A stretch of DNA of 64,000 bases, from positions 1,302,001 to 1,366,000 of the forward strand of contig NZ_CP142435.1 of the NCBI RefSeq assembly GCF_039830095.1, in the 5' to 3' direction. Both the position numbers and the translations under genes were made by a program. Position 1 is the first letter of the stretch. Each line of letters starts with the position of its first letter. Under the pieces are notes generated by a model. That model was given only the letters and a program-made list of their open reading frames with translations. It ran no database searches and was not told the origin of the DNA. Of this stretch, positions 1 to 64,000 are shown one piece after another. The stretch is from Dolosigranulum savutiense. GTDB taxonomy: Bacteria > Bacillota > Bacilli > Lactobacillales > Carnobacteriaceae_A.

Positions 1-994
1 CGGCATGTACATGCTCTGGTAGCACAGTTAGTCCCGGTCCTGGTTGAGCTAAGATTAATTGAGCTGGATCGTAATACTTACTTAGGCGTTCTTTTATTTC
101 TTTCAATTCTTGGGAAGTACCGATTAATTTAACATTTGGTCCGGCATCCATGGTGAAATAAACGTTGTAGCCTTCTTGGCGTAGTTGTCGGACGTGCTCC
201 ATCGCGCGTAAACTTTCAGCTGACCAGTATGTGAACGGCGGATTAGCGCCTAAGTTAGTGCCGTGCATTTTAAGGGCATTCCGTTCAGCGATTTCTCCAA
301 CTTGTTGTATATTTTGGTCGGTGATCGCTTGCCGCATGTCGGCCAAATCCAATTCGATAGTCTCTAACCAAGCAGGATAGAAGACTGAAGTCGCTACAGT
401 TCGGCTCATACCTTCACTACTGGAGACAGCTTTTTGGCGACTATCTAAAATAATAAATAACATCCCAATATCCCAATGAGCATCATCGAGCGGTTTCGCC
501 ACCGATGTTACATCTGAATCTCCTTTTTCCCACTCAACAAAACCACCAAAAATACTGCGGGAAGCGGAGCCAGATCCACGGCGAGCAAGTCGGGAAAGGT
601 CGGTATCAGACAGGTTGAGTTCTAAGGCATTACTGGCAGCTCCCGCTAAGGCAGCTAAGCCAGAAGCGGAAGAGGCTAGTCCGGCTGCTGTAGGGACATA
701 ATTGAGACTTGTAATCTTAGCATTGTAATCAACTTGAGCTATTTCACGGACTAAGTCAAGAATAATTTTGGCCTTTTTCAACGCAGCTCCACTTTGCTCC
801 TGGCCATCAATCGTTAGTGTATCGGTAGTGAAGCGAGAATCGAATTGAACATACGTATCGGTGTAGAAGCTATCAAGGGTCAAAGAAATCGAATTGTTTT
901 TGGGAAGTTTGAGGGCTTCATCCGCTTTCCCCCAATATTTAATGAGAGCAATGTTCGTGTAAGCACGTATCCAAGAGCTAGTATAAGTTGTCAT
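1..994 (-). CDS. mvaD: Diphosphomevalonate decarboxylase, 3' part outside window
   Basis: ATP-dependent decarboxylation of mevalonate 5-diphosphate to isopentenyl diphosphate, the last step of the mevalonate pathway, in the cytosol. Translating the minus strand from ATG at 994 gives the family N-terminus with NIALIKYWGK, then SISLTLDSFYT, the GHMP-kinase-type loop VPTAAGLASSASG, and later RRGSGSASRSIFGGFVEW and FTMDAGPNVK. The reading frame is open to the window edge, so the C-terminus is missing here. The start overlaps the end of mvk by 17 bases, implying a co-transcribed, translationally coupled mvk-mvaD pair. Family assignment is secure from these motifs; the phosphomevalonate kinase gene presumably follows outside the window. 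Confidence 0.95.
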   Translation of the reverse strand, partial: MTTYTSSWIRAYTNIALIKYWGKADEALKLPKNNSISLTLDSFYTDTYVQFDSRFTTDTLTIDGQEQSGAALKKAKIILDLVREIAQVDYNAKITSLNYVPTAAGLASSASGLAALAGAASNALELNLSDTDLSRLARRGSGSASRSIFGGFVEWEKGDSDVTSVAKPLDDAHWDIGMLFIILDSRQKAVSSSEGMSRTVATSVFYPAWLETIELDLADMRQAITDQNIQQVGEIAERNALKMHGTNLGANPPFTYWSAESLRAMEHVRQLRQEGYNVYFTMDAGPNVKLIGTSQELKEIKERLSKYYDPAQLILAQPGPGLTVLPEHVHA

Positions 995-1949
995 CGGTGG
1001 AATCTCCTAACGAATTAATCCAAGTTTGAGTAGCGCCAGCTTGTTGTAAGGCGTCAGCGATTTGTTGGGCCTCTGCTTCAGTTGCAGCGAGGGCAATCAT
1101 ACATCCTCCACGTCCACTGCCTGTTAGTTTGGCGCCAAGTGCACCGGCTTGCAATGCAGTGAAGACTAACTGGTCGAGTTCAGGACTGCTGACCGTGAGT
1201 TGTTTTAATTGTAAGTGTGAGTTAGATAATATTTGACCTAATTGCTTTATGTTACCTGACAGAATGACCTCTTTTGCTTGATTAGCAAGTTGTCCCAGTT
1301 GCTGAATAGCTTCCAATGTCTTTGCAGGATAGTCGATAAGTAATTGTTGAATATCTGCAACAGCTTCCTTCGTTGAGCCCGTTACGCCTGTATCAGCGGT
1401 TATTAAGTAGCCAGATAATTGGAGGTCTAACGTTTCCGGTGGCTGGTCTTTGGTAAAATAGATGGGTGACTGTTGGAAAATCACTTCGGTATCAATGCCA
1501 CTTGCTTGACCGTGCACCATGTTTTCGGAAATAGAGACAAAATGAGTAAAGCTCGCTTCATCTAACTCAGCATCAAAATAGTCACATAAAGCTCTTAAGG
1601 TTGCACTTGCCACAGCAGCACTGGATCCTACACCTCGCTCAGCGGGGAGAGAGCTATCAATTGTTATATATAAGCCGTTCGCAGAGGTTTCTAAATATGT
1701 ACATACGGCTTGAATCATCTGATGAAGATGATTTAGTTGTTCGGAGGAAGCGAGTGGTCCGGTATAATAAGCACTGTCGATGTAATTCTCACCCGTACAT
1801 GGCTGAATACTAACTGAAACAGTTGCAGCAGTAAATGGTAGCGCAATGGCTGGCATATTATAAACCACCGCATGTTCGCCGATTAAGATCACCTTACCAT
1901 GGGCGATGCCGATCCCTTGTTTTGTCTGTGCGAGTGCATCCATCATCAT
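978..1949 (-). CDS. mvk: Mevalonate kinase
   Basis: Phosphorylates mevalonate at the 5 position using ATP, the first committed kinase of the pathway feeding undecaprenyl carriers for the cell wall. About 320 residues, the usual family length. GHMP kinase motifs are visible: an N-terminal HGKVILIGEHAVVYNMPAIA, the ATP loop ERGVGSSAAVASATLRA near residue 105, and the C-terminal KLTGSGRGGCMIAL. Three ATG codons follow one another at 1949, 1946 and 1943 behind a GGAGAGGAG ribosome-binding site; I chose the first, and the exact one is undecided. It is first in a minus-strand operon with mvaD and diverges from coaA. Confidence 0.95.
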   Translation of the reverse strand: MMMDALAQTKQGIGIAHGKVILIGEHAVVYNMPAIALPFTAATVSVSIQPCTGENYIDSAYYTGPLASSEQLNHLHQMIQAVCTYLETSANGLYITIDSSLPAERGVGSSAAVASATLRALCDYFDAELDEASFTHFVSISENMVHGQASGIDTEVIFQQSPIYFTKDQPPETLDLQLSGYLITADTGVTGSTKEAVADIQQLLIDYPAKTLEAIQQLGQLANQAKEVILSGNIKQLGQILSNSHLQLKQLTVSSPELDQLVFTALQAGALGAKLTGSGRGGCMIALAATEAEAQQIADALQQAGATQTWINSLGDSTDDNLY

Positions 1950-2017
1950 TCTCCTCTCCAATCTATCGTTTATCTCTATTGTAGCGGAAGAAAGTTAAAA
2001 ATAATTTAAGATTTTGT

Positions 2018-2046
2018 TTGAGTTCCATCCAGCAATGACTTAAACT
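2018..2046 (+). promoter_or_regulatory. Predicted sigma-A promoter of coaA
   Basis: TTGAGT and TAAACT are separated by 17 bases, about 30 bases before the coaA start, in the divergent gap between mvk and coaA. The match to the sigma-A consensus is reasonable but not strong. Confidence 0.5.
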
Positions 2047-2077
2047 AGATAATAGTGATGATACTGGAGGGAATTGT

Positions 2078-2998
2078 ATGCGAGAATCCGATAACTTTTT
2101 AATTTATGAACGCTCAGAATGGCAGGCACTCAACGATCGAGTAGATTTTGAACTGACGGACGAAAAATTGGAATCCATTCGGTCGCTGAATGATAAAATT
2201 TCGATCGATGACGTGAGAGATATTTATGTGCCGATTGTGCAACTGCTGGATATTGTCTTAGCTAATTATAAGCAACTGAAACAAACTCGAGCAGATTATT
2301 TAACGTATGGAGAACGTTCGGAGCCATATATTATCGGGATAGCTGGGAGTGTCGCTGTTGGGAAAAGTACGGTTGCTCGTTTACTACAGACACTTTTGGC
2401 GCAGTTTCATCCGCAACAACAAGTTGATCTCATTACAACGGATGGCTTTTTATACCCCAATCAGGTACTGGCAGAGCGGAATATGATGGACAAAAAAGGC
2501 TTCCCAGAGAGTTATGATATGGAGCGGTTAATTCGATTTTTAGCGGATGTGAAGAATGGGAAACCCACTATTCAAGTGCCGAAATATTCGCATGAAATAT
2601 ACGATATTGTTCCGGATGAATTTATTACGGTGGATAAGCCAGATATTTTAATTGTTGAAGGAATTAATGTGTTGCAGTTACCATCGAATGAGAAAATATT
2701 TGTCAGTGACTTTTTTGATTTTAGCTTTTATGTGGATGCGAAGCCAGAATTGATTGAGAAGTGGTACTTGGGTCGAATTGGTATTCTGTTAGATACAGCG
2801 TTTCAGAAGGAGAGCAATTACTATAACAAGTTAGCGAATATGCCACGAAAAGAGGCCTTCGATTATGCCCGAAATGTTTGGAAGACAGTTAATTTAGTGA
2901 ATTTACAAGAATATATCTTGCCGACACGATTCCGAGCTGATTTGATTTTGCACAAGACACACGATCATTATATTGATCAGGTGCTCGTTAAAAAGTAG
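2078..2998 (+). CDS. coaA: Type I pantothenate kinase
   Basis: Phosphorylates pantothenate to 4'-phosphopantothenate, the first and rate-limiting step of coenzyme A synthesis. The 306-residue protein matches the bacterial type I (CoaA) length. The P-loop GSVAVGKST sits near residue 90, followed by LITTDGFLYPN and, further on, PKYSHEIYDI and ILIVEGINVLQ, all characteristic of this P-loop kinase family (related to PRK/uridine kinase). The ATG has a GGAGGG ribosome-binding site. Type I enzymes are normally feedback-inhibited by CoA, which is family knowledge rather than something seen here. It stands alone, divergent from the mevalonate genes. Confidence 0.96.
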   Translation: MRESDNFLIYERSEWQALNDRVDFELTDEKLESIRSLNDKISIDDVRDIYVPIVQLLDIVLANYKQLKQTRADYLTYGERSEPYIIGIAGSVAVGKSTVARLLQTLLAQFHPQQQVDLITTDGFLYPNQVLAERNMMDKKGFPESYDMERLIRFLADVKNGKPTIQVPKYSHEIYDIVPDEFITVDKPDILIVEGINVLQLPSNEKIFVSDFFDFSFYVDAKPELIEKWYLGRIGILLDTAFQKESNYYNKLANMPRKEAFDYARNVWKTVNLVNLQEYILPTRFRADLILHKTHDHYIDQVLVKK

Positions 2999-3090
2999 TT
3001 TCAATCTGACAAATTAGATGTAAAATCTTATTAATTTGGGGGAAGTTGTACTATAATAGAGGGAAAGAGGATGAACGGAAAGGAGTAGCT

Positions 3091-3825
3091 ATGTCAGCGA
3101 AAGTCGATATTTTAGGCGTGAAATTTGATGAAACGACGGAAAAAGAGATGTTAGCGACTTTATATGAGCGATTACATACGGGAGCAAAGACCTTCATTGT
3201 GACAGCTAATCCAGAGATTGTCATGTATGCCCAGGATGATGCGTCCTATCGTGAGTTAATCAATCAGGCAGATTATGTTGTGCCAGACGGGATTGGTGTG
3301 GTTTATGCCTCGCGTTATCAGCGTGAATCGCTGCCAGAGCGAGTTCCGGGATTTGATTTGATGTTAGGTTTATTAGAAATAGCGAATCAGACCCAGAAGC
3401 GCGTTTATCTATTGGGAGGCACTGAAGCAGTGATCGAAAAAACAGTTGCTTATGTTGCCCAAAATTATCCAGACCTTATCATTGCAGGTTATCATCATGG
3501 GTACATTGATCCAGCAGATCCGACTTATCGCGAAGTCGTGAAGGCCACATCTCCTGATATTGTTCTGGTAGCAATGGGCTTTCCACGTCAAGAACAGTGG
3601 GCCCATCAGTACTTAGCAGAGGTTGAAGAGGGGATTGCTATGGGAGTCGGTGGCAGCTTCGATGTACTTGCTGGTGCTGCGAAGCGCGCGCCCGATTGGA
3701 TTCAACGTCTTAACATTGAATGGCTCTATCGGTTAATGAGACAGCCCAGTCGTTGGGGACGCATGCTAGCTATTCCTAAGTTTATGTGGAAAATTATTCG
3801 ATCGAATAAGGGAAGGAACACATAA
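3091..3825 (+). CDS. tagA: WecG/TagA/CpsF-family N-acetylmannosaminyltransferase
   Basis: The family transfers N-acetylmannosamine to undecaprenyl-diphospho-GlcNAc, building the linkage unit of teichoic-acid-like wall polymers at the membrane face. The 244-residue protein shows TANPEIVMYAQDD, the VVPDGIGVVYASR segment with its catalytic aspartate region, LLGGTEAVIEKTV, and GFPRQEQWAHQYL. ATG at 3091 is preferred to an upstream in-frame start at 3046 because AAAGGAG lies just before it and homology begins there. A TATAAT lies at 3052-3057 with only a weak -35. It overlaps the next gene by one base and begins a tightly spaced cluster through nagB. The actual polymer made is not determined. Confidence 0.88.
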   Translation: MSAKVDILGVKFDETTEKEMLATLYERLHTGAKTFIVTANPEIVMYAQDDASYRELINQADYVVPDGIGVVYASRYQRESLPERVPGFDLMLGLLEIANQTQKRVYLLGGTEAVIEKTVAYVAQNYPDLIIAGYHHGYIDPADPTYREVVKATSPDIVLVAMGFPRQEQWAHQYLAEVEEGIAMGVGGSFDVLAGAAKRAPDWIQRLNIEWLYRLMRQPSRWGRMLAIPKFMWKIIRSNKGRNT

Positions 3826-4937
3826 TGAACATCTTACATATTAATGCGGGTAATGAATATGGTGGCGGTATGTATCATGTGGTCTCTTTAGTGAAGCAGT
3901 TATGTCAACGGGGCGTAAATAGTCAGTTAGCCGTCTTCGAAGACGGCCCAGTTGCTCAGCATGCACGCGAACAAGGTGTCCCCGTGCAGGTTTTACTGCA
4001 GCGCTTTCGTTATGACTGGCAACTGAAGAAAGATTTGAGCGATTTTTTAGCCACTGAAAAAATTGATATTGTCCATGCACATGGCCCACGCGCAGTTGTC
4101 TATGCTGCAGCGGTTAAAAGAGTTCAGCCCCACATTCATTATATCGCAACTGTTCACAGCGATCCGCTAGTAGACTTCAAGGGAAAAGGATTGCTTGGCC
4201 TATTTTTTAAGCAGTTGTATTTAAGACGGATCAAACAGATGGATCACGTAATAACCGTCTCAGCATCGATTCAACAAGTGTTACAGCAGCAAGGTATGCT
4301 GGGCAATCAGCTATCAGTTATTCGCAGTGGGATAGCTTATCCATCCGACTATCCCGACTATCCAAAAGCAGATAAAAAACAAGATAGGCTACACTTTATT
4401 GCGGTAGGACGGCTAGAGCCTGTTAAACAGTATGATCTATTATTAGAGGCCTTCCATCAGATGCAGGCGGATCACTGGCAGTTAACAATTGTCGGCGATG
4501 GGAGTGAACGAGATAACTTAGTTCAGAAAGTGCATGTACTGGGGCTCGGGCAACAGGTTCATTTTACAGGATGGGTAAGTCAAGAGGCGGTTGGAGATTA
4601 CTTGGATCAGGCTGACGTTTTCGTGCTCTCGAGTCGGAGTGAGGGGTTCCCGCTCGTTGTCTTAGAAGCAGTGCGAGCTGGTCTACCCGTGATTGGGACA
4701 GATGTTGGAGATATGCGTGTGTTCTACACTGATGAAACAGCGCCGTTTTTGTTGCCAGAGATGGTCCCTCATCAGTACGCAAGAGCACTCGATGTGATGT
4801 ACAGTGAATGGCAGCAAGGGCAATTAGACGCGCTAAGTCGGCTTTTTTTCTGGCAAGGAGCGCAGTTCTCAGTTGATCAGCAACTTGATAAAACAATTCA
4901 ATTATATAAGATGATGATGCAGGAGGATAAGTCATGA
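3825..4937 (+). CDS. Glycosyltransferase family 4 protein
   Basis: Probable cytosolic, membrane-associated glycosyltransferase of the GT-B fold, acting on a lipid-linked wall or surface glycan next to tagA. The 370-residue protein has the N-terminal glycine-rich NAGNEYGGGMYHVVSLVKQL, the central VGRLEPVKQYDLLLEAF that opens the donor-binding domain, and the C-terminal SRSEGFPLVVLEAVRAG with the EX7E pattern typical of GT4. Start and tagA stop share a base; the end overlaps pncB by four bases, so translation is coupled on both sides. Donor and acceptor sugars cannot be read from the sequence. Confidence 0.88.
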   Translation: MNILHINAGNEYGGGMYHVVSLVKQLCQRGVNSQLAVFEDGPVAQHAREQGVPVQVLLQRFRYDWQLKKDLSDFLATEKIDIVHAHGPRAVVYAAAVKRVQPHIHYIATVHSDPLVDFKGKGLLGLFFKQLYLRRIKQMDHVITVSASIQQVLQQQGMLGNQLSVIRSGIAYPSDYPDYPKADKKQDRLHFIAVGRLEPVKQYDLLLEAFHQMQADHWQLTIVGDGSERDNLVQKVHVLGLGQQVHFTGWVSQEAVGDYLDQADVFVLSSRSEGFPLVVLEAVRAGLPVIGTDVGDMRVFYTDETAPFLLPEMVPHQYARALDVMYSEWQQGQLDALSRLFFWQGAQFSVDQQLDKTIQLYKMMMQEDKS

Positions 4938-6415
4938 CACGATTTTATGCGGATGATAGTTTAGGGCTTCATACGGATTTGTACGAAATTAATATGGTAT
5001 TAACTTATTGGCAAAAAGGAAACATTAATAAAAAAGCGGTCTTCGAAATGTATTACCGCGATAACCCATTTGGGATGGGCTACACTATTTTTGCTGGGTT
5101 GGAGCGGTTTATTCACTATATTAATCATTTAGGATTTTCAGAGAGTGATATTGCGTATTTAAGAGAGACGTACGATTATCCCGAAGAATTTTTACAGTTT
5201 TTAGCTGATTGGGAATTTAAGGGGACCATTCGTGCTTTCCGAGAAGGGGAAGTGGCGTTTGCCAATGAGCCGCTTATTCAAGTGGAAGGGTCAATTATTG
5301 ATTGTCAATTGATCGAAACGGCCTTACTGAACATGATTAACTTCCAAACATTAATTGCGACGAAAGCAGCTAAAATTAAAACGGTTGTTGGAGATGATTC
5401 TCTTCTGGAATTTGGTGCTCGTCGTGCGCAGGAATTAGATGCAAGTATTTGGGGCGCACGAGCAACCTATATCGGTGGAGCAGATGCCACGAGTAATACA
5501 CGAGCAGGTAAGTTATTTAATATTCCGGTAGCGGGGACACATGCGCATGCATTAGTCCAAGCATATCGGGATGAATATGAAGCATTTAAGGCCTATGCCG
5601 AAACACATAAGGATTGTATTTTCTTAGTGGATACGTTTAATACCTTGCAGTCCGGGGTGCCGAATGCCATTAAAGTTGCTGATGAGCTAGGAGATCAGAT
5701 GAACTTTATTGGAGTGCGCTTGGATTCGGGGGACTTATCATACTTATCGAAGCGGGTGCGTGAACAATTAGATGAAGCGGGCTATCCTGAGGCAAAGATT
5801 TTTGTATCCAATGATTTAGACTCAAAGACGATCTTGAACTTAAAAATGCAAGGGGCTAAGATCGATGCATGGGGTGTAGGGACGAAATTGATTACGGCTT
5901 ACCACCAACCAGCATTAGGTGGAGTATATAAACTGGTCTCAATCGAAGGAAACGATGGCAAAATGCACCGTACCTTAAAATTAACGGGAGATGCAGCGAA
6001 GATCTCTACGCCAGGGAAAAAGCAAGTTTACCGAATTCATACTGAAAATGGGACGAAACCAGAAGGGGATTATATAACGCGTTTTGATGAGGATCCACGT
6101 GATCAGTCGGAACTTTTCATGTTCCATCCTCAATTTACGTACATTAATAAGACCGTCCGCAACTTCACGGCGCGGCCACTATTGCACGATATTTTTATTG
6201 ATGGAGAATTAGTTTATGATCTGCCGTCGATTCAAGAGATTAAGGATTATTCAACTCAGTCTCTATCCGAATTTTATGAAGAATACCGTCGTGTCTTGAA
6301 TCCAGAGAAATATCCGGTTGACTTATCGCAGAAGCTCTATGATGATAAGATGGAAGCAATCCATATGTACCGTGATTTAGCGGAAAAACCGAGTAGCCGA
6401 AAAGTCTTCGAATAA
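4934..6415 (+). CDS. pncB: Nicotinate phosphoribosyltransferase
   Basis: Joins nicotinate and PRPP, with ATP, to form nicotinate mononucleotide in the NAD salvage (Preiss-Handler) pathway. The 493-residue product starts with LHTDLYEINMVLTYWQKG, typical of the family, and carries the PRTase signatures EFGARRAQELDASIWGARAT, the region GTHAHALVQAY with the regulatory histidine, and VRLDSGDLSYLSK. Its ATG overlaps the upstream GT4 stop (ATGA). nadE follows after 12 bases, giving a complete nicotinate-to-NAD module except for the adenylyltransferase NadD, which is not in this window. Confidence 0.96.
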   Translation: MTRFYADDSLGLHTDLYEINMVLTYWQKGNINKKAVFEMYYRDNPFGMGYTIFAGLERFIHYINHLGFSESDIAYLRETYDYPEEFLQFLADWEFKGTIRAFREGEVAFANEPLIQVEGSIIDCQLIETALLNMINFQTLIATKAAKIKTVVGDDSLLEFGARRAQELDASIWGARATYIGGADATSNTRAGKLFNIPVAGTHAHALVQAYRDEYEAFKAYAETHKDCIFLVDTFNTLQSGVPNAIKVADELGDQMNFIGVRLDSGDLSYLSKRVREQLDEAGYPEAKIFVSNDLDSKTILNLKMQGAKIDAWGVGTKLITAYHQPALGGVYKLVSIEGNDGKMHRTLKLTGDAAKISTPGKKQVYRIHTENGTKPEGDYITRFDEDPRDQSELFMFHPQFTYINKTVRNFTARPLLHDIFIDGELVYDLPSIQEIKDYSTQSLSEFYEEYRRVLNPEKYPVDLSQKLYDDKMEAIHMYRDLAEKPSSRKVFE

Positions 6416-6427
6416 GGAGGAGGTCAC

Positions 6428-7267
6428 GTGAGTCAATCATTGCGTCAACAGATTATCGAACAAATGAAAGTTAAGCCCGTCATCGATCCTGAAGCAGAAA
6501 TTCGTCGGTCGATTGAGTTTATGAAGGATTATGCCAGACAGCATACATTTTTGAAGGCCTTTGTTTTGGGGATTTCAGGAGGGCAAGATTCCACATTGTT
6601 AGGGAAGTTAGCCCAACTTGCGGTAGAAGAATTGCGGGAAGAGATGGCGTGTGATCAGTCAGACATGCAATTTATTGCTGTGCGTCTCCCTTATGGACAG
6701 CAGCGTGATGAAGCAGATGCACAGGCGGTATTGGATTGGATTCAACCGGATCGTTGTGTGATTGTAGATATTAAGCCCTCAGTGGATGCATTAGTCCACG
6801 TTTTAGCCGAGCAAAATATAGCTATGAGTGACTTTAACAAAGGTAATATAAAAGCTCGCGAACGCATGGTAGCTCAATATGCTATCGCTGGTGAATACTC
6901 GGGAGTGGTCTTAGGAACAGATCATTCAGCTGAAAATGTGACGGGTTTCTTCACGAAGCATGGTGATGGCGCGAGTGATATTAATCCGCTCTTTCGCTTG
7001 AATAAACGACAAGGGGCACAGTTGTTAGAGGTCTTAGGAGCACCCGAATCGTTTTATAAAAAAATACCCACTGCTGACTTAGAAGATGATAAGCCAGGGT
7101 TAGCTGATAGTGAGAAGCTAGGTGTAAGTTATGAAGCAATTGATGATTACTTGGAAGGCCGAGAAGTATCGGCTGAGGACCAAGCAACGATTGAATCATG
7201 GTACTTGAAGACTGAACATAAGCGGCATCTGCCAATTACAGTGTTTGATGATTTTTATAAAAAATGA
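6428..7267 (+). CDS. nadE: Ammonia-dependent NAD+ synthetase
   Basis: Amidates deamido-NAD+ with ammonia and ATP to make NAD+, the last step of the pathway begun by pncB. At 279 residues it is the short, ammonia-dependent form without a glutaminase domain. The ATP-pyrophosphatase P-loop [14 protein letters not shown] lies near residue 48, followed by [40 protein letters not shown] and [12 protein letters not shown]. The start is GTG at 6428 with an AAGGAGGAGG ribosome-binding site. The short 12-base spacing behind pncB supports co-expression. Confidence 0.96.
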
Positions 7268-7290
7268 ATAAACAGAAAGGATAATGAATA

Positions 7291-8424
7291 GTGGCAACGG
7301 TATATACGAATGCAACAATTTATGATGGACAGGGTCGAATCGATAACGGATTTATTCGGTATGAAGAGACCATTCTTAATATTGGACCGATGAGTGAATA
7401 TACGCCAACTGAAGCAGATGAGGAGATTGATGCAGAGGGTCGGTTAATTATTCCAGGGTTTATCGATGTGCATAGTCACGGCGGATATGGGATAGATAAT
7501 ATGGATGCTGACCCCGAAAAAATTGACGAGATGGTGCAACAATTTTTACAAGAAGGGATTACGTCTTATTTTGCGACGACGATGACTCAGACGGCTGAGA
7601 ATGTTGAAGCCTCCGTCGAAGCGATTGCAAAAGCGGCAGAGCACAATGATCGAATTGTCGGTATTCATATCGAAGGTCCTTTTATTTCGGTAGACCATAT
7701 GGGAGCACAGAACCCAGAATTTATTACCCCACCAAGTAAAGATCTAATGAAAAAATGGAATGAATTAAGTGGTGACTTAATCAGATTAGTCACGTATGCG
7801 CCGGAAGTCACTGATGTCAGCGAGTTTGAAGCGTATTGTCTCGATCATGATATTGTCTTATCGGTTGGGCATTCGGGCGCGACTTATGCCGAATTAGAGC
7901 AATCAAATGCCACCCATGTGACGCACTTATATAATGGTCAACTTGGTCTGCATCACCGGGAACCAGGTGTGACGGGTTATGGGTTGTTGAATGATGATGT
8001 TAAAGTTGAAATGATTGTAGATGGCCATCATATCTGCCCAGAAATGGTAAAATTAACATATCGTGCTAAAGGAGCAGACGGTATTGTCCTCATTACTGAT
8101 GCGATGCGTGCCAAAGGATTACCTAATGGCGAGAGTGAACTGGGTGGCCAAAAAGTGTTTGTTAAAGATGGTACCGCACGCTTAGAGAACGGTTCGTTAG
8201 CGGGGTCAATTTTAACGTTTATTGATGCCTTCCGTAATATGATTGCCTTCAGTGGCTGCAGCATCAAAGAAGCCGTAAAGATGAGTTCAACGAATCAAGC
8301 AGAAGAATTCAATTTGGCGGGTAAAGGGAAACTATTACCAGGTTATGATGCGGACTTCTTAGTCTTGTCAACGGATTTAGAGTTACAACAGACGATTTAT
8401 GGAGGGGAAACATATAATGGATAA
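7291..8424 (+). CDS. nagA: N-acetylglucosamine-6-phosphate deacetylase
   Basis: Removes acetate from GlcNAc-6-P to give glucosamine-6-P, for amino-sugar catabolism and wall recycling. The 377-residue amidohydrolase carries the metal-binding HSHGGYGIDN, HIEGPFIS with the catalytic-domain glutamate, VGHSGATYAE, THLYNGQ and the LITDAMRAKGLPNG stretch containing the catalytic aspartate. GTG start. It overlaps nagB by eight bases, so deacetylase and deaminase are made together. It is the fifth gene of the cluster beginning at tagA, with only 23 bases after nadE. Confidence 0.95.
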   Translation: MATVYTNATIYDGQGRIDNGFIRYEETILNIGPMSEYTPTEADEEIDAEGRLIIPGFIDVHSHGGYGIDNMDADPEKIDEMVQQFLQEGITSYFATTMTQTAENVEASVEAIAKAAEHNDRIVGIHIEGPFISVDHMGAQNPEFITPPSKDLMKKWNELSGDLIRLVTYAPEVTDVSEFEAYCLDHDIVLSVGHSGATYAELEQSNATHVTHLYNGQLGLHHREPGVTGYGLLNDDVKVEMIVDGHHICPEMVKLTYRAKGADGIVLITDAMRAKGLPNGESELGGQKVFVKDGTARLENGSLAGSILTFIDAFRNMIAFSGCSIKEAVKMSSTNQAEEFNLAGKGKLLPGYDADFLVLSTDLELQQTIYGGETYNG

Positions 8425-9148
8425 ACCACAAGAGATTAATGGATTTCAAGTGTTTGTTGTTGAAGATGAACATGAAGGCGGAAAAGTTGCATTTGAATTA
8501 GTGCAGGCAGCTTACGCACAAGGAGCGCAAGTATTTGGGCTAGCAACCGGAAGTACGCCGGAGACATTGTACGAAGAGCTTAAAGCTAGTAACTTAGACT
8601 TTTCGGATCGCGTTTCGGTTAATTTGGATGAATATGTGGGCTTAAGTGGTGATCATCCTCAAAGTTACCGTTACTTCATGGAAGAGAAATTATTTAATGA
8701 AAAACCATTCAAACAAAATTTTGTACCGAATGGGCTAGCGGATGAAGAAGCAGAAATCCAGCGCTATAATCAAGTGCTGCAAGATTATCCGATTGATTTG
8801 CAAATTCTTGGAATCGGAACCAATGCGCACATTGCGTTCAACGAGCCGGGGACGTCTTTTGAGGCGAAGACGCATAAGGTGAAGCTGACAGAGGCAACAA
8901 TTGAAGCGAATAAACGGTTCTTCGACTCTGAAGAAGACGTGCCACGGTATGCTTATTCGATGGGAATTGCATCAATTTTAGAAGCGGACCAAATTATTTT
9001 GCTAGCTTACGGCCCCAAAAAAGCGCAAGCTATCCGAGACATGATTCATGCTGACAAGACAGAGCAAATCCCCGCAACTGCTTTGCAAGATCACGCCAAC
9101 GTTACCGTTGTTGTCGATCAAGCAGCCGCTGAGAAATTAACAGTCTAA
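8417..9148 (+). CDS. nagB: Glucosamine-6-phosphate deaminase
   Basis: Converts glucosamine-6-P to fructose-6-P plus ammonia, sending amino sugars into glycolysis. The 243-residue protein has GLATGSTPETLYEEL, the active-site NLDEYVGLSGDHPQSYRYFM and LGIGTNAHIAFNEPGTSF. ATG at 8417 is preferred over 8399 because GGAGGGG precedes it at good spacing. The gene is last in the cluster. Just beyond it only the left half of what looks like a terminator stem (AAAAAGCCAGG) remains before the accessory island, so the original terminator may have been lost. Confidence 0.94.
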   Translation: MDKPQEINGFQVFVVEDEHEGGKVAFELVQAAYAQGAQVFGLATGSTPETLYEELKASNLDFSDRVSVNLDEYVGLSGDHPQSYRYFMEEKLFNEKPFKQNFVPNGLADEEAEIQRYNQVLQDYPIDLQILGIGTNAHIAFNEPGTSFEAKTHKVKLTEATIEANKRFFDSEEDVPRYAYSMGIASILEADQIILLAYGPKKAQAIRDMIHADKTEQIPATALQDHANVTVVVDQAAAEKLTV

Positions 9149-9190
9149 TTGAATATAACAAAAAGCCAGGTTCAGAGGGAATTATTTTGA

Positions 9191-9496
9191 TATGATCCCC
9201 AAAAGTTGGAGTTTTGAATAGTGATGATTAAGCATGTGATTGAGTGGCTTGTTTCCGGTAATTAACCGGAGATAAGCCACTCAATTTTACTTTTAAAGAA
9301 TTGATCCATGCACGATGTTGATAATGCTATCCCTAATCACTAAATACATCATATTTTTTAGCGAGCAGATGATAGCCTAATGGACCATCGAGATATGCTT
9401 GAACAATATTTAATTTAAACGGGTATGAATATGTTTTAGACATAAATGAACCCCCGAAAATTAGAATAATTTACGCTAACTTTTGGGGGCAGTACA
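9191..9496 (-). mobile_element. Internally deleted IS3-family (IS150-like) remnant
   Basis: Both ends are recognisable. The left end (TATGATCCCCAAAAGTTGG) continues into a stretch nearly identical to the orfB 3' end of the element at 54922. The right end (CTTTTGGGGGCAGTACA) is preceded, on the minus strand, by an orfA start translating MSKTYSYPFKLNIVQAYLDG then stopping, like the helix-turn-helix start of IS150 OrfA. Most of orfA and orfB is deleted, leaving about 300 bp that cannot encode a transposase. A subterminal hairpin near 9450-9490 (CCCCCGAAAATTAG with CTAACTTTTGGGGG) lies between the end and orfA. Confidence 0.85.
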
Positions 9497-9508
9497 CAGG
9501 TGACCCTT

Positions 9509-9915
9509 TTAAATTTCTATTTTAATTTGACAATCAATAATAGTTTTTACAAGTTCAAAACTAATGGCAAAAGAATCAGAACTAATAGAATTTTCAGCAG
9601 CCATCTTTATACAAATAGCCTTATCTTTGCATATTTACCCTTGGAATTAGACTTAAGAACCTTAGCAAGTTTAGTAAGATGAGCATTTGCAATAAGATTT
9701 TTAGAATGGAATATCTTAAGCATAGCCAAAGTAGACTTTTGATTTCATAGAATAAACACAAGACTCAAGTTCAGGAAAAATAATATTAACAATCCTTGAC
9801 ATTGAAATATTAAACTTATATAATTGCTCTATAAATCTAAACCTATATCTAGTAATTGATTTAAGTTCTAAAATGTGAAAAGATGAACTTGGGAGAATTA
9901 AACAATCTACAAGGC
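9509..9915 (-). pseudogene. Decayed IS110-family transposase fragment
   Basis: The minus strand gives three successive frame pieces that read together like the C-terminal half of an IS110/IS116 DEDD transposase: ELKSITRYRFRFIEQLYKF with VNIIFPELESCVYSMKS (frame ending at 9716), then KNLIANAHLTKLAKVLKSN followed by SKGKYAK, then NSISSDSFAISFELVKTII ending at 9509. At least two frameshifts and loss of the N-terminal catalytic part make it inactive. It abuts the IS3 remnant. Assignment is by remembered family pattern, not by search. Confidence 0.75.
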
Positions 9916-9943
9916 AATGATTATCATATAGTAAAAATGAAAT

Positions 9944-9972
9944 TTGAACACTATTTACTATGTGTTCATTAT
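9944..9972 (+). promoter_or_regulatory. Promoter with overlapping dyad, upstream of glycine-zipper gene
   Basis: TTGAAC (9944-9949) and CATTAT (9967-9972) are spaced 17 bases apart, just before an AAGGAG ribosome-binding site. An inverted repeat TGAACAC (9945-9951) and GTGTTCA (9962-9968) with a 10-base spacer sits exactly on the promoter core. This arrangement is typical of a repressor operator; small ABC-transporter operons are often controlled by GntR/YtrA-type repressors at similar dyads, but no regulator gene is nearby. Confidence 0.55.
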
Positions 9973-9989
9973 ACAAGGAGAGAGCGATT

Positions 9990-10139
9990 ATGAAAAATGA
10001 TTTTGGATTAATGATGGCCATAGGACTGGTATTAGGTGCTGGTGTGGGTGTAGCTACTAATGATATGGGTCTCGGGATGGGAGTGGGTTTAGCACTAGGA
10101 TTTGGTCTAGGAGCTGCCCAAAAAAATAATAAAAAATAA
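9990..10139 (+). CDS. Small glycine-zipper membrane protein (49 aa)
   Basis: A 49-residue ORF starts at ATG 9990 behind AAGGAGAG. It has a short polar N-terminus, two hydrophobic runs rich in GxxxG spacing (GLVLGAGVGVA and GLGMGVGLALGFGLGAA) around a polar TNDMG turn, and a lysine/asparagine tail, so it probably forms a membrane hairpin. It leads a unit followed by an interrupted small ORF and an ABC transporter. Small proteins of this sort do occur next to ABC operons in Firmicutes, but I know no proven function. Options are a transporter accessory peptide, an immunity factor or a bacteriocin-like peptide; nothing here decides. Confidence 0.75.
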   Translation: MKNDFGLMMAIGLVLGAGVGVATNDMGLGMGVGLALGFGLGAAQKNNKK

Positions 10140-10157
10140 ATACTGGAGTATTAAAAG

Positions 10158-10400
10158 ATGAGCAAATTTACAGACCTAGTTAGAGAATCAGTAATAAAGA
10201 ATTGGTTTGATTTTAAACTTTGCCATGGAAATTTGGGAAATTATTTAATTTCCTATAATGTTTCCCTATAGTTGAATGAATATAGATATCAAAAACTTTT
10301 TGAAAGTAAACTAAATAATTTAATTAAGAGAATAAGTCCTGAACATTTTAAATACTATAATAAAAATATTATGGTAGGATTATCTGGTTTTTATTATTGA
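10158..10400 (+). pseudogene. Small ORF interrupted by in-frame amber codon
   Basis: ATG 10158, 18 bases after the glycine-zipper gene, opens a frame of 37 residues (starting MSKFTDLVRESVIKNWFDFK) ending at TAG 10269-10271. The same frame continues with 42 further sense codons (LNEYRYQKLFESKLNN, then IKRISPEHFKYYNK) to TGA 10398-10400. Composition is similar on both sides of the TAG, so the likeliest reading is one ~80-residue gene with a nonsense mutation. A GGAG lies at 10145-10148. I do not recognise the family; the product would be soluble and basic. A 37-residue peptide being the real product cannot be excluded. Confidence 0.55.
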
Positions 10401-10471
10401 AAATTACTAGATTGGGATTAGATTGAGATATGGAAGGAAAGTTAGATTTGATATAAGGAGTGATTGTTATA

Positions 10472-11203
10472 ATGAATAATAATATCATAAAAATAAATAA
10501 TGTTAGTAAGAGATTTAATAATAAAAAAGCTCTTGATAATATTTCGCTAGATATAACTAAGGGATCTATCACAGGATTATTTGGTGGAAATGGCGCAGGA
10601 AAAACAACGTTGATGAAGCTATTAACAAATCAAATTAAATCAGATAGTGGTAGTATTTTAATAAAAGATAAACCTTTAGTTTTTAATTCTAAAATTAATG
10701 CTAGTATTGGCTGTTTACTCGAAAGACCTTCTTTATATCCATACTTAACAGCACGAGAGCATCTCTCCCTTTTTAATTTATTAAATACGAAAAATCGAGA
10801 TTCAAATATAAAGCAACTGGTTGAAGCCTATGGACTGGACGAATTTAAAGATTTAAAAGCAAAAGAGTATTCTTTAGGTATGAAACAAAGACTTGGTCTT
10901 GGTATTGCTGAATTATTAGGTGGGGAAATATTGATACTCGATGAGCCTTTCAATGGTTTAGACCCTGTTAATGTTAATAAATTGAGAAGTCGTATTAAAT
11001 TTTTAAAAAATAAAGGGGTAACTATTGTTTTATCTAGCCATTTGATTAGAGAGCTTGATGATATTATAGATAATTTAGTTATATTATCAAAAGGTGAATT
11101 AGTTCATTCAATTAGTTTAAATGATTTTATGAAGGATAAAGATAATTCTCTTGAAAGTGAAATTTTAAAGATTATGGAGGCACAAGATGGAAAATTTATT
11201 TAA
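10472..11203 (+). CDS. ABC transporter ATP-binding protein (drug/peptide immunity type)
   Basis: ATPase subunit of an ABC-2 exporter, probably cytosolic and partnered by the next gene. The 243-residue protein has Walker A GGNGAGKTTL near residue 35, a Q-loop region GCLLERPSLYPYLTAREHL, signature YSLGMKQRLGLG, Walker B EILILDEPFNGLDP and the H-loop serine/histidine VLSSHLIREL. This pattern matches bacitracin/lantibiotic-immunity-type ATPases (BcrA, LanF). ATG 10472 has AAGGAG 11 bases upstream. It is much more AT-rich than the flanking core genes, and the unit is bracketed by IS remnants, so horizontal origin is likely. Substrate is unknown. Confidence 0.88.
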   Translation: MNNNIIKINNVSKRFNNKKALDNISLDITKGSITGLFGGNGAGKTTLMKLLTNQIKSDSGSILIKDKPLVFNSKINASIGCLLERPSLYPYLTAREHLSLFNLLNTKNRDSNIKQLVEAYGLDEFKDLKAKEYSLGMKQRLGLGIAELLGGEILILDEPFNGLDPVNVNKLRSRIKFLKNKGVTIVLSSHLIRELDDIIDNLVILSKGELVHSISLNDFMKDKDNSLESEILKIMEAQDGKFI

Positions 11204-11936
11204 ATTTGAATTGTATAAACTCACTAAGCAAAAAAGAATATTGTATATGTTACTATCAGTCTTAATTTTTCAATTATTGATGGCCATTTTTATTAAGTAT
11301 AATCCTGATTTTATGAGTTACGAAAAAGGTATCCAATATTCATTTCTTTCTCCTATTTTGTTAAATATAAATATTATATATTTAACTTGTAATATGTTTG
11401 CTGAGGATTTTGAATACCTGACTTTAATACCAATAAGAAATAAGTTTCCAAATTTTTCGAGAATAACTCTAGTAAAATTATTGGTTATATTTGTAATGCA
11501 TATAATGCTATTATTTATAGTTTCATGTTTTACCATGATTATATCATTAGTTTTACTTAGATATGAGATAAGTTTTAAGATTTTTACTAATGTATTGCTT
11601 TATAATTTTGTAATGATAATCCCTGTGTCTACTATAATCATATTAGCAACTATTGTAATACTTATAACTAAAAAAGAAAGAACTGGCTTAATTTTGGGTT
11701 TGTTTATTTATATGTTCTATGGTTTTGGAGCAGGTTTTAACTTTTTAATAATTAGTAAGTTGCCAATATTTAAATATGGTATAATTAATTTATTAAATCT
11801 TCCTAACCAACTATTTGAACCGGAATATATAGAATTAACAAGGCTAAGTAGCTCCAGTATGATACTTGTATCACTTTTATATTTGATTATTGAGGGTATA
11901 ATTTTATTTAGATGCACAAAATCTGTAGAAGTATAG
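11187..11936 (+). CDS. ABC-2 type transporter permease
   Basis: Membrane subunit for the preceding ATPase, overlapping it by 17 bases with its own GGAGG site. The 249-residue protein has about six hydrophobic segments beginning with YMLLSVLIFQLLMAIFI, separated by short basic loops, and starts with the MENLFKFELYKLTKQKR type of N-terminus common in LanE/LanG- or BcrB-like permeases. No extracellular domain or protease is present. The pair could export or exclude an antimicrobial peptide, which is inference from family type. It ends about 100 bases before an IS66 terminal sequence. Confidence 0.85.
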   Translation: MENLFKFELYKLTKQKRILYMLLSVLIFQLLMAIFIKYNPDFMSYEKGIQYSFLSPILLNINIIYLTCNMFAEDFEYLTLIPIRNKFPNFSRITLVKLLVIFVMHIMLLFIVSCFTMIISLVLLRYEISFKIFTNVLLYNFVMIIPVSTIIILATIVILITKKERTGLILGLFIYMFYGFGAGFNFLIISKLPIFKYGIINLLNLPNQLFEPEYIELTRLSSSSMILVSLLYLIIEGIILFRCTKSVEV

Positions 11937-12039
11937 AATATTTAAAGGAAGCTTATAGAGTTTATTTTAAATCACAGAATTATATTTATTAAAGCTTAGT
12001 CTAAATTTTGAGTTGACGTATTATATGCTAGTATATAAT

Positions 12040-12548
12040 GTAAGCGCCCATGATTTAAGTGTATAGAAAAAGCCGATTCCACCCTGATATAATGACTATC
12101 AGATGGAATCGGCTTTTGTTTATGCGTCTGACAAAAGTGGTTTACACTGTTTTTGTGGGAAACATGCCCATGGCAAATAGGCCTCAATACTCTCATGATT
12201 GAGAATGGGGAGATTAGCTAACTTGTCGATTAAAAACTCAAGATATTTTTGCGGATCCAAACCGTTTGCTAGAGCTGTTTGGATGACCGTTAAGAAATAC
12301 CCATTTGCTATCGCTCCTTTGATGCTCTGAGAAAACAGCCAATTTTTACGGCCCAAAGCGGGTACTCTCATAGCTTGCTCAGCGGAATTGTTACTTATGC
12401 TCAAATCAGCATGATCGAGTAATAAGTACAAACTCGGAAGCATCTTACGGGCATAGATAATGGCTTTGCCCAGTTTAGCCTTTGTTAGATACTGATGATG
12501 GTCTAACCATTCGATAACTCATCAAGCAGTGGCTTCAAGAAGGTATTT
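12040..12548 (-). mobile_element. IS66-family element fragment with transposase C-terminus
   Basis: GTAAGCGCCCATGATTTAAG at 12040 matches the GTAAGCG-type terminal repeat of IS66 elements. Inside, the minus strand encodes the transposase C-terminus: EWLDHHQYLTKAKLGKAIIY, the DHADLSISNNSAEQAMR catalytic segment, ALGRKNWLFSQS and TALANGLDPQKYLEFL, stopping at 12120. Upstream a one-base frameshift near 12520 separates FLKPLLDE from EWLDHH, and the rest of the element is missing, replaced by an IS3 end remnant. It is inactive. No second terminal repeat was found at a plausible place. Confidence 0.85.
12067..12117. terminator. Terminator-like hairpin inside IS66 end
   Basis: AAAAGCCGATTCCA (12067-12080) pairs perfectly with TGGAATCGGCTTTT (12104-12117), with a smaller nested CTGATA/TATCAG stem. 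It sits between the transposase stop and the element end and could terminate transcription in both directions. Confidence 0.75.
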
Positions 12549-12653
12549 AAAGGATACAAAGAATTATATAGATCGTATTTGGATATGTTTATAGAAATGT
12601 ACTGCCCCCAAAAAATTAGAAAAATTTACGCTAACTTTCGGGGGAGCAGTACA
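12549..12653 (-). repeat. IS3-family end remnant with 55-bp palindrome
   Basis: 12599-12653 is a near-perfect palindrome: TGTACTGCCCCC at the left and GGGGG-AG-CAGTACA at the right, with AAATTAG and CTAACTTT in the inner arms. The right arm is the same IS end as at 9496. To its left, the minus-strand sequence ATTTCTATAAACATATCC is a degraded version of the orfA start seen in the 9191 remnant. Only the end and the subterminal hairpin of the element survive here. Confidence 0.7.
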
Positions 12654-12689
12654 ACATGAGCTCAAAAAGTTGTTATTTTAATTGGGCAA

Positions 12690-13028
12690 TCAGGGTAATA
12701 TTTTTTCAAAATATTTAAAAAAGATTGTGATGAGTGTAAAACCTAGTATCATTGTTATAATACCTTGTAAATAATATTGACTGATTGGGATAATGATATT
12801 GAAAATTAGTGAAAATCCAATTATTTTTGTGAATATATTTATTTGGTGTTTTTTAGGTGTTTCTTTATAAAAAAGGTAGAGGCTACGAATGAAACACCCT
12901 ATAATAATTGCAATACTTGCTATATCATAGAACACACTTGGAGGATTATGATTTACGCTATAATAAAAAATCAGTCCAATATAGGAAGCCATTAAAGCGA
13001 TCAAACTATCTCTAAAACGAGTATGCAT
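12690..13028 (-). CDS. Small integral membrane protein, immunity-like, paralogue of 54255 gene
   Basis: The 112-residue protein starts at ATG 13028 with AGGAG eight bases upstream. It has a short basic N-terminus (MHTRFRDSLIALMASYIGL) and about four hydrophobic segments. It resembles the protein at 54255-54608 throughout: M.T.F...L..LM.SY....FYY near the start, a GxFI segment, FN...P in the middle, and KYxE at the end. I do not recognise the family. Size and topology are compatible with a bacteriocin immunity protein, and both copies sit beside IS3 remnants, but no intact bacteriocin gene is adjacent. Confidence 0.7.
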   Translation of the reverse strand: MHTRFRDSLIALMASYIGLIFYYSVNHNPPSVFYDIASIAIIIGCFIRSLYLFYKETPKKHQINIFTKIIGFSLIFNIIIPISQYYLQGIITMILGFTLITIFFKYFEKILP

Positions 13029-13176
13029 ATAATCATCTCCTAACCTGTCATGTTTATTACCAAGTGAATGTCTTGAACAATTTTTCCACAGTAGTTCCTC
13101 TTAAAGACATTTTTAGCAATAAAACCCATTTAATGCAATCGCTTACTTTTTTAATAAACATTTAATAGAGAAAAGA

Positions 13177-13226
13177 CAAAGACACCCCGGAAATGCTGTT
13201 GTGAAAACATTTCCGGGGTGTCTTTT
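13177..13226 (-). terminator. ssrA terminator
   Basis: GACACCCCGGAAATG (13181-13195) pairs perfectly with CATTTCCGGGGTGTC (13208-13222), flanked by CAAA and TTTTG. It lies about 30 bases beyond the 3' end of tmRNA in its direction of transcription. Confidence 0.85.
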
Positions 13227-13253
13227 GTGTTATTTTCTCTTGCAATGTTAAAA

Positions 13254-13611
13254 TGGAGTCGAGGGGAGTCGAACCCCTGTCCAAGCATATCGTCACTCGG
13301 GCATATACACTCATAGTTTCATCTTGGAAGTTCGCTTGCACCTAGTCATGAAACGAACATCGGTGGTTGCTAGTCTGATGATCTCTTCTGAGCCTGCAGA
13401 CGGAAGAACTCAGCGTATCCCACTCAATTATAGGACCTGAAACTGCATCGTGGGCGAACCCAGCTCAGATCTAGCAGAAGCTACTTACGCAGCTAAAGCT
13501 AAGTTTGAATTTTTGTTTGCAGTTAAATTTAAACTGAACGTTGATAAGCAGACGTCACCTGCTAAATGCGTCCCGAGCTCGATCTATGCCTGTCGAATCC
13601 GTAACGACCCC
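13254..13611 (-). ncRNA. ssrA: Transfer-messenger RNA (tmRNA)
   Basis: Rescues stalled ribosomes and tags truncated proteins for proteolysis. The 5' end GGGGTCG (from 13611) pairs with CGACTCC at the 3' end, giving the seven-base-pair acceptor stem, and GGGGTTCGACTCCCC forms the T arm. The 3' CCA is not encoded. The tag reading frame runs from GCA at 13520 to TAA at 13485 and encodes A-NKNSNLALAA, with the usual ALAA degradation signal. Total length about 358 nt. Boundaries come from acceptor pairing. Its 3' side faces the accessory island at 9149-13130. Confidence 0.95.
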
Positions 13612-13650
13612 AATATGTGAATGAAATTTCTAATAAGAAGTTCACTACCT

Positions 13651-13678
13651 ATTATAACACGCTCAGCTCAGAAGTCAA
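13651..13678 (-). promoter_or_regulatory. ssrA promoter
   Basis: On the minus strand TTGACT (13678-13673) and TATAAT (13656-13651) are separated by 16 bases, about 40 bases before the mature tmRNA 5' end, leaving a short 5' precursor to be trimmed. Confidence 0.75.
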
Positions 13679-13875
13679 AACATTAAACTGAAATGATGTA
13701 TTATACGCTACTTTTATTAGTTGAATGGGTACATATGTGATTTTCGCAATTTATTTGTGTAAAATAATTAAAATTTTACTGATTTTCAACTTTTTCTGTT
13801 ATGATAGAAGTGATGAATCACTTATTCTTTTATGTAATTGAGTGATGAGTATTTAATTTTAAGGAGGTTTTTTCG

Positions 13876-15147
13876 ATTTTAAACCGTAGTCATAAGCGTC
13901 GTAAAAATAAAAAGCGTCATAAAACTGTATACCGTGTGATTTTTGGTATATTATTCGGATTTGTCTTGTTATTAGGTGGTGTTGTGGGGTACTATGCATC
14001 CAGCTTGAATAGTTTTTTCAATACCATCTCAGTCGAAAATAAACAAGAGGTGCAGAAGGAGTTAGACTTGCACTTGGATGAAGTCAAGCCATTTTCGGTC
14101 TTGTTGTTAGGGGAAGACTTGGCGCAAGATGATACTTCACGAACAGATACGATTATCGTTGCCACAGTAAACCCGACCGAAAAAAGTATCAAAATGGTCT
14201 CGATTCCGCGCGATACACTTGTACATACAGAAGATGGTATTACGGAGAAGATTAATGCCATGTATACGATCGGTGGTATTGAGAAGATTAAAGAAGAAGT
14301 TGAGAAGTTGTTGGACATTCCTATCTCATTTTACAGCATTCTAGATTTTAAAGGCTTAATTAAGCTGGTGGATGCGGTAGGTGGCGTGAACGTTCACTCC
14401 AATATGGAATTTACTGTTCAGAATAGCCAGGAGAAAGCTGATGCCATCCAGATTAAAAAAGGTCCTCAAAAGTTAAATGGGGAAGAAGCACTTGGTTATG
14501 CTCGGATGAGACAACAAGACCCAGAAGGCGTATTTGGTCGTCAGGCACGCCAAGAAGAAGTCATTAGAGCATTAATAAAAGAATTAGTTTCGCCGAAGAT
14601 GTTTACGCATTTTGATGAAATATTAGATGCTATAGCGCCTCATTTGAAGACAAATGTGAAGGGCGAACAGATGTTGAAAATAGCAGCCAATTATATGAGT
14701 GCAGCGAATTCAATTGAGTCCCTTAGTCTTACCGGAGAAGGTGAGCTGACATATTTCCCTCACTATGGATTAGATGTCTATGTCTTCTTACCACATGAAG
14801 AAGTATTACGCGATATTTCTAAGCAATTAAAAGAACATTTAGAATTGGGAGCTGATTATGTGCATCCACTAAATGAAGGGCGCGAGAGTTGGGAAGTTGA
14901 TCATGAGAATATAGAAGTGCCTGAGGATGCGAATTTACCAAGTATTCCATATGGTCCAGAGTACGAAGAAGAGAGCGGTTATTATGAAGTACCTGAGCAA
15001 TCTTCAGGCTACTATGACCCACCTGTTCAGAATAACACACAAAATTATTACCAACCTTCCGGAGGTCAGTCTGAAGCACAGTCAGAAGGATTATTAACAC
15101 CTGAAGCATCAGGCCAGGACCAAGCAGGAGACCCACCGATAGAGTAA
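13876..15147 (+). CDS. LytR-CpsA-Psr family wall-polymer ligase, probable AUU start
   Basis: LCP enzymes attach undecaprenyl-linked polymers (teichoic acids, capsule) to peptidoglycan outside the cell. The protein has a strongly basic cytosolic start (NRSHKRRKNKKRH), one transmembrane helix (IFGILFGFVLLLGGVVGYYA), then the LCP domain with VLLLGEDLAQDDTSRTDTI, VSIPRDTLV, the KINAMYTIGG segment and GYARMRQQDPEGVFGRQARQ. A Pro/Tyr/Gln-rich tail follows. An ideal AAGGAGG at 13861-13867 is eight bases before ATT 13876; no ATG, GTG or TTG is in frame there, and the next candidate, GTG 13936, lies inside the helix without a ribosome-binding site. I therefore infer initiation at AUU, giving 423 residues. 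Confidence 0.88.
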   Translation: MLNRSHKRRKNKKRHKTVYRVIFGILFGFVLLLGGVVGYYASSLNSFFNTISVENKQEVQKELDLHLDEVKPFSVLLLGEDLAQDDTSRTDTIIVATVNPTEKSIKMVSIPRDTLVHTEDGITEKINAMYTIGGIEKIKEEVEKLLDIPISFYSILDFKGLIKLVDAVGGVNVHSNMEFTVQNSQEKADAIQIKKGPQKLNGEEALGYARMRQQDPEGVFGRQARQEEVIRALIKELVSPKMFTHFDEILDAIAPHLKTNVKGEQMLKIAANYMSAANSIESLSLTGEGELTYFPHYGLDVYVFLPHEEVLRDISKQLKEHLELGADYVHPLNEGRESWEVDHENIEVPEDANLPSIPYGPEYEEESGYYEVPEQSSGYYDPPVQNNTQNYYQPSGGQSEAQSEGLLTPEASGQDQAGDPPIE

Positions 15148-15209
15148 TAGAATAAAATATAATAGAATAAAGGTCGAAAGAAGCGTGATGAATAGAGAGG
15201 GTGCAATTA

Positions 15210-15947
15210 ATGGATAAATATCAACAACTGAGTGAGATGATTGCCCAAGTAGAACGCATTGTCTTTTTTGGTGGAGCAGGGGTGTCTACTGAGAGTGGTT
15301 TGCCAGATTATCGTTCAAAAGATGGTAAATATACGGCAATGAGACAATCAAATGATGATCCGAAAAAGATTATGCACATTGACTATCTTATGCAGCACCC
15401 AGAGAAATTTTTTGCGCATTATGTAGACGATACGAAAGCTGAACCAAACCGGGCGCATCATATCTTAGCAAAGTGGGAACGGACAGGGAAAACGGTCGAC
15501 ATTATTACGCAAAATGTGGATAGTCTTCATCAACAAGCAGGGTCAACGTCAGTCATCGAACTTCATGGCGATAATCGCAGTTGGTATTGTATGGATTGCG
15601 GACATACGGTGGCATATACAGAAGTACACCCGGAAGCGGAAGTTCCTTATTGTAAGCGATGTGGTGGGTTGATGCGGCCAAATGTGATTTATTTTGGTGA
15701 GATGCCAGATCGTCATGTGATTGAGCAAGCGCGTAATATTATTGCTCAAGGAGATTTGCTACTGATTGCGGGAACTTCTTTAACGGTTAGTCCGGCGCGA
15801 TATTTGATTCGATCATTTGCGGGGACATCTGTTGTTGTCATCAATACCGAAGCGATTGAGGTTCATGTTGTACCGGTTGATTTATGTTTCCAAGCTCCTG
15901 TTGGACAAGTGTTAGAGGTAGTCGATACTATTTTAGCAAAAATGTAA
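15210..15947 (+). CDS. Sir2-family NAD-dependent protein deacylase
   Basis: Removes acyl groups from protein lysines using NAD+. The 245-residue sirtuin has the Rossmann motif GGAGVSTESGLPDYRS, TQNVDSLHQQAGS and LHGDNRSWYC with the catalytic histidine, a zinc site made of two CxxC pairs (YCMDCG and YCKRCGG), VIYFGEMP, and GTSLTVSPA. ATG 15210 with GAGAGGG is preferred to GTG 15201. It follows the LCP gene and precedes DUF2969, yihY and a GcvH-like gene. The window also supplies NAD salvage (pncB, nadE). Whether its target is the GcvH-like protein is only a speculation. Confidence 0.93.
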   Translation: MDKYQQLSEMIAQVERIVFFGGAGVSTESGLPDYRSKDGKYTAMRQSNDDPKKIMHIDYLMQHPEKFFAHYVDDTKAEPNRAHHILAKWERTGKTVDIITQNVDSLHQQAGSTSVIELHGDNRSWYCMDCGHTVAYTEVHPEAEVPYCKRCGGLMRPNVIYFGEMPDRHVIEQARNIIAQGDLLLIAGTSLTVSPARYLIRSFAGTSVVVINTEAIEVHVVPVDLCFQAPVGQVLEVVDTILAKM

Positions 15948-16019
15948 TAACCACTTGCGATAAGCTTGTTTTTCAAGTATTCTAAGAAGTGAGTATGATG
16001 ATAGAAAGTAGGAATGAAG

Positions 16020-16250
16020 ATGGCACGAAACAAAACAATTGAAATTGATATAAGAGAGACTAGTAAAAATAAAGGTGATGTAGTTGACTTGGAATTAGTC
16101 GCTAAGAAAAAAGTAATCGGCACTATTCACCAGGAATCACCGGATCAAAAAGTCTCAATTTTGATGGCTTCAGGTAAGAAGCGCACAGCTCAAACGATAG
16201 ATGAAGCGATTGAGGCTGTTATTGCTGAATATAACTTGCACGATCTCTAA
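16020..16250 (+). CDS. DUF2969 family protein
   Basis: A 76-residue, highly charged protein with the family layout: an N-terminal KTIEIDIRET, a central KKVIGTIHQES and a C-terminal TIDEAIEAVIAEYNLHDL. DUF2969 proteins are small and restricted largely to Lactobacillales, with no established function that I know. Two in-frame ATGs (16014 and 16020) follow AAAGTAGGA; the second has better spacing. It is 9 bases from yihY and probably cotranscribed with it and gcvH-L. Confidence 0.8.
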   Translation: MARNKTIEIDIRETSKNKGDVVDLELVAKKKVIGTIHQESPDQKVSILMASGKKRTAQTIDEAIEAVIAEYNLHDL

Positions 16251-16259
16251 GAGAGGGTA

Positions 16260-17321
16260 GTGACCGTTCAAATGAAACAAGCGAAAAAAATCGAGAAGAA
16301 GATTCCATTTAAAGAAAAAATTAGTCGCTTAATTGATGTAATCATGCCTAATCTGACGCGAGCAAGTGTAGGGCCGGATGCCGCGCAATTGGCTTACTTT
16401 ATTTTGCTGTCCATTATTCCGATGATTTTGATTTTGACCAATGTGGTGTTACTTTTACCATTGGAGACGGCTGAGGTGTTGGATATTGTGCGTGATTTGA
16501 TGCCAGCTGATGTGTTCCAAGTCATTGAACCGACACTAGAGAGCAATCTAGAGTCTGGAAGTGGTGGAGCTATTTCGATCGGGGTGCTAGCAGCATTCTG
16601 GTCAGCTGGGAAAGTCGTCTCGGCCTTACGCAAGTCACTGGATGAGATTTATGGTGCAATGGAGAAGGCCAACTTTTTGGTTGATCGTGTGCTGTCTGTT
16701 TTAGTGATGTTTGCTATTATTTTACTGGGCAGTTTGGGATTGTTTACGTTTATGTTTGGAGAGCATATTTTACTTTTCATTCAAGGGATTATTGGAACAC
16801 GATTGCCTTTTATTGATTTATTCTTAGTTTTGCGATGGGTTGTTGTAGCTATTCTATTACCGCTTGTTTTCATGGTCGTGTATCATTTTGTGCCGAATCA
16901 TCATATTGAGGCGAAGTATGCTTGGCCAGGCGCGATTTTTAGTTCAATCGGCATTATTATTCTGTCCGAATTTTTCACGCTATACATTAGTTTAGCTGGA
17001 GGAGATGCGGTAGCCAATGCGACATTTGGTGCATTTATTGCCTTGATGATTTTCTTGTATTTCTTAAATATGATTATTTTATTCGGCGGTGTGTTGAATG
17101 CGATAGTGTATGAGTGGCAAACCTATCAGTCGGTAGCTGAATTTGAACGGGAATATAACCGCCAACAAGAAGTTGAGAATTCTGATTGGCCGGGTTACCC
17201 TCAAGAATGGGAAACAACGATCTTACGACGCAAGCTCTATAAAGCATCCTATTTGAAAAAACAAAATATTACACAATTTACAGAGATTGAGGGAATGACG
17301 ACCCAAAATGATCACGATTAA
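16260..17321 (+). CDS. YihY/virulence factor BrkB family membrane protein
   Basis: A 353-residue membrane protein of the YihY/BrkB (formerly RNase BN) family. After a basic cytosolic start, about six hydrophobic helices can be seen, including LAYFILLSIIPMILILTNVV, and a conserved AFWSAGKVVSALRKSLDEIY between helices. The C-terminus is a charged cytosolic tail. Function in Gram-positives is not settled. GTG at 16260 is close to GAGAGGG; ATG 16272 is an alternative start. It is placed between DUF2969 and the GcvH-like gene with short gaps. Confidence 0.85.
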   Translation: MTVQMKQAKKIEKKIPFKEKISRLIDVIMPNLTRASVGPDAAQLAYFILLSIIPMILILTNVVLLLPLETAEVLDIVRDLMPADVFQVIEPTLESNLESGSGGAISIGVLAAFWSAGKVVSALRKSLDEIYGAMEKANFLVDRVLSVLVMFAIILLGSLGLFTFMFGEHILLFIQGIIGTRLPFIDLFLVLRWVVVAILLPLVFMVVYHFVPNHHIEAKYAWPGAIFSSIGIIILSEFFTLYISLAGGDAVANATFGAFIALMIFLYFLNMIILFGGVLNAIVYEWQTYQSVAEFEREYNRQQEVENSDWPGYPQEWETTILRRKLYKASYLKKQNITQFTEIEGMTTQNDHD

Positions 17322-17338
17322 GAAGGGATGGATATTAG

Positions 17339-17707
17339 ATGACTGTAAAGTATCATGTTAATGGATTATGGATTGAGAAAAAAGATGATCAAATAATTAT
17401 CGGCTTGTCAGAAAAGGGCCAAGATGATGCAGGAGATATTATGTTTGCTAATTTAATGATCGATGGGCAGTATCTTGAGGCGGGTGATACTTTAATTGGT
17501 GTTGAAGGAGCAAAAGCCGTTACAGATTTTACAACCCCATTTGCCGGTGATGTACTCGCAATTCATGAAGCAATTGAAGAAGATTTTGACTTATTGAATT
17601 CGACCGATCGAGCGGATAATTGGATTGTAAAACTGCGACCTAAAGATACATCATTGTTTCCACAATTACTGGATCATCCATTTCCTAGTGAAGATAGCGC
17701 AGAGTAA
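17339..17707 (+). CDS. Glycine cleavage H-like lipoyl protein (GcvH-L)
   Basis: A 122-residue protein with the H-protein fold pattern: VNGLWIEKKDDQIIIGLSEK at the start, the lipoyl hairpin GVEGAKAVTDFTTPFAG with the modifiable lysine at about residue 59, and a C-terminal DNWIVKLRP. No gcvP or gcvT is in the window. In many Lactobacillales the orphan GcvH-L form serves as a lipoyl carrier linked to sirtuin/macrodomain systems; here a sirtuin lies four genes upstream and a lipoate-protein ligase at 60084. Whether it is lipoylated, and for which enzyme, is inference. Confidence 0.85.
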   Translation: MTVKYHVNGLWIEKKDDQIIIGLSEKGQDDAGDIMFANLMIDGQYLEAGDTLIGVEGAKAVTDFTTPFAGDVLAIHEAIEEDFDLLNSTDRADNWIVKLRPKDTSLFPQLLDHPFPSEDSAE

Positions 17708-17716
17708 GCGATATAA

Positions 17717-17750
17717 AGTTCAACTTTTTTACAAGAAGTTGGGCTTTTTT
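17717..17750 (+). terminator. Terminator after gcvH-L
   Basis: AGTTCAACTT (17717-17726) pairs with AAGTTGGGCT (17736-17745) using G-U pairs, followed by a run of T. It separates the GcvH-like gene from the SUF operon. Confidence 0.7.
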
Positions 17751-17833
17751 AGTGCAAACGTGATAAAAATAGACGTTGCTTAGTTTGCGGATAAAGTTGC
17801 TACCAGATGCGGATTATTATGAAACGATTAAAT

Positions 17834-17862
17834 TTGATAACGGTTATAAACTGCTGTAAAAT
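17834..17862 (+). promoter_or_regulatory. SUF operon promoter
   Basis: TTGATA (17834-17839) and TAAAAT (17857-17862) are 17 bases apart, about 50 bases before sufC. No obvious repressor dyad is visible. Confidence 0.65.
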
Positions 17863-17910
17863 AATATTGTGAGTATTCGACTAAAAATGTGAGAAAAGGA
17901 TGGGACATGC

Positions 17911-18684
17911 ATGTCAGTATTAGAGATAAAAAACCTTCATGCTCAAATTGAAGATAAACAAATTTTAAAAGGTGTTAATTTAACGATTCATACCGATGAA
18001 ATTCATGCGATTATGGGACCTAATGGCGCTGGGAAATCAACCTTAGCAGCAGCGATTATGGGTCACCCTCACTTCGAAGTAACTGAGGGCGAAGTGTTAA
18101 TTGATGGTGTCGATATTTTAGAGTTAGAGACAGATGAGCGAGCACTTGCTGGTTTGTTCTTAGCGGTCCAATATCCAAGCGAAATTGCTGGGATTACGAA
18201 TGCAGAATTCCTACGTGCAGCGATTAATGCGCGCCGTGATGAAGATGATAAAATTGGTGTTATGGAATTTATCGAGAAGATGGATGAGAAGATGGCACTA
18301 TTGGATATGCCAGAAGAGATGGCAGAGCGTTACTTAAACGAAGGATTCTCTGGTGGTGAGAAGAAACGTAACGAAATCTTACAACTTCTCATGATTGAAC
18401 CGCAATTTGCGATCTTAGATGAGATTGATTCAGGCTTAGATATTGATGCCCTCCAAGTGGTTTCTAAAGGTGTGAATGAAATGCGGGGGAAAGATTTTGG
18501 AGCCCTCATCATTACGCACTACCAACGTTTATTAAACTACATTGAACCCGATGTTGTCCACATTATGATGGATGGACGTGTTGTCAAGACAGGAGATGCT
18601 GAACTAGCAAAACGTCTAGAAGCAGAGGGATACAAAGGATTAGTAGAGGAACTTGGTTTAGATATTGAACTAGATGAAGAGTAG
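17911..18684 (+). CDS. sufC: Fe-S cluster assembly ATPase SufC
   Basis: ABC-type ATPase of the SufBCD scaffold that builds iron-sulfur clusters in the cytosol. The 257-residue protein has Walker A GPNGAGKSTLAAAIMGHP, signature EGFSGGEKKRNEILQ and Walker B AILDEIDSGLDIDAL, all distinctive of SufC. It is first of sufC-sufD-sufS-sufU-sufB, the usual Firmicutes order, and is separated from sufD by only 12 bases. Confidence 0.97.
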   Translation: MSVLEIKNLHAQIEDKQILKGVNLTIHTDEIHAIMGPNGAGKSTLAAAIMGHPHFEVTEGEVLIDGVDILELETDERALAGLFLAVQYPSEIAGITNAEFLRAAINARRDEDDKIGVMEFIEKMDEKMALLDMPEEMAERYLNEGFSGGEKKRNEILQLLMIEPQFAILDEIDSGLDIDALQVVSKGVNEMRGKDFGALIITHYQRLLNYIEPDVVHIMMDGRVVKTGDAELAKRLEAEGYKGLVEELGLDIELDEE

Positions 18685-18696
18685 GGAGGGATTATT

Positions 18697-19989
18697 ATGG
18701 CAACGGAGCAACAATTTGCCGCATATAGAGATCGAGTGAAGACATTCTCCGAACAGTTGAACGAACCTGATTGGATGCTGAAGCAGCGGTTGGATGCGTT
18801 AGAATTGACTGATGAATTAGCGGAACCTGTGATCGAGCGATTACGCTATAATCGTTGGCCATTATGGGATGTGCCAGCGCTTGATACGAAAGATAGAGTG
18901 ACTGATATTGATATTGATGCATATGTCACTGACGACTCAGAAGCAATGCGAGTCGTTCAAGCCGGCAATCAATCCGTCAGAGAACATGTCCCTGCTCATT
19001 TAGCTGAACAAGGGGTTATCTTCACAGATATTCGGACCGCATTAATTGATCACCCAGAAAAAGTAAAAGAGGCTTATCAGACAGCTGTTCAATCTGATCG
19101 CGATAAAGCAGCAGCCTTCAATGCCGCCTTCATGAATTCAGGTGTGTTCTTATATCTGCCTAAAAATATCGTTATTGAAGATCCGGTTGAAGCTATTTTT
19201 ATTCAAGACGCCCTAAAAGCAGACGCATATGTCAAGCACGTTATTATTTATGCTGATGTTAACTCGCAAGTGAATTATGTGGAGCGGTGGCTAACTGCTG
19301 GTAATGAAAAAACATCAGCTAATATTATTGTTGAAGTAATTGCTCAAGAAGGGGCTCGCATTCATTATAGTTCTGTTGATTTACTCGGCGAGAACACGAC
19401 GGCTTATTTCAACCGAGTCGGCCATGTTTTACGTGATGCAACAATTGATTGGGCACTGGGCGTGATGAATGATGGGAATGTCATTGCAGATTTAGATACA
19501 CACTTAATTGGAGATGGCTCAGAATCAGACTTGAAAGCAGTCGGATTAAGCTGGGGTCGACAAACGCAAGTAGTCGATTCTAATGTCGTTAACTTTGGGA
19601 GCAATTCAGTTGGAAATATTTTCCAGCACGGGGTTATCTTAGATCGAGCAACCTTAACGTTCAATGGAATCGGCAAGATTCATAAAAATGCAAAAAATGC
19701 CGATGCCCAACAAGAATCCCGCGTTCTTATGTTGTCAGAAAAAGCGCGTGGTGATGCGAATCCGATTTTATTAATTGATGAATTCGAAGTTACGGCTGGA
19801 CACGCTGCTTCGGTTGGTCGGATTGATCCAACTGACTTATATTACTTAATGAGTCGTGGTATTCCCAAAGAAGAAGCACAACGATTAGCTATTCGAGGCT
19901 TCTTAGGTAATGTTATCTCAAATATTCCATTGAAGTCTATTCGTGATGAATTAGTTCATGTAATCGAAAGGAAGTTAAGTAGCCGATGA
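18697..19989 (+). CDS. sufD: Fe-S cluster assembly protein SufD
   Basis: Scaffold partner of SufB and SufC. The 430-residue protein has the SufBD beta-helix core with FLYLPKNIVIEDPVEAIF in the middle and the conserved C-terminal block AGHAASVGRIDPTDLYYLMS followed by RGIPKEEAQRLAIRGF, including the histidine thought to help cluster assembly. ATG has GGGAGGG. It overlaps sufS by four bases. Confidence 0.95.
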   Translation: MATEQQFAAYRDRVKTFSEQLNEPDWMLKQRLDALELTDELAEPVIERLRYNRWPLWDVPALDTKDRVTDIDIDAYVTDDSEAMRVVQAGNQSVREHVPAHLAEQGVIFTDIRTALIDHPEKVKEAYQTAVQSDRDKAAAFNAAFMNSGVFLYLPKNIVIEDPVEAIFIQDALKADAYVKHVIIYADVNSQVNYVERWLTAGNEKTSANIIVEVIAQEGARIHYSSVDLLGENTTAYFNRVGHVLRDATIDWALGVMNDGNVIADLDTHLIGDGSESDLKAVGLSWGRQTQVVDSNVVNFGSNSVGNIFQHGVILDRATLTFNGIGKIHKNAKNADAQQESRVLMLSEKARGDANPILLIDEFEVTAGHAASVGRIDPTDLYYLMSRGIPKEEAQRLAIRGFLGNVISNIPLKSIRDELVHVIERKLSSR

Positions 19990-21224
19990 CAGTGAATGCT
20001 GAGCAATTGCGAGCCGATTTTTCGATTTTGCAGGAGATAGTCAATGACGAGCCGCTAGTATACTTAGATAATGCGGCAACAACGCAGAAACCCCAAGCAG
20101 TGCTGGATCGATTGATGACATACTATCAAACAGCCAATGCCAATGTTCATCGTGGTGTCCATACGTTAAGTGACCGAGCGACCAACCAATACGAAGCGGC
20201 ACGCGAAACAGTTCGTGAGTTTATTAACGCGGAGAGTACGACCGAAATTTTGTTCACCCGGGGGACAACAACGAGCTTGAACTGGGCAGCACAGCGCTTA
20301 GGAGAACAGTTTCTCTCGGCAGAGGATGAGATTCTGATCTCACATATGGAGCACCATTCGAACTTGATTCCGTGGCAAGAAGTGGCTAAAAAAACGGGTG
20401 CCACCTTGCGTTATATCGAATTGACTGAGGATGGATGTCTTGATATGGCGGATGCGCGTAATAAAATGACGAATCGCACAAAAGTTGTTGCGATTACACA
20501 TGTCTCAAATGTATTAGGCGTTGTAAATGATGTGGCAACATTAGCTAAGTGGGTGCATGAACACGATGGTATTTTAGTCGTTGATGGAGCCCAAGCAGCA
20601 CCTCATATGTCGATTGATGTTCAAGCAATGGATGCTGATTTTTATGCGTTTAGTGGGCATAAGATGTTAGCTCCAACTGGCATTGGTGTCTTATATGGCA
20701 AGCGCGCACGACTTGAGCAACTTGAACCGGTTGAATTTGGTGGTGAAATGATTGACACGGTGACCAAGCAAACAAGTACTTGGAAGGATTTACCTTGGAA
20801 ATTCGAAGCGGGTACCCCGAATATTGCGGGAGCAATTGGCTTAGCAGCAGCTATTGACTACTTGCAAGCTATTGGCATGGACCAGATTAGAGCACATGAA
20901 CAAGCATTGGTTCAGTATGTGTTACCAAAATTAATAGCGATAGAAGGAATCACGGTTTACGGCCCAACTGATCCGAAGCAGCGATCTGGGGTAATTACCT
21001 TTAATATCGATGGGATCCATCCACATGACGTAGCGACCGCAATGGATATGGAAGGTGTGGCGATTCGGGCCGGCCACCACTGTGCGCAACCGTTGATGGA
21101 CTATTTGGATGTCCATGCAACGGCTCGTGCTAGTTTTTATCTGTACAATACAAAAGCGGATGCCGATAAGTTCTTAGAAGCGGTTCAGCTGACGAAGGAG
21201 TTTTTCTTACATGGCATTAACTAA
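19986..21224 (+). CDS. sufS: Cysteine desulfurase SufS
   Basis: PLP enzyme taking sulfur from cysteine to form a persulfide for SufU. The 412-residue type II desulfurase has YLDNAATTQKP, NVHRGVHTLSDRATN, HMEHHSNLIPWQ, the PLP lysine in AFSGHKMLAPTGIGVLYG and the active-site cysteine loop IRAGHHCAQPLM near residue 365. Its start overlaps sufD by four bases and its end overlaps sufU by 14, so the set is translationally coupled. Confidence 0.97.
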   Translation: MTVNAEQLRADFSILQEIVNDEPLVYLDNAATTQKPQAVLDRLMTYYQTANANVHRGVHTLSDRATNQYEAARETVREFINAESTTEILFTRGTTTSLNWAAQRLGEQFLSAEDEILISHMEHHSNLIPWQEVAKKTGATLRYIELTEDGCLDMADARNKMTNRTKVVAITHVSNVLGVVNDVATLAKWVHEHDGILVVDGAQAAPHMSIDVQAMDADFYAFSGHKMLAPTGIGVLYGKRARLEQLEPVEFGGEMIDTVTKQTSTWKDLPWKFEAGTPNIAGAIGLAAAIDYLQAIGMDQIRAHEQALVQYVLPKLIAIEGITVYGPTDPKQRSGVITFNIDGIHPHDVATAMDMEGVAIRAGHHCAQPLMDYLDVHATARASFYLYNTKADADKFLEAVQLTKEFFLHGIN

Positions 21225-21684
21225 TTTAGATCAATTATATCGCGCTGTTATACTAGATCATTCCAAGAATCCGCAAAATCGAGGACAACTTGATCGGGTT
21301 GATGCAGCGGTGGAATTGAAGAATCCAACATGTGGTGATGTTATTGAAGTCCAATTGAAGTTGAATGGGGACATTGTTGAAGATATTGCCTTCAATGGTC
21401 ATGGCTGTACGATTTCAGTCGCTAGTGCCAGTATGATGACACAAGTCGTTAAAGGAAAAACATTGGCGGAAGTGAAAGGATTGTATGAGACATTTTCTGA
21501 ATTAGTTCAAGGCCAACATCCCAACAACGCCAAAAAGCTCGGAGATGCGTACATGCTAAAAGGGGTCCAGAAGTTCCCTACCCGAGTACGTTGCGCGACA
21601 ATTGCTTGGAAGACGATGAATAAGGCTTTAATGCATCAAGGAAAAGGCTTGGACGAAAAACTTTCAGAAGAAATTGACGATTGA
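21211..21684 (+). CDS. sufU: Zinc-dependent sulfurtransferase SufU
   Basis: Accepts persulfide sulfur from SufS and passes it to the SufBCD scaffold. The 157-residue IscU-like protein starts with [17 protein letters not shown] and has the three cysteine ligands in [25 protein letters not shown] and [10 protein letters not shown], with the aspartate of CGD as fourth zinc ligand. The insertion before the third cysteine is typical of SufU rather than IscU. Confidence 0.96.
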
Positions 21685-21697
21685 AAGGGAGAGGATG

Positions 21698-23098
21698 ATG
21701 ACGATGGAAAGAGAAGTGCCAACAAGAGATTATCAGTGGGGCTTTCATGATGATGTAGAATCTGTTTATGATACGGGAAAAGGATTGAACGAAGAGAAGA
21801 TTCGAGATATCTCTGCACGAAAAGATGAACCGCAATGGATGCTGGATTATCGGTTAAAAGCTTATGAACATTATAAAGAACGCCCAATGCCAACATGGGG
21901 CGCGGATTTGTCAGAGTTGGAATTGGATGAATATACTTACTACCGAAAAGCGAGCGATAAGACAGAGCGTAGCTGGGATGACGTGCCAGATGAGATTAAA
22001 GAAACCTTTGAACGTCTTGGTGTACCAGAAGCTGAGCGTGAATACTTAGCCGGATCGGGTGCTCAATATGAATCAGAAGTGGTCTATCACAATATGAAAG
22101 AAGAGTTCGAAAAACAAGGAATTGTCTTTATGGATACCGATTCTGCCCTAAAAGAATATCCTGAAATTTTTAAAGAACACTTCGGAACGGTAGTGCCTCC
22201 TACTGATAACAAATTAGCTGCATTGAACTCAGCGGTTTGGTCAGGGGGGACATTCATCTACGTTCCAAAAGGGGTGAAATGTGATGTGCCACTCCAGATG
22301 TACTTCCGTATTAACGAAGAAATGATGGGACAATTCGAACGGACGCTGATTGTCGTCGATGAAGGTGCCAGCGTTCATTACGTCGAAGGATGTACGGCAC
22401 CCACCTTCTCTCGTAGTTCACTCCATGCAGCGGTGGTGGAGATTATCGTCAAAAAAGATGCTTATTGTCGATATACTACGATTCAGAACTGGTCGGATAA
22501 TGTCTATAATTTAGTCACAAAGCGATCAACTGCAGCGGAAGGGGCAACAGTTGAGTGGATTGACGGTAACCTCGGTGCGAAGACAACGATGAAATATCCA
22601 AGCATTATGTTAAATGGTGAAGGTGCGCGTGGAACAACCATGAGTATTGCCATGGCTGGTGCTGGACAAGTGCAAGATACCGGGGCCAAGATGATTCATA
22701 ATGCACCGAATACGAGCAGTTCAATCGTCTCCAAATCTATTTCTAAAGATGGGGGATCAGTGAATTACCGAGGGCAAGTAACTTTCTCTAAGCAGTCAAG
22801 TGGGTCTATGTCACATATTGAATGTGATACGATTATTATGGATGAATTGTCGAAATCTGATACTATTCCGTATAATGAAATTCACAATGACAATATCGCA
22901 CTGGAACATGAAGCAAAAGTTTCTAAAATATCTGAAGAGCAACTTTATTACTTAATGAGTCGCGGATTGGATGAAGAGACTGCAACGGAAATGATTGTTA
23001 TGGGCTTCATTGAGCCATTTACTAAAGAATTACCAATGGAATATGCGGTTGAATTGAACCGATTGATTAGTTATGAAATGGAAGGATCAGTTGGTTAA
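21698..23098 (+). CDS. sufB: Fe-S cluster assembly protein SufB
   Basis: Main scaffold subunit on which the nascent Fe-S cluster forms. About 466 residues, the normal length. Visible blocks include [58 protein letters not shown] with the conserved cysteine, [20 protein letters not shown] and the C-terminal [23 protein letters not shown] 21698 is chosen over the upstream TTG because AAGGGAG precedes it; ATG 21704 is also possible. It ends the operon. Confidence 0.96.
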
Positions 23099-23110
23099 TG
23101 AACAGACAGA

Positions 23111-23142
23111 CAAGTCCTGGAATAGTCGGGACTTGTTTTTTT
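23111..23142 (+). terminator. SUF operon terminator
   Basis: CAAGTCC (23111-23117) and GGACTTG (23129-23135) form a hairpin followed by seven T, immediately after sufB. Confidence 0.85.
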
Positions 23143-23244
23143 AGATTAGGGTTCAAGGGCTTTCATTTGAATAGCCAGATTATCTGTGCGATGATAATTG
23201 TATGTGAATAGATGATGAGATTAGTTATTTGAGGAGGATGTGTG

Positions 23245-23790
23245 ATGCGTTTAGCAATTATTTTAGCACCGGGTTTTGAAGAAATTGAGGCATTGACAGT
23301 TGTAGATGTCTTGCGTCGAGCAGAGATAGGAATTGATATGGTTGGCTTTGAAGAAGCAGTAACAGGTGCTCATGAGATTACTGTTCAGAGTGATCAGTTG
23401 TTGGCAGATGTTGACTTGCAGACATATGAGGGGATTATTTTACCTGGGGGATTGCCGGGAGCAGAACACTTGAGAGATCATCCACAAGTGATTGCCGGAT
23501 TGCAAGATCTGCATGAAAAAGGCAAATTAGTGGCCGCAATTTGTGCAGCACCGATCGCCCTAGCAGAAGCAGGCTTACTGACCGATATTAATTATACGTG
23601 TTTCCCTGGCTTCGAAGAGGATATCACAGACGGCCAGCATCAAGATAGTCTAGTCACCCAAGCGGATAATATTATTACTAGCCGTGGTCCCGCAACGGCC
23701 CTTGAATTTGCCTACACGATTGTTGATTATCTTGGTGGCGATAGCTCAGAACTGAGAGACGGCATGCAATACAATCGATTGTTGAAGTAA
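23245..23790 (+). CDS. DJ-1/PfpI family protein
   Basis: A 181-residue class I glutamine-amidotransferase-like protein of the DJ-1/ThiJ/PfpI superfamily. LAPGFEEIEALTVVDVLRRA carries the conserved glutamate, LPGGLPGAEHLRDHP follows, and the nucleophilic elbow VAAICAAPIALAEAG has the reactive cysteine near residue 99. Members act as redox-stress chaperones or glyoxalase/deglycase-like enzymes; the exact activity is not predictable. ATG 23245 with GAGGAGG is preferred to GTG 23242. It appears monocistronic. Confidence 0.9.
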   Translation: MRLAIILAPGFEEIEALTVVDVLRRAEIGIDMVGFEEAVTGAHEITVQSDQLLADVDLQTYEGIILPGGLPGAEHLRDHPQVIAGLQDLHEKGKLVAAICAAPIALAEAGLLTDINYTCFPGFEEDITDGQHQDSLVTQADNIITSRGPATALEFAYTIVDYLGGDSSELRDGMQYNRLLK

Positions 23791-23800
23791 GCTCCTATAA

Positions 23801-23848
23801 TAGCTTTCCTATTGAGAATGTTAGCTTTCTTGGTAGGAAGCTTTTTTG
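23801..23848 (+). terminator. Probable terminator after DJ-1 gene
   Basis: TAGCTTTCCTA and TAGGAAGCT form a stem with one bulged T, followed by six T. Moderately convincing. Confidence 0.55.
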
Positions 23849-23973
23849 TTTATAAATGATTTTTTTGTGAATATTGCTTGCCTTTTTGTATGGTTTTAGG
23901 ATAAAGTGGAGGTATCAGATTTATATTGCTCAATAAATAACAGATTATGATGGAATATATAGGAGGAATAGCT

Positions 23974-25563
23974 ATGAAGCATAAATGGTGGAAAAAATTA
24001 AGTGTCTCAGCGGCTGTTGTGGCACTATTAAGTGGACCAGCAATAAATATTGTCGGAGCAGAGGAAGCATTTACCGAAGAAGATTACAAAGAATATAATT
24101 TACCAATTGATATTGACCCGTATAACCGCGGTGAGGAGATTAAAGCGGAAAAGCCAGCGGGGAGAGCATACACCAGTAAGGATTTCCCGGGATATCCAGA
24201 TGATCAAGTGTTAGCCGCGCATGTTAGATTAACGGATGTAAAGCAAAATGGAAAAATGTACGATAGTGATACGTGGGATTATTATGGACCACAAGAAGAT
24301 GCTGAGATCAATCCATATTTGATGGAGGATAGTGAGTTGGCGGATGCACGCATACCGTTCACAACGTATTCTTACACGGAAACACCGGAGATGGGTGGAG
24401 GCCACCTGCGATCCTTAACTTACCGCGATAATGGTGATGGTACAGTGACATATATTCCACAAGTCAGCTACTTCAGAGATTACGAAGGGCATGAAGGAGC
24501 GGAGTGGCACGAAGATTACGTCCGTCGCTTATTTACTGATGTGCGGACAGTTGAACTTGAAGAAGCAACCGATGAGGAAATGCAACATGTCTTAGATCAT
24601 ATGACGGTCTATAATGTGGAGGGCACCGATTATACAGCAGACACGAAATCGACGGAGGACGCCACTGAAGAGTTCGCTGAAGAACAAGCAACTGATCCTT
24701 TAGAAGATAACCGTGTGGATGAGCATACGATATCTTTCCCAGACGACCTGGATCCAGAAGCTCGCGGAGAAGAGATTAAAGCAGAAAATCCAGCTGACAA
24801 AATTTTTACGCATGAAGATTTTCCAGATCATACTGATGAAGAAATTTTTGCTGCCCATGTGAGACATACTGCTATAAAACAAATTAATGTACGAGCTGAA
24901 GCAGAAGGATATGAACCTACTTATGCGGATACTTTTAATACGTGGGAGTATTATGCCTCTAAGATTCTAGATATAATTTATGATGATTCAGAATTAGATA
25001 GAGATGTTGTGAAGTCTCCTTTTGTAGTACACGAATTGCGCAATATTCCCAATGTAGCTACTGAGTATGATTCGATCTTTTATCGTAAAAATGATGATGG
25101 TACATTTACAGATTTAGATTTACACATTCGTTTAATGAATAAAACAGCAGAAGAGGTAGAAAATCCACAAGAATTTGCAAGAACAGTCTTCAATCATTTG
25201 AAAACTTATGAGTTAGAGGCAGCAACAAAAGAAGATATTCAAGGTCACCTTGATGCATTAGCTAAAAGCAACCCGATGGATCCCGCAGAGCTACCAGATA
25301 AAAAACCACAAGAATCAGCTAAAGAAAATAAATCAGTCGTTGACTCAAAAGATGTAAACAAAGAAAAAGAGAAGCAAGAAAACCAACAGGAAACTAAAAA
25401 AGAAGAAAAACAGCTGGAGAAGAAAGACGAGAAGAAACCAGAAAATAAAACATGGAGTGAGCGGTTACCAGACACCGCTACGACAGCGTGGATATTGGCG
25501 GTAATTGGGATTGTTGCTGTACTTGCGGGCATTGCGGTTAAAAAATTTAGAAAAGATAAATAA
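23974..25563 (+). CDS. LPXTA-anchored surface protein with two tandem domains
   Basis: A 529-residue secreted protein. It has a signal peptide (MKHKWWKKLSVSAAVVALL, cleavage likely after VGA), two related domains of about 200 residues, a Lys/Glu/Gln-rich linker, and a C-terminal sorting signal: LPDTA, a hydrophobic helix and KKFRKDK. The domain starts align as RGEEIKAEKPA with KDFPGYPDDQVLAAHVR against RGEEIKAENPA with EDFPDHTDEEIFAAHVR. Sortase would cleave within LPDTA, an LPXTA variant of LPXTG. ATG 23974 follows AGGAGG. I do not recognise the repeated domain; an acidic surface-adhesion or wall-binding role is possible but unproven. It seems to be a single-gene unit with terminators on both sides. 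Confidence 0.85.
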   Translation: MKHKWWKKLSVSAAVVALLSGPAINIVGAEEAFTEEDYKEYNLPIDIDPYNRGEEIKAEKPAGRAYTSKDFPGYPDDQVLAAHVRLTDVKQNGKMYDSDTWDYYGPQEDAEINPYLMEDSELADARIPFTTYSYTETPEMGGGHLRSLTYRDNGDGTVTYIPQVSYFRDYEGHEGAEWHEDYVRRLFTDVRTVELEEATDEEMQHVLDHMTVYNVEGTDYTADTKSTEDATEEFAEEQATDPLEDNRVDEHTISFPDDLDPEARGEEIKAENPADKIFTHEDFPDHTDEEIFAAHVRHTAIKQINVRAEAEGYEPTYADTFNTWEYYASKILDIIYDDSELDRDVVKSPFVVHELRNIPNVATEYDSIFYRKNDDGTFTDLDLHIRLMNKTAEEVENPQEFARTVFNHLKTYELEAATKEDIQGHLDALAKSNPMDPAELPDKKPQESAKENKSVVDSKDVNKEKEKQENQQETKKEEKQLEKKDEKKPENKTWSERLPDTATTAWILAVIGIVAVLAGIAVKKFRKDK

Positions 25564-25578
25564 ACTATAAGTATACAA

Positions 25579-25613
25579 AAAAATCTCTCCGTTCAACAAA
25601 CAGAGAGATTTTT
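25579..25613. terminator. Bidirectional terminator
   Basis: AAAAATCTCTC (25579-25589) pairs perfectly with GAGAGATTTTT (25603-25613). It lies between the convergent surface-protein and YwaF-like genes and can serve both. Confidence 0.85.
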
Positions 25614-25616
25614 GAC

Positions 25617-26300
25617 TTATGTGTATAATATAATATGGTGTTGTTGTCGATAAGTTAATTGACGATCAAGACCATAGATGACACCGACCATGAGTGCCGT
25701 CATAACAGAGAAGATTGCTAACATCGGCACTTGGAAATTAAGAGCCGGTGGTAATTCTTGTAAATAGCTATAGTTGTAACCGAGGATTTGGTTGAAGATA
25801 ACAATAACGATATTCATTGTTACAGAGTAAGCTAAGACACGATGCCACTCAAGGGCAACTTTTTCCTGGGATAGAACCATCATACCGATTAAAATAAGGA
25901 GCACATGATTGCCGATATACGTGATGTTGGAAACATGTGGCCAAAGATAAGGAGATGGATCCGGAACACTAAAGGCAACGAGAGCCCCAACTAATCCAAG
26001 CCAAGCAAAGAATTTTGTCAATTTTGGCCGGTGAGTGAAGTAACCAATACCGGTCATAATTGCAGCGATTCGACAATGATAGAGGGGCAAACCTTCCATT
26101 AAAAACAACTTTGGATTGCCTAAATACCAGTATAACATTAACCCTTGCGTACCTAAGCCAAGGACAATTAATGTGGTCAAAAGCTTCTCATTTGTGCGAA
26201 AGCGATATACAATTAATGTTGCTATGAATAGTCCAAACCATACCCAAGGCATTTGGATACTTGTCTGTCCATCCTCAACGTATCTAAAGAAATAATTCAT
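25617..26300 (-). CDS. YwaF/TIGR02206-type integral membrane protein
   Basis: A roughly 227-residue protein with about seven hydrophobic helices, starting MNYFFRYVEDGQTSIQM, and containing LPLYHCRIAAIMTGIGYF, HVSNITYIGNHVLLILIGM and FNQILGYNYSYLQELPPALN. These patterns match the TIGR02206/YwaF family of uncharacterised membrane proteins. Several ATG codons (26306, 26303, 26300) follow AGGTG; the start is uncertain by a few codons. It is transcribed convergently with the surface-protein gene and divergently from the ECF operon. No function is known to me. Confidence 0.8.
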   Translation of the reverse strand: MNYFFRYVEDGQTSIQMPWVWFGLFIATLIVYRFRTNEKLLTTLIVLGLGTQGLMLYWYLGNPKLFLMEGLPLYHCRIAAIMTGIGYFTHRPKLTKFFAWLGLVGALVAFSVPDPSPYLWPHVSNITYIGNHVLLILIGMMVLSQEKVALEWHRVLAYSVTMNIVIVIFNQILGYNYSYLQELPPALNFQVPMLAIFSVMTALMVGVIYGLDRQLTYRQQHHIILYT

Positions 26301-26445
26301 CATCATCACCTATTTTTGTTAATATACGATCTATTTTTTATGTTGTTTTGGTACTTTAGATTATAGCGGAAGCTGGATAAAATAGTAAGGGAATATAGTT
26401 TATATGAGTAAAATATAATGAAATAAAAAATTATTCTTCAAATGA

Positions 26446-26474
26446 TTGACAATAAAATAACAATATGATAAATT
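26446..26474 (+). promoter_or_regulatory. Promoter of the ECF operon leader
   Basis: TTGACA (26446-26451) and TAAATT (26469-26474) are 17 bases apart. Transcription would begin near 26481, giving a leader of about 290 nt that contains the T-box. Confidence 0.7.
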
Positions 26475-26481
26475 TACTTTA

Positions 26482-26737
26482 ATCATTATATGAACAAAAA
26501 CAAAGATACGGTATCTGTTATTATGACTATTAAAGAGACTTCCTGTTTTGGTGCGAGGGAAGATAATCAGATAATAGATAATGGCTGTGGAGTTATGTAA
26601 GTGAGTCTATGAGGATAAGCTTATATCGGGTTATGTCGTTAACCATAATATGAGAAGATATTTCATTGCTTTATTGGTGTATCTAAATTTGGGTGGTAAC
26701 ACGGATTTTTCGTCCCTTGTGTTGCTGCCCTTTTTTT
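26482..26737 (+). promoter_or_regulatory. T-box riboswitch, possible Met specifier
   Basis: A T-box leader senses uncharged tRNA and controls termination. The T-box sequence TGGGTGGTAACACGG is at 26690-26704. The competing terminator pairs GGGTGGTAACAC (26691-26702) with GTGTTGCTGCCC (26719-26730) using G-U pairs, then seven T. Upstream, AAAGAGACTTCC, an apical GGTG at 26550-26553 and GGGAAG form the typical distal end of stem I, above a CTATTA/TAATAG stem (26527-26532 and 26573-26578). After the latter stem, ATG at 26581-26583 followed by G fits a specifier triplet for tRNA-Met. The class is clear; the specifier is inference. Confidence 0.85.
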
Positions 26738-26774
26738 ATTCAATATAATGAAAAATAAAAAGGGAGTGACTGTT

Positions 26775-27329
26775 ATGTCATTTAAGTTGAGTACAAAGGA
26801 AATAGTAGGCGTCGCGATTGGTGCAGCATTATTTGGAGTGTTAATGGTATACGGTGGAATTACCATTTTTACGAACACTAAATTATCGAGTGCTTACGTC
26901 ATTCCAGTCATTATTGGGGCGTTATTTGGACCGATTCCAGCAGCTTTAGTCGGATTAATTGGTAACTTTTTTGCAGACTTTTTAGGTGGATGGGGTTACT
27001 GGATTGATTGGTCAGTGGGGAACTTTTTTGCGTGTTTCTTTATCGGATCCTTACAATTGTACGGTGCGAACATTAAACGTGGACTTTTTACTACAAAGCA
27101 TGCTCTTATTTTTAGCATCCTTTCAATTTTGGGTATTGGGGTATCTTTTGGACTGATCACTCCATTATTAACGCTTTTGTTTTTCTCAGGGGAAGTGACG
27201 ATTACATTTTCACAAGCTTTTGCAGCAGTAATCTCTAATGCGACTGTTGTGCTTGTTGTCGGGATTCCACTTCTTTTTGGGTTATCTAAGCGTTATAAAA
27301 ATCAGTCAAATTTAATTGAAGAGGATTGA
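26775..27329 (+). CDS. ECF transporter S component, substrate unknown
   Basis: Substrate-binding membrane subunit of an energy-coupling-factor importer. The 184-residue protein has about five or six hydrophobic helices and family features such as GVAIGAALFGVLMVYGG near the start, VIPVIIGALFGPIPAALVG and GNFFADFLGGWGYWIDWSVG, as in ECF S components that use a coupling helix with small-residue motifs. ATG 26775 has AGGGAG eight bases upstream; an earlier ATG (26748) lacks one. The T-box and the downstream SAM hydrolase-type gene suggest a methionine-related or adenosyl/thio compound as substrate, but this is inference. Confidence 0.82.
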   Translation: MSFKLSTKEIVGVAIGAALFGVLMVYGGITIFTNTKLSSAYVIPVIIGALFGPIPAALVGLIGNFFADFLGGWGYWIDWSVGNFFACFFIGSLQLYGANIKRGLFTTKHALIFSILSILGIGVSFGLITPLLTLLFFSGEVTITFSQAFAAVISNATVVLVVGIPLLFGLSKRYKNQSNLIEED

Positions 27330-27334
27330 TCTAA

Positions 27335-29023
27335 TTGGATCCAATTATCTCGTTTAAAGAGTTTACATTTAAATATGAGACACAACAGAAGCCAACATTG
27401 ATAGATATTAATTTGGACATCTATCCAGGGGAAAAGATATTAATTCTCGGGCCAAGTGGTAGTGGGAAGTCTACGCTAGGAAATTGTATTAATGGGCTAA
27501 TTCCGAATCATTTTGAAGGGACGCTTTCTGGGGAGTGTGTTGTTGATGGTCAGTTAGTCAATGAACATTCAATTTTTGATATTTCAAAATCTGTAGGGAC
27601 AATCTTGCAAGATAGTGATGCTCAATTTGTTGGACTAAGTGTCGCAGAAGATATTGCCTTTAGCTTAGAAAATCAAGCCATGTCACAAGTTGAGATGTCT
27701 CAAAAGGTTTATCATGCAGCTAAAATAGTGGGGGTTAATGATATGTTGAATCAGCTACCGTATTCTTTAAGCGGTGGCCAAAAGCAACGGGTAGCTATGG
27801 CGGGTATCTTGCATGAAAACATAAAAATTTTATTGTTAGATGAACCCTTGGCTGCTCTTGATCCAAAAATGGGTGAAAAAATGGTGGAATTAATTGATCA
27901 ACTCAATCAGAAAAAGCAATTAACAGCGGTGATTATTGAACATCGATTAGAAGAGGTTTTACATCGATCAATTGATAGGATCGTGTTAATGGATAAAGGC
28001 CGGATTGTAACAATTACTACGCCTGATGAATTATTACACAGCTCTCTACTAAAGGAATATGGGATTCGTGAGCCGTTATATATTAGTGCGATTAAAAAGA
28101 TCTTGCCGGATGTTGTACTCCCAGAGCAAATTGACTCGCTAGCTCATATTGACTTATCCACTACCAAGGTGACACTTACTAACGAAACAACTTCGCCAAA
28201 ACATTTAACTAGCGATGTTAAAGTGAATTTGATAGAGATGGATCATGTGGCGTTTAGTTATGATAACTCCCCGTTTATTGCAATTGATCAGTTAATTATC
28301 GCAGCGGGAGAGCGGATTGCTATTCTTGGTGAAAATGGCTCTGGAAAAACCACTCTTGCCCGGTTATTAACAGGGGTGTGCCAGCCGAATGCTGGTCAGG
28401 TGAAAAGAGTAGGAAATCCTACGACACTGAAAGAAATTGCCCGTCTTATCGGTTATGTGATGCAGAACCCTAATCAAATGTTAGTTGAAGATATTGTTTA
28501 CGATGAGGTGAAGCTAGCTCTTGAAAAGCGAAACTATTCTAAAGCAGAAATCGACGAAATTGTACGTGACGTATTGGAGATAACAGGCTTATACAGTCGA
28601 CGTAATTGGCCGATTAATGCACTTAGTTATGGTCAGAAGAAACGTGTGTCCGTCGCTGTTGTACTCGCGTTGCGACCGAAATGTATTATTCTTGACGAAC
28701 CAACTGCTGGACAAGATTATGCACATTACCGGGAAATGATGGAATTTGTGCAGTCACTGAATGAAAAGTATCAGATGACCGTTATCTTTATTACGCATGA
28801 TATGCATCTCGCTTTAGAGTACACGGATCGAGCGATTGTGATGGAAGATGGTAAAATCATTGCTGATGATGCGACATTTTCTGTTTTGAATAATGACCCA
28901 ATACTGGCGCGTGCTTCACTAAAGAAAACATCTATTTTTAAATTAGCCAATAAATTGAATGTCGATCTTGAATCATTTATTAATATATTTATTGATAGGG
29001 AAAGGGCTGAATATTATGAATAA
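27335..29023 (+). CDS. ECF transporter fused ATPases (A1-A2)
   Basis: Energising subunit with two ABC ATPase domains in one 562-residue chain. The N-domain has GPSGSGKSTLGNCINGLIP, LSGGQKQRVAMAGIL and LLLDEPLAALDP. The C-domain has GENGSGKTTLARLL, LSYGQKKRVSVAVVL, in which the signature reads LSYGQ instead of LSGGQ, and IILDEPTAGQD. The start is TTG 27335 with GAGGA nine bases before it. It follows the S component by five bases and overlaps the T component. This is a dedicated (group I) ECF module with its own ATPases, rather than one sharing the general EcfAA'T. Confidence 0.9.
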   Translation: MDPIISFKEFTFKYETQQKPTLIDINLDIYPGEKILILGPSGSGKSTLGNCINGLIPNHFEGTLSGECVVDGQLVNEHSIFDISKSVGTILQDSDAQFVGLSVAEDIAFSLENQAMSQVEMSQKVYHAAKIVGVNDMLNQLPYSLSGGQKQRVAMAGILHENIKILLLDEPLAALDPKMGEKMVELIDQLNQKKQLTAVIIEHRLEEVLHRSIDRIVLMDKGRIVTITTPDELLHSSLLKEYGIREPLYISAIKKILPDVVLPEQIDSLAHIDLSTTKVTLTNETTSPKHLTSDVKVNLIEMDHVAFSYDNSPFIAIDQLIIAAGERIAILGENGSGKTTLARLLTGVCQPNAGQVKRVGNPTTLKEIARLIGYVMQNPNQMLVEDIVYDEVKLALEKRNYSKAEIDEIVRDVLEITGLYSRRNWPINALSYGQKKRVSVAVVLALRPKCIILDEPTAGQDYAHYREMMEFVQSLNEKYQMTVIFITHDMHLALEYTDRAIVMEDGKIIADDATFSVLNNDPILARASLKKTSIFKLANKLNVDLESFINIFIDRERAEYYE

Positions 29024-29864
29024 CAACTTTCTTATTCGTTATCATTTAGGTGAATCTTTTTTCGAATCATTACAAGCCCGAACAAAAATTTTATTTTTTA
29101 TATCATCTTTAAGCGTTTTGATGGTGTCATTTGATTTAAGAATTATTGTACCATTTGCCCTGTTACATCTGTTGATTTTTTTAAAGGTTAGACGTTTTAA
29201 TGATAGTAAAACCTTTAGATTTGTTTTATGGTTTACATTTATTATGAATCTAATTAATTTTGTTTTATTTTATTTATTTGATCCACTGATAGGATCGAAT
29301 TTAGCCAATAAGACCACGGTGCTACTGCAATTTTCAAACTACTTTGTAATCACAAGAGAAACTCTCATTTTTTTCTTGGCCCGCTTATTAAAGATATTTG
29401 GCACATTATTTACCAGTTTCTGGTTAATATTAATTATTACGCCTAGTCAGATTGCATCAGGCCTCTATCACTTGGGGGTGCATTATAAGATTGGGACGAT
29501 GATTTCGTTAGGTTTACGATTTATACCAGATGTAGTACGCGACTATTCGGCCATAAAAGATGCTATGCAAATGAGAGGGTATGAGTTAGATACGAAGGAA
29601 GCGGGGATACTTACACGACTAAAGGCTTCAATTAGTATATTGCTCCCTCTGATATTAACCTCACTAGAAAAGGTGGGTACGGTCTCCAGTGCCATGGATT
29701 TACGCGGATATGGATTACATAAGAAGCGAACATATTACAATGAATTACCGTATACTGCTGCGGATACATTCGTATTAGTTGTATCAGGTATTCAAGTTGC
29801 TATTTTTGTATGTTATTTATATTTGAGAATAACAGGGCGAGTTAGTCGGTTATGGGTATGGTAA
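29016..29864 (+). CDS. ECF transporter T component
   Basis: Membrane coupling subunit linking the fused ATPases to the S component. The 282-residue protein has about five helices and the two family coupling motifs, MISLGLRFIPDVVRDYSAIK with the following QMRGYELD and, about 40 residues later, SSAMDLRGYGL. ATG 29016 is preferred over 28959 because AAAGGG precedes it; it overlaps the ATPase stop by eight bases. Its presence completes an S-A1A2-T importer. Confidence 0.88.
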   Translation: MNNNFLIRYHLGESFFESLQARTKILFFISSLSVLMVSFDLRIIVPFALLHLLIFLKVRRFNDSKTFRFVLWFTFIMNLINFVLFYLFDPLIGSNLANKTTVLLQFSNYFVITRETLIFFLARLLKIFGTLFTSFWLILIITPSQIASGLYHLGVHYKIGTMISLGLRFIPDVVRDYSAIKDAMQMRGYELDTKEAGILTRLKASISILLPLILTSLEKVGTVSSAMDLRGYGLHKKRTYYNELPYTAADTFVLVVSGIQVAIFVCYLYLRITGRVSRLWVW

Positions 29865-29892
29865 ACAATTTATAATAATTAGGAGTATGCAT

Positions 29893-30759
29893 ATGAAAAC
29901 ATTAGTGTTACAATCAGATTTTGGATTAGATGATGGTGCAGTTAGTGCCATGCATGGGGTTGCTAAGCAAGTTAATCAGGCGTTAGAAGTTAGCCATATT
30001 ACACATAACATTCCACAATATGATATTTGGACAGCTTCATATCGGTTAATCCAAACTGTCGAGTATTGGCCTGCTGGAACAGTTTTTGTATCAGTAGTGG
30101 ACCCGGGAGTAGGTAGTCATCGGCGAAGTATTGTAGTGAAAACAACAACTGATCATTATGTTGTGACGCCAGACAACGGGACGTTAAGTCATCTATTAAA
30201 TATTGGTATGATTGAATCAGCTCGAGAGATTAATGAAGAAGTGAATCGCTTACCGCACTCTAGAGAAAGTCATACATTCCATGGACGTGATATTTATGCG
30301 TTCAATGGTGCGAGATTAGCAAGTGGTGAAATTGAATATGATCATTTGGGAAATGATATCCCCGTTAATTCATTAGAACAGATTGATATTACTTCACCGA
30401 CTGCAACTGACACATCAATTTCAGGCAACATTGATATTTTTGATATACGTTTTGGTTCAATTTGGACCAATATTTCAATTGATGAGTTTAAAACATTATC
30501 AATCGCGCCAGGAGAATTGGTCTATGTAACTATAAGACACCGCAACAAACTCGTCTATCAAAATGCGATTCCATTTATGCGGTCATTTAGTGGTGTAGAA
30601 ATCGGCGAACCGCTATTGTATATTAACTCACTCACTAATATTGGTGTAGCAGTAAATCAAGGCTCATTCTCAGCATTATACAACATTGGATTCGGCCCAG
30701 ATTGGTATATAAAAATTAAAAAAATTGATAATGAAAAATATTATGATTTAATTGATTAA
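29893..30759 (+). CDS. SAM hydroxide adenosyltransferase (DUF62) family protein
   Basis: Enzymes of this family cleave S-adenosylmethionine, using hydroxide from water, to adenosine and methionine. The 288-residue protein has LVLQSDFGLDDGAVSAMHG at the start, VDPGVGSHRRSIVVK, VTPDNGTLSHLL and FHGRDIYAFNGARLASGE, the conserved blocks of the DUF62 N-terminal domain, followed by a smaller beta-rich C-terminal domain. ATG 29893 has AGGAG at seven bases; ATG 29887 is too close. It is the last gene of the T-box-ECF operon, 28 bases after the T component, suggesting that it processes or balances the transported metabolite. Confidence 0.88.
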   Translation: MKTLVLQSDFGLDDGAVSAMHGVAKQVNQALEVSHITHNIPQYDIWTASYRLIQTVEYWPAGTVFVSVVDPGVGSHRRSIVVKTTTDHYVVTPDNGTLSHLLNIGMIESAREINEEVNRLPHSRESHTFHGRDIYAFNGARLASGEIEYDHLGNDIPVNSLEQIDITSPTATDTSISGNIDIFDIRFGSIWTNISIDEFKTLSIAPGELVYVTIRHRNKLVYQNAIPFMRSFSGVEIGEPLLYINSLTNIGVAVNQGSFSALYNIGFGPDWYIKIKKIDNEKYYDLID

Positions 30760-30956
30760 GCTGTAATTGATGTAACGAATGAAAGATCCAGTAAGGCACT
30801 CTGAAGGTATTATATTTAGGGGGCCTTATTTTGTTGCGTTGGACGTAATGTTAGCTTTTTGTTTGATCGTATGAACTAATTTTTGATCGTAACGTGAGCG
30901 GGTATGTTATACTGATTAAGAAGTATGCAGAATGAGTAAATTAAAGGAGTTAGATA

Positions 30957-32126
30957 TTGGTGGATTACAAGAAGCAAGCCTTAGCATTAAGTCGCGCACA
31001 TCAAGGAAAGATAGAAATGCAGTCTAAGCTGCCGATTGAGACGATGGCAGATTTAGCGGTGGCCTATACACCTGGAGTGGCCGAGGTATCTCGAGTCATT
31101 CATCAAGATGTATCCTTAGCCTATCAGTATACGTCGAAGGGTAATACAGTAGCTGTTGTAACCGATGGAACTGCAGTTTTGGGGTTGGGTAATATTGGTC
31201 CAGAAGCAGCGATTCCGGTAATGGAAGGGAAGGCCGTTTTATTTAAGCGATTTGCTGGGGTTGATGCTGTCCCTATATCTTTGAACACAACAGATGTAGA
31301 TGAAATAGTTCGCACAATAGAATTGATGGCTCCTTCGTTTGCAGGAATTAACTTAGAGGATATTGCTGCACCGCGCTGCTTTGAGATTGAGCGACGATTA
31401 AAAGCAACGTTAGACATTCCCGTCTTCCATGATGATCAGCACGGAACCGCAGTGGTTGTATTAGCTGCTTTATATAATGCGCTTAAATTGGCTAATAAAG
31501 CAATTGATCATATTAAAGTAGTCGTCAATGGGGGCGGCGCAGCAGGAATGGCGATTACTCAATTGTTACTAAAAGCGGGAGTGAAGCAGTTGTTATTAGT
31601 GGATGTTGACGGAATTGTTTCTCGCGATTCGTCTCACCTTCCGGAACGCTTTGAAGAGATTGCACAAGTAACCAACCATGAGCAAATAACAGGGGATTTG
31701 TCAGTCGCCTTGAATGATGCAGATGTGTTTATTGGGGTATCAGCGCCAGGAGTCTTGAAACCAGAGTGGATCCAGCACATGGCTGATCAGCCGATTATCT
31801 TTGCGATGGCTAATCCAGAGCCCGAAATTATGCCAGATCAAGCGATAGAGGCAGGTGCTTATATTGTGGGGACGGGGCGAAGTGATTTTCCAAATCAGAT
31901 TAATAATGTGCTAGCTTTCCCGGGTATTTTCCGCGGTGCTTTAGATGGGCAAGTGACATATATTACAGAAGCAATGTTGATCGAAGCAGCCAAAGGAATT
32001 GCATCAGCTGTGGGAGAGAAGTTAGCTGTTGATCATATTATTCCCGATGTATTTACACCGCATTTAGCAGATATTGTAGCTGAGAAGGTGCGAGCATCCG
32101 CAAAGATATCAGGAAAAAATAAGTAA
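30957..32126 (+). CDS. Malic enzyme (NAD(P)-dependent, decarboxylating)
   Basis: Oxidatively decarboxylates malate to pyruvate. The 389-residue protein is the short bacterial form with AVAYTPGVAEVSR, AVLFKRFAGVDAVPISLNT, HDDQHGTAVVVLAALYNAL and the nucleotide-binding NGGGAAGMAITQLLL, and ends without a phosphotransacetylase domain. TTG 30957 has AAAGGAG seven bases upstream; GTG 30960 is the alternative. An extended -10 (TGTTATACT) is visible about 45 bases before the start. No malate transporter is adjacent, and coenzyme preference cannot be read reliably. Confidence 0.92.
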   Translation: MVDYKKQALALSRAHQGKIEMQSKLPIETMADLAVAYTPGVAEVSRVIHQDVSLAYQYTSKGNTVAVVTDGTAVLGLGNIGPEAAIPVMEGKAVLFKRFAGVDAVPISLNTTDVDEIVRTIELMAPSFAGINLEDIAAPRCFEIERRLKATLDIPVFHDDQHGTAVVVLAALYNALKLANKAIDHIKVVVNGGGAAGMAITQLLLKAGVKQLLLVDVDGIVSRDSSHLPERFEEIAQVTNHEQITGDLSVALNDADVFIGVSAPGVLKPEWIQHMADQPIIFAMANPEPEIMPDQAIEAGAYIVGTGRSDFPNQINNVLAFPGIFRGALDGQVTYITEAMLIEAAKGIASAVGEKLAVDHIIPDVFTPHLADIVAEKVRASAKISGKNK

Positions 32127-32181
32127 AGTTGATGGATATAAAATAAGGCCATTAATTTATCGGGCTGATGGTAAGTTGTGA

Positions 32182-32210
32182 TTGACTTTTAGACGAATAT
32201 AGCGTATGAT
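32182..32210 (+). promoter_or_regulatory. alaS leader promoter
   Basis: TTGACT (32182-32187) and TATGAT (32205-32210) are 17 bases apart. It would begin a leader of about 190 nt before the alaS ATG. Confidence 0.65.
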
Positions 32211-32216
32211 GTGGGG

Positions 32217-32411
32217 GACGTTTTGTAGGGAAAAGTAAGGTGTTAGGGTCTCTTGGATAGCTTCAATGACCTCCTTACTATTACCTGACCCGACGATGTA
32301 ATAATACCGAGCGAAGTTATTGTGGTGAAGGTGGCATCGCGGTTATGCGCCTTGAAAGCAGTAATTCCGTTCGTTTTTTATATAGATAGAAGAGGAGTTT
32401 GCAATAAAACG
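32217..32411 (+). promoter_or_regulatory. T-box-like leader of alaS
   Basis: AAGGTGGCATCGCGG at 32328-32342 resembles the T-box consensus (GGTGGNACCGCGG) and can pair within AAGGTGGCAT/ATGCGCCTT. Upstream, AGTAAGG/CCTTACT and GGGTC/GACC form a hairpin that may be stem I. The leader is shorter than typical, a clear run of T is displaced to 32373-32378, and I could not place a convincing alanine specifier. T-box control is common for alaS in Firmicutes, so the call rests on position and the T-box-like sequence. Confidence 0.5.
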
Positions 32412-35069
32412 ATGAAATATATACAGAGTCATGAATTAAGACAGTTATTTTTAGATTTTTTCAGTGAAAAAGGTCATAAGGTTGAACCAAGTGCCTCATT
32501 AGTGCCTGTAGATGATCCAACATTACTGTGGATTAACTCTGGGGTGGCGACGTTGAAGAAGTACTTCGATGGGCGTGTTGTTCCGGACAACCCTCGATTA
32601 GTTAATTCACAAAAAAGTATTCGGACGAATGATATCGATAATGTAGGGAAGACGGCCCGACACCATACATTATTTGAAATGTTAGGAAACTTTTCTATCG
32701 GGGATTATTTTAAAGAGGAAGCCATTATATGGGCATGGGAATTTTTAACAGATGAGAAGTGGTTAGCGATTGATCCAGCTCTTTTGTACGTGACGGTTTA
32801 TCCCGAAGATAAGCGGGCAAAAGAAATTTGGTCTGATGTGGTGGGCTTACCCGATGACCATATCATTGAAGAAGCCGGCAATTTCTGGGATATCGGGGAA
32901 GGTCCGAGTGGTCCAAACACAGAGATATTCTTCGATCGTGGACCAGATTATATGGCAGAGGATACGCCGGAAGAAGAACGCTATCCTGGCGGGGAAAATG
33001 AACAGTGGTTGGAGATTTGGAACTTAGTTTTCTCTCAGTTTAACCATAAGGCAGATGGAACTTATGAACCATTACCGAATAAAAATATTGATACGGGCAT
33101 GGGGTTAGAGCGAATGTTATCGGTTATCCAAGATGCGCCGACAAACTATGAGACCGATCTGTTCCTGCCAATTATCGAACAGACAGCTAAATTATCGGGT
33201 CAGTCATACGATCAGCCCATAAATAAGATGAGTTTCCGTGTGATTGCCGATCACATTCGAGCAGTTAGTTTCGCGATTGGAGATGGCGCGTTACCGTCCA
33301 ATGAAGGTCGTGGGTATGTGTTGCGACGTTTAATTCGTCGTGCCGTCATGCATGGTCGTAAATTAGGATTAGAAAACCCGTTCTTGTGGCAATTAGTCGA
33401 TGTAGTTGGTCAGATTACAGCCGATTACTATCCAGAAGTGGTCGATAAAAAAGACTTAATCGAACGTGTCATTAAAAATGAGGAAGAACGCTTCTTGACG
33501 ACTCTGGCAGAAGGAACGGAGCAGTTGACCGCTTTGGTAGAGCAATTGAAAGCTGCAGGAAAAGATCAAATTGATGGTGAGAGTGCCTTCCAATTGTATG
33601 ATACGTTTGGCTTCCCAGTTGAATTAACGGAAGAAATAGCGGCTGAAGATGGATTAAGTGTAGATCTTGAAGGATTTAGTCGAGAGATGGCGAAGCAAAA
33701 GGAACGAGCGCGTCAAGCACGTAGTTCAGAGCAGTCAATGGGGATCCAAAGTGACTTGTTAACGCGTTTGCACAAGGAGACACGTTTTGTCGGTTATGAG
33801 ACGCTTACTACGAAGGCAACTTTACTGGATATTGTAGCAGTTGATGAATTGGTTGATGCGATTGCTTTGGCGGATATTGCTGAAGAAGCGACTGTTCAAC
33901 TTGTCTTTGATCAGACACCGTTTTATAGTGAAAAAGGGGGACAAGTTGGGGATAAAGGGACCATTAAGGATGGTGATGGTCAAGTAGTTGCTCGCGTCTT
34001 TGATGTGAAGCCGGCACCAGCTGGTCAAGCGTTGCATCATATTGAATTAATAGCGCCAATTAAGACAGGTACAGTGTATGAATTAGCAGTTGACGTGACT
34101 GAGCGTCGTCTGACAGAAAAAAATCATACAGCTACCCACTTAATGCACCAAGCGTTGAAAGATGTTTTAGGAGATCATGCAAACCAAGCAGGGTCATTGG
34201 TCAACGACGATATATTACGCTTTGACTTTACGCATTTTTCAGCAGTCACATCGGAGGAACTGGCACGTATCGAACAAATTGTCAATGACTATATTTGGCA
34301 AAATATTGTTGTTGAAACGGTTGAAACAACGATTGATAAGGCAAAAGAAATGGGAGCTATGGCCCTCTTCGGTGAGAAATATGGCCAAGATGTTCGAGTG
34401 GTTAAGGTATCCGATTACTCACTTGAGCTATGTGGGGGAACGCACGTCGATCGTACTGGAGAAATTGGTCTCTTTAAGATTATTTCTGAATCTGGAATAG
34501 GTGCGGGGACACGTCGTATTATCGCCAAAACAAGCAAAGGAGCTTATGAGTACTTGGATAATCAACTAGCTACTTTGCGCCAGGCTGCGGACTTAAGTGG
34601 GGCCCAAACATTACTTGATGTACCTGAGCGTATTCAAGGCTTACAAGGCAAAATTACTGGCCTAGAACGTGAAAATGAATCTCTCAGCCAAAAACTGGCT
34701 AATAACGAAGCAGCGGAACTCTTCACAGAGACTATTGCTATTGCAGATGTGACGCTGATTGCTCAAGAAGCTCATGTGAAAGATATGGACGCTTTACGTC
34801 AATTAGCTGATAAGTGGAAACAAGAAAACCCCTCTGATATCTTAGTTCTTGGTTTACGTGATGAGGATAAAGTCAACTTAATTGTTGCCATGAATGATAA
34901 CGTAATAGGCAAAGGCTTAAAAGCTGGGGACTTGATTAAACATATCGTCTCCTTCGTTGGTGGTGGCGGTGGCGGTCGTCCTGATTTAGCACAAGCGGGT
35001 GGTAAGAACCCAGCAGGACTACCAAAAGCTCTGGACGAAGCAGAAAAATGGGTAGCTGAACGTTTGTAA
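32412..35069 (+). CDS. alaS: Alanyl-tRNA synthetase
   Basis: Charges tRNA-Ala with alanine. The 885-residue enzyme has ELRQLFLDFFSEKGHKVEPS at the start, the class II catalytic core with KYFDGRVVPDNPRLVNSQKS and GNFSIGDYFKEEAI, GMGLERM, the editing-domain zinc motif HTATHLMHQAL with later ELCGGTHVDRTGEIG, and a C-terminal domain containing VGGGGGGRPDLAQAGG. ATG 32412 matches the family start; the frame is open upstream through the leader, but that part overlaps the T-box-like element. GAGGAG lies a rather long 14 bases before the ATG. The gene is followed by ireB-ruvX, the usual Firmicutes order. Confidence 0.96.
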   Translation: MKYIQSHELRQLFLDFFSEKGHKVEPSASLVPVDDPTLLWINSGVATLKKYFDGRVVPDNPRLVNSQKSIRTNDIDNVGKTARHHTLFEMLGNFSIGDYFKEEAIIWAWEFLTDEKWLAIDPALLYVTVYPEDKRAKEIWSDVVGLPDDHIIEEAGNFWDIGEGPSGPNTEIFFDRGPDYMAEDTPEEERYPGGENEQWLEIWNLVFSQFNHKADGTYEPLPNKNIDTGMGLERMLSVIQDAPTNYETDLFLPIIEQTAKLSGQSYDQPINKMSFRVIADHIRAVSFAIGDGALPSNEGRGYVLRRLIRRAVMHGRKLGLENPFLWQLVDVVGQITADYYPEVVDKKDLIERVIKNEEERFLTTLAEGTEQLTALVEQLKAAGKDQIDGESAFQLYDTFGFPVELTEEIAAEDGLSVDLEGFSREMAKQKERARQARSSEQSMGIQSDLLTRLHKETRFVGYETLTTKATLLDIVAVDELVDAIALADIAEEATVQLVFDQTPFYSEKGGQVGDKGTIKDGDGQVVARVFDVKPAPAGQALHHIELIAPIKTGTVYELAVDVTERRLTEKNHTATHLMHQALKDVLGDHANQAGSLVNDDILRFDFTHFSAVTSEELARIEQIVNDYIWQNIVVETVETTIDKAKEMGAMALFGEKYGQDVRVVKVSDYSLELCGGTHVDRTGEIGLFKIISESGIGAGTRRIIAKTSKGAYEYLDNQLATLRQAADLSGAQTLLDVPERIQGLQGKITGLERENESLSQKLANNEAAELFTETIAIADVTLIAQEAHVKDMDALRQLADKWKQENPSDILVLGLRDEDKVNLIVAMNDNVIGKGLKAGDLIKHIVSFVGGGGGGRPDLAQAGGKNPAGLPKALDEAEKWVAERL

Positions 35070-35191
35070 TAAAAACTTAATATAGTTAACGCTAAAAATA
35101 GATGATTTTTTGAACGATTTATCATACAATAAAGGTCAGTGGACTATTTTATAAATGAGACGGACTAAGTAAGTTAGAGTGGAGGGGTCGT

Positions 35192-35452
35192 ATGTCACAT
35201 AATGATCATACTGTCAGATTTCGTGTCGAGAACAACGATGAAAATGAAGTAAGCATCACGCTAAAAGCAGTATATAAGGCACTCTCAGAGAAAGGGTATC
35301 ATCCGATTAATCAAATTGTAGGGTATCTATTATCGGGAGATCCAGCCTATATTCCGCGACACAATGATGCGCGTAATTTAATTAAGCGCCATGAACGCGA
35401 TGAAATCTTAGAGGAATTGGTAACACACTACCTAGAAGATAGTCAACGATAA
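35192..35452 (+). CDS. ireB: IreB family regulatory phosphoprotein
   Basis: An 86-residue cytosolic protein of the IreB (formerly DUF965/YrzL) family. In enterococci it is phosphorylated by the PASTA kinase IreK on N-terminal threonines and modulates cell-wall stress tolerance; that is established for the family, not shown here. The sequence has [10 protein letters not shown] near the start with a candidate threonine, then [20 protein letters not shown] and [18 protein letters not shown]. The stop overlaps the ruvX start by one base, as is usual. Confidence 0.93.
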
Positions 35453-35871
35453 TGCGACTCATGGGACTCGATGTTGGCTCGAAGACGGTCGGTGTAGCGG
35501 TGAGTGATTTACTTGGATGGACGGCACAAGGGGTTGAAGTTATTCCTATTAATGAGGCAAAAGATCAGTTTGGCCTTGAGCGCCTGACAGAACTTGTTCA
35601 GGAGTATCAAGTGGACGGATTTGTCTTAGGTCTGCCGAAGAATATGGATGGATCAATCGGCCCGCGTGCGGAAGCTGCCCAGATGTACGGGGAGAAGTTA
35701 ACCGATCGCTTCGGCTTGCCCGTATATTTTCAAGATGAACGCCTCACAACTATGCAAGTCAATCGAATGATGATTGAAGAAGGGAATGTCTCTCGAGCTA
35801 AGCGGAAGCAAGTTGTTGATAAATTAGCAGCCGTTATAATTTTACAAACCTATATGGATCGAAACACATAG
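35452..35871 (+). CDS. ruvX: Holliday junction resolvase-like RuvX (YqgF)
   Basis: A 139-residue RNase H-fold protein of the YqgF/RuvX family, implicated in 16S rRNA 5' processing and Holliday junction resolution. [19 protein letters not shown] holds the first catalytic aspartate, then [36 protein letters not shown] with the Glu/Arg pair, and the C-terminal [18 protein letters not shown] with a further aspartate. It overlaps ireB and is followed after 15 bases by the DUF1292 gene. Confidence 0.94.
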
Positions 35872-35886
35872 AAAGTTGGAAAACAA

Positions 35887-36189
35887 ATGACTGAAGAACA
35901 TAATCACGATCATAACCACGATCACGACTATATTACATTAATTGATGAGGAAGGTAACGAAGAGCTTCACGAAATTTTATTTACATTCGAATCAGATGAT
36001 TTCAATCGCTCATATGTACTTTTATTCCCAGCTGGTACAGAAGAAGGCGAAGAAGTTGAATTGAAAGCATTCGCGTATGATGAAGCAGAAGGTGGCTTAG
36101 AAGGTAAATTACTTCCGATTGAATCTGATGAAGAATGGGATATGGTTGAGGAAGTATTGAACACATTTATTGAAGATGAAGATTTATAA
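35887..36189 (+). CDS. DUF1292 family protein with His/Asp-rich N-terminus
   Basis: A 100-residue acidic protein of the DUF1292 (YrzB) family, conserved behind ruvX in Firmicutes and without a firm function. The family core is YITLIDEEGNEELHEILFTF followed by a beta-rich acidic part. Unusual here is the start, EEHNHDHNHDHDY, an alternation of histidine with asparagine or aspartate that could bind transition metals. The ribosome-binding site is weak (GTTGGAAA), which may mean coupling to ruvX. Confidence 0.88.
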   Translation: MTEEHNHDHNHDHDYITLIDEEGNEELHEILFTFESDDFNRSYVLLFPAGTEEGEEVELKAFAYDEAEGGLEGKLLPIESDEEWDMVEEVLNTFIEDEDL

Positions 36190-36210
36190 AGCGTCTATTC
36201 GCATGACTCG

Positions 36211-36242
36211 AGAAAACCGTGTATAAAAGTACACGGTTTTCT
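36211..36242. terminator. Terminator after DUF1292 gene
   Basis: AGAAAACCGTGTA (36211-36223) pairs perfectly with TACACGGTTTTCT (36230-36242). It ends the alaS-ireB-ruvX-DUF1292 stretch. Confidence 0.85.
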
Positions 36243-36258
36243 AACAGTTATGTATTTT

Positions 36259-36286
36259 TTGACGGGGATATAAATTTGTGTATAAT
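36259..36286 (+). promoter_or_regulatory. mltG promoter
   Basis: TTGACG (36259-36264) and TATAAT (36281-36286) are separated by 16 bases, about 40 bases before mltG. Confidence 0.75.
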
Positions 36287-36324
36287 AAGATAGATAGAAA
36301 AATTATGAAAAGGATGTAAGTATT

Positions 36325-37425
36325 ATGCCGAAGGAGAGTTCTCCAAAGACAGTCAGAAAAATCGTACTGATTATTGTGGCGATCTTATTTGTTTTATTAA
36401 TTATCTTGGGCTTTAGCGGGTATCGTTATTGGAATCGGTCACTTGAAGCAAAAGACCCAACCAATACAGAATTAGTGGATATTAATATTCCATCTGGGGC
36501 GACACGCTCGGATATTGCCCGGATTTTAGAAGAAAATAATATTATTGAAAGTGCGGTTGTTTTCAATGCGCATTCACGCTTGAATGATGTTGAAGGCTTC
36601 CAAGCAGGCGATTATGAATTATCGCCAGCGATGTCTGTTGAAGAGATTACAACTCTTCTGACGCAAGCTAGCGGTGGTATTGATCCGAATAATATATTTA
36701 AAGTGTTAATTCCAGAAGGGTACATGTTAGAACAAATTGCGGAAGTAATTGGTCAAGAGACCGAATATTCTGCGGAAGAATTTATGGCGCTTGTTCAGGA
36801 TGAGGAATATCTAGAAGAATTATCGGGTGACTTCAGTGAGCTATTGGAAGAGACCCTTAAAATTGATGAGACACGCTATAAATTAGAAGGCTACCTTTAC
36901 CCAGCAACTTATGAATTCGAGCAAGGCGAATCATTAAAGAGTATGGTAAATAAAATGGTCGCGCGAATGAATCAAGAAATCCAGCAATATAGTGAAGAAA
37001 TCAAAGCGTCACGCTTTAATATTCATGAACTATTGACGTTAGCGTCTATTATTGAGCGAGAAGGGGTTACGACAGAAGATCGTCATTTGATTTCGGGTGT
37101 TTTCCATAACCGTTTAGATGAAGGTATGCCATTGCAGACAGATATTAGTATTCTTTATGCACATAATGAACACCGCGAAGATGTTTATTTAACGGATTTA
37201 GAGATTGATTCTCCCTATAATTCTTATGCAAATCCAGGATTAATTATTGGTCCGGTAAACAGTCCATCAGGTGAAGCGATTGAATCTGCGTTGAATCCAG
37301 AAGAATCCAATTACTTGTACTTCTTAGCTAATTTACAGACAGGTGAAGTTTACTATGCGGAGACGTATGAAGAACACTTGCAACTAAAAGCTGAACACTT
37401 GGATAATGTTGATTCAGAAGGTTAA
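36325..37425 (+). CDS. mltG: Endolytic murein transglycosylase
   Basis: Membrane-anchored enzyme cutting nascent glycan strands and so setting their length. The 366-residue protein has a short cytosolic start, one transmembrane helix (IVLIIVAILFVLLIILGFSG), a LysM-like region with IPSGATRSDIARILEENNII, and the YceG domain with EGYLYPATYEF, LLTLASIIEREGVT including the catalytic glutamate, VFHNRLDEGMPLQTDISILY and SPYNSYANPGL. Length and order match the family. Confidence 0.94.
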   Translation: MPKESSPKTVRKIVLIIVAILFVLLIILGFSGYRYWNRSLEAKDPTNTELVDINIPSGATRSDIARILEENNIIESAVVFNAHSRLNDVEGFQAGDYELSPAMSVEEITTLLTQASGGIDPNNIFKVLIPEGYMLEQIAEVIGQETEYSAEEFMALVQDEEYLEELSGDFSELLEETLKIDETRYKLEGYLYPATYEFEQGESLKSMVNKMVARMNQEIQQYSEEIKASRFNIHELLTLASIIEREGVTTEDRHLISGVFHNRLDEGMPLQTDISILYAHNEHREDVYLTDLEIDSPYNSYANPGLIIGPVNSPSGEAIESALNPEESNYLYFLANLQTGEVYYAETYEEHLQLKAEHLDNVDSEG

Positions 37426-37483
37426 TAATGGGGGAAAGACCAGCGTAAGAAGGTACAGATGAAATAGTAAAGTATATGACAAG

Positions 37484-37518
37484 GAAAGACATTGAGGCGG
37501 CGTGCCCCAGTGTCTTTC
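37484..37518. other. Hairpin between mltG and udk
   Basis: GAAAGACATTGAGGC and GCCCCAGTGTCTTTC form a 15-base-pair stem with a few G-U pairs and a five-base loop. No T run follows, so it is not a classical intrinsic terminator. It could be a processing or attenuation element ahead of udk. Confidence 0.5.
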
Positions 37519-37559
37519 AAAGTGAACAGAAACTAAAATAGATGCGAGGAAGATAAGTT

Positions 37560-38186
37560 ATGAGTGAAGGGCCAGTTATTATTGGCGTAACAGGCGGTTC
37601 TGGAAGTGGTAAGACCAGTGTATGTCGAGAGATATTTAAACAATTTCAAGGGAAATCCATTATGATGCTCGAGCATGATTCTTATTACAAGGATCAGAGT
37701 CATATGAGTTTTGAAGAGCGATTAGAGACCAATTATGACCATCCCTTAGCGTTCGATACCGATCTATTGATTGAACAATTAAAACAATTGATGGCCGGTG
37801 AAGCAGTAGATATCCCGGTATATGATTATACGAATCATACGCGAAGTGAAGAAGTGATTCATCAAGAACCGAAAGAAGTGATTATTCTAGAAGGAATCAT
37901 GATTTTGGAAAATCAGCGGTTGCGTGATTTGATGGATATCAAGATTTTTGTCGATACGGATGATGATTTACGTATTATTCGCCGGATTCAGCGCGATATG
38001 ACAGAGCGTGGGCGATCTTTAGATAGTATCATTGATCAATATCTCGGTGTGGTGAAGAAAATGCATGAACAATTTATTGAACCTACGAAGAAATATGCTG
38101 ATGTGATCATTCCAGAAGGGGCTCATAATACCGTTGCCATTGATTTAATGGTTTCAAAAATTCGTATGATCTTAAATGCGCATTGA
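37560..38186 (+). CDS. udk: Uridine kinase
   Basis: Phosphorylates uridine and cytidine to the monophosphates in pyrimidine salvage. The 208-residue protein has the P-loop [18 protein letters not shown], the [17 protein letters not shown] stretch with the substrate-binding aspartate and tyrosines, [25 protein letters not shown] and [20 protein letters not shown]. All are standard for Udk. It lies between mltG and greA, a common neighbourhood in this group. Confidence 0.96.
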
Positions 38187-38244
38187 TTATGTTAAGTTTA
38201 TTGACTAGCAGAAAATGACAAATTGATATAAGGTGGAGAAAATG

Positions 38245-38721
38245 ATGACAGAAGAAAAAGTTTATCCAATGACCGAAGAAGGTAAAGAAAAAATAGAGCA
38301 AGAACTGGAAGAGTTAAAAACAGTTAAGCGAAAAGAAGTGGTTGAGCGCATTAAAGTGGCGCGAAGTTTTGGTGATTTGTCAGAGAACTCAGAATATGAA
38401 TCAGCCAAAGACGAGCAAGCGTTTATCGAAGGGCGTATTTCAACATTGCAACATATGCTACAAAATGTTGAAATTATTGATAGCTCTAAGACAAAAGAAG
38501 GCGTAGTAGCATTAGGTCGTACAGTGAAGTTTAAAGAATTGCCAGATGGAATTGAAGAAGAATACATTATTGTTGGAAAAGCTGAAAGTGATCCATTCGA
38601 AGGTAAAATCTCCAATGAATCACCAATTGCTGAGGCATTAATGGGCAAAAAAGTTGGGGACAAAGTATCTATCGAAACGCCTGGCGGTGCGATGGATGTT
38701 GAGATTATAGAGGTTGATTAA
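38245..38721 (+). CDS. greA: Transcription elongation factor GreA
   Basis: Inserts its coiled coil into the RNA polymerase secondary channel to rescue backtracked complexes. The 158-residue protein shows the N-terminal coiled coil with [36 protein letters not shown] carrying the acidic tip residues, and the FKBP-like C-domain ending in the [11 protein letters not shown] stretch. ATG 38245 gives the usual length; ATG 38242 and GTG 38233 are possible alternatives within an AAGGTGGAG site. Confidence 0.95.
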
Positions 38722-38761
38722 TAATTAAAATAGCTTAAGAAATACCGGCTCTACAGCTTTT

Positions 38762-38799
38762 GGTGTTGGTGAGGATTTTCCTTGCTAGCACCTTTTTTT
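38762..38799 (+). terminator. greA terminator
   Basis: GGTGTTGGTGAGG and CCTTGCTAGCACC form a 13-position stem with G-U pairs around an ATTTT loop, then seven T. Confidence 0.85.
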
Positions 38800-39068
38800 A
38801 TGTGTGAACCTAAAAATATGTGAGCTGTCCTTGCTGGGATAAGAAGAGCATTATTATCTTGAGCTAAAAAAGCAACGATTTCAAGGTGAGGTTTGCGGAC
38901 AAAGGTTTATTGCTCAATTGTTACTATCAAAACGATAATTTGGGGGCTTAGTGGTTCTACTTAATACAAGAGGCCTGTTCCTATAGCATACAATGCCTGA
39001 AAGATTTGAAAGCTAAATATTCTTCTTAAGGTGTATTTATAAAGTAAGGTGAAGAAAGGGAGGATATT
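38800..39068. other. Intergenic stretch without a recognised gene
   Basis: Apart from the GAAAGGGAGG ribosome-binding site for radC at its end, I see no convincing ORF, RNA structure or repeat here. A promoter for radC presumably lies within it but no clear consensus pair stands out. Confidence 0.5.
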
Positions 39069-39755
39069 ATGGCAGAGGTAGATAGTTTCCAGTCAATTCC
39101 AAAAGATTTAAGACCCAGGGAACGGTTGATTCAATATGGTGAGGAAGCTTTAAGTAACCATGAGCTACTTGCTATTTTATTACGAACAGGAACGAAACAA
39201 ATGAATGTAATGGAGCTATCCATGCATATTTTGAGTCAAGTGGGGAATTTGAATGGTTTTCGCTCGGTGTCCTATGAAGAATTGCTAGAGCTTCCGGGGA
39301 TTGGGCAAGCGAAGGCAGTAGCGTTGTTATCAGCGATTGAGCTAGGCAAGCGTATTAACCGATCGACCCAAATTAAGGAAGGGACCGTAACATCTAGTCG
39401 CTGGATCGGGCAGTTATTGATCGATGAAATTGGTGGTCTTTTTCAAGAAAATGTGATTGCTGTGTATCTTAATACTAAAAATGAAATTATAAAAAAATCA
39501 ATTATCTTCAAAGGATCGCTCAATAGTTCAGTGGCACATCCGCGAGAAATTTTTCGGGAAGCAGTGAAGTGTTCAGCAGCTCGTATTATCATTGGACACA
39601 ATCATCCATCTGGTAATCCAGAGCCGTCAGAGGCAGATTATTCCTTCACGAAGCGGTTGATTGAAGCAGGCGATATTATAGGGATTCACTTATTGGATCA
39701 TATTATTGTGGGAGAAAATGAGTTTGTTAGCTTGAAAGAAGAAGGTTTTTTCTAG
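39069..39755 (+). CDS. radC: RadC family JAB-domain protein
   Basis: A 228-residue protein with an N-terminal helix-hairpin-helix part (ELLELPGIGQAKAVALLSAI) and a C-terminal JAB/MPN metalloprotease-like domain with the zinc motif HNHPSGNPEPSEAD near residue 180. Despite the name its role in DNA repair is doubtful; the activity is not established. In many Firmicutes radC precedes mreB-mreC-mreD; here mreB is absent and mreC lies about 3.3 kb downstream. Confidence 0.93.
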   Translation: MAEVDSFQSIPKDLRPRERLIQYGEEALSNHELLAILLRTGTKQMNVMELSMHILSQVGNLNGFRSVSYEELLELPGIGQAKAVALLSAIELGKRINRSTQIKEGTVTSSRWIGQLLIDEIGGLFQENVIAVYLNTKNEIIKKSIIFKGSLNSSVAHPREIFREAVKCSAARIIIGHNHPSGNPEPSEADYSFTKRLIEAGDIIGIHLLDHIIVGENEFVSLKEEGFF

Positions 39756-39827
39756 GAGATTCTGGTCATTTCTTACAATATGTAGTATCATATTACGTGT
39801 AGAGAATAGCTATAGAAAGGATTGCCT

Positions 39828-40004
39828 ATGATTTTACATATTATTTTTCAAGTAATTTTGATTGGTTTAGCAGGGATGGCGCTATTGACAATTGGTCCAT
39901 CTACGACAGAGATGGTGATTACAGGAACTGTTTACGTTATTTTATCTTTATTGTTAGCAGGGCTAGCTGATAAAATTAATAACCGTAAGCCACCTAGACA
40001 TTAA
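39828..40004 (+). CDS. Small two-helix membrane protein (58 aa)
   Basis: The 58-residue ORF has ATG 39828 six bases after GAAAGG. It contains two hydrophobic stretches (IIFQVILIGLAGMALLTIG and MVITGTVYVILSLLLAGL) joined by a short polar PSTTE turn, and a basic tail (KINNRKPPRH), suggesting an N-out/C-in or hairpin topology. I do not recognise the family. It sits 70 bases after radC and before a bidirectional terminator. Confidence 0.7.
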   Translation: MILHIIFQVILIGLAGMALLTIGPSTTEMVITGTVYVILSLLLAGLADKINNRKPPRH

Positions 40005-40009
40005 GAAAG

Positions 40010-40043
40010 AAAAGGAGCTCACTTATCTTGGTGAGCTCCTTTT
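40010..40043. terminator. Bidirectional terminator
   Basis: AAAAGGAGCTCAC (40010-40022) pairs perfectly with GTGAGCTCCTTTT (40031-40043), placed between the convergent small-membrane-protein gene and the VanY-like gene. Confidence 0.9.
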
Positions 40044-40048
40044 CATCA

Positions 40049-40867
40049 CTAGTCTTCCATTTCTTCGTGAATAACAAGGTCAATAATGCCTAATTCAGCT
40101 AAATATTCTTCATAAGTCAATTCACGCTCATGCAGAAGTTGCGCCATTTCTTTTCCGACGTAGCGGAAGTGCCATGGTTCATACATGTAACCTGTAATAT
40201 GTTCTTTGCCTTGGAGATAACGTAGAATAAAACCGAAGCGGAAGGCATTTTCGGCAATCCATTTGCCTTCTTCTGTCTCGCCAAATGCTTGGGATAACTC
40301 ATAATTAACAGCAGCACTAGTCACATCCATAGCTAATCCGGTCTGGTGTTCGCTGTGACCGGGTTGAGCACTGAACTTACTTGCGGCCTCTTGACCATGC
40401 TGAGCTACATAGTTATTGTATAAAGTGTCTTGTGTTTGGTATGAGCGATAACCACTGAGGGCATAGAGATCATGGCCGGCTCGTTTAGCGGCATCGAATA
40501 GTTGAGTCAATTGATCCGATGCGACTTTATTCATCTGGTTTACTTCCAGCATTTCACTGATAGTAGGAACATCAACAGTCACTAAGTTGTCTGGGACAAA
40601 ATCTTCTGCTAGTCCATATTCTTTATTCACAAGCACCCATTGATTATCAGCTTCAAATACAGATTCAGCCAATTCTTCTTTTACAAAACTATATTCATCA
40701 AAAATAGATGTCTGTTCGGAGGTATCTACTGTTGAGTCAGTTGATTCATGAGTAGCTTCGTCGGTGCTGTCTGGGGGTGTTTGTTCACTCGTCATCGTTT
40801 GGCGACATCCCACTAACATTAATGATAAACTAACTGATGCTAGAATATAAGAGAAATTTTTTTTCAT
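40049..40867 (-). CDS. VanY-like D-alanyl-D-alanine carboxypeptidase, lipoprotein
   Basis: Peptidase family M15B enzyme that trims D-Ala from peptidoglycan stem peptides at the outer face of the membrane. The 272-residue protein has a lipoprotein signal with lipobox LVGC (Cys 21), a Ser/Thr/Glu-rich linker, and the catalytic domain with LSGYRSYQTQDTLY, PGHSEHQTGLAMDVT holding the zinc histidine and aspartate, and YEPWHFRYVGK with the last histidine. It is in opposite orientation to its left neighbour and has no vancomycin-resistance genes around it, so housekeeping wall trimming is more likely than resistance. Confidence 0.92.
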   Translation of the reverse strand: MKKNFSYILASVSLSLMLVGCRQTMTSEQTPPDSTDEATHESTDSTVDTSEQTSIFDEYSFVKEELAESVFEADNQWVLVNKEYGLAEDFVPDNLVTVDVPTISEMLEVNQMNKVASDQLTQLFDAAKRAGHDLYALSGYRSYQTQDTLYNNYVAQHGQEAASKFSAQPGHSEHQTGLAMDVTSAAVNYELSQAFGETEEGKWIAENAFRFGFILRYLQGKEHITGYMYEPWHFRYVGKEMAQLLHERELTYEEYLAELGIIDLVIHEEMED

Positions 40868-40940
40868 TCGGTTTTCCGTCCTTTTTAGTCATTATTTTTA
40901 AGTGTAGCATAAATACGGCTTAAAGGGAACCTAAATTAGA

Positions 40941-40970
40941 AAGCGCGCTAACCAATTTGTTAACGCGCTT
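40941..40970 (-). terminator. Terminator after dsdA
   Basis: AAGCGCGCTAAC and GTTAACGCGCTT form a 12-position stem with one mismatch, just beyond the dsdA stop. It also lies before the VanY-like gene. Confidence 0.65.
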
Positions 40971-40993
40971 AATTGTTTATAGATATGTTTTAA

Positions 40994-42334
40994 TTATTGC
41001 ATTAATTCCTGACCTTGTTGATAAAATTCTTCCATACTTGCTTCGGGAACCATGCTACCACCTGTCGCCCAAGCAATATGAGTGGCTTGTTCCATTTTAT
41101 CTACCAACTGATTATCAGTCAAATAACGTTGACCGGCATCAGTTCCGAAGAGCATAGCTGGGCCAGGCAAGCCAGCTAAGGCAGCTGGTTCTAAGCGAAT
41201 GTCTTCTAAGTCAATCATCTTAGTTAAGTGCATTTTTTGATTTTCTTCAGAAATAGTTAAACCACCATTGAAGAAGCGATGCATCAACTCAGCAACAAAG
41301 CCAGATGTTCTCGGAACAGCTAATCCGTCCATATTAGTTATCGCATCGATATCGGCATCGAAAACAGATACATTATCGTAACGTTCAGTCATTAATCCAA
41401 CGAGCATTGAGGGCATGTGTGTAGGTTGAGCGAAGAAACAATGGACATGATCACCGTAGACTTGTTTTAAGCCAAACATGGTACCGCCTGGACTACCACC
41501 AATACCGCATGGCGAATAAACAAATAAAGGATGATCTGCATCAACTATAATACCTTTTTGGTCTAATTGTTCTTTTAGACGCAAAGCGGCAACCGTATAG
41601 CCTAAGAATAGCTCGTGAGAATGTTCATCATCAACAAAGTATGAATCAGCATCCATATCAGATTGAGCGCGTCCACGTTCAACAGCTTCAGTGAAGTTAG
41701 TCTCATGTTCGATGACGTTGGCACCTTTATCACGTAGGTGTTGTTTTTTCCATTCTTTGGCTTCATCAGACATATGAACCGTCACATCGAAACCGAGTGC
41801 CGCTGCCATTACACCAACGCTGATACCTAGATTTCCGGTTGTACCGACCATGACTTTATAGTGACTAAAAACTTCCTTAAATTCATCGGTGCCAAATTTT
41901 GTGTAGTCATCATCATAACCACTTAAGATACCTGCTTGTAATGCGCGGGACTCAGCATGTTTGAGCACTTCATAAATGGCTCCGCGCGCCTTAATGGTTC
42001 CTGCAATGGGTAGAGTATCGTCACGTTTTAGCAACAAATCTCCCTGAATGGTCACATCATAAAAATCTTCTAAATAGGCTTTAAAATCAGGAATTGGCGT
42101 AATATCTGATTCAATAATACCGCCTCGATCCTGAGTTTCAGGGAAATATTTATTAAAATAAGGGGCAAAGCGCTTCAAGCGTTCGCGTGCATCGACCATA
42201 TCTGCATATGAAAAATCAGTTGTTTGATTGGCGAATTCGACGCCTTTATAATTGTCATTAATCCAGAAAATGGGTTCATAATTCATTACCTTATCAAATC
42301 CTGGAATAGAATCTAACCATGTTTTAGTACTCAT
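40994..42334 (-). CDS. dsdA: D-serine dehydratase
   Basis: PLP enzyme converting D-serine to pyruvate and ammonia, for detoxification or carbon use. The 446-residue protein, close to E. coli DsdA (442), shows LLKRDDTLPIAGTIKARGAI with the PLP lysine in the GTIKARG segment, GTTGNLGISVGVMAAALGF, the glycine-rich PCGIGGSPGGTMFGLKQVYG and GLAVPRTSGFVAELMHRF. ATG 42334 is chosen because AGGAGG lies nine bases upstream; an in-frame start at 42367 has none. No dsdC regulator or dsdX transporter is adjacent. Confidence 0.94.
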   Translation of the reverse strand: MSTKTWLDSIPGFDKVMNYEPIFWINDNYKGVEFANQTTDFSYADMVDARERLKRFAPYFNKYFPETQDRGGIIESDITPIPDFKAYLEDFYDVTIQGDLLLKRDDTLPIAGTIKARGAIYEVLKHAESRALQAGILSGYDDDYTKFGTDEFKEVFSHYKVMVGTTGNLGISVGVMAAALGFDVTVHMSDEAKEWKKQHLRDKGANVIEHETNFTEAVERGRAQSDMDADSYFVDDEHSHELFLGYTVAALRLKEQLDQKGIIVDADHPLFVYSPCGIGGSPGGTMFGLKQVYGDHVHCFFAQPTHMPSMLVGLMTERYDNVSVFDADIDAITNMDGLAVPRTSGFVAELMHRFFNGGLTISEENQKMHLTKMIDLEDIRLEPAALAGLPGPAMLFGTDAGQRYLTDNQLVDKMEQATHIAWATGGSMVPEASMEEFYQQGQELMQ

Positions 42335-42709
42335 TGTACAATTCCTCCTAGTAAAAATATGATGCAATATCGTTTAAGAACAAAAATGAATATTAAAAAC
42401 GATGAATTGCGTAGGACGCCTGTATTTATGTCCATATCTATCCTTTAGTGTAAAGAATTTCTAAGCAATTATCAATAAAAAGGGGCAAATTTGTGTAAAA
42501 AGAGACAAATTCTGCTACTGGCCAAAAAAGAAACAATAAATATCGGGAAATCCCTTGTGTTTTTTTTGGTAACGTGATACCATGTACTTAAGACATTTTG
42601 TTAGGGAAAGAAGAGTATTAAAGTAGAGTTATATTTGAAACAATATTCCTATTCGTACTTTAGCAAGAATGTTAATATAATGTGCATAAGCACGAGGAGG
42701 AATTGTAAC
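42335..42709. other. Divergent region between dsdA and csp; csp leader
   Basis: No ORF is convincing. TTGTGT at about 42557 with a downstream GATACCAT may be the csp promoter, which would give a 5' leader of over 100 nt, as is usual for cold-shock genes whose leader folds differently in the cold. The ribosome-binding sites of dsdA and csp share the string AGGAGGAATTGTA. Confidence 0.4.
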
Positions 42710-42916
42710 ATGGAAAATGGTACAGTCAAATGGTTTAACGCAGAAAAAGGTTTTGGATTTATCGAGCGTGAAGGTGGCGACGACGTATTCGTACACTTCT
42801 CAGCAATTAACGATGAAGGTTTCAAAACTTTAGATGAAGGTCAAGCGGTAACGTTTGATATCGAAGAAGGCGACCGTGGACCACAAGCAGCAAACGTGGA
42901 CAAAGTAGTCGGCTAA
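42710..42916 (+). CDS. Cold-shock protein (CspA family)
   Basis: A 68-residue single-stranded nucleic-acid-binding protein of one cold-shock domain, acting as an RNA chaperone. It starts [20 protein letters not shown], with RNP1 (KGFGFIE) and RNP2 (DVFVHFSAI). ATG 42710 follows GAGGAGG; the open frame upstream lies in the leader and is not coding. It is monocistronic and ends at a strong terminator. Confidence 0.96.
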
Positions 42917-42929
42917 TTTAAATCAACTG

Positions 42930-42964
42930 AAAAAGGCAAGGCCCTTGAGGGTCTTGCCTTTTTT
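42930..42964 (+). terminator. csp terminator
   Basis: AAAAAGGCAAGGCCC and GGGTCTTGCCTTTTTT form a long stem around TTGA, with a T run. Confidence 0.9.
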
Positions 42965-43056
42965 AATGATTTAATTGTATTTTTTTATGAATTAGATTAC
43001 GTTTTAGCCGTTCTGTATGATAAAATAAAGAGAGATATAGATTCGGGGTGTGAGGA

Positions 43057-44022
43057 ATGAATCGTTTTTTAACAAACAAAAAAATGATTATGTTACTAAT
43101 TAGTGTACTTATTTTTATTTCTTTAATTACGTTTTCGTTGAGTTCGCGTGGAGATAATGTCGTTCAGAGCGGAGCCAATGATGTGACTGGTGTAGTGGGG
43201 CGGCTGTTCTCTAAGCCAACGAATGCAATCTTTGGCGTGGTTGACTCAGTTAATGATGTGCAGAGCACATATGAGGAAAATCAGCGCTTAAAAGGACAGT
43301 TAGACGCTATTCATGAGAAGGAAGCAGAAATTGCAGCTTTACGGAGTGAAAATCAGCAATTAAAAGATGAATTAGGCTTGCAGGATTTGGTAACAGAATA
43401 TACCGTGCGTCGGAGTAATGTGATTTCTAGAAATCCGGATCAATGGATTAATCAAGTCATTATTGACTTGGGAACAATGAACGGTATGGAACTTGGGATG
43501 CCTGTTATGAATAATAATGGGTTAGTTGGCTATATTTCAGAGACCAATCCGACCAGTTCTAAAGTGACTTTGATTAGCAATGTTGACTTATCAGCTAGTA
43601 AAGTCTCGAGTGAAATTATTCTTGAAGGAGAGGAAGCAGCCATTCAAGGGATTATTTCGGAATATAAGACTGATACGAATCAATTAGTGATGAGCCAAAT
43701 TACATCAGATGCGGAAATTAAACCGGGTACTTTAGTGACGACTTCCGGCTTAGGTGGCGCTTTTCCACGTGGATTGGTAATTGGAGAAGTGGAAGATGTT
43801 CGTCTGGATGAACAAGGCTTGGAGCGTTTAGTCTTTATTAAGCCACTTTCAGATTTTAATAATATTCGTATTGTATCTGTTATTGAGCGTAGTGCAGAAA
43901 CTGTTTTCTCAGAGAAAAAAGATCACTCAGAGCGAGAACAAGAAGATGAAACTAATAGTGCAGCGACGGAGGATCAAGTCACTCCCGAGCAGAATCAACC
44001 GGCAGAAAGCGGGGAAGAATAA
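43057..44022 (+). CDS. mreC: Rod shape-determining protein MreC
   Basis: Bitopic protein of the elongation machinery that activates peptidoglycan synthesis at the membrane. The 321-residue protein has a short cytosolic start, one transmembrane helix (IMLLISVLIFISLITFSLSS), a coiled coil with YEENQRLKGQLDAIHEKEAE, and the beta-rich MreC domain with SRNPDQWINQVIIDLG, NNNGLVGYISE and TSGLGGAFPRGLVIGEV. A Glu/Gln-rich tail follows. mreD follows with one-base overlap; mreB is not upstream. Confidence 0.95.
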   Translation: MNRFLTNKKMIMLLISVLIFISLITFSLSSRGDNVVQSGANDVTGVVGRLFSKPTNAIFGVVDSVNDVQSTYEENQRLKGQLDAIHEKEAEIAALRSENQQLKDELGLQDLVTEYTVRRSNVISRNPDQWINQVIIDLGTMNGMELGMPVMNNNGLVGYISETNPTSSKVTLISNVDLSASKVSSEIILEGEEAAIQGIISEYKTDTNQLVMSQITSDAEIKPGTLVTTSGLGGAFPRGLVIGEVEDVRLDEQGLERLVFIKPLSDFNNIRIVSVIERSAETVFSEKKDHSEREQEDETNSAATEDQVTPEQNQPAESGEE

Positions 44023-44558
44023 TGCTAGGATGGAAAAAAAATATATTTCCAGTCAGTCTGTTATTCGTGTTGTTTTTGTTGGATGGCTTAATTGCTAGTT
44101 ACTTTAACCAAGCGCTTCATACGAGTTTGGGCTATGTGGCACCACGCTTGACAATTGTTGGGTTAATGTTATTGAGCTTGTATTTATCGAAAGGGTATTT
44201 ATTAACATTGACGCTAGTATTTGGTTTTTTGTATGACTCTTATTTTACAGGTTTTTTAGGTATTTATTTAGGTGCAATTTGTTTAATGGTGTATCTTATT
44301 TATCAACTACGCCTTTATGTAAAGCCAAGCTTAGCGGTTTATTCAATTGTGGGGATTTTAATGTTGACGTTGATGGAATTATTTGTGTTTAGCGTGTACG
44401 ATACAATTAATTTAATCTCAATCTCATATGATTATTTCTTTGCGCATCATTTAGGAGGCACATTGATTTTTAACGGCATTGTTTTTGTCCTTGCATATGG
44501 TGTGGTAGAACAATTTTTAATGGATTTCTCTGATTCAAGTTCAAGGAGTGTACTTTAA
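44022..44558 (+). CDS. mreD: Rod shape-determining protein MreD
   Basis: A 178-residue integral membrane protein with about five helices, partner of MreC in cell elongation. Features are the N-terminal VSLLFVLFLLDGLIASYFNQ, the region LVFGFLYDSYFTGFLGIYLG, and a C-terminal helix before VEQFLMDFSDSS. Sequence conservation in MreD is low, so the assignment relies mainly on size, topology, the GFLYD-type segment and its place between mreC and minC, overlapping both by one base. Confidence 0.9.
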   Translation: MLGWKKNIFPVSLLFVLFLLDGLIASYFNQALHTSLGYVAPRLTIVGLMLLSLYLSKGYLLTLTLVFGFLYDSYFTGFLGIYLGAICLMVYLIYQLRLYVKPSLAVYSIVGILMLTLMELFVFSVYDTINLISISYDYFFAHHLGGTLIFNGIVFVLAYGVVEQFLMDFSDSSSRSVL

Positions 44559-45241
44559 TGAAAACTTATACAATCAAAGCAAACAATACCGAATATCGCT
44601 TGCTCTTGAATGCGGAAGTATCGCTAGACGAGTTTGCTCGTGAGTTAAAAGAGTTTGCAACGGAATTACTGGAGCAGCCGAAAGCGAAAGAACAATTTGA
44701 TCTAATTATAGACTCAGGGAACCGTATTTTGCCATTTGAATATAAGCAGCTGTATACCAATATTATTGAATCACGATCAGAGTGGTCGGTCTTATTCACA
44801 TCAAATGTTCTGACGAAACGACAAGCCCTGAAGTGGCACAAGAATACAGCAATGCGTGTGGAGTTCCGCACTGTTGAAGCGGGTGATGTATTGGAAGCAA
44901 GCGGCGATTTGCTGTTGGTGGGAGATATTGAACCAGGTGGCTTCGTACGAGCAGCCGGTAATATTTATATTATCGGTCGACATGATGGTGTTGCTTATGC
45001 AGGTGCAAGTGGGGATGACCGCGCTGTTATTGTGGGGACTTTCTCAACTAATTCCGAAATTCGGATTAATCGCCATACGTATTCGATTCGCCATACCTTA
45101 GATGAAAAATCTAACTATACGCCTAGAGCTTATTATATCAATGATCGAGGAGTCTTAGAAGCTACCGATGTTGTGAATATCGAGCACGTTCGACCTGAGA
45201 TAGATACGATTGTGAATGAGATTCACAATTATGAAGGCTAA
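44558..45241 (+). CDS. minC: Septum site-determining protein MinC
   Basis: Inhibitor of FtsZ assembly, usually recruited by MinD to place the division septum. The 227-residue protein has a divergent N-domain and the typical C-terminal beta-helix with SGDLLLVGDIEPGGFVRAAG, NIYIIGRHDGVAYAGASGD and TDVVNIEHVRPE (family RTRV and G-rich pattern: DRAVIVGTFS). It is coupled to mreD by a one-base overlap. minD does not follow; the next element is the L21 leader, so its usual partner is absent from this locus. Confidence 0.88.
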   Translation: MKTYTIKANNTEYRLLLNAEVSLDEFARELKEFATELLEQPKAKEQFDLIIDSGNRILPFEYKQLYTNIIESRSEWSVLFTSNVLTKRQALKWHKNTAMRVEFRTVEAGDVLEASGDLLLVGDIEPGGFVRAAGNIYIIGRHDGVAYAGASGDDRAVIVGTFSTNSEIRINRHTYSIRHTLDEKSNYTPRAYYINDRGVLEATDVVNIEHVRPEIDTIVNEIHNYEG

Positions 45242-45276
45242 TCGTTGAAATAACAGGATAAAATCATTCAATATAG

Positions 45277-45451
45277 TTGACGTCACGAAGAAAAATTGCT
45301 ATAATATGAACGTTGTATTTGTGAACCTCACAGCTACAACCGCTCGCGAGTAAGTTGAAGCGCTGAACAGCCACTTGCCGTGGCGAGTCTGAGTGATGAT
45401 GAATCGGACTTTAAATGGTTCATCGACAATATAATAGGAGGTGCAACAAAC
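45277..45451 (+). promoter_or_regulatory. rplU promoter and ribosomal protein L21 leader
   Basis: TTGACG (45277-45282) and TATAAT (45300-45305) are 17 bases apart. The following about 140 nt contain the structured L21 leader: GAACCTCACAGCTACAACCGCTCGCGAG, split here across 45330-45352, and later paired CTTGCCGTGGCGAGT segments, as found before rplU in many Firmicutes. It is thought to mediate autoregulation by L21. Identification is by position and remembered pattern. Confidence 0.75.
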
Positions 45452-45760
45452 ATGTATGCAATTATCAAAACTGGCGGAAAACAGCTAAGAGTTGAAGAAG
45501 GCCAAGAGATTTATGTTGAGAAATTAGAAGGTGAAGCAGGAGATACTGTGACCTTTGATGAAGTGTTGTTTGTTGGAGGCGAAGACGTAAAAGTCGGTGC
45601 TCCATTAGTAGACGGCGCAACAGTTGAAGCGACAATTGAAAAACAAGGTCGTCAACGTAAAGTAGTCACATATCGTTACCTACGCCGTAAAGATTCTCAC
45701 AGAAAACAAGGTCACCGTCAACCATACACTAAATTGACAGTGAACAAAATCAATTCATAG
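45452..45760 (+). CDS. rplU: 50S ribosomal protein L21
   Basis: Large-subunit protein binding 23S rRNA. The 102-residue product starts [20 protein letters not shown] and contains the family block [23 protein letters not shown] 45452 follows AGGAGGTG; the open frame upstream belongs to the leader. It heads the rplU-prp-rpmA operon. Confidence 0.97.
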
Positions 45761-45774
45761 AATGTGAGTTACTT

Positions 45775-46107
45775 ATGATTCAAGCAACATTTAGTTATCA
45801 GGACGATTTGATTACATCAATTGAAGTAGTTGGTCACGCAGAGAGTGGCCCATACGGATATGATATCGTCTGTTCGGCAGTAACCGCTCTTGTTTTTGCA
45901 ACGATTAATAGCATGGAAGCATTACTGGCCTACACGCCAATAATCGATCAAGCGGATCCTGAGGAAGGTGGCTACTTTTATGCGACACTTGAGCAGGAAG
46001 CACTCGATGATGAGCAGGTTCAGTTATTATTTAATCACTTAAAACAAGGCCTTGAATCAATTGAAGAACAATATGGAGAATTTATCCAAGTAAATAATAG
46101 AGCATAG
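45775..46107 (+). CDS. prp: Ribosomal-processing cysteine protease Prp
   Basis: Removes the N-terminal extension of L27 in Firmicutes. The 110-residue protein has the catalytic histidine and cysteine in [20 protein letters not shown], the family signature. It lies between rplU and rpmA, 14 bases after the former and 14 before the latter, the invariant arrangement. The L27 encoded next carries the matching cleavage site. Confidence 0.95.
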
Positions 46108-46121
46108 TGGAGGTGCTGAAT

Positions 46122-46406
46122 ATGTTAAAAATGAACTTACAATTTTTTGCGAAGAAAAAAGGTGGCGGTTCAACACAGAACGGTCGCGATTCTGAATCCA
46201 AACGTCTTGGAGCGAAAGCCGGTGACGGTCAAGCAGTAACAGGTGGATCAATCATTTTCCGTCAACGCGGAACTAAAATTCACCCAGGATTTAACGTAGG
46301 ACGTGGTGGCGATGACACCCTTTTTGCTAAAATTGATGGTATCGTTAAATTTGAACGCAAAGGGAAAGATAAGCGCCAAGTTTCCGTTTATCCAGTAGCT
46401 AACTAA
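46122..46406 (+). CDS. rpmA: 50S ribosomal protein L27 with cleavable N-terminus
   Basis: Large-subunit protein whose N-terminus reaches the peptidyl-transferase centre. The 94-residue precursor starts [20 protein letters not shown]; Prp is known to cut after the FF, leaving AKKKGGG. Further on [18 protein letters not shown] is typical. ATG 46122 has GTGGAGGTG. The intact cleavage motif with prp upstream shows that the processing system is complete. Confidence 0.97.
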
Positions 46407-46415
46407 ATTATAATG

Positions 46416-46445
46416 AAAACTCTCTATTTCGGTAGGGAGTTTTTT
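46416..46445 (+). terminator. rpmA terminator
   Basis: AAAACTCTCTA and TAGGGAGTTTTT form the stem around TTTCGG, directly after rpmA. Confidence 0.85.
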
Positions 46446-46509
46446 GCTGTTTAGCTAGTCCAATAAGCGGTATTCAGTAGAAATTTTGCTATGCATTAAA
46501 GCGGATAAC

Positions 46510-46538
46510 TTGAATTTTTGAGTGAAATCCTCTAGAAT
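46510..46538 (+). promoter_or_regulatory. ytxK promoter
   Basis: TTGAAT (46510-46515) and TAGAAT (46533-46538) are 17 bases apart, about 40 bases before the GTG start. Confidence 0.6.
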
Positions 46539-46578
46539 TAAGGTAGTTCGCTAAAATACATTATAAGGGGGCTGTCTT

Positions 46579-47589
46579 GTGTCACTTACGGAATCAGTCT
46601 TATTTGAACAATTAGATCAATCAGTACAGCTTTTGCAAGAAGATGCAGGGTTTTCATATTTGGAAGCACTTATCGAATCAGGTGAGAATCTATTAGCAAA
46701 TGGCGATGTGTTAGTGAAGGACGGCATTCCTAGTCCAACTGTAGTTAAGCAATTGGAAACTATTTATAAACAAATTGATTTAAATGCATATACTTCAGAA
46801 GACGTGCGAAAAGTGCTTCAGCTTCTGTTCATTAAAGGAATGCGAGCTGATTATATCCAACCGAACCATCAGATGACACCAGATTCGATCGCATCCTTCA
46901 TTGCCTACTTAATAGAAATAATTGCTCAACCAGCGACTGAAAAAATATTGTCTATCGCTGATTTAACATTAGGGACAGGAAATTTATTATTTACCATTTA
47001 TCATTTTCTTACGTCAGGTAAGCGCCAAGTGACGATGACTGGGATTGAGAATGATGAATTACTGATTTCATTAGCGTCAATGAGTTCGGCTTTACAACAG
47101 TTGGATATGACGTTGTATCATCAAGACAGCTTACAAAATCTATTATTAGAACCGGTTGATATTATGGTGGGTGACTTACCAATCGGATATTATCCTGTCG
47201 ATCGGAATGCAGCCCGTTTTAAGACAGCACGGGAAGAAGGACATTCCTATGTTCATCATCTAATGCTTGAACAAGGCTTGCACTATCTACGACCGGGTGG
47301 CTTTGGGTTTTATATTGTGCCAAGTAATCTCTTCGATTCAGTAGAAGGGAAACAGCTACTAACGTATATTCAATCAGTTGGGCATTTCCAAGGCTTTATT
47401 CAATTACCTAAGGACATGTTTAAGACGGAAGCAGCTCGTAAGTCGATTCTTATCGTGCAAAAACAGTCAGAATCGTCAACCCAAGCATCAGAAGTACTCT
47501 TAGGCACAGCTCCATCATTCAATGATCCAACGCAAATGAAAGAATTTTTAGGTGAAATCAATATTTGGAAGAATGATCATATAATATAA
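46579..47589 (+). CDS. YtxK-like class I SAM-dependent methyltransferase
   Basis: A 336-residue protein resembling N6-adenine DNA methyltransferases (HsdM-like fold), found before ackA in Firmicutes. It has the SAM-binding DLTLGTGNLLFTIYHFLTSG near residue 133 and, in place of the catalytic NPPY, MVGDLPIGYYPVD, the variant usual in YtxK. RPGGFGFYIVPSNLF follows. Substrate is unknown; DNA methylation is not proven. Start is GTG 46579 with AAGGGGG. In lactobacilli this gene often ends the comG pilin operon, but no comG genes are present here. Confidence 0.87.
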   Translation: MSLTESVLFEQLDQSVQLLQEDAGFSYLEALIESGENLLANGDVLVKDGIPSPTVVKQLETIYKQIDLNAYTSEDVRKVLQLLFIKGMRADYIQPNHQMTPDSIASFIAYLIEIIAQPATEKILSIADLTLGTGNLLFTIYHFLTSGKRQVTMTGIENDELLISLASMSSALQQLDMTLYHQDSLQNLLLEPVDIMVGDLPIGYYPVDRNAARFKTAREEGHSYVHHLMLEQGLHYLRPGGFGFYIVPSNLFDSVEGKQLLTYIQSVGHFQGFIQLPKDMFKTEAARKSILIVQKQSESSTQASEVLLGTAPSFNDPTQMKEFLGEINIWKNDHII

Positions 47590-47625
47590 ACGATGTAATT
47601 TAACTATTTAAAAGGAGAGAGATTA

Positions 47626-48816
47626 ATGTCAAAAACAATTGCAATTAATGCTGGAAGTTCTAGTTTGAAGTGGAAATTATTCGAGATGCCTGCCGAGAAA
47701 GTCTTAGCATCAGGAATTGTTGAGCGTATTGGGTTGAATGATTCAATCTTTACGATCAAATATGGGGATGGCCAAAAGTATGAAACGATTGAAGACATGG
47801 AAAACCATACAGTAGCTGTCGAGAAGTTATTAAGTCAGCTATCTGAGTTGGGCATTATCGAAGACTTCTCTGAAATTACTGGAGTCGGACACCGTGTTGT
47901 TGCTGGAGGCGAACACTTCAAGGAATCAACGGTTATTGATGACGATGTGTTAGCTAAAATTGAAGAATTAGCTGAATTTGCACCACTACACAACCCAGCA
48001 AATGCAATGGGAATCAAAGCCTTCAAAAAAATCTTACCAGATATTGTTAGTGTAGCAGTCTTCGATACATCATTCCACACAACTATGCCGAAGAAAAACT
48101 ACTTATACAGCTTACCAATGGAATACTACGAGAAACACAATGCTCGTCGTTACGGCGCCCACGGAACGAGCCACCGTTACGTCGCTCATCGTGCCGCTGA
48201 AATGTTAGAACAACCATTGGAAGATCTTAAAATGATTACCGCTCACTTAGGGAATGGTGCGTCCATTACTGCTGTTGAAGGTGGAAAATCAGTCGACACT
48301 TCAATGGGATTCACACCAATTGCTGGGGTAACCATGGGAACACGTACAGGAGATATTGATGTCTCTCTTATTCCATTCTTGATGGAAAAAGAAGGTATCG
48401 ATGACGTTCGTGAAATGATTCGCATCTTTAACAATGAGTCAGGACTAAAAGGTCTATCTGGCGTCTCAAGTGATATGCGTGACTTAGAAGATGCTGAAGC
48501 AGACGGACATGAAAATGCCACCTTAGCCTTGCGTATCTTCGAAGATCGTGTTCGTAAATATATCGGTCAATATGCCGCAACGATGGATGGTGTTGACGTG
48601 ATTGTCTTCACTGCTGGAATCGGCGAAAATGATATTGCCCGCCGTCAGAACATTATCGATGGTTTAAGCTTCCTAGGCGCTAAAGTTGACCCAGAGAAGA
48701 ATAATGTTCGCGGTCAAGAACGTATTATCTCAACCGATGACTCAAAAGTGAAAGTCTTACTTGTTCCAACTGACGAAGAGCTTATGATTGCTCGCGATGT
48801 TGAAGCAGCGAAATAA
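47626..48816 (+). CDS. ackA: Acetate kinase
   Basis: Interconverts acetyl phosphate plus ADP and acetate plus ATP, the energy-yielding end step of acetate fermentation. The 396-residue protein has [17 protein letters not shown] at the start, [88 protein letters not shown] and [14 protein letters not shown], the complete ASKHA set. It follows ytxK by 36 bases with AAGGAGAG. Confidence 0.97.
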
Positions 48817-48858
48817 ATGTAGTATTGGAACCAAGAACGATAAAGTAGAACCATAAGA

Positions 48859-48901
48859 AAAAACTCCTATCCGAGGATTGGACCTTGGATAGGAGTTTTT
48901 T
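48859..48901. terminator. ackA terminator
   Basis: AAAAACTCCTATCC (48859-48872) pairs with GGATAGGAGTTTTT (48887-48900), a 14-base-pair perfect stem. Confidence 0.9.
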
Positions 48902-48983
48902 GTTAAGAAACCTTTAGAAAGGGACTGAAAGAGTAGTCATTTCCTAGAGGTTATTTATGCAATATAGCATACCCGATAATCTA

Positions 48984-49190
48984 TTAGTTGTTTACTTCAT
49001 GATCATCTTTTTTATGCTTACCATAAATCTTTTCGTCCATCTTTTTTTATCGCGGTTCATATTCTGCTTCCAACTTTTTTACTTCTTCTTTTTCTTTCTC
49101 CAGTTCTTTCTCTTGTTCTTCGATGTGATGTTTCCGATCTTCAATGTAAGGCAAATCGTGTTTAGTGAGCTTACTCTCATTACCACGGCA
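48984..49190 (-). pseudogene. Decayed third copy of coiled-coil membrane protein family
   Basis: The minus strand reads KLTKHDLPYIEDRKHHIEEQ, then EKELEKEKEEVKKLEAEYEP and R, a TAA, then KKMDEKIYGKHKKDD and VNN before the TAA at 48986-48984. This matches the C-terminal two thirds of the neighbouring 89-residue protein, whose tail reads KRRQEEINEKIYGKHDKD. The internal stop and the missing transmembrane start show that it is a dead copy of the tandem family at 49224 and 49497. Confidence 0.75.
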
Positions 49191-49223
49191 CATTCGACTG
49201 ATATTGTATTAAGCTTTGCATGC

Positions 49224-49472
49224 TTAAATTTTATTATCATCTTGATCTCGCTTACCGCGTATCTTCGCATTATTTTTTTCTTGTCGGCGGTTATATTCTG
49301 CTTCTAGTTCTTTAATTTTTTGCCGTTCTTTCTCAAGTTTTTTCTCTTGCTTCTTAAGCCGACGCTTTCTGGCTTCAATCATGAATAAATCGTATTTAGC
49401 GAGTTTAAGGACTCCCCAATAGATCAAGGGTGTAATTAATAGCTGCATTAGTATATTAACTGGTATATACAT
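49224..49472 (-). CDS. Small membrane-anchored coiled-coil protein, copy 2
   Basis: An 82-residue protein: an N-terminal helix (ILMQLLITPLIYWGVLKLA), then a highly charged heptad-like region (KKQEKKLEKERQKIKELEAE) and a polar Asp/Lys-rich tail. It would be anchored in the membrane with the coiled coil in the cytosol. It is homologous to the 89-residue neighbour, about 24 bases away, especially in the KKLEKE.QK.KELEAE block. I do not recognise the family. No enzymatic motif is present; a scaffold or inhibitor role is a guess. Confidence 0.7.
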   Translation of the reverse strand: MYIPVNILMQLLITPLIYWGVLKLAKYDLFMIEARKRRLKKQEKKLEKERQKIKELEAEYNRRQEKNNAKIRGKRDQDDNKI

Positions 49473-49496
49473 AAAATCACCTCGAATACTGTATAC

Positions 49497-49766
49497 TCAA
49501 GATTTATCATTATCTTTATCATGCTTACCATATATCTTCTCATTGATTTCTTCTTGCCGTCGTTTATTTTCAGCTTCTAATTCTTTAAGTTTTTGCTTCT
49601 CTTTCTCAAGTTTTTTCTCTTTTTTTTCAATATCGCGTTTTATGCCTTCGATGTGATCTGGATCATATCGAAAGATCCTGTTAAAAAGCCATATCAATCC
49701 GTAGTAGATAGGGATCATTACTAGAAGTAAATTTAAGTCTAAACAAAAATCTGGCAGACCAAACAT
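49497..49766 (-). CDS. Small membrane-anchored coiled-coil protein, copy 1
   Basis: An 89-residue protein starting at ATG 49766 with TAGGAGGTAATAGC before it, so its translation signal is good. It has an N-terminal hydrophobic helix (LNLLLVMIPIYYGLIWLFN), the link RYDPDHIEGIKRDI, the coiled coil KKEKKLEKEKQKLKELEAE and the tail NKRRQEEINEKIYGKHDKD. It is first of a minus-strand tandem of three related units (one dead). Function unknown; the conservation of both helix and tail between copies argues for a real gene family rather than chance ORFs. Confidence 0.75.
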   Translation of the reverse strand: MFGLPDFCLDLNLLLVMIPIYYGLIWLFNRIFRYDPDHIEGIKRDIEKKEKKLEKEKQKLKELEAENKRRQEEINEKIYGKHDKDNDKS

Positions 49767-49841
49767 GCTATTACCTCCTATAGCTTGTTTATAGGATATC
49801 GTTCAAATTCTCAATGACAGTATATAGCAACCAGCATTGAT

Positions 49842-49855
49842 TGTCAACGCTTCCA
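49842..49855 (+). promoter_or_regulatory. Possible catabolite-responsive element before fruR
   Basis: TGTCAACGCTTCCA differs from the CcpA consensus TGWAARCGYTWNCW at one position. It lies about 65 bases upstream of the predicted fruR promoter. CcpA control of fructose operons is common, but this single site is only suggestive. Confidence 0.4.
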
Positions 49856-49905
49856 TTTAAAGTGACCATAATTGGCTAATAATGACTGAATTCGAATGAT
49901 TATGA

Positions 49906-49934
49906 TTGTTTTTGACGGGATAAAGCAGTATAAT
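49906..49934 (+). promoter_or_regulatory. fruRKA promoter
   Basis: TTGTTT (49906-49911) and TATAAT (49929-49934) are 17 bases apart, 20 bases before the fruR ATG. A TTGACG in between is at the wrong distance. Confidence 0.65.
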
Positions 49935-49954
49935 AAAGGTGGGAGGGGAAGTCT

Positions 49955-50707
49955 ATGTTAACGGTAGAGCGATTTGATTATATTTTGGACCGCCTGCAGC
50001 ATCATGGCGTGGTGCATACGAGTGAATTGATGAAGGCGTTGGATGTATCGGAGTCGACTATTCGGCGGGATTTGTCTGAATTGGAAGAGCGCGGAGAATT
50101 AGTTCGAATTCACGGTGGGGCGAAGTTGGCGCGGGAGATGAGCTCAGAGCAGTCAATTCAGGAGAAGACACATATTAATCAAGAAGCAAAGGAAGCTATC
50201 GCTAAGTATGCAGCCTCATTGGTTGAAAAAGAAGAATTTATTTATATGGATGCGGGATCGACTACGTTTGCCATGTTGAAATATCTGCAAGGTAAGAATA
50301 TTACCGTGGTGACGAATGGGATTCAGCATGCGAGTCAGCTAAGTGAGCTAGGTGTACGAGTGTATACATTGGGCGGTCGGATTAAGAATCAAACGCAAGC
50401 GATTATCGGAAGCCTCGCCTTGGAACAACTGAGTGGGATGCGTTTTTCTCGCGTATTCTTAGGGATGAATAGTATCGATATCGATGGCGGGTTTACAACA
50501 CCGGATCCAGAAGAAGCCGTCTTGAAGCGACAGGCAGCCGAACGGGGAGAGCGTCTTTATATTTTAGCGGATTCTAGTAAATTTGGGGGTGTCAGCTTTG
50601 CCCGCGTATTGCCGCTAGACGGACAGACTGTTATTGTTGAGCAATTAAGTGACCAAATGAAAGAAAAATTTGATGAATTTATTCATATAAGAGAGGTGAG
50701 CGAATGA
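49955..50707 (+). CDS. fruR: DeoR-family fructose operon repressor
   Basis: Transcriptional regulator that usually responds to fructose-1-phosphate. The 250-residue protein has a DeoR helix-turn-helix at the N-terminus (LMKALDVSESTIRRDLSELE), the linker RIHGGAKLA, and a sugar-phosphate-binding DeoRC domain with IYMDAGSTTFAMLKYL, TNGIQHASQL and YILADSSKFG. It heads fruR-fruK-fruA and overlaps fruK by four bases, so it probably represses its own operon. Confidence 0.94.
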   Translation: MLTVERFDYILDRLQHHGVVHTSELMKALDVSESTIRRDLSELEERGELVRIHGGAKLAREMSSEQSIQEKTHINQEAKEAIAKYAASLVEKEEFIYMDAGSTTFAMLKYLQGKNITVVTNGIQHASQLSELGVRVYTLGGRIKNQTQAIIGSLALEQLSGMRFSRVFLGMNSIDIDGGFTTPDPEEAVLKRQAAERGERLYILADSSKFGGVSFARVLPLDGQTVIVEQLSDQMKEKFDEFIHIREVSE

Positions 50708-51648
50708 TTTATACCATTACATTTAATCCAGCGGTTGATTTAGTGATGAGTTTGGAACAGTTAAATTTAGGCGAGCTGAATCGTGTGCCGGAGCAGCATT
50801 TTGTCGCCGGGGGAAAAGGTATTAATATGTCAGTTCTGCTGAAGCGACTAGGCCTTGATTCGGTCGCAACCGGCTTTATCGGAGGTTTCAGCGGTCAATT
50901 TATTATCGATGAGTTGGCATCAGAGGGCATCGACAGCCATTTCATCGCTGTGGATGGCCAGACGCGCATTAATACGAAACTAAAAGCAGATCGAGAGACG
51001 GAGATTAATGGAGCAGGCCCGATTGTAACGCAAGCTGATTTGGTCCAATTGACGGCTTATCTTGAGGAGACTTTAACAGCGGAGGATGTCGTGTTCTTGG
51101 CTGGAAATACTGCACGTGGAATGGATGAAGCAGCCTATCAAGCAGTGGCAGCAGTTGTGAAGGAAGGTGGCGCGCGGTTAGTAATCGATACGAACCGTCA
51201 GTTATTGAGTGATACCTTGCAATACGAACCGTTCTTAATCAAGCCCAATGAGCAAGAATTAGCTGATATTGTGGGACAACCGATTGAATCTCAGGCTGAT
51301 ATTATTAAGTACGCTCGAAAATTGCAACGTCGCGGAGCGCAACATGTCTTAGTATCTCGTGGCGGGGATGGCTCGATTCTGCTGACAGATTCGGGTGAAA
51401 TTTATGAAGCAGGCACACCGAGCGTCTCTGATAGAACAGTTGTAAACTCAGTTGGAGCGGGCGATTCGATGCTGTCCGGCTTTATGGCTCAATATTTAGC
51501 AACTGAAGATATGGCCCGAAGTTTACAATTTGCGGGCGCATGTGGAAGTGCTACAGCGTATTCAACGGGGATTGCGACCCGTGACTTGATCGAAGAATTA
51601 GTAGACGAAATTACCGTTACTCAATTAGATAACTTAGAAAAGGAGTAA
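50704..51648 (+). CDS. fruK: 1-Phosphofructokinase
   Basis: Phosphorylates fructose-1-phosphate, delivered by FruA, to fructose-1,6-bisphosphate. The 314-residue PfkB-family kinase has the N-terminal TITFNPAVDLVMSLEQLNLG, AGGKGINMSVLLKRLGLDS, NEQELADIVG and the C-terminal anion hole TVVNSVGAGDSMLSGF with the catalytic aspartate. The start overlaps fruR, and fruA follows after four bases. Confidence 0.96.
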   Translation: MIYTITFNPAVDLVMSLEQLNLGELNRVPEQHFVAGGKGINMSVLLKRLGLDSVATGFIGGFSGQFIIDELASEGIDSHFIAVDGQTRINTKLKADRETEINGAGPIVTQADLVQLTAYLEETLTAEDVVFLAGNTARGMDEAAYQAVAAVVKEGGARLVIDTNRQLLSDTLQYEPFLIKPNEQELADIVGQPIESQADIIKYARKLQRRGAQHVLVSRGGDGSILLTDSGEIYEAGTPSVSDRTVVNSVGAGDSMLSGFMAQYLATEDMARSLQFAGACGSATAYSTGIATRDLIEELVDEITVTQLDNLEKE

Positions 51649-51652
51649 GTAG

Positions 51653-53623
51653 ATGCAACTATCAGAATTATTTAACCAACAATTGATGCAGTTAGATGTC
51701 GATGGAAGCCAATATGACAAAAATGGCGCATTAGAATTGATAGCCGATTTGCTAGTTGAAGAAGGGAAATTAGCTGATAAAGCGGGTTATGTTCAAGCTT
51801 TACAAGCGCGTGAAGAACAATCCACAACTGGTGTCGGCGATGAAATTGCAATTCCTCATGCTCAGCACGAATCGATTGAAGAGCCGATGATTATTTTTTT
51901 ACGAGCGAATGAGGGAATCGAATGGGATAGCTTTGATCAAAAGCCAGCAAAATTAATTTTCGGGATTGCTGCGCCAAAAGGGGGTGGTTCGGCTCACTTA
52001 GATGCCTTAGCAAAATTGTCCAGCGTTTTGATGAATGAGGAAGCGAAGACAGCGCTGATGCAAGCGAGCACGCCGGAAGAAGTTATGGCTATTTTTCAGC
52101 AACGCGAACAACCCGAAAAAACTACATCGGACGCAGTGAATGTCTCGGAAGACGCAGATGAAGTGGCAGAAGAAAAACCATTTATCGTTGCGGTGACTGC
52201 TTGTCCAACCGGGATTGCGCATACATTTATGGCAGAAGAAAAGCTAAAACAAGCGGCTGCAAAAGCAGGTTATGAGATCAAGGTTGAGACGAATGGTCAA
52301 AATGGTGTTAATAATAAATTAACGAAGGCTGACATTGAACGTGCAACGGCAGTTATTGTTGCTGCTGACAAACAAGTTGCGATGGCCCGCTTCGATGGTA
52401 AGCCACTCTTGAACCGAAAAGTAGCAGATGGGATCAATAAGGCTGATGAATTAGTTCAAAAAGCGGCTCAAGCTGATGCCTCTACTTACCACGCTAAAGC
52501 AGGAGAACAGACGAGTGCCGATGAGAGTAGTGAGGGTGAATCATTAGGACGTCGCTTCTACAAGCACTTAATGAATGGCGTCTCTCACATGTTGCCATTC
52601 GTTGTTGCTGGGGGGATTTTGATTGCACTATCCTTCTCTTGGGGACTGTATGCGGCTGATGTCACACATGAGCAGTATAACGAAATTGCTCACGTGCTGA
52701 ATAATATTGGTGGCATGGCTTTTGCTATGATGCTTCCGATGTTAGCCGGATTTATTGGACAATCCATTGCTGACCGTCCGGGATTGGTTGTCGGATTTAT
52801 GGGTGGAATTTTTGCTAATCCTGGTATTTTAGGCGCTTTCTCCCAAGAAGGTGTCATGGAAAACATTGAACCATCTGGCTTCTTAGGCGCACTTGTCGCT
52901 GGGTTCTTAGCTGGCGGGATCATCCTGGCTTTGCGTAAGGCCTTTGCTTGGATGCCAAAATCGCTAGAAGGGATGAAACCAATCTTTATCTTCCCAGTGC
53001 TCGGTGTCCTGTTCATTGGTGTCTTGATGTTATTCGTAGTCAATGCTCCAATGGCTTGGGTGATGAACGGTATTATGAACTTCTTAAGCAATATTCCGCG
53101 TGAATACTCTATTATTCTTGGCTTTGTTGTGGCGGCGATGATGTCGATCGATATGGGTGGTCCAATTAATAAAGCGGCTTATGTCACGGGAACGGCGCTA
53201 ATTACTGCCTCTAATGGAGCTGGATCGGATGTGATGGCTGCTGTTATGATCGGAGGTATGGTACCGCCGCTTGCAATTGCATTCTCAGCGACGGTTAATA
53301 AGCACTTGTGGACTGAACAGGAACGTAATGGTGCGTATGTGAACTACGTGATGGGAGCAGCCTTCATTACTGAGGGGGCAATTCCTTACGCAGCCAGCAA
53401 TCCATTGCGTGTGATTCCACCGCTTGCGATCGGTTCAGGTGTAGCGGGAGCTTTAAGTATGTTCTTCGGTTCAGTTAGTCAAGTTCCTCACGGTGGAATT
53501 TTTGCCATCTTAGCAGGTGGTGTGTCCAACCCAGTGATGTACTTGATTGCTTGGTTAATCGGAGGCGCGATCGGTGCACTCGGTCTATACTTCACCTTGC
53601 GCAACCACGATGCTGTGAAATAA
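51653..53623 (+). CDS. fruA: PTS fructose transporter subunit IIABC
   Basis: Imports fructose and phosphorylates it to fructose-1-phosphate. The 656-residue protein contains in order a IIA domain with phosphorylatable histidine in EIAIPHAQHESIEEP (about residue 66), a IIB domain with the cysteine in VTACPTGIAHTFMAEEKL (about residue 182), and a IIC membrane domain from about residue 300 with SHMLPFVVAGGILIALS, GFMGGIFANPGILGAF and SIDMGGPINKAAYVTGTAL. The domain order is that of FruA in Gram-positives. Confidence 0.96.
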   Translation: MQLSELFNQQLMQLDVDGSQYDKNGALELIADLLVEEGKLADKAGYVQALQAREEQSTTGVGDEIAIPHAQHESIEEPMIIFLRANEGIEWDSFDQKPAKLIFGIAAPKGGGSAHLDALAKLSSVLMNEEAKTALMQASTPEEVMAIFQQREQPEKTTSDAVNVSEDADEVAEEKPFIVAVTACPTGIAHTFMAEEKLKQAAAKAGYEIKVETNGQNGVNNKLTKADIERATAVIVAADKQVAMARFDGKPLLNRKVADGINKADELVQKAAQADASTYHAKAGEQTSADESSEGESLGRRFYKHLMNGVSHMLPFVVAGGILIALSFSWGLYAADVTHEQYNEIAHVLNNIGGMAFAMMLPMLAGFIGQSIADRPGLVVGFMGGIFANPGILGAFSQEGVMENIEPSGFLGALVAGFLAGGIILALRKAFAWMPKSLEGMKPIFIFPVLGVLFIGVLMLFVVNAPMAWVMNGIMNFLSNIPREYSIILGFVVAAMMSIDMGGPINKAAYVTGTALITASNGAGSDVMAAVMIGGMVPPLAIAFSATVNKHLWTEQERNGAYVNYVMGAAFITEGAIPYAASNPLRVIPPLAIGSGVAGALSMFFGSVSQVPHGGIFAILAGGVSNPVMYLIAWLIGGAIGALGLYFTLRNHDAVK

Positions 53624-53642
53624 TTTAATAAACACATCATAC

Positions 53643-53690
53643 ATGCGTCTTGAGAAATCTGATTGTAGATCTTTCGAGGCGCATTTTTAT
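53643..53690 (+). terminator. fruA terminator
   Basis: ATGCGTCTTGAGAAATCT and AGATCTTTCGAGGCGCAT form an 18-position stem with G-U and one or two mismatches, then TTTTTAT. Confidence 0.75.
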
Positions 53691-53796
53691 GTGTCTACTA
53701 AGCATTCATCATAATGTGGGGGCCGTTCTATTTATCGCATACACCTAAGATATATAGTAACAAAATGACAATAATGATATTTAACATTGTGAAATT

Positions 53797-54123
53797 CCTT
53801 TCTTCTCACTGACAATTGGTTCAGAGACGATTCATGTTGATTTTGATCAGATTTTGTCCTTGCAAACCAGTGTCTTTGACTTACACAAATTAGTGCTCAC
53901 AACGACAACGACTAAGTATGAATTCCTAGGCAAACTTGCTGAGTGTGAAGCGAATTATTCCCAATTCTTTCGCGTCTCGAAATCTACCCTCATTAACCCG
54001 GAAAATGTCATGTTGACTGACTATAAACGTGCGATATTACTCTATCAGGCACCCACATTGTCCAATACGCCGTCCGCCAAGGAAAAGCTGTTAAAGCACG
54101 TTTTAAGAAATAATAATAAATAA
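53797..54123 (+). pseudogene. LytTR DNA-binding domain fragment (AgrA-type regulator remnant)
   Basis: The frame from 53797 reads PFFSLTIGSETIHVDFDQIL, then LQTSVFDLHKLVLTT, EFLGKLAECEANYSQFFRVS and KSTLINPENV, the pattern of a LytTR domain. There is no receiver domain, no ATG start at the domain boundary and a stop just upstream (53782-53784), so only the C-terminal third of an AgrA-like response regulator survives. A start at ATG 53854 would cut the domain. Regulators of this class usually control bacteriocin or quorum-sensing genes. Confidence 0.65.
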
Positions 54124-54130
54124 ATAAATA

Positions 54131-54175
54131 AATCGGAAGAGAAAGTCCTTGTATAAAGGGATTTCTCTTCCGATT
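54131..54175. terminator. Bidirectional terminator
   Basis: AATCGGAAGAGAAA and TTTCTCTTCCGATT form a perfect stem extended inwards by TCC/GGA. It lies between the LytTR fragment and the convergent membrane-protein gene. Confidence 0.85.
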
Positions 54176-54254
54176 ATGTTTGTATTATATTTTTTAGAGT
54201 TGTAGTGATAGGAATTTTTAACATCAAAAATAGATCCCCAAATTTCCTATTTGT

Positions 54255-54608
54255 TTAATTGTGCCGATCAATACGATACAATCTGTTTTCTACATACTTT
54301 AAAATCAGAATTGCTAGTAGATAACCTCCAATAAACATAATTGTTGTATTGAACATATCTCGTATAGTTGGTAAAGCTAGATTAAATACAACTGTAAATA
54401 ATCCAACTTGAACAAGGAGTTTTGTCATATCACTATTTGAGGATCCGTCATGATAAAGGCAGTAACAACCGTGAATAAACAGCCCCACAATCAACGTCAA
54501 ATGTAAAGTGTCAAATAACGGATTGTCTGCAGAAGGAAGATAGTAGAACATCATAGCGGCATACGAGACCATTAGCGAGAATAATCCTTGTTTAAACTGA
54601 GTATACAT
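54255..54608 (-). CDS. Small integral membrane protein, immunity-like, paralogue of 12690 gene
   Basis: A 117-residue protein starting at ATG 54608 behind AAGGAGGAG. It has about four hydrophobic helices and a polar linker with YHDGSSNSDM in the middle, ending KYVENRLYRIDRHN. The order LM.SY....FYY, GLFIHG.Y.LY, FNLALP and KYVE aligns with the 112-residue protein at 12690-13028. I know no family name. Because a decayed small peptide gene lies just upstream and a LytTR fragment downstream, a bacteriocin immunity role is plausible but unproven. Confidence 0.75.
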   Translation of the reverse strand: MYTQFKQGLFSLMVSYAAMMFYYLPSADNPLFDTLHLTLIVGLFIHGCYCLYHDGSSNSDMTKLLVQVGLFTVVFNLALPTIRDMFNTTIMFIGGYLLAILILKYVENRLYRIDRHN

Positions 54609-54632
54609 TGCTTTCTCCTCCTTATTGAACTA

Positions 54633-54738
54633 TTATCCCCACGTATCAACTACTGGATTCGGGAATGAACCGTTCCAATCAACACCCATAACCATCCCCT
54701 GACCATTGGCTAGTGCTTGAGTAGCTACATATATTCAT
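54633..54738 (-). pseudogene. Frameshifted small peptide gene, possible bacteriocin precursor
   Basis: On the minus strand GGAGGGG is followed by ATG 54738, which opens only 19 residues (MNICSYSSTSQWSGDGYGC). One frame over, from 54728 to the TAA at 54633, runs VATQALANGQGMVMGVDWNG followed by SFPNPVVDTWG, without its own start codon. A single-base loss in the ATATAT stretch would join ATG to this second frame and give a roughly 34-residue peptide. It ends 25 bases before the immunity-like gene, so the two would be cotranscribed. I do not recognise the peptide. Confidence 0.45.
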
Positions 54739-54921
54739 GAATACCCCTCCATATTAATTGACTTCTACTTCACCTCTCTCCTAATATATCCACTTTCATA
54801 ATATCACTTAACGATAAAAAAATGCAAGCGTTTTTTGAAAATGCTTAAAATAAATTTCATTAGGTGGATTGTAAAATGAAATGCAACACCTAAGCAAAAT
54901 AAAAAAAGACATAAAAATTGA

Positions 54922-55293
54922 TGTGACCCCCAAAAGTTGGAGTTTTGAATAGTGATGATTAATCACGTGATTGAGTGGCTTGTTTCCGGTAATTGACCGG
55001 AGATAAGCCGCTCAATTTTACTTTTATCCGATCGTTATTGTAGAAATGAATGTAGTTTTCGATTCTGCACTTGAGGTCATTAAAAGACACTTTCTCTTGA
55101 CCATCATACATTTCTTGCTTTAAGAGCCCAAAGAAATTCTCCATCGATGAATTATCAAGGCAGTTCCCTTTCCGAGACATGCTTTGATAAATGCCGTGCT
55201 CCTTTAAATAACTAATCCATGCACGATGTTGATAATGCCATCCCTGATCACTGTGAATCGTTGTACGATAAGGGGGCAAACTCTCCCACATTT
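54922..55293 (-). mobile_element. IS3-family fragment with transposase OrfB C-terminus
   Basis: The end TGTGACCCCCAAAAGTTGG starts at 54922. The minus strand then encodes the integrase core C-terminus from 55291 to 54959: TTIHSDQGWHYQHRAWISYL with the second catalytic aspartate, SRKGNCLDNSSMENFFGLLK with the catalytic glutamate, and YIHFYNNDRIKVKLSGLSP. The N-terminal half, orfA and the other end are missing; the break is near 55293. Sequence next to the end is almost identical to the remnant at 9191-9496, so both come from the same element type. Confidence 0.88.
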
Positions 55294-55479
55294 AACTAAC
55301 CATAAGTGTACTTATCGAATCATATGTTTTGTTGCATTTAATTTGACAATGGAGGAAAAAAATTTATCTCTATATAATAAATATAGACTGGGAATAAGAA
55401 ACATGTCATATAATGAACTGTTATAAAATCAATTATTAATTCATGATATGATAAAGAAAATGAGTGAGGAAGTGAATCG

Positions 55480-55818
55480 ATGGGACTGAGTGAAAGAGAA
55501 CAGCAGCAACTTGAGCGTATTGCCCGTTATGAGCAATTAATGGTAGAACTAGCAAAGGATATGGAAGACTTAGAAGAGTTGTTGAAGACGTTGCCAGAGA
55601 CGCAACAGACGGCTACTGCTTTGAGCGAGTATTATAGTAGTTCTAATTGGATGTTGGATAAAGACTTCTCAGAATCTGAGCATTTTCCTGAGAGTCGAAC
55701 AAGTGGTGTACTCAGTGAAGATGGGTTGTATAATCTATTAGGTGATTATTATGAAGCGGGAATGTGTTTGATAGAGCAAGGGTTAAGAATGATAAAACTA
55801 GGTCGCGAAGAGAGCTAG
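55480..55818 (+). CDS. DUF4298 family protein
   Basis: A 112-residue cytosolic protein. The N-terminal half is helical and charged (ERIARYEQLMVELAKDMED), and the second half has the family block ALSEYYSSSNWMLDKDFSE, SGVLSEDGLYNLLGDYY. DUF4298 is common in streptococci, lactobacilli and relatives, without known function. ATG 55480 follows GAGGAAG. It is just outside the IS3 scar and before rpsO. Confidence 0.8.
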   Translation: MGLSEREQQQLERIARYEQLMVELAKDMEDLEELLKTLPETQQTATALSEYYSSSNWMLDKDFSESEHFPESRTSGVLSEDGLYNLLGDYYEAGMCLIEQGLRMIKLGREES

Positions 55819-55859
55819 CAATGCGATGAGTTAAATTGAGAGATTATGACAGATTAAGC

Positions 55860-55888
55860 TTGCATTTTTTAAGGAAATGACGTATGAT
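55860..55888 (+). promoter_or_regulatory. rpsO promoter
   Basis: TTGCAT (55860-55865) and TATGAT (55883-55888) are 17 bases apart. The leader of about 100 nt may hold an S15 autoregulatory structure, which I could not define by eye. Confidence 0.6.
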
Positions 55889-55995
55889 AAAGAATGTGTT
55901 CAACAAGCCATTGAATCACAATCCTTCACTTGGATAGACGAATCACCAACGTTATCTCAGTGAGAGGAGTAATTTAATAGAAAGAGGTGGAAAAA

Positions 55996-56265
55996 GTGGC
56001 AATTTCACAAGAGAAAAAGACAGCAATCATTAATGAATATGCACTGCACGATGGAGACACAGGTTCTCCAGAAGTTCAAATTGCAGTCTTAACAGAAGAA
56101 ATTAATGAATTAAACGAACATGCCAAAGAACACAAAAAAGACTTTAGTTCTAAGCGTGGATTAATGAAAAAAATCGGTCGTCGTCGTAACTTACTTGCGT
56201 ACCTACGTAACAAAGATGTTGCACGTTACCGTGAATTGATTAAACGTTTAGGCTTACGTCGATAA
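55996..56265 (+). CDS. rpsO: 30S ribosomal protein S15
   Basis: Early-binding small-subunit protein that organises the 16S rRNA central domain. The 89-residue product reads [20 protein letters not shown] with [19 protein letters not shown] and [20 protein letters not shown]. The start is GTG 55996, preceded by AAAGAGGTGG; it gives the exact family length. pnp follows, a widespread pairing, but a strong terminator separates them. Confidence 0.97.
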
Positions 56266-56272
56266 TAACGAT

Positions 56273-56310
56273 AAAAAAGCGAGGTTCTTATCGAATCTCG
56301 CTTATTTTTT
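56273..56310 (+). terminator. rpsO terminator
   Basis: AAGCGAGGTTC and GAATCTCGCTT form the stem around TTATC, flanked by A and T runs. Confidence 0.85.
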
Positions 56311-56419
56311 AAAAGTAAATCAAGTCCTACTGTTCAAATATGAGTATTCTTATGGCACTCTAAAGAAAATTGATTTTTGTACAGTAAGACAGAACGATGA
56401 ACAAGAAGAGGAGTTTTTT

Positions 56420-58534
56420 ATGTTAAATAAGCAAGAATTTACGAAAGAGTTTGCTGGACGTCGGTTAACTGTTGAGGTTGGACAAGTAGCTCGACAAGCG
56501 AATGCGGCAGCAACGATTCGCTATGATGATACGGTTATTCTAACAGCGGTTGTCAATAGTAACGAGCCATCTACTTTGCCATTTTTTCCTTTAATGGTGA
56601 ACTATGAAGAAAAAATGTATGCAGTTGGAAAGATTCCTGGAGGCTTCATTAAGCGGGAAGGACGTCCATCTGAGCATGCGACGCTGACTGCGCGATTGAT
56701 TGACCGTCCGATTCGTCCCATGTTCCCTGAAGGATTCAAATATGAGACCCAAATTTATAATACCGTCTTAAGTGTCAATAAGGATGCAACGCCAGAAATG
56801 ACAGCCATGTTCGGTTCCTCACTGACATTAGGTTTATCCTCCTTACCATTCAATGGCCCGATTGCTGGAGTACAAGTCGGTCGTGTGGATGGTGAGTTTG
56901 TGATCAATCCAACTGAAGAGCAAATGGCTGCGTCTGATATTGATTTAATTGTCGCAGGAACAAAAGATGCGATTAACATGGTAGAATCCGGAGCGCAAGA
57001 AGTAAGCGAAGCTGATATGTTAGAGGCCTTGTTGTTCGGGCATGAAGCAGTGAAAGAATTGTGTGCCTTCCAAGATGAAATCATTGCAGAGATTGGTCAA
57101 GAGAAGATGGAAGTCGAACTGATTTTACCGGATGCAGACTTAAAAGCAGCAATCGAAGCTGAGTATAGTGAACAAATGATCGCGGCTGTGCAGAATCCAG
57201 ATAAGATGGCGCGAGCGGAACAAGTTGAGACCTTAACTGACGATATTGTGGCAGCTTATGAAGAAAAATTTGCTGATGATGACGAGCTAGATAGCATTAT
57301 GAACGATGTCAAGCAAATCATTAAAGATATGGAAAAAGCAGAAGTCCGTCGATTGATTACAGAAGATAAAGTACGTCCTGATGGTAGGGATTTACATGAA
57401 ATTCGTGACCTTAATTCCGAAGTGGCTTACTTACCACGTGCGCATGGTTCAGGACTATTCACACGAGGTCAGACTCAGGCATTATCTGTCTTGACCTTGG
57501 GCCCACTAGCAGAACACCAAGTGATTGATGGTCTTAGCTCAGAAGAAGAAAAACGATTTATTCACCACTATAACTTCCCAAGTTATTCAGTCGGTGAAAC
57601 AGGACGTCCGAAATCACCTGGACGTCGTGAAATTGGACACGGTGCTTTAGGAGCACGTGCCTTAGAAGCAGTTATTCCTGACGAAGAGGACTTCCCATAC
57701 ACGATTCGTCTCGTTGCTGAAGTACTTGAATCGAATGGCTCCTCTTCGCAAGCAAGTATTTGTGCCGGGTCGCTCGCGCTAATGGATGGGGGTGTGCCGA
57801 TTAAAGCACCTGTTGCTGGAATCGCTATGGGACTTGTAATGGATAGTGAAGATCAATATACGGTCTTAACCGATATTCAAGGATTAGAAGACCACTTAGG
57901 TGATATGGACTTCAAAGTTGCCGGAACTGCTAAAGGTATTACCGCGCTACAAATGGATATTAAAATTGAAGGAATCACACGTGATATCTTAGTTGAAGCC
58001 CTCGAGTCAGCTAAAAATGCCCGCCTTAAAATTTTGAATAATATGATGAATACAATTGGTCAACCAAGAGAGCAACTTAGTGAATATGCGCCAAAAGTTC
58101 AAATGATCCAAATTAAACCAGACCAAATTAAAATTGTCATCGGTAAAGGTGGCGACCAAATTAATCAAATTATTGATGAAACGGGCGTGAAGATTGATAT
58201 TGAAGAAGACGGAAAAGTATCAGTCTATGGTGAAGATCAAGCGATGATTGATCGCGCCATCGAAATTATTGAAGAGTTAACTGAAGAAGTCGAAGTAGGC
58301 AAAATCTATAAAGGTAAAGTTGTTCGCATTGAAAACTTTGGTGCTTTCGTTGAAGTGATTAAAGGCACAGATGGCTTAGTTCATATTTCTGAATTAGCTG
58401 ATGGTTACGTAAAAAATGTAACTGATGTTGTAAAAATGGGCGAAGAAGTTGACGTCCTAGTGACTGAAATTGATAATATGGGCCGTGTGAATTTATCACG
58501 TAAGCAAGCGATTGAGAAGAAAAACGAGCAATAA
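56420..58534 (+). CDS. pnp: Polynucleotide phosphorylase
   Basis: Phosphorolytic 3'-to-5' exoribonuclease of mRNA turnover. The 704-residue protein has two RNase PH domains (first with [16 protein letters not shown], second with [17 protein letters not shown] and later [18 protein letters not shown]), a KH domain with [18 protein letters not shown], and a C-terminal S1 domain with [18 protein letters not shown] and [15 protein letters not shown] 56420 has AAGAGGAG. It stands as its own unit between rpsO and the infC operon. Confidence 0.97.
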
Positions 58535-58546
58535 TTTTTTAACCAC

Positions 58547-58575
58547 TTGACAATGATTTCGGTATGTTATACAAT
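58547..58575 (+). promoter_or_regulatory. infC operon promoter
   Basis: TTGACA (58547-58552) and TACAAT (58570-58575) are separated by exactly 17 bases, a strong sigma-A promoter 12 bases after the pnp stop. Confidence 0.8.
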
Positions 58576-58581
58576 GGTTGT

Positions 58582-58750
58582 TGTAGAGAAAACAAAGTAG
58601 AAGTCCCGCTTCTCGCCTAATGGATACTGTCCATGGGCTAATAAACACGTTGGAGAAAGGTATATACAATTTATTGTAAACTTTCTCCCTAACGGAACGG
58701 GATATCTATGTGGATAGAGATCCCGTTCTTTGTTATTCTCGCAAATACTT
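58582..58750 (+). promoter_or_regulatory. L20-type leader with attenuator before infC
   Basis: The roughly 170-nt leader contains GGAGAAAG (58652-58659) that can pair with CTTTCTCC (58681-58688), and a terminator-like hairpin in which GAACGGGATATCTAT (58695-58709) pairs with ATAGAGATCCCGTTC (58714-58728), followed by TTTGTTATT. In Firmicutes the infC-rpmI-rplT leader is attenuated by binding of L20; this arrangement fits. Folding was judged by eye. Confidence 0.75.
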
Positions 58751-58765
58751 TGGAGGTGAAGGGTC

Positions 58766-59281
58766 ATAAAAGAAATGATTATCAATGACCGTATTAAGGA
58801 TAGTGAGGTACGGTTAATCGGACATGATGGAGAGCAAATTGGAGTTGTCTCACGTGAGAATGCACTAGATGCTGCAGCGCGAGCTGAATTAGACCTTGTG
58901 CTTGTATCACCGAACGCGAAGCCTGCTGTTGCCCGTATTATGGATTACGGTAAGTACAAATACGAACAACAGAAGAAAGAAAAAGAGCAGCGTAAAAATC
59001 AGAAGACCATTGAAGTCAAAGAAATTAGATTTAGCCCTACAATTGATGATCACGATTTCAACACGAAATTGCGTCAAGGCCGTAAATTCTTAGAAAAAGA
59101 TGGCGACAAAGTGAAAGCGACAATTCGCTTCCGCGGACGTGCTATTACACACAAAGATATCGGTCGTGAAGTCTTGGAACGCTTTGCTGAAGAGACAAAA
59201 GACGTTGGAGACATTGAACAGAAACCAAAAATGGATGGGCGTAGTATGTTCTTAATGATGGCTCCTAAAAGTGATAAATAA
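58766..59281 (+). CDS. infC: Translation initiation factor IF-3, probable AUA start
   Basis: Discriminates against wrong start codons and keeps 30S subunits free. The protein shows [60 protein letters not shown] and AKPAVARI, plus the C-terminal [19 protein letters not shown] 58775 lies 16 bases after the TGGAGGTG site. In frame, ATA 58766 is seven bases after it, the ideal distance. IF-3 genes in Firmicutes and enterobacteria often use AUU or AUA so that IF-3 represses its own synthesis. I therefore place the start at AUA (171 residues); ATG 58775 is the alternative. Confidence 0.93.
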
Positions 59282-59307
59282 ACGCAATATCTAGGAGGAA
59301 ATAAATT

Positions 59308-59508
59308 ATGCCAAAAATGAAAACACACAAAGGTAGTCAAAAACGATTTAAACGCACAGGATCTGGAAAATTAAAACGTTCTCGTGCGAAAACAAGTCAC
59401 TTGTTCGCAAACAAAACGCAAAAACAAAAACGTCAATTGCGTAAAGCAAAACTTGTATCGAAGAGCGATTACAAACGTATTAAACAACAAGTCACTTACA
59501 TGAAATAA
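59308..59508 (+). CDS. rpmI: 50S ribosomal protein L35
   Basis: A 66-residue basic protein reading [20 protein letters not shown], with the family [20 protein letters not shown], bound in the large subunit. ATG 59308 follows TAGGAGG. It is second in infC-rpmI-rplT, 26 bases after infC. Confidence 0.97.
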
Positions 59509-59538
59509 TAACTGAATAAGTAGCAAGGAGAGAGAACA

Positions 59539-59901
59539 ATGGCAAGAGTAAAAGGTGGAACAGTCACATTAAAACGCCGTAAGCGCGTATTGAAATTAGC
59601 AAAAGGATACTTCGGCGCAAAACATAAATTATTCAAAGTTGCTAAACAGCAAGTTATGAAGTCATACATGTATGCATACCGCGACCGTAAACAAAACAAA
59701 CGTAATTTCCGTAAATTATGGATTACACGAATTAACGCGGCAGCACGTCAACATGGCTTAAGCTACTCTAAATTTATGCACGGTTTGAAGTTAGCAAACA
59801 TCGATTTGAACCGTAAAGTACTTGCTGACTTGGCTGTTAACGATGCTGAATCATTTGCATCATTAGCTAACCAAGCACAAGAAGCATTAAATAACCAATA
59901 A
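59539..59901 (+). CDS. rplT: 50S ribosomal protein L20
   Basis: Large-subunit assembly protein and probable repressor of its own operon through the leader. The 120-residue product contains [40 protein letters not shown] and [20 protein letters not shown]. The start is ATG 59539 with AAGGAGAG. It ends the operon at a terminator. Confidence 0.97.
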
Positions 59902-59912
59902 TATTTTTAGGC

Positions 59913-59949
59913 AAACACTTCTGGAGGGGACTCTTGGAGTGTTTCTTTT
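59913..59949 (+). terminator. rplT terminator
   Basis: AAACACT (59913-59919) and AGTGTTT (59938-59944) form the outer stem, with inner partial pairing, followed by CTTTT. Confidence 0.65.
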
Positions 59950-60083
59950 ACATCTGAGTCAATTCCAATATTTTCCCTCCATTTTCACGAAAAACTGCTA
60001 AAAATATCTAACAAATTATGGGATGTGTGGTATACTTTAGGTAACTGTCTGACAGACTAAATGATCATGAAAGGAACGATTCG

Positions 60084-61103
60084 ATGTATTATGTAAAAAA
60101 TGAACGCAATGGAGAAGAAATTCATGATGCAGCCTTAAACTTAGCAATTGAATACTATTTACTGAATGAAGTAAAGCTCGATGAACCAGTTTTACTCTTC
60201 TATATTAATGATAACTCTATTATTGTAGGTAAAAACCAAAATACGTATGAAGAGGTCAATACGACTTATGTGGAAGAGAATGGCGTGAAAGTGGTACGTC
60301 GCTTCAGCGGTGGTGGAGCGGTTTATCATGACTTAGGTGTCTTGAACTTCTGCTTCTTAACCGAAGATGATGGGCAGTCATTCCGTAACTTCCAAAAATT
60401 TACGGAACCGGTTATTAAATCCTTGCATAAGATGGGGGCAGATGGTGCCAAACTACAAGGACGCAATGATTTAATTATTGATGACAAAAAATTCTCTGGA
60501 AATGCGATGTATACAAAAAATGGCCGGATGACGGCTCATGGGTCGATTCTATTTGACTCTGAGATTGAAGCAGTTGTGGATGCTTTGCGACCAAAAAAAC
60601 ATAAACTAGAATCCAAAGGTATCAAATCTATTCGTAGTCGAGTAACGAATATCAAACCCTACTTAGGTGATGAGTATCAAGGGATGAATACGAAAGATTT
60701 TCGTCAGCGACTACTCTTGGATCTGTTCGAAGTAGATGATCAATCTGAAGTGAAAGAGTATCAGCTAACTGATGAAGATTGGACACATATTGAAGCATTT
60801 GCGGCGAAGTATACGGACAACTGGGACTGGAATTACGGTTCTTCTCCCGACTTTGAACTTGAGCGGAGTGAACGTCTAAGTTGTGGTACGGTTGAAGTGA
60901 AACTCGATATTGACCACGGTGAAATTAGTGATCTGAAGATTTATGGTGATTTCTTCGGTATGGGCGAAATTTCTGATGTCGAAGAGCAGTTGATCGGTAT
61001 AAAATATGAGACGGAAAGCTTAAAATCCGTACTTGAAACGATTGACCTCAATAAATACTTCGGTAATGTGACAGTTGATGAATTAATTGAATTAATTTAC
61101 TAA
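60084..61103 (+). CDS. lplA: Lipoate--protein ligase
   Basis: Activates lipoate with ATP and attaches it to lysines of lipoyl domains (and perhaps of the GcvH-like protein at 17339). The 339-residue enzyme has NTYEEVN, the catalytic RRFSGGGAVYHDLGVLNF, QGRNDLIIDDKKFSGNAMYT with the catalytic lysine, and TAHGSILFD, plus a C-terminal accessory domain of about 85 residues. An extended -10 (TGGTATACT) ends at 60036. ATG 60084 has GAAAGGA. No 2-oxoacid dehydrogenase genes are in the window. Confidence 0.94.
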   Translation: MYYVKNERNGEEIHDAALNLAIEYYLLNEVKLDEPVLLFYINDNSIIVGKNQNTYEEVNTTYVEENGVKVVRRFSGGGAVYHDLGVLNFCFLTEDDGQSFRNFQKFTEPVIKSLHKMGADGAKLQGRNDLIIDDKKFSGNAMYTKNGRMTAHGSILFDSEIEAVVDALRPKKHKLESKGIKSIRSRVTNIKPYLGDEYQGMNTKDFRQRLLLDLFEVDDQSEVKEYQLTDEDWTHIEAFAAKYTDNWDWNYGSSPDFELERSERLSCGTVEVKLDIDHGEISDLKIYGDFFGMGEISDVEEQLIGIKYETESLKSVLETIDLNKYFGNVTVDELIELIY

Positions 61104-61127
61104 TACAGACGATAAGGGGCGGATTTA

Positions 61128-61520
61128 ATGATTACTATTTTTACCAATCCGATATCCATTGAGTCATTGAAAGCGAAAGAATGGCTAGATGAAAGTGATA
61201 TCCCTTATGTTGAGCGCGAATATTTTGATGAATTAGTCACCTTGGATGAGATTAAACAAATGATGACATTAACGGAATTAGGAGCGGAAGATCTGATTGC
61301 GCCAGAATACTTATCATTAGTGAAAGGGACCGTTGCTAATGAGACCGTCTCTTTGTCAGAACTCATTGATTTTATTCAAGAAGAACCTAGATTGTTAAAA
61401 AATCCCATTATTTTTGATGATAAGCGACTAATGACGGGATTTAATGAAGATGAAATTCAAAAATTTATTCCGAAAGAAATTTTGTCGATTGAAGAATTGG
61501 ATTATTTTACTGAAGAATAA
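61128..61520 (+). CDS. spx: Spx/ArsC-family protein lacking all cysteines
   Basis: Spx proteins bind the RNA polymerase alpha C-terminal domain and switch on thiol-stress genes; most carry a CxxC redox switch at residues 10 and 13. This 130-residue homologue has TNPISIESLKAKEWL at that place, with serine at 10 and 13, and contains no cysteine at all. The rest is standard: LLKNPIIFDDKRLMTGFNED followed by EIQKFIP. It is in the usual spx-mecA-coiA-pepF order, 24 bases after lplA, so it looks like the main chromosomal copy. It cannot use a disulfide switch; control by abundance (ClpXP) is inference. Confidence 0.9.
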   Translation: MITIFTNPISIESLKAKEWLDESDIPYVEREYFDELVTLDEIKQMMTLTELGAEDLIAPEYLSLVKGTVANETVSLSELIDFIQEEPRLLKNPIIFDDKRLMTGFNEDEIQKFIPKEILSIEELDYFTEE

Positions 61521-61543
61521 TGTGCTGTAAAAAGTTATATAAT

Positions 61544-61572
61544 TTGTCAGGAGATGTTTTTTTGACTATAAT
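61544..61572 (+). promoter_or_regulatory. mecA promoter
   Basis: TTGTCA (61544-61549) and TATAAT (61567-61572) are 17 bases apart, about 50 bases before mecA. Confidence 0.75.
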
Positions 61573-61620
61573 GAACGGAACGTGTCTAACGATAATAGGT
61601 AAGAGGGAGGTGTCTCAGCA

Positions 61621-62265
61621 ATGGAAATAGAACATATTAATGAAGATACGATTCGAGTGAAGATTGATAATGATGATTTACTCGAACGTGGGGTCACTTT
61701 TTTGGATTTACTGGGGAATCAACAACAAATTGAACAGTTTTTCCACAGTATCTTAGATGAAGTAGATATTGATGATTCATTCAAAGATTCAGATGCGCTG
61801 ACATTTCAAGTCATGCCCAAAAATAATGGAATGGAGCTCTTTATTACAAAAGGTGCTCAAATGACAGAGGACTTGATTGACTATTTGGATGATGAAGTGA
61901 TGAAAGAGCTGGAGGCAAGCCAACATCAAAAAAATAAAAGGGATCATAAAGATGACGGAGAATCGTTAGAAGAGTTTGTGCTCATGTTTGATAATATCGA
62001 ACAAGCCATTATGTTAGCTCAAGATATTGAACTGGAGTATCTTGAGGCGACACTTTATCGTGAATCGACAAATTATTACTTGAGTTTGCGCTTCAACGAT
62101 CATGGAAATGAGCTAACTGAGACCTATAAACACCTCTTGCGAGCTAAAGCATTGGAATTTGCCCAGCTTAGTCCCGTGTCCAGTGATGTGGTGGCAGAAT
62201 ATGCCCAACCGATTATTAAACAAAACGCGCTAAGAGTCTTGCTTGAGCATTTTAAAGCTGAATAA
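61621..62265 (+). CDS. mecA: Adaptor protein MecA
   Basis: Adaptor that delivers substrates to the ClpC-ClpP protease, in Bacilli controlling competence. The 214-residue protein has the N-terminal MEIEHINEDTIRVKIDNDDL with LLERGVTFLDLLGNQQQIEQ and FFHSILDEVDID, an acidic linker, and a C-terminal ClpC-binding domain with FDNIEQAIMLAQDIELEYLE and LYRESTNYYLSLRF. It is followed by coiA and pepF in the conserved order. Confidence 0.94.
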   Translation: MEIEHINEDTIRVKIDNDDLLERGVTFLDLLGNQQQIEQFFHSILDEVDIDDSFKDSDALTFQVMPKNNGMELFITKGAQMTEDLIDYLDDEVMKELEASQHQKNKRDHKDDGESLEEFVLMFDNIEQAIMLAQDIELEYLEATLYRESTNYYLSLRFNDHGNELTETYKHLLRAKALEFAQLSPVSSDVVAEYAQPIIKQNALRVLLEHFKAE

Positions 62266-62276
62266 TGATGGTATAG

Positions 62277-62310
62277 AAAGTCTATTCTCGCTATGAGGAT
62301 AGGCTTTTTT
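62277..62310 (+). terminator. mecA terminator
   Basis: AAAGTCTATTCTC and GAGGATAGGCTTT form the stem around GCTAT with a mismatch and G-U pairs, then a T run. Confidence 0.75.
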
Positions 62311-62370
62311 GAGTTTGAAAAATGAATGGAGGAATAGATGGGGTATTAATAAGGTAGGGAGGGTGAGTTG

Positions 62371-63483
62371 ATGTTAATGGCAATGAATGAACAGAAAAAG
62401 CTGGTGATGGCACCTGAATTGGAGTTAAACAACAAGGGCACGCATTATTGTCCAGGTTGTCAAGAGCCTGTTTTCTTGAAGCAGGGAACGCATAAAGTAG
62501 CTCATTTTAGTCATTATCCAGGTAGTGATTGCCAGCAATTTGCGGAAGGGGAGACGGTTGAGCATGTTACAGGGAAGTTGTGGTTATATAAGTTATTGGG
62601 GCGATCTTTTTCCAAAGTAGAGCTGGAACCGTATTTGCCTAAGTTACAACAGCGCCCTGATTTACTGTTGCCCGAGCAACGTCTAGCCGTTGAATTTCAG
62701 TGTAGTTCTATTCCAATTGACTTAGTTGCTGAACGGACGGCTGGGTATCAGAAATACAATTATCGTGTGATATGGATTGCAGGCACTCCTTTGATGGCCA
62801 GTAAATCATTAACAGCTTTGCAAAAATCATTGTTATTCAGCCATCAAGCAGGACCTCCTAAATTATTGTATTTGAATATGCAAGCAAGTTATGTAGGGAT
62901 GGCTGTACCATATGCCCGCCAATTATTTACAACACAGCTATCTACTCATACGGTTAAACGATTTGCTGATTGGCTTCAATTGTCAGTCTCCTTGAGGCAA
63001 CAATCAGAATTAGAGAACCGATCAATCAAGTATTGGCATCGTCAGTTAGAACGAGAGGCATTTTATCGTAATCAGTCGCTGTTGTCCTTCTTGCAATTAT
63101 TGTATGAAGATCGGGAGTCACTGATTTCCATTCCTAGAGAATTATATTATCCATTAGCTTCAGATTGGATGATTCGAACACACGATTTTGAGTGGCGTTA
63201 TCGTTTATTGAAGTGGATAGAATCTTTGCCGACCTATCACATCATGACGCCTAAACGGATAGCTAAATGGCTAAGTAAACAAGTGCAAGCGAAGCATATT
63301 GCTTATTATCGGTTACCAACATTAGATCACACGATTAAGATAGCACCGGTGATGGAATTTTTAGATGAATTAGTATGTTCTGGTGTATTAAAAAAACAAG
63401 GAGCTATTGGATATTGTCGGCGCGGACGGGCTAAACGCTTCAGTTCTCTAGAAGAAAAATTTGCTACAACTAATCAGGAATAA
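62371..63483 (+). CDS. coiA: Competence protein CoiA-like
   Basis: Needed for DNA transformation in streptococci and related bacteria, probably acting on incoming or recombining DNA. The 370-residue protein has an N-terminal zinc-finger-like segment YCPGCQEPVFLKQGTHKVAH with two cysteines and the HFSHYPGSDC motif, then a nuclease-like core KLWLYKLLG, RPDLLLPEQRLAVEFQCSSI with the D-(E)xQ pattern. ATG 62371 follows GGGAGGGTGA; TTG 62368 is too close. No other late-competence genes appear in the window, so whether the host is transformable is open. Confidence 0.9.
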   Translation: MLMAMNEQKKLVMAPELELNNKGTHYCPGCQEPVFLKQGTHKVAHFSHYPGSDCQQFAEGETVEHVTGKLWLYKLLGRSFSKVELEPYLPKLQQRPDLLLPEQRLAVEFQCSSIPIDLVAERTAGYQKYNYRVIWIAGTPLMASKSLTALQKSLLFSHQAGPPKLLYLNMQASYVGMAVPYARQLFTTQLSTHTVKRFADWLQLSVSLRQQSELENRSIKYWHRQLEREAFYRNQSLLSFLQLLYEDRESLISIPRELYYPLASDWMIRTHDFEWRYRLLKWIESLPTYHIMTPKRIAKWLSKQVQAKHIAYYRLPTLDHTIKIAPVMEFLDELVCSGVLKKQGAIGYCRRGRAKRFSSLEEKFATTNQE

Positions 63484-63638
63484 GATTAGAGATAAGATCA
63501 GAAATAAAGGGATGCACGAGTACCTTAATGATCGTGGTGAAGGAATAGAACCGTGTCCAAGGCATGGAAGAATTCATCTTTTTAGGAAAATAAATTGTTT
63601 TGTGATATCATAAGAGATAAATAAGATGGAGGGGTTAT

Positions 63639-64000
63639 ATGTCAGACACAAAACAATTACCAAAACGTCATGAAGTAGAAGAAGCTAAAACATGGGATTT
63701 AACAACTATTTATGAAAGTGATGAAGCTTGGGAGCAGGATTTTGAAGCGATTGATGACTTGAAAGATAAGTTTGTAAGCTTCCAAGGTACTTTGGGTGAA
63801 GGAGCGGATAAATTTCTAACAGCATTTGAAACATTACTGGATTTAAACCGCAAGTTGAGTAAAGTCTTTGTATACTCTCACTTGAAAAGTGATCAAGATA
63901 CTGAAAATTCAACGTATCAGACCCTTAATGACCGCGCACGCTTGAAATATGCTGAAGTTGCGGAGGCGCGTTCTTGGTTTACACCAGAATTGCTGTCACT
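63639..64000 (+). CDS. pepF: Oligoendopeptidase F, 5' part
   Basis: Metallopeptidase of family M3B that degrades cytosolic oligopeptides. The reading frame from ATG 63639 gives the PepF N-terminus: KRHEVEEAKTWDLTTIYESD, then FLTAFETLLDLNRKLSKVFV and YSHLKSDQDT with STYQTLNDRARL, and runs open to the window edge; the HExxH zinc domain is beyond it. AGATGGAGGGG is the ribosome-binding site. It lies 155 bases after coiA, the usual neighbour. Confidence 0.93.
   Translation, partial: MSDTKQLPKRHEVEEAKTWDLTTIYESDEAWEQDFEAIDDLKDKFVSFQGTLGEGADKFLTAFETLLDLNRKLSKVFVYSHLKSDQDTENSTYQTLNDRARLKYAEVAEARSWFTPELLS

Follow-up and report, generated by a model that had tools for sequence, protein, structure and literature searches.

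Enzymes of the DUF62 family hydrolyse SAM, and one of them, StDUF62, prefers (R,S)-SAM (PMC12120602, PMC10491745). An Asp-Arg-His triad, absent in halogenases, has been described for these SAM hydrolases (PMC10491745). The authors of the StDUF62 study doubt that hydrolysis of (R,S)-SAM is its physiological role (PMC12120602), and the role of the family is still called unclear or doubtful in recent papers (PMC12120602, PMC10491745). Among transporters, TCDB holds ECF families for a methionine precursor (Met-P, MtsTUV) and for methylthioadenosine (PMC3654945). In Streptococcus suis the "MtsA of methionine-regulated ECF transporter" adjoins a gene annotated as RNA polymerase delta (PMC9423846). 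Homocysteine methyltransferases use S-methylmethionine or SAM (PMC5979542), and in a T-box survey of 2008 the hypothetical protein lmo2587 of Listeria was classed as Met-related (PMC2494555). In the open literature searched, we found no description of a bacterial ECF importer of SAM or of a coupling between DUF62 and an ECF importer.

In this work we analysed a 64,000-nucleotide stretch of the Dolosigranulum savutiense genome (contig NZ_CP142435.1, positions 1,302,001 to 1,366,000), hereafter called the window, in which an ECF importer is encoded together with a DUF62 enzyme. The pairing of this importer with DUF62 or with MmuM in many bacteria suggests that it may import a sulfonium compound. 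DUF62 destroys a costly cofactor, and our comparison ties it to methionine starvation and to an importer in two distant lineages of S components.

The operon and its T-box leader

A T-box leader, an S component, a fused A1-A2 ATPase, a T component and a DUF62 gene form one tightly packed operon with the following features:

26494..26720, + strand: T-box leader RNA, from Stem I to the antiterminator (Rfam RF00230, model positions 1-219 complete)
26581..26583, + strand: specifier codon ATG (tRNA-Met), then the purine G (covariance-model alignment)
26691..26730, + strand: intrinsic terminator hairpin (fold of -21.3 kcal/mol), with T7 at 26731-26737
26775..27329, + strand: ECF S component, substrate-binding subunit, of a second MtsA-like clade (PF07155, 92 bits; NF010182, 119.8 bits; also AlphaFold2 and Foldseek)
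27335..29023, + strand: fused double ECF ATPase, A1-A2, DUF3744 (PF00005 in two stretches; PF12558)
29016..29864, + strand: ECF T component, CbiQ family (PF02361, E 5e-21)
29887..30759, + strand: DUF62 SAM hydroxide adenosyltransferase, a SAM hydrolase (PF01887, PF20257)

The four genes follow each other with a 5-bp gap, an 8-bp overlap and a 22-bp gap, and all components of an ECF transporter (S, A, A' and T) are encoded in the same operon. For the S component, a start at 26775 is more likely than one at 26748 because a GGGAG motif lies 8 bp upstream of the former. The fused ATPase matches TIGR04520 with 414.9 bits and contains two ABC_tran domains. Both SAM_HAT domains are present in the DUF62 protein, the N-terminal (PF01887, 170 bits, E 2.6e-50) and the C-terminal one (PF20257, 66 bits, E 3.5e-18), and the Asp72-Arg79-His132 triad is intact when aligned with the PH0463 structures 1wu8 and 2wr8. 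On the 3' side DUF62 is followed, after 197 bp, by a malic enzyme gene. The divergent 5' neighbour (25617-26309, minus strand) encodes a TMEM164-related integral membrane acyltransferase family protein. Beyond it lies a surface-protein-like gene (23947-25563, plus strand) with a signal-peptide-like start, a sorting-signal-like C-terminal end and two similar halves, for which no Pfam match was found and which NCBIfam weakly matches to the EF2685/EF0750 family.

The leader matches the Rfam T-box model end-to-end with 88.5 bits (E 5.3e-20, 501 bases searched), slightly below the gathering score of 93, which is why a search of the whole window at gathering missed it. Twelve further T-box matches in the host genome likewise score below this value, including the serS leader. 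The covariance model aligns the specifier region as GAU-A-AUG-G against the consensus GAA-auuca. The T-box sequence itself, at 26691-26704, doubles as the 5' arm of the terminator, whose fold (z -5.89) was equalled by none of 200 shuffled sequences. Terminator and antiterminator are therefore mutually exclusive, and the tRNA-binding bulge would be hidden in the OFF state. The usual 5' arm of such a terminator is the downstream CGTCCC strand, which is replaced here by the T-box strand; judged by eye, the same arrangement occurs in another locus (L079, near 6856).

Specifiers of other leaders agree with this reading. The host genome holds 17 T-box matches, of which the window leader is the 7th. 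Among those whose covariance-model alignments were read, AUG lies upstream of metN (two leaders), metQ, a Cys/Met PLP enzyme, luxS and a cyclase/yxjH-like pair, and UCC upstream of serS. As the specifiers fit the downstream genes, this genome contains about seven methionine T-boxes, the window leader included. Three methionine T-boxes, those of luxS, the Cys/Met PLP enzyme and metN, lie within 4 kb of each other outside the window (contig C1, 764671-768631). In relatives, all 11 further leaders of the same S-A-T clade, from Lactobacillaceae and Erysipelotrichia, carry AUG and a purine at the specifier column; with the window leader, 8 of the 12 are backed by the Rfam model and the remaining 4 were read by motif. 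A codon within TTCATGAG of L031 and L036 was considered as specifier and rejected, the covariance-model alignment giving an upstream AUG. For 17 S-A-T-DUF62 loci, mostly clostridial, that lack a T-box motif, no Rfam element for the operon was found at gathering.

The preliminary description of this locus had read a T-box at 26690-26704 with a terminator, an ATG followed by a purine at 26581-26583 as specifier, and an S, a fused A1-A2, a T and a DUF62-type gene in a row. Domain searches confirmed all four genes, and the hairpin and T-box were borne out, the latter at 26691-26704. The alignment to the Rfam model that it had proposed placed AUG, and not a non-Met codon, in the specifier column. 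Control by tRNA-Met, which it had deduced, is now well supported by this alignment, by the conservation in related leaders and by the control genes.

Partner enzymes of the S component

With six aligned S components as query, a scan of the species genomes of GTDB gave 48 loci with 44-67% identity; the same type of contig scan with a single S protein as query gave zero loci. Since the query was the S protein alone, the genes found beside it are independent evidence. The fused ATPase follows S in all 48 loci, and close relatives of the S component are always found in the same S-A-T operon. Ten loci whose contigs stop at most about 1.3 kb past the T gene, or before that point, were left out of the partner count. 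Among the 38 assessable loci, the partner is DUF62 in 35, with one to five copies, and MmuM in 3.

MmuM is the substitute for DUF62 as partner in a branch of the Lactobacillaceae. It was identified as homocysteine S-methyltransferase by NF007020 (354-362 bits, cut-off 215). The gene orders are S-A-T-MmuM (L051, and also L031, an extra locus from a separate genome search and outside the 38), MmuM-S-A-T (L045) and S-A-T-M20-MmuM (L054), and two genomes with the order MmuM-S-A-T (G075, G325) have no DUF62 gene. The S components linked to MmuM form a single clade (support 100/100 in the tree of this set) and differ at otherwise kept sites (S79W, T132N and N154D). The exchange of serine for a bulky residue in S79W would be in keeping with a ligand of smaller size, for instance S-methylmethionine.

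Several S-A-T operons contain additional genes. Some encode a PepV/Sapep-type M20 dipeptidase, its gene standing between those of T and DUF62 or MmuM; in Clostridia a PepV-like enzyme is placed between T and DUF62. In Oscillospiraceae, Erysipelotrichaceae, Christensenellaceae and one Sphaerochaeta bin, S-A-T is followed by four to five or more tandem DUF62 paralogues. The second copy in these arrays lacks the catalytic Asp, Arg and His yet still aligns, and might belong to a mixed trimer or perform a different chemistry. Where DUF62 genes occur in pairs, one copy often has an altered triad (His to Asp, Tyr or Asn; Arg to Gln) and the other is usually intact. These features are located as follows:

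L048:9712-11124; L034:9397-10728; L054:10122-11495; L142:216-1676 (minus strand): M20 dipeptidase in S-A-T operons
L037, L039, L040 (e.g. L040:10321-14162), L046, L053, L061, L063, L064, L072, L075, L078: tandem DUF62 arrays
L028:12023-12901; L035:10929-11768; L038; L041; L059: DUF62 pairs with altered triad

The neighbours of DUF62 were also compared across Lactobacillales, as had been suggested in the preliminary description. DUF62 is present in 140 of 395 genomes, and in 115 of these 140 a second, distant S family, about 30% identical to the window S component, lies within 2 kb of it, typically in the order DUF62-S-A. T-boxes of this second clade (L015, L017, L142, L143) also have an AUG specifier. 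Another 28 genomes have the second S family and no DUF62 nearby. The MtsA labelled in S. suis (SSU0362) fits the second family, and its neighbour SSU0361 is probably a misnamed DUF62, because a DUF62-fold protein in the PDB (7ccg) bears the same odd name, "DNA-directed RNA polymerase subunit delta".

In 25 of the 140 genomes no member of the second S family lies within 2 kb of DUF62. Three of these, one being the window genome, have the S clade of the window, and 18 belong to a Listeria-like family of genomes (f7; L080 to L102). There DUF62 is the sole gene behind a Met T-box of its own (GAAA-AUG-G), and no importer lies next to it. Listeria lmo2587 is likely this standalone gene. As the f7 genomes have no S family of the window type, DUF62 can act in methionine supply without this importer.

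Substrate of the importer

Control by methionine together with the exchange of a SAM hydrolase for MmuM points to a sulfonium methionine donor as substrate. We regard it as probable that methionine starvation leads to import of such a donor by S-A-T and to release of methionine by DUF62 or MmuM. When methionine is short, uncharged tRNA-Met would bind the leader, with ATG at the specifier and the tRNA 3' end at the UGGU bulge, and the antiterminator would then replace the terminator and allow transcription of the operon. The S-A-T proteins, as family and fold show, constitute a dedicated ECF importer. Its substrate would be a sulfonium methionine donor from outside the cell, most likely SAM including its aged (R,S) epimer. 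DUF62, whose triad is intact and whose family has this biochemistry, would hydrolyse the imported donor to methionine and adenosine. In the Lactobacillaceae branch, the replacement of the hydrolase by MmuM and the altered S sites are consistent with a switch to S-methylmethionine, which may be the ligand there. The exchange leaves few sulfonium compounds as candidate substrates, a short list that can be tested. Counting against this reading are the Listeria-like DUF62 genes in genomes that lack the S family, the S-A-T operons with no DUF62 in the vicinity, the M20 dipeptidase of the clostridial operons, the lack of any bacterial ECF importer of SAM in the literature searched, and the doubt voiced by the StDUF62 authors (PMC12120602).

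SAM accounts most simply for both partner enzymes. That the window operon is a dedicated bacterial importer of SAM, including the (R,S) epimer formed extracellularly, coupled to a DUF62 that yields methionine, is a serious possibility, although short of probable. If it holds, DUF62 gains in these bacteria the physiological role that has so far been missing, and the MmuM branch represents an ECF S-methylmethionine importer arisen through a shift of the S component. MetE and a yxjH-like gene are present in the window genome, but MmuM is absent. The role in methionine supply proposed in the preliminary description is well supported by the specifier, its conservation and the control genes; its further proposal of SAM or sulfonium import has been strengthened by the partner swap, the substrate itself still being deduced.

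The importer might instead carry methionine or simple precursors such as methionine sulfoxide, Met dipeptides or N-acyl-Met, with DUF62 merely co-regulated and salvaging methionine from SAM or (R,S)-SAM inside the cell. The lone Listeria-like DUF62 genes under Met T-boxes would agree with this, as would the TCDB family named for a methionine precursor (PMC3654945), and, given the PepV-like M20 dipeptidase of the clostridial operons and of L054 and L142, peptides or acylated methionine could be substrates. This explanation seems rather unlikely to us, since Met T-boxes of the host genome already control MetNPQ-type genes, the S clade is tied specifically to the sulfonium-using DUF62 or MmuM in 38 of 38 loci, and S residues change along with the partner enzyme.

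Import of a nucleoside-type thioether such as methylthioadenosine, with DUF62 or MmuM acting downstream on its products, would recall the TCDB family MtaTUV (PMC3654945) and the binding of 5'-substituted adenosines by DUF62 relatives. It is improbable, as MmuM is not known to use methylthioadenosine, and neither MTA nucleosidase nor MTR kinase was seen in the examined operons.

Database names would make the S component a riboflavin transporter that is under methionine control by chance. The AlphaFold2 model (pLDDT 88.3) has ECF S components as its best 20 Foldseek matches, all with TM about 0.6, so that structure comparison of the model yields the general S-component fold and points to no particular substrate. 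Although NF010182, "riboflavin transporter substrate-binding protein", is matched above its cut-off of 99, along with PF07155, and TmRibU is the best structural neighbour (E 0.005, TM 0.6, on a par with FolT and ThiT), a riboflavin substrate is scarcely credible because a different S gene of the same genome (PF12822, E 4e-31) lies 152 bp downstream of an FMN riboswitch, no solved S component in the PDB, RibU included, matches the window protein in sequence, and the Met T-box control and the DUF62/MmuM partnership are conserved. Identity with RibU was rejected, there being no sequence relation to RibU and the leader being a Met T-box and not an FMN riboswitch; the name "riboflavin" is probably wrong for this clade.

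Comparison with described systems

The preliminary description had regarded the combination as not a described system. This holds only in part: the transporter class has been labelled already, as a prediction (PMC9423846, PMC3654945), and the combination is widespread; the coupling to the enzyme is the part that was not found in the literature searched.

The Met T-boxes of Lactobacillales (RF00230) share with the window leader the full match from Stem I to antiterminator, the AUG specifier, the UGGU bulge and the terminator. The window differs in that the T-box strand itself is the terminator 5' arm and in its score just below gathering. The window enzyme shares its two Pfam domains and the Asp-Arg-His triad with the SAM hydrolases PH0463 and StDUF62; unlike them, it is encoded in an operon with an importer and a Met T-box, suggesting a physiological role. 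In MmuP-MmuM S-methylmethionine utilisation MmuM partners a transporter, as in the Lactobacillaceae variants, but in the latter an ECF importer replaces the amino acid permease, and the window organism has no MmuM.

A further close system is the predicted MtsABC (SEED), or MtsTUV in TCDB, which resembles the window operon in its S component, duplicated ATPase and T component and in its regulation by methionine, exerted in the window by a Met T-box. In S. suis SSU0362 (MtsA) adjoins SSU0361, as the second S family adjoins DUF62. The window S component is about 30% identical to the labelled MtsA family and forms a separate branch, TCDB MtsTUV being compared by description only, and the gene order is S-A-T-DUF62 in the window and DUF62-S-A-T in the MtsA-like second family.
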